The notes below the pieces were generated by a model. The model saw nothing but the letters and a program-made list of their open reading frames with translations. It was not told the origin of the DNA and made no database searches. A DNA stretch of 64,000 nucleotides from the NCBI GenBank assembly GCA_021732665.1, contig JAKFUL010000005.1:1-64000 (forward strand). Direction: 5' to 3'. The number at the start of each line of letters is the position of its first letter. Position 1 is the first letter of the stretch. Positions 1 to 64,000 of this stretch are shown one piece after another. Made by a program: the position numbers and the translations under genes. Source of the stretch: Acetobacteraceae bacterium. Its GTDB lineage: Bacteria > Pseudomonadota > Alphaproteobacteria > Acetobacterales > Acetobacteraceae.

Positions 1-389
1 AAGCCGGGGCGGGCACATTCCTGCAGGAGCGACAGCGCCACCAACGCCATGGGGTTGGTGCGGTCATAGGCGGCGAGGATGGCTTGGATCGTCGGCAGAT
101 CGGCCTCCGACACACCGGCGCATTGCAGGGCTTCGAGCGGAATCTCCGGCAGTGCCGGCAGCGGCAGGCGCGCCCGCAGCCGGGCGGCGGCGGCCGGCAT
201 GTGGCCCTGCGCATAGAGCGGCCGCAGGCTGCCCCAGGCCCATTCCAGCCCGCCCGGAAACACCGCCAGGTGGCGCCAGATCAAATTCACCACGCCCACG
301 CCGAAGACGGCGCGGATATCGGCGAAAATCTCCGCCACCTCGCCCGTGGCCTCGGCCTCGGGGATGGCGGGAACGGGGTCGCGGCTCAT
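1..389 (-). CDS. DehI-like (halocarboxylic acid dehydrogenase/haloacid dehalogenase DehI family) protein, 3' end beyond window
   Basis: Minus-strand frame from ATG at 389: MSRDPVPAIPEAEATGEVAEIFADIRAVFGVGVVNLIWRHLAVFPGGLEWAWGSLRPLY...; resembles DehI-family N-terminus. Open to the window edge. Confidence 0.6.
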   Translation of the reverse strand, partial: MSRDPVPAIPEAEATGEVAEIFADIRAVFGVGVVNLIWRHLAVFPGGLEWAWGSLRPLYAQGHMPAAAARLRARLPLPALPEIPLEALQCAGVSEADLPTIQAILAAYDRTNPMALVALSLLQECARPG

Positions 390-1186
390 CGGCCAGTGAA
401 GCGCGGTTCGCGCTTCTCCAACATGGCCGAGACCGCCTCGCGATGGTCCTCTGTCTCATGCGCGATGGCCTGGAAGGCCGCGCTCATCTCCAGCAGCGTG
501 GCCAGCGACGCGTGCTGTCCCTCGCGCAGCAACCTCTTGGTCATCCGCAGCACGCCGGGCGGGTTTTTCGCCACACGCGCGGCGAGCGTGCGGGCGGCGT
601 CCATCAGGGCTTCATGCGGCACGACTTGCGACACCAGGCCGACGGCGCGCGCCTGCTCGGCATTCAGCGGGTCACCGGTAAAGCTCATCTCGGCCGCCAC
701 GCTGTTGCCGACCACGCGCGGCAGCAGCCAGGCGCCGCCATCGCCCGGCACGATGCCGACGCGCACGAAACTCTCGGCGAAGATCGCGCGCTCCGAGGCC
801 ACGCGCATGTCGCACATGCACGCCAGGTCCAGCCCCGCGCCGATGGCCGGGCCGTTCACCGCGGCGATGGTCGGCACATTCAGCTCATACAGTGCCAAGG
901 GAATGTTCTGGATGCCACGCCGATAATTCTGCCGCATGTCGGCGGGGCCATGGCCGGCCATCATGCCGGTCTTGTCGCGCATGCCCTTGAGGTCGCCACC
1001 CGAACAAAACGCCGGGTCGGCGCCGGTCAGGATCACACACCGGACGGTGTCATCGCGCTCGATCCGCCGGCAGGCATCGACCACCGCGTCGCAATCCTCG
1101 CGCGTGCCGATGGCGTTGCGCTTTTGCGGGGCGTTCAGCGTCAGCGTGACGATGGCGCCGGCCTGTTCGTAGGTGATGAAGCTCAT
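386..1186 (-). CDS. Enoyl-CoA hydratase/isomerase family protein
   Basis: MSFITYEQAGAIVTLTLNAPQKRNAIG...CSGGDLKGM...NGPAIGAGLDLACMCDMRVASERAIFAESFVRVGIVPGDGG: crotonase signatures. Confidence 0.93.
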   Translation of the reverse strand: MSFITYEQAGAIVTLTLNAPQKRNAIGTREDCDAVVDACRRIERDDTVRCVILTGADPAFCSGGDLKGMRDKTGMMAGHGPADMRQNYRRGIQNIPLALYELNVPTIAAVNGPAIGAGLDLACMCDMRVASERAIFAESFVRVGIVPGDGGAWLLPRVVGNSVAAEMSFTGDPLNAEQARAVGLVSQVVPHEALMDAARTLAARVAKNPPGVLRMTKRLLREGQHASLATLLEMSAAFQAIAHETEDHREAVSAMLEKREPRFTGR

Positions 1187-2160
1187 GGGATGTCCCTCGC
1201 GGTGATGTTGGGCCAAAGGGCGGCGCCGCCCTGCGCCAGCACGGCCCGGCCGATCTCGGCGGCCCAGGCGCGCTCGCTGCCGCCCTCGTCGCGCCAGCTC
1301 CAGAGCCGGCGGGTGGTGTGGTGCAGCTCGTGATCTTCCGTGATGCCGATGGCGGCGAAGACCTGGTGCACCGTGGCGGCGGTGGTCTGCGCCGCCTCCC
1401 CGGCGATGATCTTGGCGCAGGCGATCTCGAAAGCGGCACCTTCCAGCCCGCCCGCATCCACCGCCTGTGCGGCACTGGCGACGGCGACGGAGACGGCCGC
1501 GGCCTCCGAGGCCACCACCGCCAATTGCTGCTGGATGGCCTGGAATTTCCCCAGCGCCCGGCCGAACTGCTTTCGGGTATTGGCCCAATCCACGGCGAGT
1601 GTCAGGGCGTGCTGCACGGCGCCGGCGATCAGGGCCGCGCGCAGCAGGGCGTGGCCCAGGCGCAGCGCGCGCGGCCCATGGCTGTTGGGCAGCGCGCCTT
1701 CGGCCAGCAGCGCGCCGGGGGTGATGTCGTCGCGCGGTTCGCGGCCGATATTGGCACCGGGGGTGTGGGTGCCGGGGGCGTGGAGCGCGATGCGGCCAGG
1801 TGCCGGTTCCAGCAAAACCTGTGCGGCGAAGCGGCCGAACGGCGCGCGCAGGCCAAATGTCGTAAACCCGCCGCGCGGCTCGATGCCCGCCGCGGCGGCA
1901 AAGCCATTGGCCAGCATGCATTCCGCCACCGGCGCCGGCGCGGCGTAGCGGCCGATCACCTGCCAGACCGCCGCCGCATCGGCCCAGCCCAGGCCGATGC
2001 CGCCAAGGTCTTCGGGCACCAGCAGAAGCGGCAGGCCCAGGCCTTCCAGCGCCTCCCACAAATCCTCCGGCCATTCGCCGGCCTCCAGCCGCCGCAGCGC
2101 GGGCGCGCCGGAATTGGCGGCGAGCAGGCGGTCCACCTGCTCCAGAATGATCGCTCTCAT
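1183..2160 (-). CDS. Acyl-CoA dehydrogenase family protein
   Basis: MRAIILEQVDRLLAANSG...GLPLLLVPEDLGGIGLGWADAAAVWQVIGRYAAPAPVAE...; C-terminal ACAD-like helices; 4-nt overlap with downstream crotonase. Confidence 0.85.
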   Translation of the reverse strand: MRAIILEQVDRLLAANSGAPALRRLEAGEWPEDLWEALEGLGLPLLLVPEDLGGIGLGWADAAAVWQVIGRYAAPAPVAECMLANGFAAAAGIEPRGGFTTFGLRAPFGRFAAQVLLEPAPGRIALHAPGTHTPGANIGREPRDDITPGALLAEGALPNSHGPRALRLGHALLRAALIAGAVQHALTLAVDWANTRKQFGRALGKFQAIQQQLAVVASEAAAVSVAVASAAQAVDAGGLEGAAFEIACAKIIAGEAAQTTAATVHQVFAAIGITEDHELHHTTRRLWSWRDEGGSERAWAAEIGRAVLAQGGAALWPNITARDIP

Positions 2161-3287
2161 CGCAGGCCCAATTCACGCGCGATAATCCCGCGCAAAATCT
2201 CCCGCGTGCCGCCGCGCAGCGAGAAGGTGGGCGCAAGCTGCGTCAGATCGGCCAGCAGCGATCGCAGATCCTCGGGCATGTCCTCCGGCTCCAGCAGGGC
2301 GCGAATTTGCTCAGGCAGGCGCTGTTCGAAATCATTGCCCGCATCCTTCACCAGGGCCGCTTCCCGGGCCGGCGCCTCGCCCGCCTCCAGCATGCCGACC
2401 ACCGAGAGCGACATGCCGCGCAGCGTGTTCAGCCGCGCCACCATGCGGCCGACCGCGACATCGGCGCCGGGCACGTCGCGCAGCGCATCCACCGCCCCCG
2501 TCAGCGCGGGCAGCGAGGAGAGGTAGCGTTCCGGCCCGCTGCGCTCCAGCGCCAGTTCTTCCGTGGCCTGGGCCCAGCCGGCGCCTTCCTGGCCGAGCAG
2601 CGCGTCCTCGGGCAGCAGGACATCGTCGAAGGTGACCTCGTTGAAACTCTCCTCGCCCAGCAGGTCGCGGATCGGGCGGATGGAGATGCCGGAGAGCCTG
2701 AGATCGACCAGGAATTGCGACAGCCCGGCGTGGCGCGAACCACCCTCCGGCGCCGGCGATGTCCGCACCAGCGCGATCATCCAGTCCGACAGATGCGCGT
2801 TGGTGGTCCAGATTTTCCGCCCGTTCAGCTTCCAGCCGCCGGGCACCCGCTCGGCCTTGGTGCGCAGCGCGGCCAGGTCGCTGCCGGCCTCGGGCTCGCT
2901 CAGGCCGATGCAGAAGGCCAGTTCGCCGCTGGCGACTCCGGGCAGGATGCGCCGGCGTTGTTCCTCGGTGCCACGGCGCAGAATAAGCGGCCCCGATTGC
3001 CGGTCGCCGATCCAATGCGCGGCCACCGGGGCGCCAACCGCCAGAAGTTCCTCCAGCACCACCACGCGCTCGAGGCCGCTGCGCTCATGCCCGCCATAGG
3101 CTTTTGGCCAGACCATCCCGATCCAGCCGCGCCTGCCCAGCTCGCGGGAGAATTCGCGATCGAACCCCATCCAGGAGCGGGCGCGAATCGCCGGCGTCCA
3201 GTCCCGCCCCGCTTCGGCCAGGAAAGACCGCAGCTCGGCGCGCAGCGCGATGGCGCTGGCCGGCAGCTTCGTGTGTTCGAAGCGCAT
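2157..3287 (-). CDS. Acyl-CoA dehydrogenase family protein
   Basis: MRFEHTKLPASAIALRAELRSFL...GLSEPEAGSDLAALRTKAERVPGGWKLNGRKIWTTNAHLSDWM; FAD/acyl-CoA binding ACAD motifs. Confidence 0.92.
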   Translation of the reverse strand: MRFEHTKLPASAIALRAELRSFLAEAGRDWTPAIRARSWMGFDREFSRELGRRGWIGMVWPKAYGGHERSGLERVVVLEELLAVGAPVAAHWIGDRQSGPLILRRGTEEQRRRILPGVASGELAFCIGLSEPEAGSDLAALRTKAERVPGGWKLNGRKIWTTNAHLSDWMIALVRTSPAPEGGSRHAGLSQFLVDLRLSGISIRPIRDLLGEESFNEVTFDDVLLPEDALLGQEGAGWAQATEELALERSGPERYLSSLPALTGAVDALRDVPGADVAVGRMVARLNTLRGMSLSVVGMLEAGEAPAREAALVKDAGNDFEQRLPEQIRALLEPEDMPEDLRSLLADLTQLAPTFSLRGGTREILRGIIARELGLR

Positions 3288-3356
3288 GGCGTTTCCCTCT
3301 TCACATCCGCCCGCGCTCCCATAGGGTGCGGTCAGCATTTTTCTGGGAGCATCATC

Positions 3357-5669
3357 ATGGATAAATTCGGCATGGGCCAGCCCGTCCGCCGCAAGGAGGA
3401 TGTCAGGCTGCTGACCGGTCGCGGCACCTACACCGATGATCTCTCGCGGCCCAACGAGGCGCAGATGGTCATCCTCCGCAGCCCGCACGCCAATGCCCGG
3501 ATCAATGCCATCGATGCCACCGCCGCGCGCGCCGCACCGGGCGTGCTGATGGTGCTGACCGGGGCGGAGGCGGATGCCGATGGCCTCGGCCTCTTCCCCG
3601 TCATGGTCGAGGTGCCGGGCAAGGACGGCACGAAGGTTTTCGCGCCGCCGCGGAAGATCCTCCAGGCCGACCATGTGCGCTTCGTGGGGGATCCGGTGGC
3701 GGTGGTGATCGCCGAGACCCGCGCTGAGGCGCAGGACGCGGCCGAACTGATCGAGGTGGATTACGACGTCCTGCCCAGCATCACCGACACCGCCGCCGCG
3801 GCCGGGCCCGACGCCCCCCTGGTCTGGCAGGAAGCCGGCACCAACACCTGCGTGCTCTGGACCAATGGCCGGGCCGAGCAGACCGACGCCGCCTTCGCCG
3901 CCGCTGCAAAAATCTCCACCGTGCGCCTGGTGCAGAACCGCCTGATCGGCAACCCGATGGAGCCCCGCGTCGCGCTGGGCGAATACGATGCCGCGACCGG
4001 CGGCTTCACCCTCACCAGCCCGACCCAGGGCGTGGTGCGGGTGCGCGAAACCCTGGCGCAGTTCATCTTCAAGGTCGACAAGACGAAGATGCGGGTGATC
4101 TCGCCCGATGTCGGCGGCGGCTTTGGCCTGCGCGGAAAACTCTTTCCGGAATCGGCCATGGTGCTCTGGGCCGCCAAACGCCTGGGCCGCCCGGTGAAAT
4201 GGACCGCCGGCCGCACCGAAACCTTCATGTGCGACCCGCATGGCCGCGACCACGTGACCGAGGCCGAGATGGCCTTCGATGCCAATGCGAAAATCATGGG
4301 CATGCGGGTGCGCAGCATCGCCGCCATGGGCGCCTATCTCTCCGATTTCGGCCCGCGCATTCCCACCGTCGCCGGCGGCCGCATCAGCGGCACCGTCTAC
4401 GACATGCAGAATGTGAACATGGAGGTGCGCTGCGTCTTCACCAACACCACGCCCACGGACGCCTATCGTGGCGCCGGGCGCCCCGAGACGGCCTATGTGA
4501 TCGAACGGCTGCTCGATGCCGGCGCCGGGGATTTCGGCATCCCGCGCGAAGAGATCCGCGCCCGCAACTACATCCGCCAGGACCAGATCCCCTACACCAA
4601 TTGCGTGGGCGTGGAGATCGACAGCGGCCATTTCGAGGAAACCCAGTCCAAGGCGCTGGCGCTGGCGGATTGGGCGGGTTTTTCCGCCCGCGCCGCGGCC
4701 AGCCGGACGGCCGGCAAGCTGCGGGGCCGGGGGTTGGGCTATTTCATTGAGGCCTCGGGCGGCCAGCCCGCGGAATGGGCGCGGGTGAAGATGGAGAAGG
4801 GTGGCACCGTCGCCTTGACGGTGGGCACTTTTTCGCACGGGCAGGGGCATGAGACGGCCTTCGCCCAGCTCCTGCATGACCGGCTGGGGGTGGATTTCGG
4901 CGCCGTGAAGCTGATCCAGGGCGACAGCGACGTGGTGCCCTCGGGTGGCGGCACGGGTGGCTCGCGCTCCTCGCAGATGGGCGGCGTGGCCGTCGTCCGC
5001 GCGGCCGAGATGGTGATCACCAAGGCCAAGCGTATCGCCGCCCATCTGCTCGAAGTCGGCGCCGGTGACATCGAGTTCGAGGCGGGGAAATTCCGCGTCG
5101 CCGGCACCGATCTCTCGACCGACTGGACCGCTGTGGTCGCGGCCTCGAAAAACCCGCCCGAGGGCGAAACCCCGGGCCTGGACGAACAGCTGATCTACAA
5201 GCGCGACACCGAGTGCAACTTCCCCAATGGCTGCCACGTCGCCGAGGTCGAGATCGACCCCGAGACCGGCGTGGTGACGCTGGCGCGCTACGCCGCCGTC
5301 GATGATGTGGGGGTGGTGATCAACCCGATGCTGGTGCATGGCCAGTGCCATGGCGGCATTATGTCCGGCGTCGGCCAGGCGCTGCTGGAGCACGCGGTGT
5401 ATGACCAGGAATCCGGCCAGTTCCTCACCGCCAGCTTCCAGGATTACTGCATGCCCCGCGCCGATGACGCGCCGGAGTTTTCTCTGGGCCTGAACGTCGT
5501 GCCCTGCCCGTCCAACGACCTCGGCGTGAAGGGTGCCGGCGAGGGCGGGAGTTGCGGCGCGCCGCCGGCCATCGTCTCGGCGGTCTGCGACGCGCTGGGC
5601 GTGGCGCATATCGACATGCCGGTCACGCCGGAAAAAGTCTGGCGCGCCCTGGCGACACGGCAGGGTTGA
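3357..5669 (+). CDS. Xanthine dehydrogenase/CoxL-family molybdopterin-binding subunit
   Basis: MDKFGMGQPVRRKEDVRLLTGRGTYTDDL...PDVGGGFGLRGKLFPES...TDAYRGAGRPETAYVIERLLD...VKGAGEGGSCGAPPAIVSAV; AYRGAGRPE loop rather than the AYRCSFR loop of form I CODH. Confidence 0.92.
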   Translation: MDKFGMGQPVRRKEDVRLLTGRGTYTDDLSRPNEAQMVILRSPHANARINAIDATAARAAPGVLMVLTGAEADADGLGLFPVMVEVPGKDGTKVFAPPRKILQADHVRFVGDPVAVVIAETRAEAQDAAELIEVDYDVLPSITDTAAAAGPDAPLVWQEAGTNTCVLWTNGRAEQTDAAFAAAAKISTVRLVQNRLIGNPMEPRVALGEYDAATGGFTLTSPTQGVVRVRETLAQFIFKVDKTKMRVISPDVGGGFGLRGKLFPESAMVLWAAKRLGRPVKWTAGRTETFMCDPHGRDHVTEAEMAFDANAKIMGMRVRSIAAMGAYLSDFGPRIPTVAGGRISGTVYDMQNVNMEVRCVFTNTTPTDAYRGAGRPETAYVIERLLDAGAGDFGIPREEIRARNYIRQDQIPYTNCVGVEIDSGHFEETQSKALALADWAGFSARAAASRTAGKLRGRGLGYFIEASGGQPAEWARVKMEKGGTVALTVGTFSHGQGHETAFAQLLHDRLGVDFGAVKLIQGDSDVVPSGGGTGGSRSSQMGGVAVVRAAEMVITKAKRIAAHLLEVGAGDIEFEAGKFRVAGTDLSTDWTAVVAASKNPPEGETPGLDEQLIYKRDTECNFPNGCHVAEVEIDPETGVVTLARYAAVDDVGVVINPMLVHGQCHGGIMSGVGQALLEHAVYDQESGQFLTASFQDYCMPRADDAPEFSLGLNVVPCPSNDLGVKGAGEGGSCGAPPAIVSAVCDALGVAHIDMPVTPEKVWRALATRQG

Positions 5670-5724
5670 CCGACCGGCCGTCGCACGGTCAATTCCAGCT
5701 GATCATTTGGGGGAGTGCGCGCTG

Positions 5725-6771
5725 GTGCGACGCCGTTTTCGCGTGGGTTATGTTGGATGGGTGCCGCACCCCGCCTTCCTCGAAACCGCCGCGCTGGACC
5801 CGAAGTTGGAGATCGTGCCGATCGCCATGGACCAGCCTGAATCGGCGATGATCCAGACGCTGTCCTCCTGCCACGGCTACTACGTGATGGCGGCGCGCGA
5901 CGAACTGCCCCGCGCCCTGCACGTGCATGCGGAGTTGCTGAGCAAACTGCCCAACCTGCTCGTCGCCGCCAGCTATGGCGCGGGCTACGACACCTGCGAT
6001 CCCCGCGCCTGCACCGAGGCCTCCGTGCTGCTGCTCAACCAGGCCGGCGGCAATGCCGAGGGCGTGGCCGAACATGCTGTGGGCATGATGCTGGCCTGCC
6101 TCAAGCGCATGCCCGAGGCCCATGCGGCGATGAAGGCCGGCCGCGCGGCGGACCGCAACGCGCTGATCGGGCGCGACATCAAGGGCATGACGGTGGGGTT
6201 GGTCGGTGCCGGCAATGTCGGCCGTCGCACGGCGGAGATCCTCAAGCTCGCCTTCGGCTGCCGCATCCTGGCCAGCGACCCCTATGTGGAGGTCGCGGCG
6301 CTGGAGGCGCTGGGCATCGAGAAACATCCGCTGGAGACGCTGCTGATCCATGCCGATATCATTTCCGTGCATTGCCCGCTGACGGAGGAGACGCGCGGCC
6401 TGATCGGCGCCGATGCCTTCGCCGCGATGAAGCCCGGCGTCGTCTTCGTCACCACCGCGCGCGGCTCCATCCATGACGAGGCGGCGCTGCTGGAGGCGCT
6501 GAATTCAGGCCATGTCGCCAGCGCCGGGCTCGATGTCTGGGCGCAGGAGCCGCCGCCGGTGGATCACCCGCTGCTGGCGCATCCGGCGGTGATCGCCAGC
6601 CAGCACACGGCCGGCGTCACGCTGCAAAGTCGGGCCAATATCACCCGCATCGCGGCGCTGGCGTTTTCGGACCTGGCGGCGGGGCGGATGCCGCCGCGGG
6701 TGATCAACCCCGCGGTGCTGCCGGCCTGGCGGAAGCGCTATGAGGCGGCGATGGGCGTGGCGGTGGTTTAA
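5725..6771 (+). CDS. D-2-hydroxyacid dehydrogenase family (NAD-binding), GTG start proposed
   Basis: ...GRDIKGMTVGLVGAGNVGRRTAEILKLAFGCRILASDPYV...HCPLTEETRGLIGADAFAAMKPGVVFVTTARGSIHDEAALLEAL... Confidence 0.88.
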   Translation: MRRRFRVGYVGWVPHPAFLETAALDPKLEIVPIAMDQPESAMIQTLSSCHGYYVMAARDELPRALHVHAELLSKLPNLLVAASYGAGYDTCDPRACTEASVLLLNQAGGNAEGVAEHAVGMMLACLKRMPEAHAAMKAGRAADRNALIGRDIKGMTVGLVGAGNVGRRTAEILKLAFGCRILASDPYVEVAALEALGIEKHPLETLLIHADIISVHCPLTEETRGLIGADAFAAMKPGVVFVTTARGSIHDEAALLEALNSGHVASAGLDVWAQEPPPVDHPLLAHPAVIASQHTAGVTLQSRANITRIAALAFSDLAAGRMPPRVINPAVLPAWRKRYEAAMGVAVV

Positions 6772-7211
6772 CCGCCGGTCGCGGCCGGCCAGCGGCTGCA
6801 TTGGCTGACCCGGATGGTCGGCCCGCCGCCACCGCCCTGGCTGTCCAGCACGAAGGAAATGCCGGCGGGCATGGCGCTCACCCCCGGTACGGCGTCGATC
6901 ATGATGATCCCGGCGCCGCTATTCCCGCTCACGACCATCCGGCGCTCCGGCTGCGGCACCCGCAAATTGGCGGGGAAGCCGGTGGCCGTGACCACAACGG
7001 CGATGCCGAAATTGGCCTGGTTCTGCATCCGCACCGACCAGGCCGATGAGCCATCGGCGGCGGTCTGGGTGCGCAGGAGCTGCGGCATCACCGAGATACT
7101 GCCGGCGCAGGGGATGGAGATCGGCCCCTGCTGCGCGGCGGCGGGCAAGGCCAGGGCGCCGGTCGCCAGGGTTGCGAGGGCGAGGTGACGGATCATCGAC
7201 AAGGCAGTCAT
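6768..7211 (-). CDS. Putative secreted hypothetical protein
   Basis: MTALSMIRHLALATLATGALALPAAAQQGPISIPCAGS...: signal peptide followed by a conserved-looking domain. Confidence 0.6.
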   Translation of the reverse strand: MTALSMIRHLALATLATGALALPAAAQQGPISIPCAGSISVMPQLLRTQTAADGSSAWSVRMQNQANFGIAVVVTATGFPANLRVPQPERRMVVSGNSGAGIIMIDAVPGVSAMPAGISFVLDSQGGGGGPTIRVSQCSRWPAATGG

Positions 7212-7366
7212 TCCTTCATTGGCAATAGGTAACTGGTCCCGACCATCCGCCAGCGATGCCGGTTCCGGAGAGGCACAGCGGGCGCCCTTCCGAACCCGGA
7301 TGTGCCACAGGGCTGGGGAGTGGTGAAATCGATATCGCCACTCGGCCCCATAGGCATGGCCTTTGT

Positions 7367-7990
7367 TCAGGCCACGCTGTCCCAGGCCCAAGGGCGGGCG
7401 GCGCGGTCGCCCGCGCGCCAGGCGGCAATCGCCTCGGCATGGCGCTTGGTCAGCGCGATGTCGTCCAGGCCGTGCAGCATTGCGTCGCGCTTGCGGGTAT
7501 CGACCTCGAAGGGGATCTTTGCGCCGGTGGGGGTAATGACCACGCGTTGCTCCAGGTCCACCGTGGTGCGGGCATTGCCGGGGCTTGCTTCCGTTTCCTC
7601 GGCGATCTGGCGGATCACTTCGATCGGCAGGCGGACCGGCAGCAAGCCGTTCTGGAAGCAATTGGCGAAGAAGATGTCGCCGAAGCTGGGTGCGATGACA
7701 CAGCGCACGCCCATGCCCATCAGCGCCCAGACCGCGCCCTCGCGCGAAGACCCACAGCCGAAATTCTCATCGGCCAGCAGCAGCTTGCTGCCCTTGTATT
7801 CGGCGCGGTTGAGCGGGAAGTCCGGGTTGTCGGAGCCGTCCGCCAGATAGCGCATGCGCTCGAACGCATAGGGGCCGAGGCCGGTGCGTCCGCTGCCCAC
7901 AAGCCGCTGAATGGGGATGATGACGTCGGTGTCGACGTTCTTGCGCAGGAAGGGCACGGCGGTGGCGGTGATGCTCGTAAAACTGTCCAT
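7367..7990 (-). CDS. leuD: 3-isopropylmalate dehydratase small subunit
   Basis: MDSFTSITATAVPFLRKNVDTDVIIPIQRLV...LLLADENFGCGSSREGAVWALMGMGVRCVIAPSFGDIFFANCFQNGLLPV. Confidence 0.95.
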   Translation of the reverse strand: MDSFTSITATAVPFLRKNVDTDVIIPIQRLVGSGRTGLGPYAFERMRYLADGSDNPDFPLNRAEYKGSKLLLADENFGCGSSREGAVWALMGMGVRCVIAPSFGDIFFANCFQNGLLPVRLPIEVIRQIAEETEASPGNARTTVDLEQRVVITPTGAKIPFEVDTRKRDAMLHGLDDIALTKRHAEAIAAWRAGDRAARPWAWDSVA

Positions 7991-9366
7991 CACACCATTT
8001 CCCTGACATCGACGAGCGCGCCGGCCAGTGCCGCCGCCGCCGCCATGGCGGGGCTGGCCAAATGCGTGCGCGCGCCGGTGCCCTGGCGGCCCACGAAATT
8101 GCGGTTGGAGGTGGAGACACAGCGCTGGCCGGCCGGCACCGCCTCGCCATTCGCCGCCACGCAGAGCGCGCAACCCGGTTCGCGCCATTCGAAACCGGCT
8201 TCCAGAAAGCGCGTGTGCAACCCCTCGGCCTCGGCCTCCTGCTTCACCACCTCGCTGCCCGGCACCACCCAGGCGGTGACGTGGGGGGCCACCCGCCGCC
8301 CACCGATCACCTCCGCCGCCGCGCGCAGGTCGGAGAGGCGGGAATTGGTGCAACTGCCGATGAACACCCAGTCCACCCTGGTGCCGGCCAGCTTCTGGCC
8401 CGGCTCCAGGCCCATGTATTGCAGCGCCGCCGCGTCGCCCTCGGGCACGAAGCCGGTGATGGGCGCGACCTGGCCGGGGCTGGTGCCCCAGGTGATCTGC
8501 GGCGCGATGTCCTCCATGCGGATGAGGTGGTCGGCGTCGAAGCGCGCGCCGGGGTCACTGGGCACGCGCTTCCAATCCGCCAGCGCCGCCTCCCAGGCCG
8601 CACCCTTGGGCGAGAAATCGCGGCCCTTGAGATAGGCATAAGTCTTCTCATCCGGCGCCACCATGCCGGTGCGGGCACCCATCTCGATGGAGAGGTTGCA
8701 CAGCGTCAGGCGTTCCTCGATCTCCAGCGCCTCCACCGCGCCGCCGGCGTACTCGATGGCGTAGCCGGTGCCCGCCGCGGTGCCGAGATGCCCGATGGCG
8801 TGCAGGATCATGTCCTTGGCGGTCACGCCCGGCGGGCGCTTGCCCTCGAATCGGATGCGCATGCTGCGCGGCCTTCGCTGCGGCAAGGTTTGCGTGGCCA
8901 GGGCATGGCCCAACTCGCTGGAGCCGATGCCGAAGGCCATGCACCCCATGGCGCCATTGGTGCAGGTGTGGCTGTCGCCGCAGGCGAGCGTGAGGCCAGG
9001 CAGCACGATGCCCAGCTCCGGCGCCATGACATGGACGATGCCGTGGCCGCGGCGGCCCAGGTCGAATAGCCGCACGCCGGTGGCGGCCGTGGTCTCGCGC
9101 AGCGAGGCGACCAGCGGCTTGCCCTTGGCGAAGGTGGTGGAATCGCGGCCTGGCTGAGAGGACACCGCGTGGTCGGGCACGGCGAAGACCTTTCGCGGCT
9201 CGGCCACCGTGTGTCCGGCATCGAGAATTTCGCGAATGGCACGGCCGCCCGAGAGGTCATGGATCAGCACCCGGTCGAGATAGAGCAGCGACCAGCCATC
9301 GCCGAGATCAGCCACCACCCGGCTGTCCCAGATCTTGTCGAACATGGTTTTCGCCATCGCGGTCAT
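7990..9366 (-). CDS. leuC: 3-isopropylmalate dehydratase large subunit
   Basis: MTAMAKTMFDKIWDSRVVADLGDGWSLLYLDRVLIHDL...ACGDSHTCTNGAMGCMAFGIGSSE...VFIGSCTNSRLSDL; ATGA overlap with the upstream gene supports the start. Confidence 0.95.
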   Translation of the reverse strand: MTAMAKTMFDKIWDSRVVADLGDGWSLLYLDRVLIHDLSGGRAIREILDAGHTVAEPRKVFAVPDHAVSSQPGRDSTTFAKGKPLVASLRETTAATGVRLFDLGRRGHGIVHVMAPELGIVLPGLTLACGDSHTCTNGAMGCMAFGIGSSELGHALATQTLPQRRPRSMRIRFEGKRPPGVTAKDMILHAIGHLGTAAGTGYAIEYAGGAVEALEIEERLTLCNLSIEMGARTGMVAPDEKTYAYLKGRDFSPKGAAWEAALADWKRVPSDPGARFDADHLIRMEDIAPQITWGTSPGQVAPITGFVPEGDAAALQYMGLEPGQKLAGTRVDWVFIGSCTNSRLSDLRAAAEVIGGRRVAPHVTAWVVPGSEVVKQEAEAEGLHTRFLEAGFEWREPGCALCVAANGEAVPAGQRCVSTSNRNFVGRQGTGARTHLASPAMAAAAALAGALVDVREMV

Positions 9367-10256
9367 CCCAGCAATGAATTGTCGACGGCGGCGGCCCAGC
9401 CCGGCTTCCGCGTGATGACGCCGGCGGTGAACATGGCGTGCTCCAGCCGCTCCCAGGGTTCGGCCGGGAATTCGGGGGTGCGGCACCAGATGTTCAGCGG
9501 GCGGTAGCGCGCCACGCAGCGCTCCATCAGCACCGGGTCCATGCCGGGGAAGAGGGGCAGGACGGTCCGCACCACCTCGGCATCAGGCGCGGCGTGCAGC
9601 CAATCCTGGGTCTTCTGCAATCCGCGCAGCATGGCGCGGAATTCGGGGGCGTATTCCACCATGTTCGCAGCCGTCGTCATAAAGGTGGTGTAGGCGGTGG
9701 GGCCGCGGCTGGCGGCGGCGTGCCAGACATGGCCGGTTCCCGCCATTTCCATCTGCGAGACATAGGGCTCGAAGATCTGGATCACATCGATCTCGCCGGC
9801 TGCCAGCGCCGCGCAATTCTCGGCCATGGAATTGGTGGTGACGCGGTTCAGGCTTTCGGGGTCCACGCCGTCCTGGCGGATGTCTTCTTGCAGGGCCCAC
9901 CAGGGGGTCGGCACCTCGCTCACGCTGCCCACGCGCAGGCCGGCCAGGTCGCGCAGTCGGAAGCCGGGGTTGGGCTTGGCGCCGACCAGGAAGAACGGGT
10001 CGCCCAGCACGGCGGCGCCGAAATTGCGCAGCGGGCAGGCGGGGTCGGCATCATGCGCCAGCATCAGTCGCATCGGGCCGCCCCAGGCGACCTCGGCGCG
10101 GCCTTCCAGCACCGCATCCTTGGCGCGGGCCGGCTCGCCGCCATCGAGCAGGGTCACTTCCACCCCCTCGGCGGCATAGGCGCCACGCGCCAAAGCGGCA
10201 TAGAACGGCACATAGAAGACGGCGCGGAAAGTTTCCTGCAGACGGATCGGACGCAT
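9363..10256 (-). CDS. ABC-type NMT1/THI5-like substrate-binding protein
   Basis: MRPIRLQETFRAVFYVPFYAALARGAYAAEGVEVTLLDGGEPARAKDAVLEGRAEVAWGGPMRLM...; periplasmic-binding-like fold with no obvious signal peptide. Confidence 0.75.
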   Translation of the reverse strand: MRPIRLQETFRAVFYVPFYAALARGAYAAEGVEVTLLDGGEPARAKDAVLEGRAEVAWGGPMRLMLAHDADPACPLRNFGAAVLGDPFFLVGAKPNPGFRLRDLAGLRVGSVSEVPTPWWALQEDIRQDGVDPESLNRVTTNSMAENCAALAAGEIDVIQIFEPYVSQMEMAGTGHVWHAAASRGPTAYTTFMTTAANMVEYAPEFRAMLRGLQKTQDWLHAAPDAEVVRTVLPLFPGMDPVLMERCVARYRPLNIWCRTPEFPAEPWERLEHAMFTAGVITRKPGWAAAVDNSLLG

Positions 10257-10364
10257 CGCTTCCCCCTTGGACGATGAGGCGAAGGCTGCACCAACATCGC
10301 CAGGCGCGCCATACGCCTGGACGGCGCAGACCCCCGGGGGCACTCTGGTGACCGGGGAAACACC

Positions 10365-11096
10365 ATGCACACTCCTTTCGACCTCTCGGGAAAGACCGCG
10401 CTGGTGACCGGCGCCTCCGGCCTGCTCGGCGCGCATTTTTGCCGCGTGCTCGCAGGTGCGGGTGCGCGGGTCGTCATGGCCGCGCGGCGTGTGGAGGCCA
10501 TGGCGGCCACCGCGGCCGAGATCGGCGCCACCACGGCAGCACTGGACGTGACGGACGAAGCGTCGATCGCCGCCTGCCTCGATGCCGCCGGGCCGCTGGA
10601 CATCCTGGTCAACAACGCAGGGATGGCGGTGACGCGGCCGCTGCTCAAGCACACCGCCGCCGACTGGGATCAGGTGATGGATGTGAACCTGCGCGGCTGC
10701 TTCCTCATGGCCACCGAGGCGGCGCGGCGGATGACCCGGGGCGGGTCCATCATCAACATCGCGTCGGTGCTGGGCGAGCGGATCATTCCCGGCGTGGCCG
10801 GCTACACCGCGGCCAAGGCCGGGCTTTTGCACCTGACGCGGCAGATGGCCGTCGAACTCGCCCGCAACAACATCCGGGTGAACGCCATCGCCCCTGGCTA
10901 TATCGCCTCCGACATCAATGCCGAATTCTTCGCCAGCGAGGCCGGCCAGGCCATGGTCAAGCGCATCCCGCAGCGTCGCCTCGGCCAGCCCGGGGATCTT
11001 TCCGGCGCGCTGCTGCTGCTGGCATCCGACGCTTCGGCCCATATGACGGGCAGCACCATCACCATAGATGGCGGCCATTCCATTTCCAGCCTCTGA
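10365..11096 (+). CDS. SDR family NAD(P)-dependent oxidoreductase
   Basis: FDLSGKTALVTGASGLLGAHFCRVLAGAGARVV...LVNNAGMA...YTAAKAGLLHLTRQMAVELARNNIRVNAIAPGYI: Rossmann and YxxxK motifs. Confidence 0.93.
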   Translation: MHTPFDLSGKTALVTGASGLLGAHFCRVLAGAGARVVMAARRVEAMAATAAEIGATTAALDVTDEASIAACLDAAGPLDILVNNAGMAVTRPLLKHTAADWDQVMDVNLRGCFLMATEAARRMTRGGSIINIASVLGERIIPGVAGYTAAKAGLLHLTRQMAVELARNNIRVNAIAPGYIASDINAEFFASEAGQAMVKRIPQRRLGQPGDLSGALLLLASDASAHMTGSTITIDGGHSISSL

Positions 11097-11105
11097 AGGG
11101 TTTTC

Positions 11106-12317
11106 ATGGATTTCTCTCTCCCCCCGGAACTGGATGCCAGGCGCGCCCGGGTGCGCGAATTCGTCCAGGACCGGCTGATCCCGCTCGAAGCGGAGCGTGC
11201 CAGCTATGACGAGCACGAGAACATCTCTCCGGGCCTGCTGCGCGTGCTGCGGGGCGAGGCCAAGGCGGCCGGGCTTTGGGCCTTGCAAAGCAAGCGCGAG
11301 CGTGGCGGCGGGGAACTGCCCTTCATCGGCATGGCCGCCTGTTATGAGGAGATGAACCGCTCCATCTTCGGCCCCGTGGTGTTCAATTCGGCCGCGCCCG
11401 ATGACGGCAACATGATGGTGCTGGAGCGCGTGGCCACACCCGCGCAGAAGACGCGCTGGCTGCAGCCGATCATCGATGGGGCGATCCAGTCCAGCTTCGC
11501 CATGACCGAGCCGGACGGCGCCGGCTCCGATCCCGGGCTGACCTACACGCGGGCCGAACGGGTGGGGAATGATCGCTGGCGGATCACCGGCCGCAAATGG
11601 TTCATCACCGGCGCGGGTGAGGCCACGCATTTCATCCTGATGGCGCGCACCAGCGATGACGCCCGAAAGGGGCTGACCGCCTTCCTCTTCCACAAGGATT
11701 CCCCTGGCTGGAAGATCGTCCGCCGCATTCCGATCATGGGGCCGGAGGAGCATGGCGGGCATTGCGAGCTGGAATTCGACGGGCTGGAAATCCCCGACGA
11801 GGATATCCTCATGGGTGTCGGCGATGGGCTGAAGCTCACGCAAATCCGCCTCGGCCCCGCCCGCCTCACCCATTGCATGCGCTGGACGGGCATGGGCCGC
11901 CGGGCGCTGGAAATCGCCCTGGAGCACATCGAGCAGCGCATGAGCTTCGGCCAAAAGCTGGCGGAGCGCGAAAGCGTGCAGGGAATGGTGGGGGAGGCGG
12001 CGATGCAGCTGGACATCTCCCGCCTCGTCACCATGCGGGCAGCCTGGAAGCTGGACCAGGGCGATTTCGCGCGGAAAGAAATCTCCATCGCCAAGATCGT
12101 CGCCGCCGATGCGCTGCACCGCGCGGCCGACACGGCGCTGCAATTGCTGGGTGCCAAGGGATACTCCAAGGACACGCCCATCGAGTGGATGTACCGCTAC
12201 GCCCGCCAGGCGCGGCTGGTGGATGGGGCGTCGGAGGTGCATCGCATGGTGCTCGCCAATTTCCTGCGGCGCGAGGGGCGGGAGTTCTTCGGCTGGGGCG
12301 TGCCCGGCCATGGATGA
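11106..12317 (+). CDS. Acyl-CoA dehydrogenase (ACAD10/11-like neighbourhood)
   Basis: MDFSLPPELDARRARVREFVQDRLIPLEAERASYDEHENISP...AMTEPDGAGSDPGLTYTRAERVGNDRWRITGRKWFITGAGEATHFILMART... Confidence 0.93.
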   Translation: MDFSLPPELDARRARVREFVQDRLIPLEAERASYDEHENISPGLLRVLRGEAKAAGLWALQSKRERGGGELPFIGMAACYEEMNRSIFGPVVFNSAAPDDGNMMVLERVATPAQKTRWLQPIIDGAIQSSFAMTEPDGAGSDPGLTYTRAERVGNDRWRITGRKWFITGAGEATHFILMARTSDDARKGLTAFLFHKDSPGWKIVRRIPIMGPEEHGGHCELEFDGLEIPDEDILMGVGDGLKLTQIRLGPARLTHCMRWTGMGRRALEIALEHIEQRMSFGQKLAERESVQGMVGEAAMQLDISRLVTMRAAWKLDQGDFARKEISIAKIVAADALHRAADTALQLLGAKGYSKDTPIEWMYRYARQARLVDGASEVHRMVLANFLRREGREFFGWGVPGHG

Positions 12318-13314
12318 AGGGCGGCTCTCCGCCTGGCTCTCTGACGCGGCCGGCGCGCCGGTGGCCATTCTCTCCCACCACCGGCTCTCCGGCGGCGCCA
12401 TTCAGCAGAATGTTTTTTTGGGCGTGACGCGCGGCGGCGTGGCGGAGGAGTGGGTGTTGCGCACCGACAACACCGCCACGCTGGCTGTCTCGCTCGGCCG
12501 CGGCGCGGAATTCGCCCTGCTGCGCGCCGCCCATGCGGCGGGGGTGACGGTGCCCGAACCGCTCTTCGGTTGCGAGGATCGCGGCGTGATCGGCGCGCCC
12601 TTCTTCGTCATGCGCCGGGTTGCCGGAAGTGCCACGGGGCATGCCGCGGCAAAGCGCGCGGCGGCGATGGGCGGCGATGCCGCGCTGGCCGGGGATCACG
12701 GCCGCCAGCTCGCCCGAATCCACAGCATCCGCCCGCCGCGCGCGGACCTGGCCTTCCTGGGTGCGCCGCCGGCCGACGCCACCACCGCCTTCATCACCCG
12801 CATGCGCGGCCGCCTCGATGACGCGGGCACGCCCCGCCCGCCGCTGGAATACGGGCTGCGCGCCATGGAACTGCATGCCCCGCCGCCCCTTCCGCCAGTG
12901 CTCTGCCACAATGATTTCCGCACCGGGAACACCATGCAGCAGGAAGGCCACATCACCGCGGTACTGGACTGGGAATTCGCCGCCTGGGGCGACCCGCATG
13001 AGGATCTCGGCTGGTTCACCGCGCGCTGCTGGCGTTTCGGGCAGTACCATCTCGAGGCCGGCGGCATCGGCCCGCTGGACGCATTCCTGGCCGGCTATGC
13101 CGCCGAGGCGGGCTGGCAGCCCGACCCCGCGCGAGTGCGTTTCTGGCAACTCGGCGCCACCATCCGCTGGGCTGTGATCGCGGCCGACCAGGCGGCGCGC
13201 CATCTCTCAGGGCGGGAGACCAGCCTGGAACTGGCGCTCACCGGCCACATGGTGCCGGAACTGGAATGGGATGTGCTTGATCAGGCGGAGGCCTTGCATG
13301 CAGGAAAAGCCTGA
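12310..13314 (+). CDS. Phosphotransferase (APH/choline-kinase-like) family protein
   Basis: MDEGRLSAWLSDAAGAPVAILSHHRLSGGAIQQN...PPVLCHNDFRTGNTMQQEGHITAVLDWEFAAWGDPHEDLGWF: HNDFRxGN catalytic loop and DWE motif; 8-nt overlap with upstream ACAD. Confidence 0.92.
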   Translation: MDEGRLSAWLSDAAGAPVAILSHHRLSGGAIQQNVFLGVTRGGVAEEWVLRTDNTATLAVSLGRGAEFALLRAAHAAGVTVPEPLFGCEDRGVIGAPFFVMRRVAGSATGHAAAKRAAAMGGDAALAGDHGRQLARIHSIRPPRADLAFLGAPPADATTAFITRMRGRLDDAGTPRPPLEYGLRAMELHAPPPLPPVLCHNDFRTGNTMQQEGHITAVLDWEFAAWGDPHEDLGWFTARCWRFGQYHLEAGGIGPLDAFLAGYAAEAGWQPDPARVRFWQLGATIRWAVIAADQAARHLSGRETSLELALTGHMVPELEWDVLDQAEALHAGKA

Positions 13315-13582
13315 CCCCCGGAACCTGCTGGAAACCGCCCGCGCGGTGCTGCTGGAGCGGCTGCTGCCCGTCCTGCCCGAATCTGCCCGTCTGGAAGCGC
13401 GCATGGTGGCCAGCGCCATGGCCATCGCGGCCCGTGGCATAGGCGCGGCCGATGAGGCGCCGGAGCCCGAACTCGGCGCCGCCATCCGCGCCGGCCTGTT
13501 GGATGATGACCCGGGCCTGCTCGTACGCCTGCGGGAGACCGCGCGCGTGCGTCTGGCCGTCAGCAACCCCCGCGCCCTTTGA
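13298..13582 (+). CDS. DUF6285-like small protein
   Basis: MQEKPDPRNLLETARAVLLERLLPVLPESARLEARMVASAMAIAARGI...LGAAIRAGLLDDDPGLLVRLRETARVRLAVSNPRAL; follows and overlaps the phosphotransferase. Confidence 0.75.
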   Translation: MQEKPDPRNLLETARAVLLERLLPVLPESARLEARMVASAMAIAARGIGAADEAPEPELGAAIRAGLLDDDPGLLVRLRETARVRLAVSNPRAL

Positions 13583-13590
13583 AAACGCAG

Positions 13591-13618
13591 AAGGCCCGGC
13601 GGATCACCACCGGGCCTT
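13591..13618. terminator. Putative bidirectional intrinsic-terminator-like hairpin
   Basis: Perfect 9-bp stem AAGGCCCGG (13591-13599) / CCGGGCCTT (13610-13618), between a plus-strand gene end and a minus-strand sORF end. Confidence 0.6.
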
Positions 13619-13653
13619 CCCATCGCGTGCGCCCCAGGGGCGTCGCGGCGATC

Positions 13654-13725
13654 TTACAGCGCCATCTCCAGGGAAACGGCGGCCAGGGCCGCGAAACCGT
13701 TCGGGGACATCAGGCAATGAGACAC
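13654..13725 (-). CDS. Candidate 23-aa small ORF (GTG start)
   Basis: GTG TCT CAT TGC CTG ATG ... GCG CTG TAA = MSHCLMSPNGFAALAAVSLEMAL; AGGAGG is 7 nt before the GTG within UGAAAGGAGGUGAUCCAG. Confidence 0.5.
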   Translation of the reverse strand: MSHCLMSPNGFAALAAVSLEMAL

Positions 13726-13742
13726 TGGATCACCTCCTTTCA
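13725..13742 (-). promoter_or_regulatory. Extended Shine-Dalgarno element, complement of the 16S rRNA 3' tail
   Basis: Minus strand TGAAAGGAGGTGATCCAG is the reverse complement of CTGGATCACCTCCTTTCA, which matches the typical alphaproteobacterial 16S 3' end. Confidence 0.65.
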
Positions 13743-13789
13743 GCATGTTGAGATACCGAAATGGTGTCTCCATCGCTGATTGAAAGGCC

Positions 13790-14317
13790 TCAGACCTTCT
13801 CGACCTGGCCATATTCCAGATCGACGGGGGTGGAGCGGCCAAAGATGCTCACCGAGACCTTCACGCGGCCCTTTTCCTCGTCCACTTCCTCGACCGTGCC
13901 CATGAAGCTGGTGAAGGGGCCGTCGGCCACGCGGATCTGCTCGCCCACCTCGTACTGCACGGCGGGGCGGCGCGGCTTGTCGGCGCCCTCCGTCACTTGC
14001 TGAACAATACGAAGCGCCTCGGCCTCGGAAATCGGCGTGGGCTTGTTGGCGGGGCCGAGGAAGCCGGTGACCTTGGGGGTGTCGCGCACGAGGTGCCAGC
14101 TGTCATCGGTCATCTGCATCTTCACCAGCACGTAGCCAGGGAAGAATTTGCGTTCAGTATCAGTCTTCTGGCCGCGGCGGACTTCGGTGACCTGCTCAGT
14201 CGGAACCAGGATTTCCTCGATCTTGTCGGCCAGGCCTTTCTGGGCCGCCTGCTGGCGGATCTGCTCGGCGATCTTCTTTTCGAAGCCCGAATAGACGTGC
14301 ACCACGTACCACTTCAT
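13790..14317 (-). CDS. nusG: Transcription termination/antitermination protein NusG
   Basis: [29 protein letters not shown]...[51 protein letters not shown]. Confidence 0.97.
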
Positions 14318-14340
14318 ATCGGCCACAGCCTGATCGCTCC

Positions 14341-14532
14341 TCAAAACCCGAACACAAATCGCATCGCGAACTGGATCACCTGATCCACCACCAGAAAGAA
14401 CACCGCCGCCAGGGCGGACAGCGCCAGCACCAGCCCTGTCGTCACCAGCGTTTCCTTGCGGCTGGGCCAGGTGACGCGCGCGGTTTCGGCCCGGACCTCA
14501 CGGACGAACTGCGCTGGATCGAACTTCGCCAA
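14341..14532 (-). CDS. secE: Preprotein translocase subunit SecE
   Basis: [55 protein letters not shown]; located upstream of nusG. Confidence 0.95.
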
Positions 14533-14615
14533 GGCGGTTACCCTTTATGACAGATAAAATGCAAGCGCCCCAGGCCCAGCCTTTATCGGGCATTGACCTG
14601 GGGCGCCTGGGAAAA

Positions 14616-14692
14616 TGGCAGGGGCGGAGGGTCTCGAACTCTCAACCTCCGGTTTTGGAGACCGGCGCTCTAGCCAATTGAGCTACGCCCCT
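14616..14692 (-). tRNA. tRNA-Trp (CCA anticodon)
   Basis: AGGGGCGTAGCTCAATTGGCTAGAGCGCCGGTCTCCAAAACCGGAGGTTGAGAGTTCGAGACCCTCCGCCCCTGCCA; cloverleaf with encoded CCA. Confidence 0.97.
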
Positions 14693-14791
14693 TCGAAGAG
14701 CCCGATCCCAGATGGTTCGCAGAACCCTCTGGGTGAATCGGCCTCTCAACTCTCGGCCGCACCCTACAGATGGATGCGGCAGATGCAAGAC

Positions 14792-15979
<1,188 letters not shown>

Positions 15980-16051
15980 TGCCAGCTCCACGCATGAATT
16001 CGTTTCAAGACAGCTTGCCCGCGCGGCCTAGCCCCAATCCCCAGCATGCGC

Positions 16052-16125
16052 TGGAGCGGGTGACGGGAATCGAACCCGCACCACCAGCTTGGAAGGCTGG
16101 GGCTCTACCGTTGAGCTACACCCGC
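16052..16125 (-). tRNA. tRNA-Gly (TCC anticodon)
   Basis: GCGGGTGTAGCTCAACGGTAGAGCCCCAGCCTTCCAAGCTGGTGGTGCGGGTTCGATTCCCGTCACCCGCTCCA. Confidence 0.97.
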
Positions 16126-16199
16126 GCGCGCATCACGCTCCGCAAGCCACCTGCCACCGAGAGACCCGGCGGGGATCCCGCCGGGGACCGGCAGGAATA

Positions 16200-16282
16200 T
16201 GGAGGGGGCTGGATTCGAACCAGCGTAGGCGTGAGCCAGCGGATTTACAGTCCGCCCCCTTTAGCCACTCGGGCACCCCTCC
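16200..16282 (-). tRNA. tRNA-Tyr (GTA anticodon)
   Basis: GGAGGGGTGCCCGAGTGGCTAAAGGGGGCGGACTGTAAATCCGCTGGCTCACGCCTACGCTGGTTCGAATCCAGCCCCCTCCA; long variable arm. Confidence 0.96.
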
Positions 16283-16374
16283 GCAGCGTCCGGGGACCCC
16301 CCGGGCAGCAGGTGCGGCGGGTTATGGCGCAATGGCGCGGCGTGTCAACGCGGGGGGGACGCTTCATGCGCGAT

Positions 16375-17688
16375 TTACAGCAAGAGCGTCAGCAGCCCCG
16401 CGCCGGCGGTGATGCCCAGCGTGGCCGGCACGCCGAGGCGCCACTGGAAGATGCAGCCGCCGGCCAGCAGTGCCAGCGCCAGCGCCAGTGGCTGAATGCT
16501 GCCCAGAACGGGCAGATCGAAGCCCAGCGGCCCTGGCACCACCTCGGCGAAGATCACGCGCAGGGCGAACCACAAGGCCAGATTGGCGATCACGCCCACC
16601 ACCGCCGCCGTCACCCCCGCCAGGGCGCCCTTCAGCCGCGCTTGATCATGCAGCCGCTCGACATAGGGCGCGCCCAGGAAAATCCAGGCGAAGCAGGGCA
16701 GGAAGGTGACCCAAAGGGTGAGGATGGAGGCGCCGACGCCGCCCAGCACGCCGCCGCCCTCCCGGAAGCCGGCCAGGAAACCCACGAATTGCAACACCAG
16801 GATGAGCGGCCCGGGCGTGGTTTCGGCCAGGCCCAGGCCGGCCAGCATTTCGGGCGCCGAGAGCCAGCGGTAATGCTCCACCGCCTCCTGCGCCACATAG
16901 GCCAGCACGGCATAGGCGCCGCCGAATGTCACCACCGACATCTTCGAAAAGAACCAGGCGACCTCGAAGAACACGCCCCCCACCGGCGCCAGCAGTGCGA
17001 CCGGCCAGACCCAGAGCGCCAGCGCGATCAGCCCGGCGCGGCGCGCGGCGGCGGTCAGGCTGTCGATATGGCCGGGATTGGCCAGCAGATAGGTGTCCAG
17101 CAGGCATTCCACCACGGCGCCGCCCCGCCCGTGGCCGGGCGCGGCGAAGCGCGCGGGCAGCAGGTAGCCCACCACCCCCGCCGCCAGCACCACCACGGGA
17201 AAAGGCAGGCTGAAGGCGGCCAGCGCCAGGAAGGCCGCCACCGCCGTGCCCCAGGCCACCGGGCCATGCAGCGCACGCTTCGCCACCCGCAGCAGCGCCT
17301 CCACCACCAGCACCAGCACGGCGCATTTCAGCCCCAGGAACAGCGCCGCCACCACCGGCACATCGCCCAGCAGCGCGTAGATCAGGCTGAGGACGAGCAT
17401 CACCGCGGCACCGGGCAGGATAAACAGCAGCCCGGCCGCCACCCCGCCGCGCACGCCATGCATCAGCCAGCCCAGATAGGTGGCGAGTTGCATCGCCTCC
17501 GGCCCCGGCAGCAGGGTGCAGAAATTCAGCGCGTGCAGGAAACGCGCATCGCTGACCCAGCGGCGCTGGTCGACCACCTCGCGGTGCATCAGCGCGATCT
17601 GGCCGGCGGGGCCGCCGAAGCTGAGGCAGCCGATGCGGGCCCAGACCCTCAGCGCCTCGGCGAATGTCGGGAAGGGTGTGGTCGTCAT
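16375..17688 (-). CDS. chrA: Chromate efflux transporter
   Basis: MTTTPFPTFAEALRVWARIGCLSFGGPAGQIALMHREVVDQRRWVSDARFLHALNFCTLLPGPEAMQLATYLGW...; duplicated ChrA domains. Confidence 0.95.
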   Translation of the reverse strand: MTTTPFPTFAEALRVWARIGCLSFGGPAGQIALMHREVVDQRRWVSDARFLHALNFCTLLPGPEAMQLATYLGWLMHGVRGGVAAGLLFILPGAAVMLVLSLIYALLGDVPVVAALFLGLKCAVLVLVVEALLRVAKRALHGPVAWGTAVAAFLALAAFSLPFPVVVLAAGVVGYLLPARFAAPGHGRGGAVVECLLDTYLLANPGHIDSLTAAARRAGLIALALWVWPVALLAPVGGVFFEVAWFFSKMSVVTFGGAYAVLAYVAQEAVEHYRWLSAPEMLAGLGLAETTPGPLILVLQFVGFLAGFREGGGVLGGVGASILTLWVTFLPCFAWIFLGAPYVERLHDQARLKGALAGVTAAVVGVIANLALWFALRVIFAEVVPGPLGFDLPVLGSIQPLALALALLAGGCIFQWRLGVPATLGITAGAGLLTLLL

Positions 17689-18500
17689 GCCGGTTTTCCA
17701 GCGGGCCAGTTGTGGGTCTCCTCCGTGGCGTCGCGGCACCAACGGTAGAAGGCATCATACATGGCACAGCCGGCGTCGAGTTGCGCGAGATCATCGCGAT
17801 ACATCCGTGACAGGCCGAGCGAGGCGGCAAGCAGTCCGGCGGCCTCCGGTGCCAGGTCCAGTTCCGCCGTGTCGGCGCCGCGCACGATGCGGGCGAGGTG
17901 CAGCAGGGCTGGGGTTTGCAGGCCCCATTCCTCGAGCATCACGTCGAAGGTGCAGAGCGGGCCGCGGTGGGACCAGGGCACCCCCTCGATATCGAAGGGG
18001 GTGGCGCCGAAGCGATCGGCCACTGCCGCGACCTCCGCCGGCGCCACGAACAGGAAGACGGCCCGGGCATCGATGAAGCGCCGGATGAGCCAGGGGCAGG
18101 CGATGCGGTCCACCTTCGGCCGGGCGCGGGTGACCCAGATCGTGCGGCCATGCGCGTCGCGCGGCGGCAGGGCGGCGACCGGCACCAGAGGCAGCCCGGC
18201 ATCGCGCCAGGCGACAAAGCCGCCCTCGAGCGATTCGGTCGCGGCGCCGGCATGGCGCAGCCAGGCGGCTGCGCCCTGGCTGAGCTTCAGCCCCTTCTGG
18301 CAGGAAACGACCACCCGCTGGCCCGCGAATGCGCCAGCCCAGTCGGCAATGTTCTTGTGCGACCGATGGACGCTGCCGGGAATCCCCCGCGGATCATCGG
18401 CCATGTCCACGTCAACCCGGACGTCGAGAATGACGGGCTGATCGGGCAGACCGATCAACCGGCTCAATTGTTGCGGCGAAACTTCGTTGAATCCAGCCAT
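17685..18500 (-). CDS. Rhodanese-ChrB C-terminal domain fusion (chromate resistance)
   Basis: N-terminus LDVRVDVDMADDPRGIPGSVHRSHKNIADW...VVVSCQKGLKLSQGAAAWLRHAG (rhodanese); C-terminus WVTRARPKVDRIACPWLIRRFIDARAVFLFV (ChrB C-terminal); overlaps chrA by 4 nt. Confidence 0.88.
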   Translation of the reverse strand: MAGFNEVSPQQLSRLIGLPDQPVILDVRVDVDMADDPRGIPGSVHRSHKNIADWAGAFAGQRVVVSCQKGLKLSQGAAAWLRHAGAATESLEGGFVAWRDAGLPLVPVAALPPRDAHGRTIWVTRARPKVDRIACPWLIRRFIDARAVFLFVAPAEVAAVADRFGATPFDIEGVPWSHRGPLCTFDVMLEEWGLQTPALLHLARIVRGADTAELDLAPEAAGLLAASLGLSRMYRDDLAQLDAGCAMYDAFYRWCRDATEETHNWPAGKPA

Positions 18501-18645
18501 GACAAGCTCCTGCTTGGGATGGTGCAGCCGGTCAGGCAGCATCCATCAGCAAAAGCGACACTCCGGCTGACGCCTCATGGGGTGATCGCGGTGACCCCTC
18601 TGAGTTGAGAGTTCCAGGCCATGGGCGCTTCGTCAAGCCGGAACT

Positions 18646-19041
18646 TCAGCCCGGCGGCGCGTCGTAAAGCCGCTTCAGCACCGCCCGGGCGGTGATGGAT
18701 TGGTCGGCCACCGCGGCATCCAGCGCCGCCAGTGCCCGGGCGATGTCGGCGTCCTTCTCACCCTCCCGCGCCAGGGCGGCGGAGAGGTGGCGGATGGCCG
18801 CGGAGACGGCAACGACCGCGCCAGTCACGCTGCGCACAAGCGTCGCCGGGTCGGCCCGCGGGGGGAGCGATGCCTCCCGCAGTTCCGCAGGCAAGGGCGC
18901 GAAGCCGCGCCATGGGCCGGAATCGCCGCGCAGTGGGAAGATCCCCGCCGGCAAGGGCGACAGGGGATGAGAGGCGGTGGGGCCCTGAACACTGGGTAAC
19001 TGAACGCTGGGTGGCATGACGCTGGGTTGCATGGCGAACAT
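18646..19041 (-). CDS. Hypothetical protein with short N-terminal PSVQ-type repeats
   Basis: MFAMQPSVMPPSVQLPSVQGP...LREASLPPRADPATLVRSVTGAVVAVSAAIRHLSAALAREGEKDADIARALAALDAAV; helical C-terminus. Confidence 0.5.
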   Translation of the reverse strand: MFAMQPSVMPPSVQLPSVQGPTASHPLSPLPAGIFPLRGDSGPWRGFAPLPAELREASLPPRADPATLVRSVTGAVVAVSAAIRHLSAALAREGEKDADIARALAALDAAVADQSITARAVLKRLYDAPPG

Positions 19042-19163
19042 TCCTGGGGTTCTCCTGGTTCTCCCGGCAGAATGCGCCGTGTGGATGAACAAGGCGTTAA
19101 GGCCGCCAGGTGGACCATCCACGCGCCAGGACCTTTAATGCCGACGGAAAGAGGGACAGAGCC

Positions 19164-20798
19164 ATGGACATGAAGACCACCACCCGCCTGCGCGGCGCCG
19201 ACATGCTTTGGGCGGCGCTGCGCCAGGCCGGGGTGACCCGGGTTTTCAGCCTGTCGGGCAACCACATCATGCCTGTTTATGACGCCGCCTTCGGGCAGGG
19301 GATCGAGATCATCCATGTCCGGCACGAGGCCGCGGCGGTGCACATGGCCGATGCCTGGGCCAGGCTGACCGGCGAATGCGGCGTGGCGCTGGTCACCGGC
19401 GGCCAGGGCCACACCAATGCCGTGGCCGGCCTGCCCACCGCCCTGGCCGGCGAGGTGCCGCTGCTGCTGCTCTCCGGCCATGCGCCGATCAAGGAGCTTG
19501 GCCTGGGCGCCTTCCAGGAAACGCCGCAGGTGGAAACCGCGGCGCCGCTGGTGAAGGCCGCGCGCATGGCGCGCCACACCAGCACGCTGGGGCTGGATGT
19601 GCTGCGCGCCATCGCGCTCGCCACGGAAGGCCGGCCCGGCCCCGTGCACCTCTCCCTGCCCACCGATGTGCTGGAGGCGGAGGCGACGCCGGCGGTCCCG
19701 CAGGATGTCGCGCCGCGCGAGATGCCGCTCGGCCCAGAAAGCGCGGCGGCGCTGCTGAATATGCTGGCGGCATCGCGGCGCCCGCTGCTGTGCGCCGGGC
19801 CCTCGTTGAACAGCCCGGCGGGCCGGGTTGCCCTGGCCCAGCTGGAGGCCAGCACCGGGCTGCCGGTGCTGCTGATGGAAAGCCCGCGCGGCTTGCGCGA
19901 CCCGGCGCTGCGCGCGGCCACGCCGCTCTTCGCCGAGGCCGATCTGGTGGTGCTGCTGGGCAAGGCGCTGGATTTCACCCTGGGCTTCGGCCGCACCCCG
20001 CCCTTTTCGGCCGAGGCGCGCTGGGCAGTGCTGGAGCCCGATGCGGAGATCCTGGCCCGCGCCATGCGCGGTTTGGGGGCGCGTTTGGCGCTTTCAGGCA
20101 TCTGCGACCCGCTGGCCGGGGTGCGCGCCCTGGCCGGGTTGGCGTCGCCGATGCACGGCGAATGGGCGGCGCGGCTGGGTGCCGCGCTGGCCTTCCAGCC
20201 GCCGGCCTGGGCGGCGCTGGCCGGCGCGCCCGTGGGGCCGATCCACCCCGCCACGCTCGGCCATGCGCTGCGGCCCTGGCTGCGGGACGAGGATATCCTG
20301 GTCGTCGATGGCGGCGAGATCGGCCAATGGATGCAGGCCATGCTGGTGGCGCCGAAGGGTGGTGCCAGGCTGATCAACGGCGTTGCGGGGGCGATCGGCG
20401 CGGGCCTGCCCTTCGCCATCGCCGCCTCGGCCGCCCGGCCGGGAAAGCGGGTGCTGGCGCTGATGGGGGATGGCACATTCGGCTTCCACATGGCGGAATT
20501 CGACACCGCGGTGCGCCACAACCTGCCCTTCGTGGCGGTGGTCGGCAACGACGCCTGCTGGAATGCCGAGCACCAGATCCAGATCCGCGACTACGGCGAG
20601 CCCCGCGCGCATGGCTGCGAACTGGCGCCGGCCACGCGCTATGACCTGGTGGCGGCGGCGCTGGGCGGGCACGGCGAATTCGTACAGTCGGCCGCGGAGT
20701 TGGCGCCGGCACTGGAACGGGCCTTCGCCGCCGGCCGCCCGGCCTGCGTGAATGTGCTGATCGCGGGGCAGGCGGCGCCGGTGATGCGGATGGGCTGA
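19164..20798 (+). CDS. ThDP-binding enzyme (acetolactate synthase-like)
   Basis: RLRGADMLWAALRQAGVTRVFSLSGNHIMPVYDAAFGQGIEIIHVRHEAAAVHMADAWARLTG...GDGTFGFHMAEFDTAVRHNLPFVAVVGNDACWNAEHQ: ThDP-binding GDG motif. Confidence 0.9.
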   Translation: MDMKTTTRLRGADMLWAALRQAGVTRVFSLSGNHIMPVYDAAFGQGIEIIHVRHEAAAVHMADAWARLTGECGVALVTGGQGHTNAVAGLPTALAGEVPLLLLSGHAPIKELGLGAFQETPQVETAAPLVKAARMARHTSTLGLDVLRAIALATEGRPGPVHLSLPTDVLEAEATPAVPQDVAPREMPLGPESAAALLNMLAASRRPLLCAGPSLNSPAGRVALAQLEASTGLPVLLMESPRGLRDPALRAATPLFAEADLVVLLGKALDFTLGFGRTPPFSAEARWAVLEPDAEILARAMRGLGARLALSGICDPLAGVRALAGLASPMHGEWAARLGAALAFQPPAWAALAGAPVGPIHPATLGHALRPWLRDEDILVVDGGEIGQWMQAMLVAPKGGARLINGVAGAIGAGLPFAIAASAARPGKRVLALMGDGTFGFHMAEFDTAVRHNLPFVAVVGNDACWNAEHQIQIRDYGEPRAHGCELAPATRYDLVAAALGGHGEFVQSAAELAPALERAFAAGRPACVNVLIAGQAAPVMRMG

Positions 20799-20805
20799 CC
20801 CGCGC

Positions 20806-21771
20806 CTACTCCGCGGTGATGTTCGCCTCGCGGATCACCCTGGTCCAGCGCTCGCGCTCGACGGTCAGGAAGGCCGCGGCGTCGCGCTGGCCACGGAAAC
20901 GGGCGACGACGCCCTGCTGCGCCATCGCCTCGACCAGCGCCGGTTCCGCCAGGGCGCCGCGCAGCGCGCCCTCCAGCCGGTCCAGCGCGGGTTGCGGGGT
21001 GCCGCGCGGCGCCACCAGCATGTGCCAGCTTCCGGCCTCGAAGCCGGGCAGGCCGGCCTCGTTCGCGGTCGGGATCTCCGGCAGCAGCGCCTGGCGCTGT
21101 GCCGCGGTCACCGCCAACACCCGCACCCGCCCCGCTTCGACGGCCGAGCGCATCAGCGAATAGCCGTCGATGATCAGCTGCACCCGGCCCCCGGCCAGGT
21201 CGAGAATGGCCGGCGCCGAGCCGCGATAGGGCACATGCACGATGTCCAGGCCGAATTGCCGCTTGAACAATTCGAGCGCGAGATGGGTGGGGCCGCCGGC
21301 GCCGGCCGAGGCGCCGTTCAGCCGACCCGGATTGGCCCGGGCATAGGCCAGCAATTCCCGCGCGCTGCGCACCGGCAGGTCGGCCGAGACGGCGATGACC
21401 GAAAAACTCTCCATGGTCTGCGCCACGGGGATGAAATCGCGCAGCGTGTCGAAGCTGAGGTTGCGGTAGAGCGCGTTGGTGACGGCGAGATTGCCGACAT
21501 TGCCATAGAACAGCGTGTAGCCATCGGCTGTGCTCTGCACCACGGCATCCATGGCGATGTTGCCATTGGCGCCGGCGCGGTTCTCGACCAGGAAGGGCTG
21601 GCCCAGCGCCTCGGCCAGCCGCGGCGCGATGAGGCGGGCAACGATGTCCACCCCGCCGCCGGGCGGAAAGCCGATGACCAGGCGCACCGACCTTGCCGGG
21701 TATTCCTGTGCCGTGGCCAGGGCGGGAATTGTCGCCAGGCAGAGGCCCAGGCGGCGGCGGGTCAGGCGCAT
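20806..21771 (-). CDS. Tripartite tricarboxylate transporter (Bug) substrate-binding protein
   Basis: MRLTRRRLGLCLATIPALATAQEYPARSVRLVIGFPPGGGVDIVARLIAPRLAEALGQPFLVENRAGANGNIAMDAV... Confidence 0.95.
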   Translation of the reverse strand: MRLTRRRLGLCLATIPALATAQEYPARSVRLVIGFPPGGGVDIVARLIAPRLAEALGQPFLVENRAGANGNIAMDAVVQSTADGYTLFYGNVGNLAVTNALYRNLSFDTLRDFIPVAQTMESFSVIAVSADLPVRSARELLAYARANPGRLNGASAGAGGPTHLALELFKRQFGLDIVHVPYRGSAPAILDLAGGRVQLIIDGYSLMRSAVEAGRVRVLAVTAAQRQALLPEIPTANEAGLPGFEAGSWHMLVAPRGTPQPALDRLEGALRGALAEPALVEAMAQQGVVARFRGQRDAAAFLTVERERWTRVIREANITAE

Positions 21772-21846
21772 GGCTGTCCTCCCAGTTTCGTGGCCGGAAG
21801 GCTGGCGTGGCGTGGCGCGGAATTCAAGCGAAACCGCGCGGGGGGG

Positions 21847-22818
21847 CTACTCCGCCCTGATGCCCAGCGCCCGCACCCGCGGCACCCAATAGGCCACCTC
21901 GTCGCGTACATAGGCGGCGAAGCGGTCGGGGGTGAAGCCGCGCATGGTGGGCGTGCCGAGTTCGTCGAAGCGGGTCTGCACCGTGGCATCGGCCAGCGCC
22001 TGCTCGATGGCCTGGGCCATGCGGTCGACGATAGGCCGCGGCGTGCCGGCGGGGGCGAAGATGCCGTACCAGGAATAGGCCTTGTAGTCGGGCAAACCAG
22101 CCTCGGCGGCAGTGGGGGTGTCGGGCAGGATGTTGGAGCGCTGCTCGGTGGCCACGAAGATGGCGCGCGCGTTGCCGGCATCCTGCATCGGCTTCAGCAG
22201 CGAGGGGATGTCGGCGCAGAAATGCACCTCGCCCGCGGAAAGCGCGGCATAGACCTGACCGCCGCCGCGATAGGGCACATGCACCGCCCGCGCGCCGACC
22301 TGGATCAGGAAGGTTGCGCAGGCGATGTGGCCGGAGGTGCCGATGCCGCTGCTGCCGTACTGGAAGCGATCCGGCTCGGCCCGCAGGCGCGCGATGAATT
22401 CGGCCGCGTTGCGCGAATCGAGGCCGCGGGTGGTGATCGCCAGGCCGATGGGCACGAAGGCGGTGGGCGCCACCGGCACCAGGTCGCGCAGCGGGTCGAA
22501 GGGCATGGGCGCGGGCAGCCCGGGCGAGAGCCCGATGGGCGAAAGGGTCGAAAGCACGAAGACCGAGCCGTCAGGCGGCGACTTCGCCACCGCGTCGGTC
22601 CCCACGACGCCGCCGGCGCCGGGGCGGTTTTCGAGCACCACGGGCTGGCCCAATATGTCGGCCAGGCGCGGGGCGAGGAGCCTTGTGGTAATGTCGGTGC
22701 CGCCGCCGGTGCCGAAGGGCACGACGATTCGCACCGGCCGTTGCGGCCAGGCCGGCCCCTGGGACAGGGCCGGGGCGGCCAGAAAAGGCATGAGCAGCGT
22801 GGTACGGCGGGGCGTCAT
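21847..22818 (-). CDS. Tripartite tricarboxylate transporter (Bug) substrate-binding protein
   Basis: MTPRRTTLLMPFLAAPALSQGPAWPQRPVRIVVPFGTGGGTDITTRLLAPRLADILGQPVVLENRPGAGGVVGTDAVAKS. Confidence 0.95.
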   Translation of the reverse strand: MTPRRTTLLMPFLAAPALSQGPAWPQRPVRIVVPFGTGGGTDITTRLLAPRLADILGQPVVLENRPGAGGVVGTDAVAKSPPDGSVFVLSTLSPIGLSPGLPAPMPFDPLRDLVPVAPTAFVPIGLAITTRGLDSRNAAEFIARLRAEPDRFQYGSSGIGTSGHIACATFLIQVGARAVHVPYRGGGQVYAALSAGEVHFCADIPSLLKPMQDAGNARAIFVATEQRSNILPDTPTAAEAGLPDYKAYSWYGIFAPAGTPRPIVDRMAQAIEQALADATVQTRFDELGTPTMRGFTPDRFAAYVRDEVAYWVPRVRALGIRAE

Positions 22819-23144
22819 TGGCGGATCTCCATGGCTGCCCACAGTTCCATGCCCTGTGGATTGCGTGCAAGCTGGTGGATTGTGGGGGCAGGTTGAAACC
22901 GCACCTGGGCAGGGTTGTTTGGTTGTGGTCCCTGACCCTCGGAAATAACCCTTGAACGCTGCGGCAGAGATGCCACACTAGAACGATAAGCGAACATTGG
23001 CGGTCATCCTGGCGTTTCCGCTGGCCTGTGGAAAAACGCCTCGCACGCTGCATGTGGTGGGGTGGGGCAGGTCTTGAGACTACATCTTGTGGCGCGGAGC
23101 GGATTTGGTCATTCTCAAAGACCGGGGATTCAGGGGGATTAGAC

Positions 23145-24995
23145 GTGTTTGATGCGATTCAGCTTCAGGGCCATCATCAGGTGCAGATCAATCGGTCGCG
23201 CGATGCGCTGCTGACAGATTTCGGCCGCGCGACCCTGGATGACCGCTACCTGCTGCCGGGCGAATCCTACCAGGATCTGTTTGCCCGCGTGGCCTCGGCC
23301 TATGGCGATGATCAGGCGCATGCGCAGCGCATCTATGACTACATCAGCAAGCTTTGGTTCATGCCGGCCACGCCTGTGCTGTCGAACGGGGGTACGACAC
23401 GCGGGCTGCCGATCTCCTGCTTTCTGAACGAAGCCAATGACAGCCTCGATTCGATCGTGGGGCTGTGGAACGAGAATGTCTGGCTGGCGTCGAAGGGCGG
23501 CGGCATCGGCTCCTACTGGGGCAATCTGCGATCCTTGGGCGAAAAGGTCGGGCAGAACGGCAAGACCTCGGGCATCGTGCCTTTCATCCGGGTGATGGAT
23601 TCGCTGACCCTGGCGATTTCCCAGGGTTCGCTGCGGCGTGGTTCGGCCGCCGTGTACCTGCCGGTGCACCATCCGGAGATCGAGGAATTCATCGAGATTC
23701 GCCGCCCGACCGGTGGCGACCCGAATCGCAAGGCGCTGAACCTGCACCACGGCATCCTGCTCTCCGACGCCTTCATGCGCGCGGTGGAGGCGGATGAGGC
23801 CTGGGCGCTGCTCTCGCCCAAGGATGGCGCGGTGGTCCGCACGGTCTCCGCCCGCAGCTTGTGGATTCGCATCCTCACGGCGCGGATCGAGACCGGCGAG
23901 CCCTACATCATCTACGCCGACGCGGTGAACAACGCCCGGCCGGAACACCACAAGCTGGCGGGGCTGGAGGTGAAGACCTCCAACCTCTGCTCGGAAATCA
24001 CCCTGCCCACGGGCATCGACCAGCATGGCGAACAGCGCACCGCGGTGTGCTGTCTTTCCTCGCTCAACCTCGACACCTGGATGCAGTGGAAGGATGACAC
24101 GCAGTTCATTCCCGATGTGATGCGCTTCCTGGACAATGTGCTGCAGAATTTTATTGATACCGCGCCGGATTCAATGGCGAAGGCGCGATACTCCGCCATG
24201 CGCGAACGCTCGGTCGGCCTCGGCGTCATGGGCTTCCACAGCTTCCTGCAGGCGCTGAACGTGCCCTTCGAGAGCGTGGTGGCGAAGGTGTGGAACAAGA
24301 AGATGTTCCGGCATATTCGGGAACAGGCCGATGCGGCCTCGCGCCAACTCGCCGAGGAGCGCGGCCCCTGCCCCGACGCCGCCGAATACGGCTTCATGGA
24401 GCGGTTCTCGAACAAGATCGCCATCGCGCCGACAGCGAGCATTTCGATCATCTGCGGTGGTGCCGCGCCGGGCATCGAGCCGATCGCGGCCAATGTGTAC
24501 AATCATAAGACACTTTCCGGCAGCTTTATCGTGCGCAGCCCGGCACTGGGGTTGGTATTGGACAAATACGGCCGCAACGACGACGACACCTGGAACTCGA
24601 TCACTGTCAACAAGGGCTCGGTCCAGCATCTGGACTTCCTGAACGATCAGGAGCGCGCGACCTTCAAGACCGCCTTCGAGCTGGACCAGCGCTGGGTGAT
24701 CGAACACGCGGCCGACCGCACGCCGTTCATCTGCCAGTCGCAATCGGTGAACCTGTTCCTGCCCGCGAATGTGCATAAGCGGGACCTGCACCAGATCCAT
24801 ATGCTGGCCTGGAAGCGGGGGATGAAGTCGCTGTATTATTGCCGGTCGCTGTCGATCCAGCGGGCGGATGCGATCAGTGAGAAGGTGGTGGGTCAGGGGG
24901 ATATCATGGCCGCGCATGTGCCGCAGCCGGTGGCTGTGGATATCCAGCCTGGAGTGGCGGTGAACAATTACGAAGAATGCTTGGCTTGCCAGTAG
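23145..24995 (+). CDS. nrdA: Ribonucleoside-diphosphate reductase alpha subunit
   Basis: VFDAIQLQGHHQVQINRSRDALLTDFGRATLDDRYLLPGESYQDLF...MPATPVLSNGGTTRGLPISCFLNE...C-terminal NNYEECLACQ; AGGGGGATT before the GTG. Confidence 0.95.
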   Translation: MFDAIQLQGHHQVQINRSRDALLTDFGRATLDDRYLLPGESYQDLFARVASAYGDDQAHAQRIYDYISKLWFMPATPVLSNGGTTRGLPISCFLNEANDSLDSIVGLWNENVWLASKGGGIGSYWGNLRSLGEKVGQNGKTSGIVPFIRVMDSLTLAISQGSLRRGSAAVYLPVHHPEIEEFIEIRRPTGGDPNRKALNLHHGILLSDAFMRAVEADEAWALLSPKDGAVVRTVSARSLWIRILTARIETGEPYIIYADAVNNARPEHHKLAGLEVKTSNLCSEITLPTGIDQHGEQRTAVCCLSSLNLDTWMQWKDDTQFIPDVMRFLDNVLQNFIDTAPDSMAKARYSAMRERSVGLGVMGFHSFLQALNVPFESVVAKVWNKKMFRHIREQADAASRQLAEERGPCPDAAEYGFMERFSNKIAIAPTASISIICGGAAPGIEPIAANVYNHKTLSGSFIVRSPALGLVLDKYGRNDDDTWNSITVNKGSVQHLDFLNDQERATFKTAFELDQRWVIEHAADRTPFICQSQSVNLFLPANVHKRDLHQIHMLAWKRGMKSLYYCRSLSIQRADAISEKVVGQGDIMAAHVPQPVAVDIQPGVAVNNYEECLACQ

Positions 24996-25003
24996 GCCAG
25001 CAT

Positions 25004-25065
25004 GCGAGGGGCGCTGCCCCTCGCGCACCCCGGCAGGAAACTGAGTTTCCTGCACCTTCGATTGA
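25004..25065 (+). repeat. Double-hairpin repeat, left arm of an inverted pair
   Basis: GCGAGGGGC-GCT-GCCCCTCGC then GCACCCCG then GCAGGAAAC-TGA-GTTTCCTGC then ACCTTCGATTGA; 58/62 match to the reverse complement of 25353-25414. Confidence 0.9.
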
Positions 25066-25333
25066 GTTGGCTCTGGAAGATTTCCACTTAATCAACACAT
25101 CGAGGGAATTGAAAACGACCGCACTAGAAGCAACCGAAGAATATCGCCTACTGAAGTGGCGTAAAGAATGTTTGTATAGAGATTTGAAATCCGTGCCCTT
25201 AGATAATAAGCGAGATGCCGAATTTTTTGCTAAATCTGAGGAATACGATAAATTTATGGCATTTTATAAGGTTAGAATGCTGCAGCTACGACGAGGCATG
25301 GGTATGTTGCTGGGAACTGCATTAAACGGCTGA
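25066..25333 (+). CDS. AT-rich orphan ORF segment (reading frame open from 24977)
   Basis: ...IELALEDFHLINTSRELKTTALEATEEYRLLKWRKECLYRDLKSVPLDNKRDAEFFAKSEEYDKFMAFYKVRMLQLRRGMGMLLGTALNG*; atypical codon usage; start unclear. Confidence 0.4.
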
Positions 25334-25352
25334 TCACTGCTTCTCTGGCTTT

Positions 25353-25414
25353 TCAATCGAAGGTCCAGGAAACTGAGTTTCCTGGCGGGGTGCGCGAGGG
25401 GCAGAGCCCCTCGC
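25353..25414 (-). repeat. Double-hairpin repeat, right arm of an inverted pair
   Basis: TCAATCGAAGGT CCAGGAAAC-TGA-GTTTCCTGG CGGGGTGC GCGAGGGGC-AGA-GCCCCTCGC; inverted copy of 25004-25065. Confidence 0.9.
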
Positions 25415-25436
25415 TTCAACATCAAAGGACGCACAC

Positions 25437-26492
25437 ATGCCTGACGGCGCACATTCTCCCGACGAATTCCCGGTCCGTTTCGACCTGCTGACCGCCAACC
25501 CGGTCTACAAGCCCTTCCGCTATCCCTGGGCCTATGACGCCTGGCTGACCCAGCAGCGCATCCACTGGCTGCCCGAGGAGGTGCCGCTGGCCGATGATGT
25601 CAAGGATTGGCAGAAGAACCTCACGGTCTCCGAGCGCAACCTGCTGACGCAGATTTTTCGGTTCTTCACCCAGGCCGATGTCGAGGTGAACAATTGCTAC
25701 ATGAAGCAGTACTCCCAGGTGTTCAAACCCACCGAGGTGCTGATGATGATGTCGGCGTTCTCCAATACGGAAACCATCCACATCGCCGCCTACAGTCACC
25801 TGCTCGACACCATCGGCATGCCGGAAATCGAGTACACCGCCTTCCTCAAATACAAGGAGATGAAGGACAAGTATGACTACATGCAGTCCTTCAAGGTGGA
25901 CAGCAAGGTGGAGATCGCCAAGACGCTGGCCGCCTTCGGCGCCTTCACCGAGGGGCTGCAGCTCTTCGCTTCCTTCGCCATTCTGATGAACTTCCCCAGG
26001 TTCAACAAGATGAAGGGCATGGGCCAGATCGTCTCCTGGAGCGTGCGCGACGAGACGTTGCATTGCCTGTCGGTCATCCGCCTGTTCCGCACCTTCGTGC
26101 AGGAAAACCCGGAGATTTGGGATGAGGAGTTGCGTCGCGACCTCTATCTGATCTGCGCCACCATCGTGGAGCATGAGGACAGCTTCATCGACCTCGCCTT
26201 CGAACTCGGCGGCGTGCAGGGGCTGGAGGCCGAGAGCGTGAAGCAATACATCCGCTTCATCGCCGACCGCCGGCTGCAACAGCTGGGCCTGGAGCCGATG
26301 TATCACATCGAGCGCAACCCCCTCCCCTGGCTCGACGAAATGCTCAACGCCATCGAGCACACGAACTTCTTCGAGAACCGCGCGACGGAATATTCCAAGG
26401 CCAGCACCGCCGGTACCTGGGAAGATGCCTTCGCCGACAGCACTTTCGCCACGCCACAGCCCGAAGGTGAGATCATCCTCGCCCGGCACTGA
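25437..26492 (+). CDS. nrdB: Ribonucleoside-diphosphate reductase beta subunit
   Basis: ANPVYKPFRYPWAYDAWLTQQRIHWLPEEVPLADDVKDW...NTETIHIAAYSHLLDTIGMPEIEY...VRDETLHC. Confidence 0.96.
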   Translation: MPDGAHSPDEFPVRFDLLTANPVYKPFRYPWAYDAWLTQQRIHWLPEEVPLADDVKDWQKNLTVSERNLLTQIFRFFTQADVEVNNCYMKQYSQVFKPTEVLMMMSAFSNTETIHIAAYSHLLDTIGMPEIEYTAFLKYKEMKDKYDYMQSFKVDSKVEIAKTLAAFGAFTEGLQLFASFAILMNFPRFNKMKGMGQIVSWSVRDETLHCLSVIRLFRTFVQENPEIWDEELRRDLYLICATIVEHEDSFIDLAFELGGVQGLEAESVKQYIRFIADRRLQQLGLEPMYHIERNPLPWLDEMLNAIEHTNFFENRATEYSKASTAGTWEDAFADSTFATPQPEGEIILARH

Positions 26493-26576
26493 TATGCCCG
26501 CCCCATGCGCTCCGGGCGTGCCAGCCGCGCCGCGGCGCCGCTTGGCTTGGGCGGCGGCGCCCTGTATGCCGCGCCC

Positions 26577-27263
26577 ATGTTAAGGGTGATACGCTATTCG
26601 GCGCTCGCGCTGCTCGTCGCGGTCGGCGGGCTTTGGGGCTTGGCCTGGTTCCAGCACGAGCCTGGGCAAAGCGTGGGCGAGGCCTTTGCCCAGCGCCTGG
26701 CCCAGGTCTTTGGGCATGATGTCGCGGCTCCCGCCGCCATGGCAGGCGTGCAACTGCCGGTCGGAATCACGCTGGGGGGCGCGTTCAGCCTCACCCGGCA
26801 GGATGGCGCGGCGGTGACGGAGCGCGACTATGCCGGCCGCTGGCTGCTGGTCTATTTCGGCTTCACCTACTGCCCGGATGTCTGCCCCACCGAACTCGGC
26901 CGGATGGCGGATGTGATCGATGCCCTGGGCGCGGCGGGCGAGCGCGTCACGCCGATCTTCATCACCATCGATCCGGAACGCGACGGGGTGGAGCAACTCG
27001 CCGATTACGTCAGCCGCTTCCACCCCCGCATGCAGGGCATGACCGGCACGGCTCAACAGATAGGCGAGGTGGCCCGCCGCTATCGGGTGTACTATGCCAG
27101 AGCACAAAATCACCAAATGACTGAATATCTCATGGACCATTCCAGTTTTATCTATCTGGTAGGCCCGGATGGCCGGGTCAGAACATTGTTTCGTCCCGAT
27201 ACCGCGGTGGAGGGAATGAGCCGGGCAATATCCGCCCATCTCCGCTCACTCACATCTTCGTGA
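26577..27263 (+). CDS. SCO1/SenC family protein
   Basis: GRWLLVYFGFTYCPDVCPTELGRMADVIDALGAAGERVTPIFITIDPERDGVEQLADYVSRFHPRMQGMTGT: CxxxC motif and SCO family signatures. Confidence 0.95.
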   Translation: MLRVIRYSALALLVAVGGLWGLAWFQHEPGQSVGEAFAQRLAQVFGHDVAAPAAMAGVQLPVGITLGGAFSLTRQDGAAVTERDYAGRWLLVYFGFTYCPDVCPTELGRMADVIDALGAAGERVTPIFITIDPERDGVEQLADYVSRFHPRMQGMTGTAQQIGEVARRYRVYYARAQNHQMTEYLMDHSSFIYLVGPDGRVRTLFRPDTAVEGMSRAISAHLRSLTSS

Positions 27264-27336
27264 CAGTCTTGGATAGATTCGTGATCACGCATTCGAAACC
27301 GCTTCCCAAATCTATCGCGCTCGTGGCACGCTGTTC

Positions 27337-27624
27337 ATGAAACGGGGCACTGGCATGGATGGAGACGACCAACTAGCGGAAGACCTGCGCGAAGGAGCCA
27401 AAGGCTTCTCACAGCGCCACAGCAGACGTCTGTCCGACAAAATATTGATCGCTTTTCATCATGCTTGCGATCAGGCCGATTATGAGGTGGCCGAGCAATT
27501 GCTGCATACCTTGGAAATGATGTTGACCCGCAGGCCGGTAAACCCCGATTCCAACCGCCGCCGCAACATGGAAAGTCTGGTGGCGGCGCATGAGCGGCTT
27601 TGGCATTTGCGGCACCCCCACTGA
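27337..27624 (+). CDS. Hypothetical protein
   Basis: MKRGTGMDGDDQLAEDLREGAKGFSQRHSRRLSDKILIAFHHACDQADYEVAEQLLHTLEMMLTRRPVNPDSNRRRNMESLVAAHERLWHLRHPH; helical, TPR-like character. Confidence 0.65.
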   Translation: MKRGTGMDGDDQLAEDLREGAKGFSQRHSRRLSDKILIAFHHACDQADYEVAEQLLHTLEMMLTRRPVNPDSNRRRNMESLVAAHERLWHLRHPH

Positions 27625-27718
27625 ACCTCCGGCGGCTATGCTGGCGGTCAAGCGACATGGCGCTCGCCTTTTTTGGCTTCGTCGCCTAGCCTGATGTTGT
27701 CTTCAGGAGGAAACGCAA

Positions 27719-28702
27719 ATGTTTCAAAGGCGGACAATTCTGGCCGCACCGCTTTCAGCCGCGCCGCTTCTGGCCAGCGGACAGGCGGCTGGGCAATCTT
27801 CGACATGGCCGGGCCGCGGCCTGCGAATCGTCATTCCCTGGCCCCCCGGCCAGGCCACCGACCTGATAGGGCGCATTCTCGCACAGGGGCTGAGTGAGCG
27901 CCTGGGGCAGCCCGTGGTGCCTGAGAATCGTGCCGGTGCGGGCGGGATGATCGGGACCGATGTCGTGGCCAAGGCGGCGCCCGATGGCCTGACACTGCTC
28001 GCCGCCTCATCCGGGCCGGTCACCATCAATCCCCTGGTGCAGCGCACGCCCTATGATGTGGAGCGCGACCTCACGCCGGTGGCGCTCGCCGGGCTCTCGC
28101 CCTACATCCTCGCCACCCATCCTGATTTCCCGGCGCGCGACATCGCGGAATTCCTCGCGGTGATCCGCGCGGCCCCCGGCCGCTACACCTTCGCCACCTC
28201 CGGCACCGGCGCCACAGCCCATCTCATCACCGAGTATTTCAACGCCCGCGCCGGGCTGGAAACCGTGCATGTGCCGTTCCAGGGAAGCGCGCCCGGCATG
28301 ACGGCCCTGCTGGCCGGGCAGGTGCACTACACGCTGGAGACCGTGGCTGCGACCATGCCGCACATCCGGGCCGGCCGGCTGCGGGCCTATGGCGTGTCGC
28401 TGAGCCAGGGCAGTCGGCTCGCCCCTGGTGTCCCGCCGCTCGCCGACACGGTGCCGATTCCAGGCTTCAACCTCGGCGCCTGGATAGGCCTGATGGCCCC
28501 CGCCGCCACGCCGGCCGCGGTCATCTCGCGCCTGTCCGAGGAGATGCGCGGCCTGATGGCCGCGCCCGAAATCCAGGAGCGGTTTGCCCTGGCGGGCGTG
28601 GAGGTGGATTCCCGCCCCGCCCCCGCCTTCGGTGAGTATCTGCGCGAACAGCGGCAGCTCTTCACCGAGGCAGTAAGCCGGGCCAACCTCCGGCCGGAGT
28701 GA
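27719..28702 (+). CDS. Tripartite tricarboxylate transporter (Bug) substrate-binding protein
   Basis: MFQRRTILAAPLSAAPLLASGQAAGQSSTWPGRGLRIVIPWPPGQATDLIGRILAQGLSERLGQPVVPENRAGAGGMIGTD; AGGAGG upstream. Confidence 0.95.
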   Translation: MFQRRTILAAPLSAAPLLASGQAAGQSSTWPGRGLRIVIPWPPGQATDLIGRILAQGLSERLGQPVVPENRAGAGGMIGTDVVAKAAPDGLTLLAASSGPVTINPLVQRTPYDVERDLTPVALAGLSPYILATHPDFPARDIAEFLAVIRAAPGRYTFATSGTGATAHLITEYFNARAGLETVHVPFQGSAPGMTALLAGQVHYTLETVAATMPHIRAGRLRAYGVSLSQGSRLAPGVPPLADTVPIPGFNLGAWIGLMAPAATPAAVISRLSEEMRGLMAAPEIQERFALAGVEVDSRPAPAFGEYLREQRQLFTEAVSRANLRPE

Positions 28703-28708
28703 CGCGCC

Positions 28709-30295
28709 TCAACGCGCCGGCGTGAGCCGCAACGGCACGAAGCGCTGACCGTTCTGGCTTTCAACCAGGAAGAGCGCGGTACCGCGGCCCTGCCGGCGCA
28801 GCCGGTCCACCCGCTCGGTCAGCTCCTGCGGCGTGGTCACCCGCTCCTGCTGGACTTCAAGGATGACATCGCCCGGGCGCAGCTCGCGCTCCGCCGCCGG
28901 GGAATTGGGCGAAACCTCGACGACGGCGACGCCGCGCTGGTCGGGCCGCAGCCGCAGCCGCTCACGCAGCTCGGGCGTGATGGCGGCCACGCGCATCCCA
29001 AGGCCGGCCACTTCCGTGGGCTGGCCGGGCTGCGGGCCCGGTGCCGTGGGGTTGGCCGCGGCCAATTGCTGCTCGGGCGGCAATTCGCCCAGGGTCACCG
29101 TCAGCGTCTCCTCGCGACCATCGCGCCAGACCACCACGGGCACGCGGGCGCCCACGGCGGTTTCCGCCACGATGCGCGGCAGGCTGCGCATGTCGCGGAC
29201 GTCCTGGTTGTTGAAGCGCAGCACCACATCGCCGTTGCGAATGCCGGCGGCGGCCGCCGGCGCGCCCTCCTGCGCCCGGGCCACCAGCGCGCCGCGCACG
29301 GTGCCGCGCAGGCCCAGCGATTCGGCGATCTCGTCCGTCACCTGCTGAATGTTCACGCCCAGCCAGCCGCGGCGCACCCTGCCACCCTCGGCCAGCTGTT
29401 GCGTGATTCCGCGCGCCAGGTTGGAGGGGATGGAGAAGCCGATGCCGATGGAGCCGCCCGAGGGCGAATAGATCGCGGTGTTGATACCCACCACCTGGCC
29501 GGCCATGTTGAACAGCGGCCCGCCCGAATTGCCGCGGTTGATCGCGGCATCGGTCTGAATGAAGTCGTCGAACGGCCCCTGGCGGATGTCGCGGCCGCGG
29601 GCCGAGACGATGCCGGCGGTGACGGTGCCACCCAGGCCGAAGGGATTGCCGATGGCCAGCACCCAGTCGCCCACCTCGGCATTGTCGCTGTTGCCCCAGG
29701 GCACGAAGGGCAGCGGCGCGGAATGACGCACGCGCAGCACGGCCAGGTCGGTTCGCGGGTCGGTTCCCAGCAATTCGGCCCGCAGGGTGGTGTTGTCCTG
29801 CAGGATCACGTTGATCTCGGTGGCGCCGTCGATCACGTGGTTGTTGGTGATCACGATGCCCGAGGCATCGATGATGAAACCTGAGCCGAGCGACTGGCCG
29901 CGCCGGCCCTGCTGCGGTGGGGCGCCCTCGCCGCGCTCACCCGGGTTGGGCTGCTGGCCCGGCCGGTTGCGGTTGAAGAAGTCGCGGAAGAATTCCTCGA
30001 AGGGGCTGCCGGGCGGGGCCTGGGGCGCATCGGGCGCGTCGGGCCGCGCACCTTGCCGCCCCGGCGGCGCGCCGCCGATGGTCGAGGAGATGTTCACCAC
30101 CGCCGGCAGCAGCACCCGCGCCAGGGGCGCGAAGCTGTCCGGTCGGCCGGTCGGCGCCAAACCCTGCGCGGGGGCGGACGTGACGGCCGCCGGGGGCGCC
30201 GCCACCGGAGGCAGGGTTTGGGCAAAGGCTGGAAAGGCCATCCCGGCTGAAAGCAACGCGATGGAGAAACGCCTGGTGCGGAAACGCATGTTCAC
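28709..30295 (-). CDS. DegP/DegQ (Do) family serine endoprotease
   Basis: ...GSGFIIDASGIVITNNHVIDGATEINVIL...DLAVLRV...IQTDAAINRGNSGGPLFNMAGQVVGIN; two PDZ domains. Confidence 0.95.
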   Translation of the reverse strand: MNMRFRTRRFSIALLSAGMAFPAFAQTLPPVAAPPAAVTSAPAQGLAPTGRPDSFAPLARVLLPAVVNISSTIGGAPPGRQGARPDAPDAPQAPPGSPFEEFFRDFFNRNRPGQQPNPGERGEGAPPQQGRRGQSLGSGFIIDASGIVITNNHVIDGATEINVILQDNTTLRAELLGTDPRTDLAVLRVRHSAPLPFVPWGNSDNAEVGDWVLAIGNPFGLGGTVTAGIVSARGRDIRQGPFDDFIQTDAAINRGNSGGPLFNMAGQVVGINTAIYSPSGGSIGIGFSIPSNLARGITQQLAEGGRVRRGWLGVNIQQVTDEIAESLGLRGTVRGALVARAQEGAPAAAAGIRNGDVVLRFNNQDVRDMRSLPRIVAETAVGARVPVVVWRDGREETLTVTLGELPPEQQLAAANPTAPGPQPGQPTEVAGLGMRVAAITPELRERLRLRPDQRGVAVVEVSPNSPAAERELRPGDVILEVQQERVTTPQELTERVDRLRRQGRGTALFLVESQNGQRFVPLRLTPAR

Positions 30296-30415
30296 CTCTT
30301 GGGAGCCGGCATCATGCCTTGCTCGGTATCGGTTACATTACAATGAAGGCCCGCCTGGGTGATGACCGAAGGGTCACCCTCCCAGGCGAATTGTAACAGG
30401 CGCGCGGGACGCCGA

Positions 30416-31291
30416 TCAGCGGACCGTCGGTGTCGGCATGTCGCGGAAGAAGCGGAAGAAGTCGCTTTCGGGTGTCAGCACCATGCGGGCCTCGCCGCTC
30501 GAGAAAACCTCCCGATAGGCCTGCATGGTGCGCCAGAACTGGTAGAATTCCGGGTCACGATTGAAGGCTTCGGCAAAGATGCGGATCGCCTCCTGCTCGC
30601 CGGTGCCGCGCAGGATCTGGGCATTGGCTTCCGCCTCGGCCAGCAGCACGGTGCGGTCACGCTCGGCATTGGCGCGCACGCGTGCCGCGACCTCGGCGCC
30701 CTCGGCACGGGCCTCGCGCGCCACGCGTTCGCGCTCGGACTGCATGCGGGCCAGGATGGCCTGGGTGTTCTCCTCGGGGAAATCGGCCCGGCGGATGCGG
30801 ACGTCGGCGACCTCGATGCCGAAGCTGCGCGCCTCCTCATTCACCTGGCGCCGGATCTCACCCATGATCCGCGCGCGGTCAGTGCTGAGAATTGCCAGCA
30901 AATTCTCCCCGGCCAGCACCCGGCGCAGCGCCGATGTGACGATGGAGGACAGCCGGCCGCGAATGCCCTGCTCAGCCGCGCCGACGGTCTGGAAGAAAAG
31001 CAGCGGGTTGGTGATGCTGAAGCGGGTAAAGCTGTCCACGATCAACCGGCGCTGGTCGCCCAGAATCACTTCCTCGCCTGGGCTTTCATAGTCGAGCAAC
31101 CGGCGATCGAAGGGGATCACGCTTTGGATGAACGGCACCTTGACATGCAGTCCGGGCACCTGGATGGCGCGCACGAATTGGCCAAACTGCGTCACCAGCA
31201 CCTGCTGGGTCTGGTGCACGGTGAAGAGCGATGAGGAGGCGGTGATCACCACCACCACAAGGGCGCCAAGCCCGATCAGAGCGCGGTTCAT
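30416..31291 (-). CDS. hflC: Protease modulator HflC
   Basis: SSLFTVHQTQQVLVTQFGQFVRAIQVPGLHVKVPFIQSVIPFDRRLLDYESP; stomatin/SPFH family downstream of hflK. Confidence 0.95.
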   Translation of the reverse strand: MNRALIGLGALVVVVITASSSLFTVHQTQQVLVTQFGQFVRAIQVPGLHVKVPFIQSVIPFDRRLLDYESPGEEVILGDQRRLIVDSFTRFSITNPLLFFQTVGAAEQGIRGRLSSIVTSALRRVLAGENLLAILSTDRARIMGEIRRQVNEEARSFGIEVADVRIRRADFPEENTQAILARMQSERERVAREARAEGAEVAARVRANAERDRTVLLAEAEANAQILRGTGEQEAIRIFAEAFNRDPEFYQFWRTMQAYREVFSSGEARMVLTPESDFFRFFRDMPTPTVR

Positions 31292-32526
31292 CGGCCGGCC
31301 CCCGGGGCGCGTTGCGGCTGGGGCGCGGATTGCGCCGGCGGCGGGTTGAAGACCTGCGGCGGCACTGCCGGCCGGGCCGGGCGCGCAGCACCCTCGTTAA
31401 GTTGCAGGAATGGCACGAGCCCCTGCAGCCGGTCATCCACCAGGATCATGTTGTTGCGTCGCAAGACATCTTCCATGGTCTCCAGATAGATGCGGCGCAT
31501 CGTCACGTCCTGCGCCTGGGAATAGGCGGCGAGGACGGAGGTGAAACGGCCGGCCTCGCCTCGGGCACGTGCGGTCTGGCTGTCGCGGAAACCCTGGGCC
31601 TCGGCGACCATGCGCTCGGCCTCGCCGCGGGCGCGGGGGATGATGTCATTGCGGAAGCTTTCGGCCTCGTTGCGGACACGCTCACGATCGGCATTGGCGC
31701 GCTGCACGTCGCGGAAGGATTCCACCACCGCGGCCGGCGGGTCCACCTTCTGCATCTGCACCTGGGTGATCTCGATGCCGGCGCGATACTGATCGACGAT
31801 GGCCTGGGCGCCGCGACGGACATCCTGTTCGATCTGCGCCCGGGCATCGGTCAGCGCGGCCTGGATATTGGTGCGGCCGATGATCTCGCGCATCACCGAT
31901 TCGGCGGCCGATTTCACCGTCTCATCGGGGTTGCGGGTGTTGAAGAGGTAGTCACCGGCGTCGCGGATGCGCCAGAACACGGCGAAGTCGATGTCGATGA
32001 TGTTCTCATCGCCCGTCAGCATCAGCGATTCCGCCAGAACATCCCTTTGCGCGATGGGGCGAACGCCCGCCACGGCGTCGGGGGCGGCGCGGAAGCCGAC
32101 ATCGACGCGATTGATGCGGGTGACGCGCGGCGTGGTCACCGCCTCGATCGGCCATGGTATGGCGTAGTTCAGGCCAGGCGGAGCCGCGCGGTCAAAGGCG
32201 CCGAAACGCATCACGACACCCAACTCGTCCTGTTGGACCCGGAAGAAGCCCGAGGCCGCCCAGATGCCCACGACCACAATGCCCAGCAGCGCCACGCCCT
32301 TGCCGCCGGCGCCACCGCGCGGCAGCCAGCGCCTCAGCGCGTCCTGCGCCTGACGGATCATATCCTCGATATCGGGCCCGCGACCGCCCGGCCCGCCCGG
32401 AGGAGGATTGCCCCATGGGCCACCCGGCGGGCCGCCGGAGCCTCCAGGGCCACCTTGCGGGCCACCCTGCTGTCCGCCGGGTCGCGGGTTGCCCCATGGG
32501 CTGGGCCCGCCATTGTTCCACGCCAT
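31288..32526 (-). CDS. hflK: FtsH protease activity modulator HflK
   Basis: MAWNNGGPSPWGNPRPGGQQ...; SPFH domain GFFRVQQDELGVVMRFGAFDRAAPPGLNYAIPWPIEAV. Confidence 0.95.
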   Translation of the reverse strand: MAWNNGGPSPWGNPRPGGQQGGPQGGPGGSGGPPGGPWGNPPPGGPGGRGPDIEDMIRQAQDALRRWLPRGGAGGKGVALLGIVVVGIWAASGFFRVQQDELGVVMRFGAFDRAAPPGLNYAIPWPIEAVTTPRVTRINRVDVGFRAAPDAVAGVRPIAQRDVLAESLMLTGDENIIDIDFAVFWRIRDAGDYLFNTRNPDETVKSAAESVMREIIGRTNIQAALTDARAQIEQDVRRGAQAIVDQYRAGIEITQVQMQKVDPPAAVVESFRDVQRANADRERVRNEAESFRNDIIPRARGEAERMVAEAQGFRDSQTARARGEAGRFTSVLAAYSQAQDVTMRRIYLETMEDVLRRNNMILVDDRLQGLVPFLQLNEGAARPARPAVPPQVFNPPPAQSAPQPQRAPGAGR

Positions 32527-32704
32527 CTGCGCCGCATTCTCCGCAAAGCTCAACATTACGCCGCGCGCCCGGACAACCCAAGGGGGGTGCGCGCGCGGCT
32601 CGGCCCGGCCATATGTGCGGCCGCGCCGGAAGGCGGCAACCGTCGCGTGGCGCACCGGAGCCACACCATGGCCATATGTCCCGGGAGTGAAGGGTTTTCA
32701 AGCG

Positions 32705-33769
32705 ATGAGCGATGAGCAGGCGGTGCGGCAGGCGCTGGACAGCGTGGTGAAGCCGCCGGCGCGGGTGGAGGCGGTGGTGGCGCGCGACGGGCTGGTGCAG
32801 GTTACGCTCTCGGTCCCGCGCGACCAGGCCCGCGCGATGGAGCCCATGCGGGCGGCGGCCGAGAAGGCGGTGGCCGGGCTGCCCGGCGTGCTCTCGGCCA
32901 CCGTGGTGCTGACCGCGCATGCGCAAGCCGCGCCGCCGCCGGCGAAAAACCCACCCGCCGGCCAGGGCGCCATGCTGCTGCCGGAGGTGCGAAAAATCAT
33001 CGCCGTGGCCTCGGGCAAGGGCGGCGTGGGCAAATCCACCACCGCGGTCAATCTGGCCGTGGCGCTGGTGGCGCAGGGGCTGCGCGTGGGTCTGCTCGAT
33101 GCCGACATCTATGGCCCCTCGCTGCCGCAGATGCTGGGCACGCAGGAAAAGCCGCGCGTCACCGGCCAACGCATCCACCCCATCCAGCGCTGGGGCCTCA
33201 AGGCCATGTCCATTGGCTTCCTGGTGGAGCAGGAGACCCCCATGGTCTGGCGCGGCCCCATGGTGATGGGCGCGCTGGAGCAGATGATGGGTCAGGTGGA
33301 GTGGGGTGCGCTCGACATCCTGGTCGTCGACATGCCGCCGGGCACCGGCGATGCGCAACTTACCATGAGCCAGCGCGTGCCGCTGGCCGGGGCCGTGATC
33401 GTGAGCACGCCGCAGGATGTGGCGCTGATCGACGCCCGGCGCGGCGTGCGGATGTTCGAGAAGGTGGGCGTCCCCGTGCTCGGGCTGATCGAGAACATGT
33501 CCTTCTATTGCTGCCCCAATTGCGGCCACCAGGCCAATATTTTTGGGCATGGCGGGGCCGAGGCGGAGGCCGCCCGCCTGGGCACGGAGTTCCTGGGCGC
33601 CCTGCCGCTGAAGTTGGAAATCCGCGAGCTGGCCGACGCCGGCACCCCGATCGCGGCAAGCCGGCCGGACAGCGAGGAAGCGGCGATCTACCGCCGCATC
33701 GCCGCGCGAGTCTGGGAAAAACTGGGCCAGGAGACGGCCCCGGCCATGCCCGTCATCGCCTTCGAATAA
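32705..33769 (+). CDS. apbC: Mrp/ApbC-family iron-sulfur carrier ATPase
   Basis: IIAVASGKGGVGKSTTAVNLAVALVAQGLRVGLLDADIYGPSLPQMLG...ENMSFYCCPNCGHQANIFGHGGAEAEA. Confidence 0.93.
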   Translation: MSDEQAVRQALDSVVKPPARVEAVVARDGLVQVTLSVPRDQARAMEPMRAAAEKAVAGLPGVLSATVVLTAHAQAAPPPAKNPPAGQGAMLLPEVRKIIAVASGKGGVGKSTTAVNLAVALVAQGLRVGLLDADIYGPSLPQMLGTQEKPRVTGQRIHPIQRWGLKAMSIGFLVEQETPMVWRGPMVMGALEQMMGQVEWGALDILVVDMPPGTGDAQLTMSQRVPLAGAVIVSTPQDVALIDARRGVRMFEKVGVPVLGLIENMSFYCCPNCGHQANIFGHGGAEAEAARLGTEFLGALPLKLEIRELADAGTPIAASRPDSEEAAIYRRIAARVWEKLGQETAPAMPVIAFE

Positions 33770-33791
33770 CGTGACCAGTTGGTGAATCCGG

Positions 33792-33823
33792 CATGCGGCA
33801 CTTGCGAAGCGAAGCGCCGCATG
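33792..33823 (+). terminator. Hairpin downstream of apbC (possible terminator)
   Basis: CATGCGGC (33792-33799) / GCCGCATG (33816-33823); no clear U-tract. Confidence 0.35.
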
Positions 33824-33875
33824 GGAAGCCTTTATCCACACGCGACGGTGCTACCAGAACTGGTGCCTAGTACGA

Positions 33876-34523
33876 GTGATGGGCCCCAGGCTTGAGCCGG
33901 CACCCCGCTGTAGCGGAAGGAGCGGCGCTTTGCCTGATGGCGGAACGGTCAGTCTTGCATCTGTTCAGGGCTCGGGGGGCTTCCCGGCGCTGGTGCTGAA
34001 CGCTGATTTCCGGCCGCTCTCCTATTTTCCTCTCTCGCTGTGGTCCTGGCAGGATGCGGTGAAGGCGGTGTTTCTCGACCGCGTCTCGGTGCTCAGCGAA
34101 TATGATGTGGAGGTGCATTCGCCCTCGCACGCCATGCGGTTGCCGAGCGTGATCGCGCTGCGGGAATACATCCCCTCCGCCCGGCGGCCGGCCTTCACGC
34201 GGTTCAACGTGTTCCTGCGCGACAAGTTCGAGTGCCAGTATTGCGGCGATGATTTCCCGGCGCAGGACCTGACTTTCGACCATGTCATCCCGCGCAGCCG
34301 GGGTGGGCGTACAAGCTGGGTCAACGTGGTTGCGGCCTGCGGGCCATGCAATCTGCGCAAGGGCAGCAAGCTGCCGCGCGAATGCCACATGCTGCCGCGC
34401 AAGGAGCCGCGCGCACCGACCAGCTGGGAATTGCAGGATAATGGTCGGGCCTTTCCGCCGAACCATCTGCATGAGAGCTGGCGGGATTATCTCTATTGGG
34501 ACAGTGAGCTGGAGCAGGGCTGA
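33876..34523 (+). CDS. HNH endonuclease family protein
   Basis: FPALVLNADFRPLSYFPLSLWSWQDAVKAVFLDRVSVL...RDKFECQYCGDDFPAQDLTFDHVIPRSRGGRTSWVNVVAACGPCNLRKGSK; 5' end uncertain. Confidence 0.88.
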   Translation: MMGPRLEPAPRCSGRSGALPDGGTVSLASVQGSGGFPALVLNADFRPLSYFPLSLWSWQDAVKAVFLDRVSVLSEYDVEVHSPSHAMRLPSVIALREYIPSARRPAFTRFNVFLRDKFECQYCGDDFPAQDLTFDHVIPRSRGGRTSWVNVVAACGPCNLRKGSKLPRECHMLPRKEPRAPTSWELQDNGRAFPPNHLHESWRDYLYWDSELEQG

Positions 34524-34572
34524 TTGACGCGGCGGGCCCATGCCGCCAATCAGCGGCGAGGAGACACCGCCC

Positions 34573-35397
34573 ATGACCCTGCAAACCGAGATCGAGGCCC
34601 TCTGGGCCGCCCGCGACACCATCAATTCCGGCACAAGCGGCCCGGCCCGCGACGCCGTCGAGGCCGCGCTGGAGATGCTCGACCGTGGCGAGGCCCGCGT
34701 CGCCGAACCAGGCCAGGGCGGCTGGGTGGTCAACCAATGGCTGAAGCAGGCCGTCCTGCTCTCCTTCCGCCTCACCGACAGCGCGCCGATGGACACCGCC
34801 GCCGGCGCCTTCGACAAGGTGCCGCTGAAGTGGCAGGGCTGGGGCGAGAATCGCTGGAAGGAGGCCGGCTTCCGCGCCGTGCCCGGCGCCGTCGTGCGCC
34901 GTTCCGCCTACATCGCGCCCAACGTCGTGCTGATGCCCAGCTTCGTCAATCTCGGCGCCTATGTCGGCCAGAACACCATGGTGGACACCTGGGCCACCGT
35001 CGGCTCCTGCGCGCAGGTCGGGAAGAACGTGCATCTCTCCGGCGGTGTCGGTATCGGCGGCGTGCTGGAGCCGCTGCAGGCCAATCCGGTGGTGATCGAG
35101 GATGACTGCTTCATCGGCGCGCGCAGCGAAGTCGTCGAGGGCGTGATCGTCGAACGCGGCTCGGTGCTCTCCATGGGCGTGTTCATCTCGGCCACGACCA
35201 AGGTCATCGACCGCGCCACGGGGGAAATCTTCGTCGGCCGCGTGCCGGCCTATTCCGTGGTGGTGCCGGGCAACCTGCCAGGCCGCCCCCTGCCCGATGG
35301 CTCCCCCGGCCCCAGCCTCTATTGCGCGGTGATCGTGAAGACGGTGGATGCGCAGACCCGGGCGAAGACCAGCATCAACGACCTGCTGCGCGACTGA
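34573..35397 (+). CDS. dapD: 2,3,4,5-tetrahydropyridine-2,6-dicarboxylate N-succinyltransferase
   Basis: [44 protein letters not shown]...; left-handed beta-helix hexapeptides. Confidence 0.95.
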
Positions 35398-35603
35398 TGC
35401 CCGTCATCAACCTGCAGATCACCCGCGGCGCCACGCCGGAACAGAAGGCGGAGATCATCAGCGACTTCACCGCAACCCTGGCCCGCGTGCTGGGCAAGAA
35501 AACCGAGCACACACACATCATCATCCAGGAGGTCGAGGAGCAGGATTGGGGTTTCGCCGGGCTGCCGACGGATGCATGGCGCCGCGCGAATGCCGGGGGC
35601 TGA
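35397..35603 (+). CDS. 4-oxalocrotonate tautomerase family protein
   Basis: [55 protein letters not shown]; Pro after the initiator Met. Confidence 0.9.
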   Translation: MPVINLQITRGATPEQKAEIISDFTATLARVLGKKTEHTHIIIQEVEEQDWGFAGLPTDAWRRANAGG

Positions 35604-36699
35604 CCCCGTAGCGCTGGCACAGGCGCTGATCCGCTGCGCCAGCGTCACCCCTGCCGATGACGGGGCTTTGGACCTTGTGCAGCAGGCGCTGGAGGCGCGC
35701 GGCTTCACCTGCTGGCGCCTGCCTTTCAACGAGGTCGACAACCTCTTCGCCCGCCGCGGCAGCGCAGCCCCGCATCTCTGCTTCGCCGGCCACACCGATG
35801 TGGTGCCGCCGGGTGCGAGCGCCTGGTCCCACCCGCCCTTCGCCAGCGAGATCGAAAACGGCACTCTCTACGGCCGCGGCGCTGTGGATATGAAGGGCGC
35901 CATCGCCGCCTTCATCGCCGCCATTCCCGAGAGCAACCCCGGCTCCCTCAGCCTGCTGATCACCGGCGATGAGGAAGGCCCCAGCGTCGATGGCACGCGC
36001 CGCGTGCTGGAATGGATGGAGGCCCATGGCCATGTCCCCGACATGTGCGTGGTGGGCGAGCCGACCTCGAAAATCATCCTCGGCGACACGATCAAGATCG
36101 GCCGCCGCGGCAGCATGAACGCCTGGATCACCGTGCATGGCCGCCAGGGCCACAGCGCCTATCCGCAAAAGGCCGACAACCCGGTGCACCGGCTGCTGGC
36201 GGCGCTCGCCGAACTCACCGCCACGCCGCTGGACCAGGGCAGCGAATGGTTCGAGGCCAGCACGCTGCAGGTCACCGGCCTGCAGGTGGACAACACCGCC
36301 ACCAACGTCATCCCGGCCGAGGCCCGCGCCTTCCTCAACATTCGCTTCAATGATCTGCACAACTCCAACGCCCTGACCGCGCGGCTGCGCGACACCCTCT
36401 CCCGCCACGCCCCGCAACACGACCTGCGGGTCGTCGTCAGCGGCGAAAGTTTCTTAACCCGGCCCGGCCCCTTCGTGGATGGGCTGGTGCGCGCCACGCA
36501 AGCGGCCACGGGTGTCACGCCCAGGCTGGACACCGGCGGCGGCACCTCCGATGCCCGCTTCATCACCCGCCTCTGCCCGGTGGCCGAGCTGGGAGGGGTG
36601 GGCAGCACCATGCATCAGGTGGATGAATGCGTGCCGCTGGCGGAACTGCATGCGCAGACCCATCTCTACGCCGGGATCATCAAGGAATTTCTGCCCTGA
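35572..36699 (+). CDS. dapE: Succinyl-diaminopimelate desuccinylase
   Basis: ALIRCASVTPADDGALDLVQQALEARGFTCWRLPF...LCFAGHTDVVPPG...YGRGAVDMKGAIAAFI: M20 metal-binding motifs. Start could be 35590. Confidence 0.93.
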   Translation: MHGAARMPGADPVALAQALIRCASVTPADDGALDLVQQALEARGFTCWRLPFNEVDNLFARRGSAAPHLCFAGHTDVVPPGASAWSHPPFASEIENGTLYGRGAVDMKGAIAAFIAAIPESNPGSLSLLITGDEEGPSVDGTRRVLEWMEAHGHVPDMCVVGEPTSKIILGDTIKIGRRGSMNAWITVHGRQGHSAYPQKADNPVHRLLAALAELTATPLDQGSEWFEASTLQVTGLQVDNTATNVIPAEARAFLNIRFNDLHNSNALTARLRDTLSRHAPQHDLRVVVSGESFLTRPGPFVDGLVRATQAATGVTPRLDTGGGTSDARFITRLCPVAELGGVGSTMHQVDECVPLAELHAQTHLYAGIIKEFLP

Positions 36700-37256
36700 C
36701 CGCCACACCCGACCTCACGCGCAGCGTTGCCATCGGATTGCAGGGCGCGCTGCTGCTGGCGCGCGGGCGCCCGCAGGGGATGTATTTCTTCGACGGCTCG
36801 CCCACCGAGACCACCCGCAGCTTCTGGGCGGCGGCGGTGTGCTGGCCGATGTTCTTCATCCTCGGCCTCATCACCGGCAACGCGGAAGGCCCGGGTGTGT
36901 GGCTGGTGGAGGGGGTGGGCTTCATCATCGGCTGGTGCGGTTTCGCACTGGCCTCGCGATACATGGTGAAGCTGGCGGGGCGGGAGGCGAAGTGGCCGGC
37001 CTTCATCGCCGCCTGGAACTGGTCCAACATCCCGCAATACGCCGCATTGGTGCTGCTTTCCGCCCCCGGCGTGCTGCTTCCAAGCGGGGTGATGCAGGGC
37101 CTGGCGTTGATCGCGGTGGGCTATGCGCTGTGGCTGGAATGGTTCGTGACGCGTGAGGCGCTGGGGATTCCCGGCGCCAGCGCGGTGATGTTCGTGCTGC
37201 TCGATGTCGCGATCGGGCTTTTCGTGCAGGGGATGGTCGGCCGGCTGACGATGTAG
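36696..37256 (+). CDS. Hypothetical integral membrane protein (start uncertain)
   Basis: TATPDLTRSVAIGLQGALLLARGRPQGMYFFDGSPTETTRSFWAAAVCWPMFFILGLITG...; several TM segments. No clear ATG at the 5' end. Confidence 0.6.
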   Translation: MTATPDLTRSVAIGLQGALLLARGRPQGMYFFDGSPTETTRSFWAAAVCWPMFFILGLITGNAEGPGVWLVEGVGFIIGWCGFALASRYMVKLAGREAKWPAFIAAWNWSNIPQYAALVLLSAPGVLLPSGVMQGLALIAVGYALWLEWFVTREALGIPGASAVMFVLLDVAIGLFVQGMVGRLTM

Positions 37257-38018
37257 TCAGCGCCAGTCCAGCGCCTGCGGGTATCGCACCCAAAGAAAGC
37301 ACAGCCCCTCGGGCGGCGCGGTCATGCCGGCCTGGGCGCGGTCGCGGCTTTCCAGCACCTCGCGCGGCCAGGCGATGGGGCGCCTGCCCTTGCCCACCTC
37401 GGCCAGGGTGCCGGCCAGGTTGCGGATCTGGTGGTGCAGGAAGCTGCGCGCCTCGGCCTCGATGATGATCTCCTCGCCCTCGCGGCGGACCTCCAGCCGT
37501 TCCATGGTGCGGATGGGCGATGTCGCCTGGCAGCTCGCGGCGCGAAAGGCCGAGAAATCATGCCGGCCCAGCAGCCCCGCCGCGGCCTGGTGCATCGCCT
37601 CCGCGTCCAAGGCGTGGGGGATATGCCAGACGCGGCCGGCATCCAGCGCCGCGCGCGTCGGCCGGTTGAGGATGCGGTAGCGATAGGCGCGCTGGGTCGC
37701 GGAAAAGCGCGGCGACCAGCCCTTGGGGGCATGTGCGGCGGCGCGCACCACCACGGGCCAGGGACGCAGGTGGAAATTCAGCGCCATCCGCAGTTTTTCA
37801 GGTGCCAGGTCTGCGCTGAGCGTGATCTCCACCACCTGGCCCAGCGCATGCACGCCGGAATCGGTGCGTCCCGCGGCCACCGCCACCGCCTTCTCGCCGC
37901 CATTGAGCGGGGTCGCGCCCTCCTCCAGCGCCTGCTGCACCGAGGGGCCGTTGGATTGGCGCTGCCAGCCCTGGAAGGCGCCGCCATCATATTCCAGCAG
38001 CAGGGCGTAGCGCGGCAT
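37257..38018 (-). CDS. truA: tRNA pseudouridine(38-40) synthase
   Basis: MPRYALLLEYDGGAFQGWQRQSNGPSVQQALEEG...AAGRTDSGVHALGQVVEI. Confidence 0.96.
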   Translation of the reverse strand: MPRYALLLEYDGGAFQGWQRQSNGPSVQQALEEGATPLNGGEKAVAVAAGRTDSGVHALGQVVEITLSADLAPEKLRMALNFHLRPWPVVVRAAAHAPKGWSPRFSATQRAYRYRILNRPTRAALDAGRVWHIPHALDAEAMHQAAAGLLGRHDFSAFRAASCQATSPIRTMERLEVRREGEEIIIEAEARSFLHHQIRNLAGTLAEVGKGRRPIAWPREVLESRDRAQAGMTAPPEGLCFLWVRYPQALDWR

Positions 38019-38911
38019 CAGCCGAGCATGACCGGCAGGCTGTTGCCGCGCAGGTAGCTTTCGATGTCCATGCCCGCGCGGCCAGGGCGTTGCAGCCGCA
38101 GCAGCCGCAGCGCACCTTGCGAGGTCGCGATCACGCCCGGGGCGACCTGTGCGCCCGGCATCCCCTCTCCAGGCGCGGCCAGGGCATCGAGCACGCGAAT
38201 GTTTTCGCCCGCGAGCCTGAAGAAGGCGCCGGGCCAGGGGTTCATCGCGCGAACCCGGCGTTCCAGCGCCGCGGCCGGCTCGCGCCAGTCCAGCAGGCCG
38301 TCGGCCTTGCTCAGCTTGGCGGCGTAGGTGGCGCCTTCCGCCGGCTGGGGGATGGCCGGCGGCATCTCCGCCAGCGCGGCCAGGATCATCCGCGCGCCCA
38401 TCCCGCTCAGCGCGTCATGCAGTTCGGGCGTGGTGATGCGCTGGGGCAGCGATATGGCTTCCCGCAGCAGCATGGGGCCGGTGTCCAGCCCCTCCTCCAT
38501 GCGCATGATGGTGATGCCGCTTTCGGCATCGCCCGCCAATACGGCGGCATGGATCGGCGCGGCGCCCCGCCAACGCGGCAGCAGCGAGGCATGAATGTTC
38601 AGGCAGCCCAGGCGGGGCGCCTCCAGCATCGGCAGGGGCAGGATCAGGCCATAGGCGGCCACCACCGCGACATCGGCACGCAATGCGGCGAAGGCGGCAT
38701 GCTCGGCCGTATCGCGCCGCACCCCGGCGGGTGTGCGGACGGGCAGGCCCAGGCCCAGCGCGGCCTCATGCACCGCGCATTGCGTCTCCTTCTGGCCCCG
38801 GTTGGCCGGCTTGGGCGGCTGGGCATAGACACAAACCACCTCATGCGCCGCATGCAGCGCGCGCAGCGCGGGGACGGAGAATTCGGGGCTGCCCATGAAG
38901 ATGACGCGCAT
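38018..38911 (-). CDS. fmt: Methionyl-tRNA formyltransferase
   Basis: MRVIFMGSPEFSVPALRALHAAHEVVCVYAQPPKPANRG...LNIHASLLPRWRGAAPIHAAVLAGD. Confidence 0.95.
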   Translation of the reverse strand: MRVIFMGSPEFSVPALRALHAAHEVVCVYAQPPKPANRGQKETQCAVHEAALGLGLPVRTPAGVRRDTAEHAAFAALRADVAVVAAYGLILPLPMLEAPRLGCLNIHASLLPRWRGAAPIHAAVLAGDAESGITIMRMEEGLDTGPMLLREAISLPQRITTPELHDALSGMGARMILAALAEMPPAIPQPAEGATYAAKLSKADGLLDWREPAAALERRVRAMNPWPGAFFRLAGENIRVLDALAAPGEGMPGAQVAPGVIATSQGALRLLRLQRPGRAGMDIESYLRGNSLPVMLG

Positions 38912-38981
38912 GGCGGCGGTAAAGCGCCGTTTCGGGGCGCGGGGCAAGGCCCCTGCCCCTCGCGCGGCGGCGGGCAAAAAC

Positions 38982-39782
38982 CTACTCGCCGATGTTCAGC
39001 AAGGCCCCGCGTACCCTGGCACCCTGGAATTGCCGCATGAAGACCCAGGACATGCCCGCCAGCCACACCGCATCCAGCGCGAAGGCGGCCGCCATATGCC
39101 CGGCGGCGAACCGGCCTTCCAGCAGTGCCGCGCGCATGCCCTCGAAGACATGCGCCGCCGGCAGCGCCAGGGCGAAGGGTTGCAACCAGCCCGGCAGCAC
39201 GTTGACGGGGTAGAACACCGCCGCGAAGGGGGTGATGCCGAACAGCACCGACCAGGCCAGCGCTTCCGCCCCCGCGCCATAGCGCAGGATCAGCGAGGTG
39301 ACGCCCAGCGCCACCGCCCAGCCCATGATGATGAGTGCGGCGAAGAACCCCACCAGCGCCGGTCCGACAGACAATATATTGAATGAATACAGCACCCAGG
39401 CCAGGATCATCGCCGGCACGACGCCGATCGCGGCGCGCAGGACGCTCATCACCATCAGCCCCGCCACCAATTCGCGCGGGCGCAGCGGCGAGACGAAGAT
39501 ATGGCCCAGGTTGCGAGACCAGATTTCCTCCAGGAAGGAGATGGAGAAGCCCATCTGACTGCGCAAAGCCGCCTCCCACAGCAGCACCCCGCCCAGCAGG
39601 ATGCCGGCACCCACACTGGCCACATTGTTCTGCGCCCCGGCGAGATAGGCGGTGATGAAGCCCCAGACGACCATTTGCAGGATGGGCCAGTACATCAGCT
39701 CGATCACCCGAGGTGGGGAGCGGCGATAGAGCGCCAAATGCCGATACACCAGGCCCCAGATCCGGCGCAGCGAGGGGTTCAT
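38982..39782 (-). CDS. ABC-2 type transporter permease
   Basis: MNPSLRRIWGLVYRHLALYRRSPPRVIELMYWPILQMVVWGFITAYLAG...; paired with the ATPase at 39779. Confidence 0.9.
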   Translation of the reverse strand: MNPSLRRIWGLVYRHLALYRRSPPRVIELMYWPILQMVVWGFITAYLAGAQNNVASVGAGILLGGVLLWEAALRSQMGFSISFLEEIWSRNLGHIFVSPLRPRELVAGLMVMSVLRAAIGVVPAMILAWVLYSFNILSVGPALVGFFAALIIMGWAVALGVTSLILRYGAGAEALAWSVLFGITPFAAVFYPVNVLPGWLQPFALALPAAHVFEGMRAALLEGRFAAGHMAAAFALDAVWLAGMSWVFMRQFQGARVRGALLNIGE

Positions 39783-40513
39783 GCGTCCGCCCTCGCGATA
39801 TCCAGGAAGACCTGCTCCAAATCATCGCGGCCGAAGCGCGCCACCAACTCCGCCGGCGCGCCCTGGTCCACCACCCGGCCCTTCTTCAGCATCAGGACAT
39901 GGCCGCAGAGGCGCTCCACCTCCGCCATGTTGTGGCTGGCGAGAAGGATGGCGCAACCGGAATCCGCCCGGTAGCGCTCGAGCCATGTCCGCACCCAGTC
40001 ACCCGTGTCCGGGTCCAGGCTGGCGGTGGGTTCGTCCAGCAGCAGCAGTTGCGGGCGGTTGATCAGGGCCTTGGCCAGCGCCACGCGGGTCTTCTGGCCG
40101 GCCGAGAGTTCTCCGGCCGGGCGGTTGAGGAAATCGCCCATCTGCAAGGTCTCGGCCAGCTCGGCGATCCGCGCCCCGGTGCCCGCCACATTGTAGAGAT
40201 GGCCGTAGATGCGCAGGTTCTCGGCCACGCTGAGGCGGTGCGGCAGGGCGATATAGGGGGAGGAAAAGTTCATCATCGCCAGCGCGGCGAAGCGGTCCGT
40301 CGCCATGTCATGGCCCAGCGCGGTGATCCGCCCTTCGCTCGGCACCAGCAGGCCGAGCAGCATGGCGATGGTGGTGGTCTTGCCGGCGCCATTGCCGCCC
40401 AGCAGCCCCCAGGTCGCACCCGCGGGCAGGGAAAAATCCAGCCCATCCACCGCAAAGGGGGCGTCGGCGCGATAGCGCTTGCGCAGGCCCTCGACGATCA
40501 GGGCCGGCGGCAT
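39779..40513 (-). CDS. ABC transporter ATP-binding protein
   Basis: LLGGNGAGKTTTIAMLLGLL...ELSAGQKTRVALAKALINRPQLLLLDEPTASLDPDTG: Walker A, signature and Walker B. Confidence 0.95.
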   Translation of the reverse strand: MPPALIVEGLRKRYRADAPFAVDGLDFSLPAGATWGLLGGNGAGKTTTIAMLLGLLVPSEGRITALGHDMATDRFAALAMMNFSSPYIALPHRLSVAENLRIYGHLYNVAGTGARIAELAETLQMGDFLNRPAGELSAGQKTRVALAKALINRPQLLLLDEPTASLDPDTGDWVRTWLERYRADSGCAILLASHNMAEVERLCGHVLMLKKGRVVDQGAPAELVARFGRDDLEQVFLDIARADA

Positions 40514-40517
40514 GGTC

Positions 40518-41711
40518 TCAGCCCTTCACCCCGATGAGGTGGCCGAAGCGTTCCGCCTTGGTGGCGAGATAAGCGTCGTTCACGCCATTGCCGTCGAATT
40601 CATGGGATTCGCGGCCCTCCACCTCGATACCGCAGGCGGCAAGCGATTCCAGCTTGTGCGGGTTGTTGGTCAGCAGACGCACCCGGTTGATGCCGAGCTG
40701 GCGCAACATTTCGGCGGCGACGAGGAAGTTGCGCTCATCCGCGCCATAGCCCAGCGCGCGGTTGGCATCGAGCGTGTCCAGCCCCTGGTCCTGCAGGGTA
40801 TAGGCGCGCAGCTTGTTCACCAGGCCGATGCCACGGCCTTCCTGCGCCAGATAGAGCAGCACGCCATGGCCATGCTCGGCCATCTTCTTCAGGGCGCCGC
40901 GCAGCTGCGGGCCGCAATCGCAGCGCAGCGAGCCCAGCAGGTCGCCGGTGAAGCATTCGCTATGCGCGCGGGCGAGCGGCGTGCCGCCTTCGGCCACGAA
41001 AGCCAACGGGTCACCAACCAGGATGGCCAGGTGCTCGATGCCGCCATCGGCGGCGCGGAAGGCGATGATCCGGGCCTCCGGCACGTCCTCCAGCGGCACC
41101 CGGGCCTCGGCCACCGGGTGCAGGCTGGTGGCGGCCGACGGCGGGTAGGCGGCGATGTCGGCGGCCTCGACGGCGGCGATGTCCTGCCAGGCGGCGGCCA
41201 GGCCATCGCGCACCGGGGCGGCGACCAGCGCGGGCAGCAGCCGGCCCAGCTTGGCCAGGGCCAGGGCCTGGGAGGCGAGCACCGGCACATGGGCACGCTC
41301 GGGCTGCTCGGGCAGCAGCATTTCCGCGGTGGGATCGGCCAGGGCCCGCAGGCGTTCGGGCTGTAACAGCGCCGCGGGCAGGCGCAGCGCCACCGCGCCC
41401 TCCTCCGGCGCGGTCAGCGGCACGGGGCGGGCCAACACGGTGGCGGCGCGGACTGGCGCGAGCAGCAGCACCGGCATGCTGAGCGCCACGGCGCGCAATT
41501 CCCGCAGCCCCTCGGCGCCCACCGTCTCGGCGGCGGCAACCACCAACGCGCCCTCAGGCCCGCGGATCAGCACCGGCGTACCACGGCGAAGCTCGGCCAT
41601 GGCGCGGTGGACGGCACGCATGCCCAGCACTTCGGCCGCAGGGGGGGCTGCGAGGTCGTGGTCTTGGGTCGAGGTCAGATAGGGGAGTGACATTCTGGAG
41701 CTTTCCATCAT
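40518..41711 (-). CDS. ribA: GTP cyclohydrolase II with a divergent N-terminal domain
   Basis: C-terminal HSECFTGDLLGSLRCDCGPQLRGALKKMAEHGHGVLLYLAQEGRGIGLVNKLRAYTLQDQGLDT. Start may be the internal ATG at 41693. Confidence 0.92.
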   Translation of the reverse strand: MMESSRMSLPYLTSTQDHDLAAPPAAEVLGMRAVHRAMAELRRGTPVLIRGPEGALVVAAAETVGAEGLRELRAVALSMPVLLLAPVRAATVLARPVPLTAPEEGAVALRLPAALLQPERLRALADPTAEMLLPEQPERAHVPVLASQALALAKLGRLLPALVAAPVRDGLAAAWQDIAAVEAADIAAYPPSAATSLHPVAEARVPLEDVPEARIIAFRAADGGIEHLAILVGDPLAFVAEGGTPLARAHSECFTGDLLGSLRCDCGPQLRGALKKMAEHGHGVLLYLAQEGRGIGLVNKLRAYTLQDQGLDTLDANRALGYGADERNFLVAAEMLRQLGINRVRLLTNNPHKLESLAACGIEVEGRESHEFDGNGVNDAYLATKAERFGHLIGVKG

Positions 41712-41862
41712 GGCTAGGACTCAACGCCTGAAATGTGGCGCCAGCGGGGCTACAACTCATGTAGGTGCTCCGGCGTTTCCGTCCATGGCACCGAAAGGTT
41801 ACGGCAAGTGAGACGCCGCGGATGCACGAATCGATTAACGGCACCCGGCAATTAGGTGCTAA

Positions 41863-41896
41863 GTCCGTGAGCGAGGGTTCGCGTCCGTGAGCAGGG
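41863..41896 (+). promoter_or_regulatory. Tandem direct repeat upstream of response regulator (possible operator)
   Basis: GTCCGTGAGCGAGGG (41863) and GTCCGTGAGCAGGG (41883): 10-nt identical core at exactly 20-bp spacing. Confidence 0.35.
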
Positions 41897-41938
41897 ATGA
41901 CGCGTCCCGCGCTTTGCCACCTGCAGACAGGAGTTCGC

Positions 41939-42652
41939 ATGCCTTCTCCCCGGCCCATTCTGATCATCGATGACGATGCCGCGGTGCGCGACACCTTGCT
42001 GGACCAGCTCGCGATCGACGGCGAGTTTCTCCCGTTTGCGGCGGAGAGCGCCGCGGAGGCGGATCTTCTCCTCGCCAGGGAGGATTCGCGGTTCGACGCC
42101 ATCCTTCTCGACATCGGCCTGCCGGACTGCGATGGGCGTGAATATTGCGCTAAACTGCGCAAAACCGGCGTCTCCGTGCCCATCATCATGCTCACCGGCG
42201 CCGATGCCGAGCAGGATGTGGTGCGCGGGCTGGACAGCGGCGCGAATGACTACATCGCCAAGCCTTTTCGGTTGAACGAGCTGCTGGCCCGGGTCCGGGC
42301 GCAACTGCGCGTGTTCGACAGCTCCGAACACGCAGTGTTTACCGTGGGTCCATACCTGTTCCGTCCGGCTTCGAAGCAGCTGGTGGAGCATGCCCGCAAC
42401 AGGAAAATACGCCTAACAGAAAAAGAGTCGGCCATTCTGAAATATCTCTATCGCGCCGGCGGCAAGCCGGTTCCGCGGCAGACACTGCTGAATGAGGTCT
42501 GGGGGTACAACAGCGCCGTCACCACGCATACGCTGGAAACCCATATCTACCGTCTGCGGCAGAAGATCGAGCCCGACCCCAATGACACCCGCCTGCTGCT
42601 GACCGAGGGCGGCGGGTATCGCCTCGACGCGCGGGTGTCCGAGCCCGCCTGA
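41939..42652 (+). CDS. OmpR-family DNA-binding response regulator (orphan)
   Basis: PILIIDDDAAVRDTLLDQL...ILLDIGLPDCDGREYCAKLRKTGVSVPIIMLTGADAEQDVVRGLDSGANDYIAKPFRLNELLARVRAQLR plus winged-helix C-terminus; ACAGGAG SD. Confidence 0.95.
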   Translation: MPSPRPILIIDDDAAVRDTLLDQLAIDGEFLPFAAESAAEADLLLAREDSRFDAILLDIGLPDCDGREYCAKLRKTGVSVPIIMLTGADAEQDVVRGLDSGANDYIAKPFRLNELLARVRAQLRVFDSSEHAVFTVGPYLFRPASKQLVEHARNRKIRLTEKESAILKYLYRAGGKPVPRQTLLNEVWGYNSAVTTHTLETHIYRLRQKIEPDPNDTRLLLTEGGGYRLDARVSEPA

Positions 42653-42658
42653 GCCGGG

Positions 42659-43822
42659 TCAGCGCAGCAGCAGGGGCAGCATGGCATCCAGCCGTAGCAG
42701 CCCCTCGGCGGTCGCGCGCAGCCTGGGGCCGCGCCATTCCAGATAGGCCTCGTCCAGGCACGCGGTCAGCATGGCTGGGTCGATCATGGTCAGGAAATCT
42801 AGGCCGGCGCGTGTCTCTATGCGCGCCGGGTCTATCCCCTCCTCCAGCCGCAGGCCCATCAGCAGGGCTTCGCGGCCGCGATCCCGCGGGGTTAGGACGG
42901 TCTCTTCGCTGGTCCCATGGCCGTCGCGTTCGACGCGCATGGCCCATTCCTCCGGCCCGCGATGGCGTCGTGCCGCGAACATCTCGTCGCCCAGCAGAAG
43001 GCGCTGATGCGCGCCGGGGCCGATGCCGAGATAGTCGCCATAGCGCCAATAGGCGAGGTTGTGCCGGCTCTCGGCCCCGGGCTGGGCGTAGTTCGAAACT
43101 TCGTAGGGGGACAGGCCGAAGCGCGCGGCCTCCTCGGCGGTGGCGAAGTAGAGGCGCGCGGCCTCGTCGCCTTCCGGCAGCGCGAAGGCGCCGCGGGCGT
43201 GTTCGGTGGCGAAGCGCGTGCCGGGCTCGATGGTGAGCTGGTAGAGCGAGAGGTGATCGGCGGCGAGCGCCAGCGCCTGGCGCAGTTCGCCCCGCCAGGC
43301 GGCCTCGCCCTGGCCCGGCCTGGCGTAGATCATGTCGAAGGAGACGCGGGGGAAGGTCTTTCGCGCCAGTTCCAGGGCCGCGACGGCCTCGCCCGCATCA
43401 TGGCGGCGGCCGAGGAAGCGCAACGCGTCCTCGCTGAGCGCCTGGACGCCGAGGGAGATGCGGTTCACGCCAGCCTCGCGGAAAGCGCGGAGCTTGCCGA
43501 GTTCCACACTGGTCGGGTTGGCTTCGAGGGTGATCTCGATATTGGGCGTGGGGTCGAACAATGCGGAAGCGTCGGCGATCAGCGCCGCCACCGTCTCGGG
43601 CAGCATCAGGCTGGGCGTGCCGCCGCCGAAGAAAATCGAGGCCAGCGGCCGCCGCCCCACACGGGCTGCCTCATGCGCCAGCTCGGCCCGAAGTGCCGCG
43701 GCGAAACGGGCATGGTCGATGCCTGCCTCCCGGACATGGCTGTTGAAGTCGCAATACGGGCATTTGGAGGCGCAGAACGGCCAGTGGATATAAAGGGCGA
43801 GGGGTTCGGTCACCCCGCCCAT
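42659..43822 (-). CDS. hemW: Radical SAM family heme chaperone HemW
   Basis: LALYIHWPFCASKCPYCDFNSHVREAGIDHARFAAALRAELAHEA...IFFGGGTPSLMLPETVAALI. Confidence 0.94.
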   Translation of the reverse strand: MGGVTEPLALYIHWPFCASKCPYCDFNSHVREAGIDHARFAAALRAELAHEAARVGRRPLASIFFGGGTPSLMLPETVAALIADASALFDPTPNIEITLEANPTSVELGKLRAFREAGVNRISLGVQALSEDALRFLGRRHDAGEAVAALELARKTFPRVSFDMIYARPGQGEAAWRGELRQALALAADHLSLYQLTIEPGTRFATEHARGAFALPEGDEAARLYFATAEEAARFGLSPYEVSNYAQPGAESRHNLAYWRYGDYLGIGPGAHQRLLLGDEMFAARRHRGPEEWAMRVERDGHGTSEETVLTPRDRGREALLMGLRLEEGIDPARIETRAGLDFLTMIDPAMLTACLDEAYLEWRGPRLRATAEGLLRLDAMLPLLLR

Positions 43823-43859
43823 ATGGACCGTGGCGCTGCCCCGCGCCACCGGCCCTGGG

Positions 43860-44444
43860 TCAGCCCGCCCGCGCGATCTCCCTGATCTTCAGCGCGATCT
43901 CCTCGGGCGACAGGACGAAGTCGATGCAACCGGTGTCGATCGCGCTCTCCGGCATGTCCGGCTGGGTGGCGGTCTCCGGCTTCTGGGCGATGGTGATGCC
44001 GCCGATCTCCTGGATGCCGCACAGCGCCGCGGCGCCGTCGCCATCCTAGCCGGAGACGATCACCGCCACGATCCGCCCCTGCCAGTTCTCGGTCAGCGAG
44101 CGCAGGAACACGGTGATGACATCCGGCCAGCCCCGCGGCTTGGAAATCGGCTTCAGGCGGAAATCGCCATCCAGGACATGGAGGTCGCGCTTCTGAGGGA
44201 TGATGAAGACGTGGTTGGGCAGGATTTCCAGCCGCTCGGTGATCAGCGCGACCGGCATGGCGGTGTGCTTTGGCAAAAGCTCGTGCAGCAGCGTGGCCAC
44301 CACGCGCAGGTGGTTCACGATGATGACGGCGACGCCCAGATCGGCCGGCAGGCATCGCAGCAGCCGGACATAGGCGTCCAGCCCGCCGGCCGAGCCGCCG
44401 ACGCAGATGATGGGGAAAGTCTTGTCCAGCGGCCTGGCTGACAC
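43860..44444 (-). pseudogene. CheB-type methylesterase interrupted by a single in-frame TAG at 44046-44048
   Basis: MSARPLDKTFPIICVGGSAGGLDAYVRLLRCLPADLGVAVIIVNHLR...GRIVAVIVSG[TAG]DGDGAAALCGIQEIGGITIAQKPETATQPDMPESAIDTGCIDFVLSPEEIALKIREIARAG*; same frame continues with family-typical sequence. Confidence 0.8.
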
Positions 44445-44498
44445 GGGTTATCCTTGGCGCTGCAACGCTAACGGCCAGGTGGGCCGGTGGTTGCAGGC

Positions 44499-45473
44499 CT
44501 ATCGGGCGGCCTGCGGCTCGATCCCCGCCAGCCGCGCTGCCGCCCCCCATTTCGCCAGCTCGGCCTGGACGAAGGCGCGGGTTTCGGCGGGGGTGGTGCT
44601 GACCACCTCGGCGCCGAGAACGCGGTGGCGGTCCAGCACCGTGGGATTCTGCAGGGCGGCGGCGATGTCGCGCGCCTGGGTCGCCGCCAGCTCCTCGGCC
44701 ATGTGCGCCGGGCCCATCACCATGCCCCAGGTCGCCGCCTCGAAGCCGGGCAGCAGCGCTTCCGCCATCGTCGGGACGTCGGGCAGCTGCGCGCTGCGGG
44801 TGGCGCCGGTGGTGGCCAGCGCCTTCAGGCTGCCGGCCTGGATATGCGGCAGCGCCGCCGGCACGGTGTCGAACATGATGTCCACCCGCCCCGCGATCAG
44901 GTCGGGATGCGCCTGGGTGCTGCCGCGATAGGGCACATAGGTCAAGGAAATGCCGGTCTGGCTGGCGAACATCAGCGGAGCCAGGCGCACCACGCCGCCG
45001 GTACCGGCGAAGGTGAGTTGATTGGCGCCCCGCCTGCGCGCCAACGCCACGAGTTCGGCCGGAGTATTCGCCTCCAGCGCGCGCGGCGCGCAGAGCACCA
45101 GCGGCGTGCGCGTCGCCATGGTCAGGAAGGTGAAGTCGGCCATGGTGTCGAAGGGCAGGCGGTAGAAGGCGGCGTTGACCGGGTGCGCCACCGAGACGAG
45201 GCCGAGCGAATGGCCATCGGGTGCCGCGCGGGCCAGCACCTCGGTGCCGATCACGCCATCCGCCCCGGCACGGTTCTCCACCGCCACCGGCTGGCCCCAT
45301 GCCGCGCCCAGAGGCTCGGCAATCAACCTGGCCGTGATGTCCGATACGCCGCCGGGGGTATAGGGCACGATGATTCGGACCGGCCGCTGGGCGGTGAAAC
45401 GCGTTTGCGCCAAAGCAGGTGTTGCAAGCAACGCGAATGCCGCGCGGCGGGTGGTTCTCATCGCTTCCTCCAT
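44499..45473 (-). CDS. Tripartite tricarboxylate transporter (Bug) substrate-binding protein
   Basis: MRTTRRAAFALLATPALAQTRFTAQRPVRIIVPYTPGGVSDITARLIAEPLGAAWGQPVAVENRAGADGVIGTEVLARA. Confidence 0.95.
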   Translation of the reverse strand: MEEAMRTTRRAAFALLATPALAQTRFTAQRPVRIIVPYTPGGVSDITARLIAEPLGAAWGQPVAVENRAGADGVIGTEVLARAAPDGHSLGLVSVAHPVNAAFYRLPFDTMADFTFLTMATRTPLVLCAPRALEANTPAELVALARRRGANQLTFAGTGGVVRLAPLMFASQTGISLTYVPYRGSTQAHPDLIAGRVDIMFDTVPAALPHIQAGSLKALATTGATRSAQLPDVPTMAEALLPGFEAATWGMVMGPAHMAEELAATQARDIAAALQNPTVLDRHRVLGAEVVSTTPAETRAFVQAELAKWGAAARLAGIEPQAAR

Positions 45474-45495
45474 TTTGGCAGAGGCTGGACCGGGA

Positions 45496-46437
45496 TCAGC
45501 CTACGGACAAGCGTTTTGCGGCGCGGCGGTTCTCATAGGCGCGGGCATGCATCAGGGCCATGTCATGCGCAGGGCTGGCAATGCCCGCGCGGCCGGCGGC
45601 GGCGGCGAGATGACCCAGGATATGCTCGCCCTCGCAGGGTTTTCCACCCTCCATGTCGCGCAGCATCGAGGTGGCGTAGAGGCTTTGCGGCTCGCTGAAC
45701 ATGGCCCGGTACTGGGCCATGAAGGCCTCGGGCATCGGATGGCCATGAGCGGCCGCGATGGCGGCATTGGCGCGCAATACGCCCTGCATGAAGTCCACGC
45801 CCCCCGCCGCGCGGGCGATATCGCCCACGGGGGCGCGCATCAGCACGGTGCAGATGGCGGAGGTGCCGAGATGCACCATCTTCTCCCACATCCTCTGGCG
45901 GATATCCGGCACCGCCTCGGCCACCATGCCGATGGCGGGGGCGAAGGCGGCGGCCAGGGCCTGCACGCGCGGCGACAGGCTGCCGTCCAGTTCGCCGAAG
46001 GTGATCCAGCGCCAGTCGTTGAAATGCTGCACCACCCCGTCCGGCCGCAGCGTGGCCTGGATCTTCGCCAGCCCGCCCAGCACGTTGCCGGCACCGAAGG
46101 CGGCCTGAAGCGTCTCGACGTGCGCGAGGCCGTTGAGCACCGGCAACACGGCGATATGCCCATCCATCGCCGGCCGCAGCGTGGCAATGGCGTCGTCCAG
46201 GTCATAGGCCTTGGCGGTGAGGAGCGCGATGTCATAGCCCGGGCGCAGCGCCTCGGCGGTGATTGTCTTCACCGGCAGCGTCGCGTCGCCGAAGGGGCTG
46301 GCAATGCGCAGGCCCTCCCCGGCCAGCCTCTGCGCCCGCGCGGGGCGGACCAGGAAGGTGACATCGGCGCCGGCCTGGGCCAGCCTGCCGCCGAAATACC
46401 CGCCCAGCGCGCCCGCGCCCAGCACCAGAATTTTCAT
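45496..46437 (-). CDS. 2-dehydropantoate 2-reductase family protein
   Basis: MKILVLGAGALGGYFGGRLAQAGADVTFLVRPARAQRLAGEGLRI...; ApbA/PanE N-terminal NADP motif and C-terminal domain. Confidence 0.92.
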   Translation of the reverse strand: MKILVLGAGALGGYFGGRLAQAGADVTFLVRPARAQRLAGEGLRIASPFGDATLPVKTITAEALRPGYDIALLTAKAYDLDDAIATLRPAMDGHIAVLPVLNGLAHVETLQAAFGAGNVLGGLAKIQATLRPDGVVQHFNDWRWITFGELDGSLSPRVQALAAAFAPAIGMVAEAVPDIRQRMWEKMVHLGTSAICTVLMRAPVGDIARAAGGVDFMQGVLRANAAIAAAHGHPMPEAFMAQYRAMFSEPQSLYATSMLRDMEGGKPCEGEHILGHLAAAAGRAGIASPAHDMALMHARAYENRRAAKRLSVG

Positions 46438-46485
46438 GGACCGCTCCTTCACCTGGCCCTGGCCTACACCCGGGCCGGCGGGTTG

Positions 46486-47043
46486 TCAGGTGCGGGAGGT
46501 GGTCTCTGGCATCGGCCCGGCCAGGAGGCGCAGCCGGGCCAGCATGACCGGGGCGTCCCACACCGCCTCGCCTTCCAGCCGCGCCACCTCCGCCCCCTCG
46601 CGGTTGACGATGATGGTGGTGGGCAGCCCCCGGGCACCAAAGGCGCGGGCGGCGGCGCCGCGCGGGTCCAGCAGAACGGGCAGGTTGGCCACGCCGGTGC
46701 GGCTGTAGAAGGCCTGGACCACGGCCGCCCCGCCACGGTCGGAGGAGAGCGGCAGCACGGCAAAACCTTCGGCCGCCAGGGCCGCCGCGGTGCGGTCCAG
46801 CGCCGGCATTTCGGCCACGCAAGGCGGGCACCAGGTGGCCCACAGGTTGATCAGCAGCGCCCGCCCGCGGAAATCGGCCATGGTCTGCGCCACGCCCTCG
46901 GCGGTGTTGAAGCTGAACTCGGGCAGCGGGCGCGTCGCCTCGCGCAGGCGCTCCATACCGCCGCCGCCGGCGGCATGCGCTGGACGGGCCAGCGCCGCCA
47001 CGCCTAAAACCAGTGCCGATCGTCTGCCCGGAAGGTTCATCAT
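46486..47043 (-). CDS. TlpA-like thioredoxin-fold protein
   Basis: [48 protein letters not shown]...[16 protein letters not shown] motif. Confidence 0.92.
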
Positions 47044-47047
47044 TCCC

Positions 47048-48447
<1,400 letters not shown>

Positions 48448-48451
<4 letters not shown>

Positions 48452-48627
48452 GGTTCGGCATCGCCATGCTTGCGCTGGGTCTGCTGGCCGCCTGTGGGCG
48501 GGTGGGCCCGCCGCGCCCACCCGGGCCGGCGGACCAGGTGACCTTCCCGCGACCCTACCCCGCGCTGGACCGCGTGGCCCCCGCGCCGGCCCAGGCATCG
48601 CCCGCCCAGACGGCGCCCGCCCGATGA
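48448..48627 (+). CDS. lptM: Small lipoprotein, LptM-like
   Basis: [47 protein letters not shown]...: lipobox LAAC and CGxxGPxxxP motif; ATGA overlap with argH. Confidence 0.75.
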
Positions 48628-49592
48628 TCGGCCGCCGCGCCCTGCTGGCCGCGCTGCCGCTGGCGGCCCATGCCCAGGAAGCCTGGCCCGCGCGCGACCT
48701 GCGCCTGATCGTGCCCTTCCCGCCCGGCGGCACCACCGATGTGGTCGCGCGCCTGCTGGCCGCCGAGATCGGCCGCCGGATCGGCCGGACCATGGTGGTC
48801 GACAATATCGCCGGCGCCGGCTCGCTGGTCGGCGCCCAGCGCTTTGTGCGCGAGGGCAATGACCACACGCTCTTCCTCAGCCAGATCGCCACCAACGCCA
48901 TCGTCCCCGCCCTGCAGCGCAATGCGGGCTATGACCCGGAGCGGGATTTTCGGCCGATCACGCTCGCGGTGACCGTGCCCAATGTCCTGATGGGCAATTT
49001 TTTGCGAGTTGGCACGCGCGACGTTCGTGAATATTTTCGGCGCGTGCGGGCCGATACGCCGGGGCGGCCCTTTGGCAGCGCCGGGAATGGCACGTCGACG
49101 CATCTGACGGGCGAGCTGGTCAGCCAACTCGCCGGCCTGCGGATGCAGCATATCCCGTTCCGAGGCGCCGCGCCGGCGATGACGGCGCTGATCGCCGGCG
49201 ACACCGACATCCTGTTCGACAACCTGCCCACCGCCCTGCCGCAGATCCAGGCCGGCAGCGTGGTGGCCCTGGCGGTCACCTCCGGCCAGCGGCTGGCGGC
49301 ATTGCCGGATGTGCCGGCCCTGGGCGAACTCGGCGCCGAATTCGGCCTGGCGGGGTGGGAGAGCGAGGCCTGGTTCGGGCTTTCCGCGCATTCTTCCATC
49401 GCCGATGCCCATCTGGCCCGGCTGGTGGCGGCGGCCGAGGGTGCGCTGGCCGACCCGGCCATCCGCCGGCAATTGGCCGAGCGTGGGACGACCCCGGCCG
49501 GCGGTGGGCCGGCGCCCTATGCGGCGCTGATCCGCTCGGAGGTCGAGCGCTGGGGGCGGGTGGTGCGGGAGGGCAATATCCGGGTCGATTAA
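48624..49592 (+). CDS. Tripartite tricarboxylate transporter (Bug) substrate-binding protein
   Basis: [74 protein letters not shown]. Confidence 0.94.
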   Translation: MIGRRALLAALPLAAHAQEAWPARDLRLIVPFPPGGTTDVVARLLAAEIGRRIGRTMVVDNIAGAGSLVGAQRFVREGNDHTLFLSQIATNAIVPALQRNAGYDPERDFRPITLAVTVPNVLMGNFLRVGTRDVREYFRRVRADTPGRPFGSAGNGTSTHLTGELVSQLAGLRMQHIPFRGAAPAMTALIAGDTDILFDNLPTALPQIQAGSVVALAVTSGQRLAALPDVPALGELGAEFGLAGWESEAWFGLSAHSSIADAHLARLVAAAEGALADPAIRRQLAERGTTPAGGGPAPYAALIRSEVERWGRVVREGNIRVD

Positions 49593-50536
49593 TCCGCCCG
49601 GATGCCCGCGCCGCGGATCACCGGCTCCAGCCTGGCCCGTTCGGCTTCCATGAAGCGGCCGAAACTCTCCGGCGCGCCGCCGCCGAGAATGGCGCCCTGT
49701 TCGGTCAGCCGCCCGCCCACCTCCGGGTCGCGCAGCGCGGCATCCACCGCGGCCGAGAGCCGTTCCACCAGTGGCGCCGGCGTGCCCATGGGCGCCACCA
49801 GGCCAAACCAGGTGCCGAAGAGATAGCCGGGCAGCCCGGCCTCGGCCGTGGTCGGCACATCGGGCAGTTGCGGCATGCGGGCAGGGGTGGCGGTGGCGAG
49901 CGCCCGCACGGCACCGGCACGGATCTGGCCGATGATGTTCGGCACATTGTCGATGATGAGGTCGAGCCGCCCACCGACCAGATCCGTGATCGCCATTGCG
50001 GCGCCACGATAGGGGACATGGGTGACCTGAACATCCGCCGCGCGGTTGAACAGTTCCAGCGCGATATGCAGGCTGGTGCCGTTGCCGGCGGAACCCCCGG
50101 CAAGCCGGGCGGGCGCCGCCTTCGCCGCTTCGGTCAACTCGGCCAGGCTTCGCCATGGCCGCCCGGGGTTCACGCAGAACACTTTTGGCGTGTTCACCAG
50201 CAGCGAGACGGGTGTGAAGGCCGTGCGCGGGTCATAGCTGAGGTTGGGGAAGAGCCACGTGTTCACCGCCAGCGGCCCCAGCGAGCCGAGCAGCAGCGTG
50301 TGGCCATCGGGGTCGGCCCGGGCGACCAGCTCGGCGCCGATATTGCCGCCGGCGCCGGCGCGGTTCTCGACGATGAAGGGCGCGTTGAAGCTGCTTTGCA
50401 GCCGCGCGGCCAGCGGGCGGGCCAGCATGTCGGCCAGCCCGCCGGGCGGGAAGGGCACGATGATGCGGGTGGGACGGGATTGCGCCAGCGCCGGTATCGC
50501 CAGCGCGGAAAGCAGCAATGAACGCCTGAACATCAT
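49589..50536 (-). CDS. Tripartite tricarboxylate transporter (Bug) substrate-binding protein
   Basis: MFRRSLLLSALAIPALAQSRPTRIIVPFPPGGLADMLARPLAARLQSSFNAPFIVENRAGAGGNIGAELVARA; ATGA overlap with the ThDP enzyme upstream. Confidence 0.95.
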   Translation of the reverse strand: MMFRRSLLLSALAIPALAQSRPTRIIVPFPPGGLADMLARPLAARLQSSFNAPFIVENRAGAGGNIGAELVARADPDGHTLLLGSLGPLAVNTWLFPNLSYDPRTAFTPVSLLVNTPKVFCVNPGRPWRSLAELTEAAKAAPARLAGGSAGNGTSLHIALELFNRAADVQVTHVPYRGAAMAITDLVGGRLDLIIDNVPNIIGQIRAGAVRALATATPARMPQLPDVPTTAEAGLPGYLFGTWFGLVAPMGTPAPLVERLSAAVDAALRDPEVGGRLTEQGAILGGGAPESFGRFMEAERARLEPVIRGAGIRAD

Positions 50537-52158
50537 GCCTCATCCTTCTCGCGGTAGAGTTTCGCCACACCTTGATCCAGCGCCACGTCCAGCAGGGCCG
50601 GGCCGTCGCTGGTCAGCACCCAGCGCAAAGCCTCATCGAGCCCTTCTGGCCGTTCGGCGCGCGCCGCCGGCACGCCATGGCCGCGGGCAATCTCGGAAAA
50701 ATCCAGGCCCGGCAACTCGATGCCCGGCGCGCCCCGCGTGCCCATCACCCGGCTGAAGGCGCGCATGGCGCCATAGCCCGCATTGTTCAGCACGATGACC
50801 GAAAGCGGCAGCCGGTGCTGCGCCGCCGTCCACAACGCCTGCACCGAATACATCAGCGAGCCATCGCCGATCAGGCAGACCACCCTTGTCCCGGGTTTGG
50901 CCAGCGCCACCCCCACCGCGCCGGGAAGGCCATAACCCAAGCCCCCGCTGGCCATGGTAAAGAAGCTGCCCCAGGCCTCGAAGGGCAGGTGGGCGTGCAT
51001 GGCCGGCCTGTGGCTGGGCGCCTCCTCCATCACCACGGTGCCGGGCGGCAACAACGCGTGCAGCCGCGCCAGGACGTGGCCCGGCGGTAACGGGAAGGCC
51101 GGCGGCGGCGCGGGAGGGCGGATGCGCGGGGGCGGTGCGGCACGGCTGGCTTCGGGCAGCAGGGCGGTCAGCGCCGGCAAACCGAGGCGCAGGCTGCCCG
51201 GCACGCCCATGCCCACCGGCGCGCGGGCGGCCGCCTCGCCATCGGTGGTGAGGTGCCACAGCGCCACGCCGCCGGAAAACAGCGCGCATTCGCCCACGAT
51301 ATGGAAGGTGAAGACCGGCGCGCCCAGCACCAGCACCAGGTCGAAGCCGGCCAGCGCCGCGCTTACCGCCTCGGGCGCCGCCGCCAGGTGGCCCGCGAAG
51401 AGCGGGTGGCTTTCGGGGAAGCACAGCCGGCTGGCGAAGGGGCTGGTGAAGACGGGGGCGCGCAGCCGTTCGGCCAGCGCGAGGATCTCCGCGCCTTCCT
51501 CGTCGATTTCCGGGCCGGCGACGATCACCGGGCGCGCCGAGGCTGCCAGGGCGGCGGCAAGCTGCATCAGCAGCAGCGGGTCCGGCGCCATGTCGCCGAG
51601 CGGCGTGCGGGCGGCGGGTGCCACCGCCGCCATCCCCCAGTCATCCACCGGGATGGAAACGAAGGTCGGCCCCCGCGGCCGCTGCATGGCCACGCGAAAC
51701 GCCTGGGCCACGGCCGGCGCCACATCCTCCGGCCGCGCCGGCTCGACCGAGTATTTCACATAAGGCTTGGGGAAGTTCGCGGCCTCGGAGGCGCCTAGGA
51801 AGGGCTGGTTAGCCAAAAGGCTGCGCGCCTGCTGCCCGGCGGTGATCACCAGAGGCGCGTTGTTGCGCGCAGCCGTAAAAATATTGCCCAGCGCATGCCC
51901 CACGCCGGCCGCCGAATGCAGGTTGCAGAAGGCGGCGTGGCCCGAGGCGCGGGCATAGCCGTCCGCCATCCCCACGACGCTGGCCTCCTGCAGCCCGAGC
52001 ACGTAGCGAAGATCGTTCGGCCAATCGCCCAGGAAGGGCAGCTCCGTGCTGCCGGGGTTGCCGAAGATCGTGGTCATGCCGGTGGCGCGGAGCACCTCCA
52101 GCACGGCGTGACGCACCGTGGTCGTCGGCAATTCTGTTTCCTCCGTCTTTGCGGCCAT
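50533..52158 (-). CDS. ThDP-dependent decarboxylase (benzoylformate decarboxylase-like)
   Basis: TTTVRHAVLEVLRATGMTTIFGNPGSTELPFLGDWPNDLRYVLGLQEASVVGMADGYARASGHAAFCNLHSAAGVGHALGNIF...GDGSLMYSVQALWTAAQHRLPLSVIVLNNAGYGAM. Confidence 0.9.
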   Translation of the reverse strand: MAAKTEETELPTTTVRHAVLEVLRATGMTTIFGNPGSTELPFLGDWPNDLRYVLGLQEASVVGMADGYARASGHAAFCNLHSAAGVGHALGNIFTAARNNAPLVITAGQQARSLLANQPFLGASEAANFPKPYVKYSVEPARPEDVAPAVAQAFRVAMQRPRGPTFVSIPVDDWGMAAVAPAARTPLGDMAPDPLLLMQLAAALAASARPVIVAGPEIDEEGAEILALAERLRAPVFTSPFASRLCFPESHPLFAGHLAAAPEAVSAALAGFDLVLVLGAPVFTFHIVGECALFSGGVALWHLTTDGEAAARAPVGMGVPGSLRLGLPALTALLPEASRAAPPPRIRPPAPPPAFPLPPGHVLARLHALLPPGTVVMEEAPSHRPAMHAHLPFEAWGSFFTMASGGLGYGLPGAVGVALAKPGTRVVCLIGDGSLMYSVQALWTAAQHRLPLSVIVLNNAGYGAMRAFSRVMGTRGAPGIELPGLDFSEIARGHGVPAARAERPEGLDEALRWVLTSDGPALLDVALDQGVAKLYREKDEA

Positions 52159-52253
52159 ACTGGCGGGAAACCGTCGCGGCTTCCAGGCGCAAACAACCCC
52201 TTCACAGCCGCGCGCCGCCGGGCCATGACTCCAGCAAAGCCAGGGAAGAAACC

Positions 52254-53222
52254 ATGACCGTCCAACGCCGCGCCCTCCTCGCCGCCAGCCTCGCCACCCC
52301 CAGCCTCGCCCTCGCCCAGGGCGCCTGGCCGGAGCGCCCGGTGCGCATCATTGTGCCCTGGCCGCCCGGCGGCTCGACCGACGTGCTGGCGCGGCTGATG
52401 GCCGAGCAACTGCATGCCCGCCTCGGCCAATCCTTCCAGATCGAGAACCGGCCCGGCGCCGGCGGCAATATCGGCACCGACGCGATCGCCAAGGCCACGC
52501 CCGATGGCTACACGATGGGGCCGATCACGGTCAGCGGCTGGTCGATCAACCAGTTTCTCTTCGCCCGCATGCCTTTCGATGCGGACCGCGACCTGCAGCC
52601 GATCTCGATGCACTGGACCCTGCCCAACGTCCTCGCCGTCTCGGCCGCGCATTGCCCGGCGACGACGCTGGCGGAGTTCATCGAATGGGGCAAGGCGCGC
52701 CGCAATGGCGTCTCCTTCGGCAGCCCGGGCGTGGGCACGACAGCGCATCTCTCCGGCTCGCATTTCTGCCAGCGCACCGGCCTGGACGGCCAGCACGTGC
52801 CGTTCCGTGGTGCCGCGCAGATCATCCCCGCCCTGCTCTCGGGCGACCTGACCTTCGAGATCGGCAATTTGGCCAGCTACGTGCCGACCATCCAGGAGGG
52901 GCGCATCCGCGGTATCGCGGTGACCAGCGCCGAACGCTGGCCGACGCTGCCCAACATCCCGACGATGCAGCAGGCCGGCTTCGACTTCGTGGTGGAAAGC
53001 TGGTGCGCCTTCGCTTTCCCCGCCGGGGTGCCGGCGCCCATCCTGGCCCGCGCCAGCCAGGCGATGCAGGCGGTGGCGGCGGACCCGGCGGTGAAGGACC
53101 GCTTCCTGCGCGCCGGCGCGCAGGCCGTCTCCAGCACGCCCGAAGCCGCCTGGGAGCGGGCACGAAGCGAGCGGCCGATGTGGCAGGAGATGGTGCGCGT
53201 CTCCGGTGCGCGGATGGAATAG
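52254..53222 (+). CDS. Tripartite tricarboxylate transporter (Bug) substrate-binding protein
   Basis: MTVQRRALLAASLATPSLALAQGAWPERPVRIIVPWPPGGSTDVLARLMAEQLHARLGQSFQIENRPGAGGNIGTDAIAKA. Confidence 0.95.
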   Translation: MTVQRRALLAASLATPSLALAQGAWPERPVRIIVPWPPGGSTDVLARLMAEQLHARLGQSFQIENRPGAGGNIGTDAIAKATPDGYTMGPITVSGWSINQFLFARMPFDADRDLQPISMHWTLPNVLAVSAAHCPATTLAEFIEWGKARRNGVSFGSPGVGTTAHLSGSHFCQRTGLDGQHVPFRGAAQIIPALLSGDLTFEIGNLASYVPTIQEGRIRGIAVTSAERWPTLPNIPTMQQAGFDFVVESWCAFAFPAGVPAPILARASQAMQAVAADPAVKDRFLRAGAQAVSSTPEAAWERARSERPMWQEMVRVSGARME

Positions 53223-53249
53223 ACGCGGGGTTTCCGCCATAGGGGCGCG

Positions 53250-53873
53250 ATGCCGACCTGGACCAACGCCCTTTTCATCGACCACGCCGCCCTGCGCCTG
53301 CCCTGGCGCAACTGGGGCGTGGTAGAGGCCGGGCGGCTCTACCGCTCCAACCACCCCCTGCCCTTCCAGCTGCGCGCCGCGGTGCGCAGCCATGGCATCC
53401 GCACCCTGCTCAATCTGCGCGGCCATCGGGAGAGCTGTGGCGCCGATGCGCTGAGCCGGCGGGAGGCCGCCTCCCTCGGCCTCATCCATGCCGACGCCCC
53501 CTTCGAATCGCGCGGCGCCCCACATCGCGACCGGATCGAGCGCCTGGCCGCCATGCTGCCGGACTTGCCCGAGCCCATCCTCATCCACTGCAAATCCGGC
53601 GCCGACCGCACCGGCCTCATCGCCGCCATCTGGCTCCTGCTGCAAGACCGCCCGCCGGCCGAAGCGGCCGCGCAACTCTCCTGGCGCCACGGCCACATCG
53701 CCGCCGCGCGGACCGGAATCCTGGACGCCTTCATCGCCACCTATGCCCGGGCCTGGCCCAAACCCTTCCTGCAATGGCTGCGGGAGGATTACGACGAAGT
53801 CGCATTGCGGGCGGGCTTCCGCAGCAGGGGATGGGCCGATATGTTGACAGACAACCTGCTTCGCCGTGAATAG
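53250..53873 (+). CDS. Tyrosine/dual-specificity-type protein phosphatase
   Basis: ...EAGRLYRSNHPLPFQLRAAVRSHGIRTLLNLRGHRES...LPEPILIHCKSGADRTGLIAAIWLLL: HCx5R motif. Confidence 0.88.
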   Translation: MPTWTNALFIDHAALRLPWRNWGVVEAGRLYRSNHPLPFQLRAAVRSHGIRTLLNLRGHRESCGADALSRREAASLGLIHADAPFESRGAPHRDRIERLAAMLPDLPEPILIHCKSGADRTGLIAAIWLLLQDRPPAEAAAQLSWRHGHIAAARTGILDAFIATYARAWPKPFLQWLREDYDEVALRAGFRSRGWADMLTDNLLRRE

Positions 53874-53901
53874 ATGGATTTCCCGCCATTTTTTGGCCAT
53901 G

Positions 53902-53926
53902 AGAGGAGGGCAATCAGCCCCCTCTT
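53902..53926 (+). terminator. Terminator-like hairpin between phosphatase and spermidine-synthase-like gene
   Basis: AGAGGAGGGC-AATCA-GCCCCCTCTTT with one mismatch. Confidence 0.4.
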
Positions 53927-53942
53927 TGAGGGTTGAGGCAGC

Positions 53943-56219
53943 ATGCCGCGTTTGATGTTGGCGTTCTTTTTCTCAGGGTTCGCGGCGCTGCTGTGCCAGA
54001 TCATCTGGCAGCGCATGCTCGGCATATTCGCCGGCAGCGACACCGTCTCCGCCGCCCTGGTGGTGGGCTCCTTCCTGGCGGGGCTGGGCCTGGGCTCCAT
54101 CATCGGCGCGCGGGTGGCGGACAGGCTGTCGCCCCATCGCGCGCTGCTGGGCTTCGCGCTGTGCGAGGCCGGGATCGCGCTCTGCGCGCTGCTCTCCAAG
54201 GGCTTTCTTTATGATGTGATCGCCATCGGCCTGGCCGATGCGGTGCAGAGCAACCTCGCCGTGTTCGCCCTGTGCTTCGCCGGCCTGGTCATTCCCACCA
54301 CCCTGATGGGCGCCTCGCTGCCGCTGCTGGCGCGGGCGGTGACGATCAGCCTGGAGACCGCGGCCTCTCGCATCGGCGCGCTGTATGGGCTGAACACGCT
54401 GGGCGCCGGGCTGGGCGCGCTGGTCGGCGGCTGGCTGATCGTGGGGCAGTTCGGCTTCGTCGCGTCGCTCTGGCTGGCGGCGGCGCTCAACCTGACGGCG
54501 GCGGCATTGGCGCTGAGCCTGCTGTCGGGCATGTCGCGCACCGTGCCCGGCCCGCGTGCGGCGGCCGCGCCCGCGGCCAGCTTCGGCTCGCTGCCGCTGT
54601 GGTGCCTGCTGGTCTTCCTCTCCGGCTACGTGATCGTGGCGCTGGAGATCCTCTGGGTGCGGCTGCTGGGCCAGGTCGGGCAGTATCACGCCTATCTCTT
54701 CCCCACGATCCTGGGCGTCTTCCTGCTGGCCGACGGGCTGGGCATGGCGTTGGCGGCGCGCATGGTGCGCCACATGGCGGACCCCAGGCCCGCCTTCTTC
54801 TACGCCCAGGGGGCGGGCTTCGTGCTGAGCGTGGTGCTCATCCTGGCGATGTGGCTGGGCGTTGGGCATTGGCCGCTCGATCCGCTGCTGGCGGTGGATT
54901 TCCATCGCTTCGGGCCCGACGCGCTGGCGGCCAGCACCTTGCTCATTGTGGCGCTGGTGGCGCCGCCCGCCTTCCTCATCGGCATGACCTTCCCCTTCGT
55001 GCAGCGCGCGGTCCAGCAGGATCTGGCCAGCGTGGGCGCGCGGGTGGGCTGGGTGCAGCTGGCCAATATCCTGGGCAATGCCGCGGGCTCCATCTTCACC
55101 GGCATCGTCACCTTGCACCTGTGGGGCAGCATGGGCACCCTGCTGCTGCTGGCCGTGCTCTCGGCCTTGCTGTTGCTGGGCTGGTTGACCCAGCAGCGCG
55201 GCGCGCCGCGGCGGGTCACCATGGGCCTGCTGGCCGCCACCATCGCCCTGGCGGCGTTGCTGCCCGGCAATGAGCGGTTCTGGCAGCACATGCATGGCCA
55301 GGCGCCGGGCAGCTTCGCCGCCTGGGCCGAGGACCGCTCGGGCGTCGCCTTCTATCGCTCACGCGCCGACGAGGCCGATCGCGCCCAGGGCCGTTTCTTC
55401 ATCATGGGCCATGGCCAGGGCTTCGTGCCCTTCCTGGACATCCACATGCTTCTCGGGGTGCTGGGGCCCTTGGTCCATCCGGCGCCCGAGCGCGTGCTGG
55501 CCATCGGCGTGGGCAGTGGCGGCACGCCCTACGGCGCCACCGTCAACCCCGCCACGCGCTCGATACGCGCCATCGAACTGGTGCGGCCGGTGCTGGACAC
55601 TTTGGGCGAGATCGCCGCCGCGCAGCCGCAAGGGGGCGTGGCCGCGCTGTTGCGCGACCCTCGGGTCAGCCTGGAATATGGCGATGGCAGGCGGGCGCTG
55701 ACGCGGGGCGATGAGCTGTATGATGTGATCGAGGCGGATGCGATCCTGCCGCAATCCTCCCATTCCGGCATGCTCTACAGCGCGGAATTCCTGGCCCAGG
55801 TGCGCGAGAGGCTGGCGCCGGGTGGGCTCTATGTGCAATGGGCGCCCTCCTGGCGGGTGGTCGACACATTCGCCGCGGTCTTCCCCCATGCCGTGTTGCT
55901 GCGCCCGGCCAGCATCATGATCGGCTCCGACCGGCCGATCGAGCTCGACCTGCAGGCGCTGCTCGCCCGGCTGCGGCAGCCCGACGTCGTGCAGTTCTTC
56001 CAGCGCGGCAATCCTGCCATCGGCGATGTGGCTGGGTTGATCGCCGATCAGCCGCAGCACTGGAATCCCGGTACGCCGCGGGTGGAGCCGCCGCTGACCG
56101 ACATGTTCCCGCGCGACGAGTTCTTCCTCAACCACGCGGCGCAGGGGGTGTGGCAGGCGCGGCCGCAAGCCTCGGCCGGCGGTCGCCTGGGTGGCGCGGA
56201 GGCCGCGGTTCGGCGCTGA
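53943..56219 (+). CDS. Fused membrane transporter-like / spermidine synthase-like protein
   Basis: N-terminal TM helices FFFSGFAALLCQIIWQRMLGIFAGSDTVSAALVVGSFLAGLGLGSIIGARVAD; C-terminal SpeE-like ...VLAIGVGSGGTPYGATV...YDVIEADAILPQSSHSGMLYSAEFLAQVRERLAPGGLYVQW. Confidence 0.88.
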   Translation: MPRLMLAFFFSGFAALLCQIIWQRMLGIFAGSDTVSAALVVGSFLAGLGLGSIIGARVADRLSPHRALLGFALCEAGIALCALLSKGFLYDVIAIGLADAVQSNLAVFALCFAGLVIPTTLMGASLPLLARAVTISLETAASRIGALYGLNTLGAGLGALVGGWLIVGQFGFVASLWLAAALNLTAAALALSLLSGMSRTVPGPRAAAAPAASFGSLPLWCLLVFLSGYVIVALEILWVRLLGQVGQYHAYLFPTILGVFLLADGLGMALAARMVRHMADPRPAFFYAQGAGFVLSVVLILAMWLGVGHWPLDPLLAVDFHRFGPDALAASTLLIVALVAPPAFLIGMTFPFVQRAVQQDLASVGARVGWVQLANILGNAAGSIFTGIVTLHLWGSMGTLLLLAVLSALLLLGWLTQQRGAPRRVTMGLLAATIALAALLPGNERFWQHMHGQAPGSFAAWAEDRSGVAFYRSRADEADRAQGRFFIMGHGQGFVPFLDIHMLLGVLGPLVHPAPERVLAIGVGSGGTPYGATVNPATRSIRAIELVRPVLDTLGEIAAAQPQGGVAALLRDPRVSLEYGDGRRALTRGDELYDVIEADAILPQSSHSGMLYSAEFLAQVRERLAPGGLYVQWAPSWRVVDTFAAVFPHAVLLRPASIMIGSDRPIELDLQALLARLRQPDVVQFFQRGNPAIGDVAGLIADQPQHWNPGTPRVEPPLTDMFPRDEFFLNHAAQGVWQARPQASAGGRLGGAEAAVRR

Positions 56220-56320
56220 ACCATGCTCCGCCGGGGTGGAGAATGATTCTGCCATGCTGGGGAGGATTATTCGCCGCCCCGGCGATTCCACCGCGGCGGT
56301 TCATGCTCTACAGAAAGCCC

Positions 56321-56773
56321 ATGAACCTGCGCACCGAATTCACCGAAGCGATGAAGACCAGCATGAAGGCCGGCGATGCACCGCGCACTTCGACCATCCG
56401 GATGATCATCGCGAAGATGAAGGACAGCGACATCGCCGCGCGCCCAGGCCCGGTCCTGGATGATCAGGCGCTGGTCGGCATGCTGCGCGGCATGGTGAAG
56501 AGCCGGCGCGAATCGGTGGAGATGTACCGCCAGGGCAACCGGCCGGAGCTCGCCGAGAAGGAGGAGGCCGAGATCGCCGTGATCGAGGCCTTCCTGCCGG
56601 CGCAGATGGATGATGCCGCCATCGCCGCCGCAGTGGCCGAGGCCGTGGCTGAGACCGGCGCCCGCTCGATCAAGGAGATGGGGAAGGTCGTGGCGGCCCT
56701 TCGGGCGAAGCATGGCCCCGCGCTGGACATGGGCCGCGCCGGGCCGGTGGTGAAGGCGGCACTGGGCGGCTAG
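56321..56773 (+). CDS. GatB/YqeY domain-containing protein
   Basis: MNLRTEFTEAMKTSMKAGDAPRTSTIRMIIAKMKDSDIAARPG...MLRGMVKSRRESVEMYRQGNRPELAEKEEAEIAVIEAFLPAQM. Confidence 0.95.
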   Translation: MNLRTEFTEAMKTSMKAGDAPRTSTIRMIIAKMKDSDIAARPGPVLDDQALVGMLRGMVKSRRESVEMYRQGNRPELAEKEEAEIAVIEAFLPAQMDDAAIAAAVAEAVAETGARSIKEMGKVVAALRAKHGPALDMGRAGPVVKAALGG

Positions 56774-56979
56774 GCGAGGTCTTCGCTGAGAATGGTGATG
56801 GTCACGTGATAGGCCACCTCACCATCCTCGGCGTCACGGTCCACCGTGCCGATCACCTCGCCATCGGCAAGCAGCTCGACGGGGCCGTTGCGGGTCTGCG
56901 CCGCCCGGATGGTCAGCTTCGGGCTGCCGGTCAGGCGGCGGAGATGAGCCTGGACGGCCTGGATTTCTGCGGGTTTCAT
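56770..56979 (-). CDS. DUF3126-like protein
   Basis: MKPAEIQAVQAHLRRLTGSPKLTIRAAQTRNGPVELLADGEVIGTVDRDAEDGEVAYHVTITILSEDLA. Confidence 0.8.
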   Translation of the reverse strand: MKPAEIQAVQAHLRRLTGSPKLTIRAAQTRNGPVELLADGEVIGTVDRDAEDGEVAYHVTITILSEDLA

Positions 56980-57103
56980 GTCATGTGCATAGCCGGGCTT
57001 GCCGGGCAAGTTAATCCCCGGCCCCGCTTCATCCCCAGGATCAACAGCGCGGGCGTCGCCATTGGGGTAGCAGACTGGGCGCGGCGGGCATAAAGCCCTG
57101 ACA

Positions 57104-58873
57104 ATGGCGCTGCCCCCGCAATTCCTGGATGAGCTCCGCGCCCGCACTCCAATGCACGCGCTCGTCGCGCGAAAGGTGCGGCTGCAGAAATCCGGCCGGC
57201 AATGGAAAGGCTGCTGCCCCTTCCATGGCGAGAAGACACCCAGTTTCTACGTCTATGATGACGGTTTCCACTGCTTCGGCTGCGGCGCGCATGGCGATGC
57301 CATCAGCTTCGTCATGCGCAGCGATGGCGCCTCCTTCATCGAGGCGGTGGAGCGGCTTGCGTCCGAGGCCGGGCTGGAAGTGCCCAAGCCCACGCCGGAG
57401 ATGGCGGCGCGCGAGGCCCGGGCGCGCGACCTGCACGGCGTGCTCGATGCCGCCGCCGCCGCCTTCACCCGCCGGCTGCATTTGCCCGAAGGGCGGCCCG
57501 CGCTGGAATACCTCCGCCGCCGCCGCCTGACCGACGAGACCATCGCCCGTTTCGGCCTGGGCTGGTCCGGCGCTGGCCGCGGCGCGCTGGCGGGTGATCT
57601 GCGCGACCTGGGCATCGAGCCCGCCCAGCTTGTCGAGGCCGGGCTGATGCAGGAGCGCGAGCAGGCGACAGTGGACCTGTTCTTCAACCGGGTGATGTTC
57701 CCCATCCGCGACCGGCGGGGGCGGAGCATCAGCTTCGGCGGCCGGATCATGGGCGATGGCCAGCCGAAATACATCAATGGGCCGGAGACGGCGCTGTTCT
57801 CGAAGCGCCGCCAGCTATACGGCCTCGATCTGGCGCGCGAGGGGGTCTTTCGCGGGGCGCGCCTGGTGGTGGTGGAGGGCTACATGGACGTCATCGCCCT
57901 GCACCAGGCCGGCTTCAACGGCGCGGTGGCCCCGCTCGGCACCGCGCTCACCGCCGAACAGCTCGAAGCTCTTTGGGCGATCAGCCCCGAGCCGGTGCTG
58001 TGCTTCGATGGCGATGCCGCCGGCGGCCGCGCCGCCGCCCGCGCGGCCGAGGCAGCCCTGCCCCTGCTGGCGCCCGAACGCACGCTTCGCATCGCCACCC
58101 TGCCCGCCGGCCAGGACCCGGACGAGTTGATCGGCAAGGCCGGGCCGGAGGCCTTCCAGCAGCGCCTGGAGGCGGCCGAACCCCTGGCCCGCGCGCTCTT
58201 CCGACTGCTCGGCGCCGGGCGGCCGATGCTGACGCCGGAGGAGCGCGCGGGCTTCCGCAACAGGCTGACGGAAGCGGCCAGCCTGATCCCGGACAAATCC
58301 CTTGCCAGCGAATACCGCCGCGCGCTGCTGGAGGATTTCTATGCCGGCAGCCGGCGTGGCGCGAAGCCGCCGAAAGCCGTGATGGCGCGGCCGTTGCCCG
58401 GCAGCAATGCCCGCGCGGCGCAGGCCCGCGCGCTGCTTGCCTGCCTGCTGAACCACCCGTGGCTGCTGCCCGAGATCGAGGAACCGCTTGGCCTTCTCGA
58501 CCTGCCCGAAGGCCCCGCCACGCAGCTTTGCGCCGCCCTGCTGGAAGGCCTGCAATCCGGCTGGCCGCTGGAACCCGAACCGCTGCATGCCGCGCTGCGC
58601 GAGCATGGCGCGACCGATGCCCTGGACTGGGCCTTGACGACCCCCGCCCTGCCGCAGGGCGCGAGGCCGGGCGCCCAGCCGGCCGAGGCGGCGGATTGCT
58701 TCTGGCATTTCTTCCATTGGCTGCGTGGCCGCGCCCCGCTGCTGGAGGATCTGGCGGTGGCACGCGAAGACGCCGCCACCTCCTGGGAGGAGAATATCCG
58801 CCGCGTGGTTCTGCTGAAGGAGGCGCTGGACGCGCATGGCAGGGGTGAGATCGAGGGCGACCAGGGCCGCTGA
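57104..58873 (+). CDS. dnaG: DNA primase
   Basis: ALPPQFLDELRARTPMHALVARKVRLQKSGRQWKGCCPFHGEKTPSFYVYDDGFHCFGCGAHGDAISFVM: zinc-binding and TOPRIM domains. Confidence 0.97.
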   Translation: MALPPQFLDELRARTPMHALVARKVRLQKSGRQWKGCCPFHGEKTPSFYVYDDGFHCFGCGAHGDAISFVMRSDGASFIEAVERLASEAGLEVPKPTPEMAAREARARDLHGVLDAAAAAFTRRLHLPEGRPALEYLRRRRLTDETIARFGLGWSGAGRGALAGDLRDLGIEPAQLVEAGLMQEREQATVDLFFNRVMFPIRDRRGRSISFGGRIMGDGQPKYINGPETALFSKRRQLYGLDLAREGVFRGARLVVVEGYMDVIALHQAGFNGAVAPLGTALTAEQLEALWAISPEPVLCFDGDAAGGRAAARAAEAALPLLAPERTLRIATLPAGQDPDELIGKAGPEAFQQRLEAAEPLARALFRLLGAGRPMLTPEERAGFRNRLTEAASLIPDKSLASEYRRALLEDFYAGSRRGAKPPKAVMARPLPGSNARAAQARALLACLLNHPWLLPEIEEPLGLLDLPEGPATQLCAALLEGLQSGWPLEPEPLHAALREHGATDALDWALTTPALPQGARPGAQPAEAADCFWHFFHWLRGRAPLLEDLAVAREDAATSWEENIRRVVLLKEALDAHGRGEIEGDQGR

Positions 58874-59017
58874 GCGGCAGAACAGACACAGCTTGTGACA
58901 TTTTCATCTGTCGATTCGCAGACGGGGTGGTGAACCAGCCCTGCCGCATTCCATATGCAACGACCTGTCTTCACCCGCGCAACGCCGGCGCGGCCGAAAA
59001 TTAACGGAGTTTTACGT

Positions 59018-60937
59018 ATGGCCACCAAACCGGGCACCAGCACCGAAACCACGGAAGCGCGCGACGAAGCCGTCGAAGGCGTGATGCTCGACATCCAGTC
59101 GGCCGCGGTGAAGAAGCTGATCGCCCGGGGCAAGGAGCGCGGCTTCGTCACCGTCGATGAGGTGAACGCCGTCCTGCCCTCCGAGCAGGTCTCCTCCGAG
59201 ATGATCGAGGACACGCTGGCCATGCTCAGCGAGAGCGGGATCACGGTGGTCGAGGCCGAGGAGGGCGAGGACGCCGACAGCCCCAAGCCCGTTACCGCCA
59301 AGGCCGAGGATGGCGAGGAGAAGGAAGAGGAAGAGAGCGGCGGCAACGTCGACGAGGACACCATTGGGCGTACTGACGACCCGGTGCGGATGTATCTGCG
59401 CGAGATGGGCTCCGTCGAACTGCTGAGCCGCGAGGGCGAGATCGCCATCGCCAAGCGGATCGAGGCCGGCCGCGACATGATGATCGGCGGGCTTTGCGAA
59501 AGCCCGCTGACCTTCAAGGCGATCATCGCCTGGCATGAGGCGGTGCGCGAGGGCCGCATGCTGCTGCGCGACGTGATCGACCTGGAAGCCACCAACCAGG
59601 CCGACATGCCGGAAGGGGCGAGCACCGAGCCAGAGGAATTCGAGGAGGGTGACGAGGAGGGCTCGATCGGCCTGTCGCTCTCTGCCCTGGAAGAGAAGCT
59701 GAAGCCCGAGGCGCTGGCAGCCTTCGAAGCCATCGAGACGATCTATTCCAAGCTCGGCAAGCTCTCCGCCAAGCGGATGGATGTGTACACCGGGGGCGGC
59801 GAACTCGCGGGGCGGTCGGAGAAGACCTACGAGAAGAGCCGCACCGAGTTGGTGGCGCTGGTCGAGAAGGTGCACCTGCACAACAACCGCATCGAGGAGC
59901 TGGTCGAGCAGCTGAAGCTGCTCAACAAGCGCCTCGTCGCGATGGACGGGCAGGTGCTGCGGCTGGCCGAGGCGCATAAGGTGAAGCGCGAGGATTTCCT
60001 GGCGGAATGGCGCGGGCATGAGCTGGACCCGGCCTGGTTCGACCGGATCTCCAAGCTGAAATCCAAATCCTGGCAGGCCTTCGCCGCGAAATCGCAGGAC
60101 GACGTGGAGAAGGTGCGCGCCCATATCGGCGCGGTCGCCGCCGAGACCGGCCTGCCGGTGGCGGAATTCCGCCGCGTCTACGCCACCGTCAGCCGTGGCG
60201 AGCGCGACATGACCGTCGCCAAGAAGGAGATGATCGAGGCGAATCTGCGCCTCGTCATCTCCATCGCCAAGAAATACACCAATCGCGGGCTGCAATTCCT
60301 CGACCTGATCCAGGAAGGCAATATCGGCCTGATGAAGGCGGTGGATAAGTTCGAATACCGCCGCGGCTACAAGTTCAGCACCTATGCGACGTGGTGGATC
60401 CGCCAGGCGATCACCCGTTCCATCGCCGACCAGGCGCGCACCATCCGCATCCCCGTCCACATGATCGAGACGATCAACAAGCTGGTCCGCACCAGCCGCC
60501 AGATGCTGCACGAGATCGGCCGCGAGCCGCAGCCGGAGGAACTGGCCGAAAAGCTCGGCATGCCGCTGGAGAAAGTCCGAAAGGTGCTGAAGATCGCCAA
60601 GGAGCCGATCTCGCTGGAAACGCCCATCGGCGATGAGGAGGACAGCCATCTCGGCGACTTCATCGAGGACAAGAACGCCATCATCCCGCTGGACGCCGCC
60701 ATCCAGACCAATTTGCGCGAGCAGACGACGAAGGTGTTGTCCTCCCTCACCCCGCGCGAGGAGCGCGTGCTGCGCATGCGCTTCGGCATCGGCATGAACA
60801 CCGACCACACGCTGGAGGAGGTCGGCCAGCAGTTCAACGTGACGCGCGAGCGCATCCGGCAGATCGAGGCCAAGGCGCTGCGCAAGCTCAAGCACCCCAG
60901 CCGGTCGCGCAAGCTACGGAGCTTCCTGGAGCAGTAG
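59018..60937 (+). CDS. rpoD: RNA polymerase primary sigma factor
   Basis: [31 protein letters not shown]...[39 protein letters not shown]...[32 protein letters not shown]. Confidence 0.98.
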
Positions 60938-60938
60938 C

Positions 60939-61502
60939 GTGAAAGGCGTGCTCAACGTCGGCGTCGACGTCACCTTCCTGCGGATGGACCGGCCGGTGAT
61001 GGGCATGGTGCCCAGCCTGCCGGTGACGGCATCGGTTGTGGCGGTGCCGCGCTGCACCCTGGGATTCTACAGGTACCTCTACAACACCGTTGGCCAGGAT
61101 TACTGCTGGTGGCTGCGGCGCACCTTGTCGGACAGGGAACTGGCCGAGGTGCTGGGCGCGCCCACCCTCGAAATTCATGTGCTGATGTCCAAGGGCGAAC
61201 CGGCGGGATTCTATGAGCTGGACCGCGGGCAGGCACCGGTGGTGAACCTTTCCTATTTCGGCCTGATGCCCTGGGCCACCGGGCGCGGCCTGGGCTATGC
61301 CCTGCTGCACCACGCGATCTTCACGGCCTGGCAGGGCGGGCAATGCGCGGCGCTGACGGTCAACACCTGCACCGCCGATCACCCGCGCGCCCTGCCCAAC
61401 TACGTCAAGGCGGGCTTCCGGAAGCTGCGCACGGTGTCGGAGGAATGGCCGGTGCCGGAATCATTGGGACTGCGCATCCCAAAACACCTGGTGCTGGGTT
61501 GA
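60939..61502 (+). CDS. GNAT family N-acetyltransferase
   Basis: ...[84 protein letters not shown]. Confidence 0.88.
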
Positions 61503-61581
61503 CTGCGCCGACGGCGCTTTGTATCCACGCGCCTCCGCCCGGCCTTGGTCAGGCCCATTATTCACCCGTCAGGTTTTTCCG

Positions 61582-61707
61582 ATGAAGATCCGCAACAGCC
61601 TCAAATCCGCCAAGCTGCGGGACAAGAACTGCGTTGTCGTCCGCCGTCGCGGCCGGCTTTACGTGCTGAACAAGAAAAACCCGCGCTTCAAGGCCCGCCA
61701 GGGCTGA
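61582..61707 (+). CDS. rpmJ: 50S ribosomal protein L36
   Basis: [41 protein letters not shown]. Confidence 0.96.
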
Positions 61708-61713
61708 GTTCCG

Positions 61714-61731
61714 GGGGGGCTTCGGCCCCCC
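61714..61731 (+). terminator. rpmJ intrinsic terminator
   Basis: GGGGGGC-TTCG-GCCCCCC UUCG-tetraloop hairpin followed by TTCGCTTTT. Confidence 0.75.
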
Positions 61732-61858
61732 TTCGCTTTTGCGCGCCTGGCCGAAGACCGCTTTCCCGCCATTGCCGCCGCCATCTCGGCTGCCCCCGTC
61801 GCGATCCGGTTGGGGAGACTTCGCCCTTGCCTGTAGCCAGCCCCCGCCTTGGGGTGTG

Positions 61859-62212
61859 TCAGCGCGGCAACCAGCGCTCCGTCCCCACGCCGCCATTCGG
61901 CCCCGCGGTCCATCGGCCCGCGAGCGAGCCATCCGCGCCCACCACATAGAGCGCCGTTCCGGTCTCGCGCTGCGCAAAGTAACCGAAAGCCAGCATCCCG
62001 TTCATCAGGATGCCGATGCCGTTGGTGACCTCGCCGGCCACCCGCCAGGTGGCGCGCCATGTCTCGGGGCCGGTGGCGGTCAGTTGCACGCTGCCGGTGT
62101 AGCGCGAGCCGTCCACGGCTGTGCCTTCCACCGCATAGGTGCCGCTGCGCTGCGCCTGGGCCGGCATGGCAAGGCCAAGGGCCGCAACGCCGGCCAGAAT
62201 GATCATTCGCAT
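61859..62212 (-). CDS. Secreted hypothetical protein
   Basis: MRMIILAGVAALGLAMPAQAQRSGTYAVEGTAVDGSRYTGSVQLTATGPETWRATWRVAGEVTNGIGILMNGMLAFGYFAQRE; signal peptide. Confidence 0.75.
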   Translation of the reverse strand: MRMIILAGVAALGLAMPAQAQRSGTYAVEGTAVDGSRYTGSVQLTATGPETWRATWRVAGEVTNGIGILMNGMLAFGYFAQRETGTALYVVGADGSLAGRWTAGPNGGVGTERWLPR

Positions 62213-62320
62213 GTGCGTCTCCCTTTTCATTGTGACGCCGCAATCTGACGATACCCTTGCGCGCCGGGCAAGCCATGCGGCAATGAGGGCGCAGCCCGCC
62301 ATGGGAAAGGACCGCCGCAG

Positions 62321-63757
62321 ATGATCCGCATGCCAGCACCCAAGGCCGATGTGATGGCCCGCCGCCCCGAGATCATCGCCGGCCTGGCAAAGCTTCTGCC
62401 CGCCGATGGCCTGATCACCGAAACCATCCGGATGAAGCCCTATGAGACCGACGGGCTGCCGGCCTACCGGCAGATTCCGCTGGCCGTCACCCTGCCGCGC
62501 ACGACGGAGGAAGTCGCCGCTGTGCTGCGCTTCTGCCACGAGAATGGCGTGCGGGTGATCCCGCGCGGCGCCGGCACCAGCCTTTCCGGCGGCGCGCTGC
62601 CGCTGGCCGATGCCGTGGTGATCGGCCTGATGCGGATGAACGCCATTCTGGAAATCGACTACGACGACCGCCTGGCCGTTGTGCAGGCGGGGGTGACGAA
62701 TATCGGCATCACCAATGCCGTGTCGTCGGAGGGGTTTTTCTACGCCCCCGACCCTTCCAGCCAGCTCGCCTGCATGATCGGCGGCAATGTGATGATGAAT
62801 TCCGGCGGCGCGCATTGCCTGAAATACGGTGTGACCGCGAACAACCTGCTGGGGCTGAAATTCGTCACCATCGAGGGCGAGATCTGCGAGATCGGCGGCC
62901 GGCATCTCGATGCCGTGGGCTATGACTGGCTGGGGCTGATCACCGGCTCGGAAGGCCAGTTGGGCATGGTCACGGAAGTCACCGTGCGCATCCTGCGCGG
63001 GCCGGAGGGTGCCAGGGCCATGCTCGCCGCCTTCGATTCCATCCCCGTGGCGGGGCAGGCGGTGGATGCCATCATCGGCTCGGGCATCATCCCTGTGGCG
63101 CTGGAGTTCATGGACAAGCCCTGCATCCATGCCTGCGAGGCCTTCGCCCATGCCGGCTACCCGCTGGACGCGGAGGCGATGCTGATCATCGAGGTCGAGG
63201 GCTCCGTTGCGGAGCAGGACGCGCTGCTGGACCGCATTCGCGGCATCTGCGCCCAGTTCAACCCCATCTCCATGAAGGTGGCGGAAAGCGCGGAACAGTC
63301 GCTGGCGATCTGGAAGGGCCGCAAGGGGGCGTTTGGCGCGGTGGGGCGAATCTCGCCGGATTACCTCTGCATGGACGGCACCATCCCGACCGGCGAATTG
63401 CCCTTCGTGCTGGGCCGCATCACCGAGCTGGCGGCGAGCCATGACCTCAAGGTCGCCAATGTCTTTCACGCCGGCGATGGCAATCTCCACCCGCTGATCA
63501 TGTTCGACGCCAATGACCCCGACAGTTTTGCCCGCGCCGAAAAGCTGGGCGCCGAGATCCTCCTCCTCTGCGTCGAGGTCGGCGGCTGCCTGACCGGCGA
63601 GCATGGCGTGGGGATCGAGAAGCGCGATCTGATGAGCGCGCAATTCACCCAGGGCGAGCTGAACATCCAGCGCTCGATCAAGACCGCCTTCGACCCGGAT
63701 TGGCTGCTCAACCCTGCCAAGGTTTTCCCCCTTGAGGGCAATCCGGCCTTCGCATGA
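62321..63757 (+). CDS. glcD: FAD-linked glycolate oxidase subunit GlcD-like
   Basis: LPRTTEEVAAVLRFCHENGVRVIPRGAGTSLSGGALPLADAVVIGLMRMNAILEIDYDDRLAVVQAGVTN...VFHAGDGNLHPLIMFD...GEHGVGIEK. Confidence 0.94.
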   Translation: MIRMPAPKADVMARRPEIIAGLAKLLPADGLITETIRMKPYETDGLPAYRQIPLAVTLPRTTEEVAAVLRFCHENGVRVIPRGAGTSLSGGALPLADAVVIGLMRMNAILEIDYDDRLAVVQAGVTNIGITNAVSSEGFFYAPDPSSQLACMIGGNVMMNSGGAHCLKYGVTANNLLGLKFVTIEGEICEIGGRHLDAVGYDWLGLITGSEGQLGMVTEVTVRILRGPEGARAMLAAFDSIPVAGQAVDAIIGSGIIPVALEFMDKPCIHACEAFAHAGYPLDAEAMLIIEVEGSVAEQDALLDRIRGICAQFNPISMKVAESAEQSLAIWKGRKGAFGAVGRISPDYLCMDGTIPTGELPFVLGRITELAASHDLKVANVFHAGDGNLHPLIMFDANDPDSFARAEKLGAEILLLCVEVGGCLTGEHGVGIEKRDLMSAQFTQGELNIQRSIKTAFDPDWLLNPAKVFPLEGNPAFA

Positions 63758-64000
63758 CCCTCGTCGCCCCCATGGATGAGGCCGGTGTCTCGGCCGAGAT
63801 CGCCCGCGCCCATATCGCCCGCGAACCCCTGGCCATCGAAGGCCGCGGCACCAAGCGCGCCATGCTGCGCCCGGTGCAGGCGGCGCGTACCCTCTCCACC
63901 CGCAACCTCACCGGCATCACGCTGTACAAGCCTTCGGAACTGGTGATCTCCGCCCGCGCCGGCACACCGATCCCCGAGATCGAGGCGGCGCTGGCCGAAA
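63754..64000 (+). CDS. glcE: GlcE-like FAD-binding subunit, 5' part (runs off window)
   Basis: MTLVAPMDEAGVSAEIARAHIAREPLAIEGRGTKRAMLRPVQAARTLSTRNLTGITLYKPSELVISARAGTPIPEIEAALAE; ATGA overlap with glcD. Confidence 0.88.
   Translation, partial: MTLVAPMDEAGVSAEIARAHIAREPLAIEGRGTKRAMLRPVQAARTLSTRNLTGITLYKPSELVISARAGTPIPEIEAALAE

Follow-up and report, generated by a model that had tools for sequence, protein, structure and literature searches.

A divergent CC2171 RNA in an Acetobacteraceae genome as a candidate docking site for 30S ribosomal subunits

Introduction

Why should a frame of 23 codons be preceded by the complement of the whole single-stranded 3′ tail of 16S rRNA? The question arises in a 64,000-nt stretch of an Acetobacteraceae genome (contig JAKFUL010000005.1 of assembly GCA_021732665.1), hereafter called the window. 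Its minus strand reads TGAAAGGAGGTGATCCAG at positions 13742-13725, and this Shine-Dalgarno (SD) region complements the entire tail. A GTG at 13725-13723, 7 nt past the AGGAGG of this region, starts the frame MSHCLMSPNGFAALAAVSLEMAL, which ends at 13654.

On re-reading, the sequence and coordinates given in a first-pass annotation for the SD, the GTG and the 23-codon frame proved exact. The hairpin that it placed after the ORF is also present, but not with the 9 bp reported: we count 13 pairs (13619-13607 with 13602-13590, one of them G-U), and the T tract that follows is weak (TGCGTTTTC). From the opposite side, two plus-strand genes converge on the element: an APH-type phosphotransferase gene (12109-13314), then a DUF6285 gene (13271-13582).

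Table 1. Features of the element and its surroundings in the window.
Feature	Positions	Strand	Basis
Whole RNA element	13591..13749	-	Match to Rfam RF01867 (CC2171), model positions 1-159; 66.5 bits, E 4.4e-12 / 2.4e-13, gathering score 75
Extended SD, complement of 16S rRNA 3′ tail	13725..13742	-	17 nt of conserved tail plus one
Class-wide nearly invariant 15-nt core GAAAGGAGGTGATCC	13727..13741	-	Conservation across copies
Proposed toehold, first 7 nt of core	13741-13735	-	GAAAGGA left free by mimic pairing in relatives
23-codon ORF, GTG start, TAA stop	13654..13725	-	Sequence
Helix P1, 5′ strand UCUCAUUGC	13714..13722	-	Rfam pairing, covariation, fold
Helix P1, 3′ strand GCGAUGGGA	13618..13626	-	Rfam pairing, covariation, fold
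Degenerate 16S-tail mimic CTGGCCGCC	13678..13686	-	One-base shift relative to relatives; weak SD pairing here
Terminator-like hairpin, 13 pairs, loop TGAT, weak T tract	13590..13619	-	Overlaps last two bases of P1
nusG (Pfam NusG)	13790..14344	-	Upstream of element, same strand

Results

The window assembly is 69% complete, in 53 contigs. We searched it for a 16S 3′ end to match and found none: the sole GAAAGGAGGTGATCCAG that it holds, allowing up to 2 mismatches, is the window element itself. All five same-family relatives whose 16S was read (5/5) share one end, GGCTGGATCACCTCCTTTC-A-AGGA, within GGCTGGATCACCTCCTTTCAAGGA. Because they do, the 18-nt match to 16S claimed at first pass holds, as 17 nt inside the conserved tail plus an A. 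With helix 45 of 16S bounded as is well established, the portion after it, UGGAUCACCUCCUUUC, is the complement of SD positions 1-16.

An exact 17-mer of this kind is expected by chance about 3e-6 times in 64 kb, counting both strands, and the predicted energy of the SD:16S pairing is -35.4 kcal/mol. The complement stops where the tail stops: SD position -1 is under no constraint to match the pre-16S flank. A stray 16S fragment was considered and rejected, as the similarity ends at the complement (CAG-TG, against CAG-CC in 16S) and the remainder is CC2171. The full 17-bp duplex extends into the start codon; it must therefore partly open for initiation and cannot persist during it, so the extra pairing looks suited to docking or displacement, not to initiation itself.

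Judged by its covariance-model match, the window element is a homologue, and a divergent copy, of Rfam RF01867 (CC2171), a Caulobacter sRNA. It matches the model over its full length at 66.5 bits (E 4.4e-12); since this lies below the Rfam gathering score of 75, we class it as a divergent homologue and not as a curated member. L042, a relative in the same bacterial family, passes this cut-off with 88.4. The window is identical to the model consensus at GAAAGGAGGUGAUCC and at the GUGUCUCAUUG core, and it carries the P1 helix by which the family is recognised (CAUUGYC with RACAAUG before the terminator).

To map its distribution, 150 Acetobacteraceae genomes were searched for GAAAGGAGGTGATCCAGNG. 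Two types of site came up: 16S itself (CAGCC), and GAAAGGAGGTGATCC[A/G/T]GTG followed by a short frame and a terminator, the latter usually once per genome. Matches occur in 74 of the 150 genomes, some of them via 16S only, which places the element in close to half of those sampled. A wider search found it in other alphaproteobacterial families. Named genomes were scanned as well, and copies turned up in Sphingomonas, Novosphingobium, Methylobacterium, Bosea, Azospirillum, Brevundimonas, Microvirga, Roseomonas and other genera. Among 296 genomes of the class, the covariance model matches in 62 and the pattern search in 64 (reversed control: 0), a prevalence of about 20%. Of 150 genomes sampled outside the class, none matched RF01867 at 1e-3 or lower. 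At first pass the SD match was called exceptional; it is, and it looks functional. With the element conserved in close to half of the sampled Acetobacteraceae and some 20% of the sampled alphaproteobacterial genomes, the conservation check proposed at first pass comes out positive, and its frame and start codon are conserved too. Two copies are present in some genomes: in G161 (contig C1: 805104 and 2921849) their SDs end in GATCGA and GATCCG.

What the roughly 200 copies have in common is a 15-nt complement of the 16S tail that hardly varies, then a start codon with its short frame, and a P1 helix that links codons 2-4 with the terminator base. In 198 distinct copies there is next to no variation at SD positions 1-15, while any of the four bases can stand at position 16, and the start codon, whose first base is position 17, opens with G, A or T; the near-invariance is inflated, since many copies were collected by pattern. 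Copies found by the covariance model and not by the pattern keep 14-17 of the 17 SD positions, together with the short frame.

In P1, which belongs to the Rfam structure, the beginning of the frame (codons 2-4) is paired with the segment that precedes the terminator, at the terminator base. With both strands anchored by sequence, its columns 4-9 hold 314 Watson-Crick cells against 243 +/- 10 (maximum 275) in 2,000 permutations, a significance that is overstated because the permutations ignore the relatedness of the sequences. Column 4 shows T-A, C-G and G-C. Other orders, read by eye, appear to rebuild the helix in different letters, for example GTGATT with AATCAC in L115. The window P1, UCUCAUUGC:GCGAUGGGA, is predicted in both the minimum-energy and the centroid fold (fold z = -3.9). 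Plain minimum-energy folds of 14 copies gave mixed structures and were set aside as evidence.

Comparison of the copies points to a second helix beyond the Rfam structure, which is new here. Many frames hold C-TGG-ATC, a piece of 16S tail sequence that as such complements SD positions 11-17, so that the RNA contains a mimic of the tail to which its SD is complementary. In a peptide alignment, blind to the SD, SD position 16 and the first base of the mimic codon form A-T in 69 of 87 copies, G-C in 7, T-A in 1 and G-T in 1, with 9 mismatches; this covariation rests on few independent changes, as most G-C cases belong to one Acetobacteraceae group and the others are single or paired cases. Most other mimic-facing SD positions are held from varying by 16S. 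The base before the TGG/CGG codon, a silent position and the partner of G17, is C in 76/82 copies versus 443/1,250 (35%) at other fourfold sites, and in 27/27 of a second set.

When 67 copies are aligned without gaps, 92.4% of the cells of the SD:mimic helix are paired, versus 25-60% when the strands are slid, and position 16 forms AU in 43, GC in 9 and UA in 1. RNAalifold proposes the same helix unprompted. Exact 6-bp complements of a copy's own SD occur in 64/198 copies as six sequence variants: ATCCAG:CTGGAT (52), ATCCGG:CCGGAT (5), ATCCTG:CAGGAT (3), ATCCAA:TTGGAT (2), ATCCCG:CGGGAT (1) and ATCCGA:TCGGAT (1). A7 of the SD is unpaired in 86 of the 87 TGG/CGG-type copies, where the mimic has the sequence of the 16S tail; GAAAGGA therefore stays open.

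Predicted pairing of SD and mimic reaches -17.8 kcal/mol in L042. In the window the mimic is shifted by one base and its Trp is lost: CTGGCCGCC is predicted to pair at -10.8 kcal/mol, no better than shuffled sequences (z = 0.0), and the minimum-energy fold contains P1 and lacks the SD:mimic helix. With so weak a mimic, the self-lock of this copy may be weakened and the switch described below partly lost; its SD, start, frame, P1 and terminator hairpin have all been preserved.

A clear TGGATC mimic is absent from the sphingomonad copies (18 codons, SD ending in CCG-ATG) and from several other lineages. Sphingomonads (L187, L199, L230 and others) have an 18-codon type of their own, MSHGSAxRSV..., with a CATGG:CCATG P1, and several share neighbour genes. 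In L183 (G306) a long piece of 16S tail, CACCTCCTT, follows the short frame, which suggests that some lineages moved the mimic downstream.

Frames across the copies are mostly 18-26 codons long and are well kept: frame 0 is open for 15 codons in 196/198 copies, versus 109 and 162 in the other two frames, and the mimic lies in the same phase in 96/100. In 43 close pairs, codon positions one to three carry 77/82/68 substitutions, and the fraction of synonymous changes, 0.257, compares with 0.287 expected without selection; over these pairs (183 changed codons, of limited power) no purifying selection on the peptide was detected. Between orders, the peptides differ completely. Both observations speak against a functional 23-aa protein, which the first-pass annotation had entertained. 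A frame that is kept while its peptide shows no detectable selection suggests that translation itself, and not its product, is what counts.

Azospirillum-type copies, whose products have 57-59 aa, are possible exceptions. Behind the same SD, L227 and L256 (Azospirillum) and L065 have frames of 56-59 codons; these encode a hydrophobic stretch resembling a signal peptide (MSHGAxPV...LFGLAALLTAG...), as if the frame had turned into a real exported small protein.

Neighbour genes differ among the copies, all four combinations of orientation are common, and no neighbours are common to all; the largest group with shared neighbours is confined to sphingomonads. The element is therefore a gene of its own. 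We rejected a leader or attenuator of a neighbouring gene, given the lack of a conserved downstream gene on the same strand and of shared neighbours. In L087 (1692-1788), a copy of the GGTCCG-ATG form precedes the small SRP RNA gene by about 50 nt on the same strand.

Among the nusG loci examined, the element stands behind nusG only in the window genome and its congener G141, so neither synteny with nusG, named at first pass as a point to check, nor nusG-linked regulation holds as a general rule. Congener G072 has a plain terminator in its place, and the other displayed nusG loci are without it. The G141 flanks differ from those of the window, and SD, GTGTCTCATTG core, P1 and hairpin are intact in both. 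The copies have a CAACAAC-like leader upstream, where a weak -35/-10 pattern also shows when they are averaged. A sigma-70-like promoter was looked for in the window copy and none was recognisable; given so poor a promoter, this copy may be transcribed together with nusG. Nothing was found in support of a plus-strand anti-SD mimic, another early proposal: the 16S-tail mimic often sits in the minus-strand RNA's own frame instead.

Discussion

We now propose a model to which we give an even chance: the locus would be a divergent, free-standing CC2171 RNA that docks 30S subunits and locks itself, and not a peptide gene. The element would be a free-standing transcript of about 150 nt, with a 5′ part complementing the entire single-stranded 16S tail, on which a 30S subunit could dock very tightly. 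In many relatives the RNA would close on itself, its in-frame mimic pairing with SD positions 8-17. Together with P1 (codons 2-4 with the terminator foot), this pairing would make a pseudoknot in which the start region is covered and GAAAGGA exposed. A 30S subunit would land on these 7 nt and displace the mimic, which it could do because mimic and 16S tail have identical sequence; the arrangement resembles a toehold switch with the 16S tail as trigger. Docking would allow the short frame to be translated, and the RNA would be held open whenever a ribosome moves through the mimic. The selected trait would then be ribosome docking and translation rather than the peptide.

Sequence comparison shows the homology, the complementarity, both helices, the conservation of the frame, the lack of detectable selection on the peptide and the lack of shared neighbours. 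From these we infer docking, switching and any downstream effect, which might be to sense or titrate 30S subunits or to control how far the RNA is available as an sRNA. Holding of 30S subunits, one of the first-pass suggestions, is possible and belongs to this model.

The same observations can be read in other ways. An extended SD could drive very strong translation of a short functional peptide, as the conserved frame, start codon and SD spacing, the M-S-H-C and Trp common in the peptides, and the long Azospirillum-type copies with their signal-peptide-like stretch would suggest. We nonetheless think a coding gene improbable: besides the missing synonymous bias and the complete difference of peptides between orders, swaps of Trp to Arg go together with the paired SD base, and the window copy does without the Trp. 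An sRNA that base-pairs with other mRNAs, using the SD-like stretch or the mimic as contact region and translated incidentally, would explain a free-standing gene with a terminator and no shared neighbours. Rfam files the family as an sRNA, and Caulobacter sRNAs with anti-SD-like motifs exist (SisA-D, PMC12559287). The conserved stretch of CC2171 is, however, SD-like (a complement of 16S) and not anti-SD; it fits 16S over its full length with 15 nearly invariant positions, and a conserved frame and start codon would be superfluous for an ordinary sRNA, which makes this reading, too, an unlikely one.

We rate two further explanations lower still. The RNA could help in 16S 3′-end maturation or quality control, pairing with pre-16S or with the 30S tail to protect it or test its completeness. 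The complement does end with the tail, leaving SD position -1 unconstrained against the pre-16S flank, and this tail also contains GAUCACCUCC, which Era reportedly recognises (Tu et al. 2011, cited in PMC6943124). Since such a role would leave conserved frame, start codon and optimal SD spacing unexplained, we hold it to be quite unlikely. The chances seem equally slim that the window element is a decaying 3′UTR relic, its hairpin now used chiefly to terminate the tuf/secE/nusG region. Its place right behind nusG, the lack of a promoter-like site, the weakened mimic, the score below the cut-off and the plain terminator of G072 would fit; yet decay should remove the SD first, and this copy has kept its SD, GTGTCTCATTG core, P1 and hairpin, as has that of G141 with its different flanks.

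CC2171 is a small RNA kept across a large bacterial class and filed as noncoding. Its most conserved part complements the whole free end of 16S, and its frame is translatable, with a peptide under no detectable selection. As an RNA it is mentioned in the Rfam structure update (PMC11701678) and in a Mesorhizobium sRNA list (PMC5596092); we found no further mention in open-licence literature, which is weak evidence of absence. Part of Schrader et al. 2014 (PMC4117421) describes two previously predicted Caulobacter ncRNAs as translated, names not being given in that part. The docking model gives this orphan Rfam family a concrete hypothesis: sensing or holding of small ribosomal subunits. A bolder and rather doubtful extension, built on the same comparisons, is that CC2171 RNAs could be natural 30S-triggered switches, the conserved output of which would be to catch 30S subunits and let them go again by means of a 16S 3′ tail copy inside the RNA. 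If true, CC2171 would sense or buffer free 30S subunits, or else 16S tails that are intact; we found no description of such an RNA regulator.

With RF01867 as described by Rfam, the window copy shares the CAACAA-type 5′ leader, SD, GTGTCTCATTG start, P1 helix and terminator in a whole-model match; it differs in scoring below the gathering score and in lacking a TGG-type mimic. Rfam treats the family as a noncoding RNA, with a structure that does not include the SD:mimic helix. Synthetic toehold switches combine an exposed toehold with strand displacement by a trigger RNA. Judged by sequence, the putative sequestering helix of TGG/CGG-type relatives would likewise leave a toehold, whereas pairing is weak in the window copy; the proposed trigger would here be the 16S tail itself, and displacement is inferred. 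Leader-peptide attenuators such as peTrpL (PMC7298713) also join a very short ORF and a strong SD to a terminator, but the CC2171 element has no conserved downstream gene, and its neighbours and orientation vary. Pseudoknotted standby-site mRNAs such as tisB (PMC7708055) let the 30S subunit dock before a structured start region, as we propose here, and a pseudoknot is involved in both; tisB is a toxin mRNA with a far-upstream single-stranded site, whereas in CC2171 docking would take place on the SD itself and no toxin is seen. Finally, extended-SD mRNAs, for example in Staphylococcus aureus (PMC13009471), show SD-antiSD pairing beyond the usual length that affects start choice. Those are ordinary mRNAs and sORFs, whereas CC2171 is a stand-alone RNA that combines a complement of the whole tail with a self-pairing mimic.
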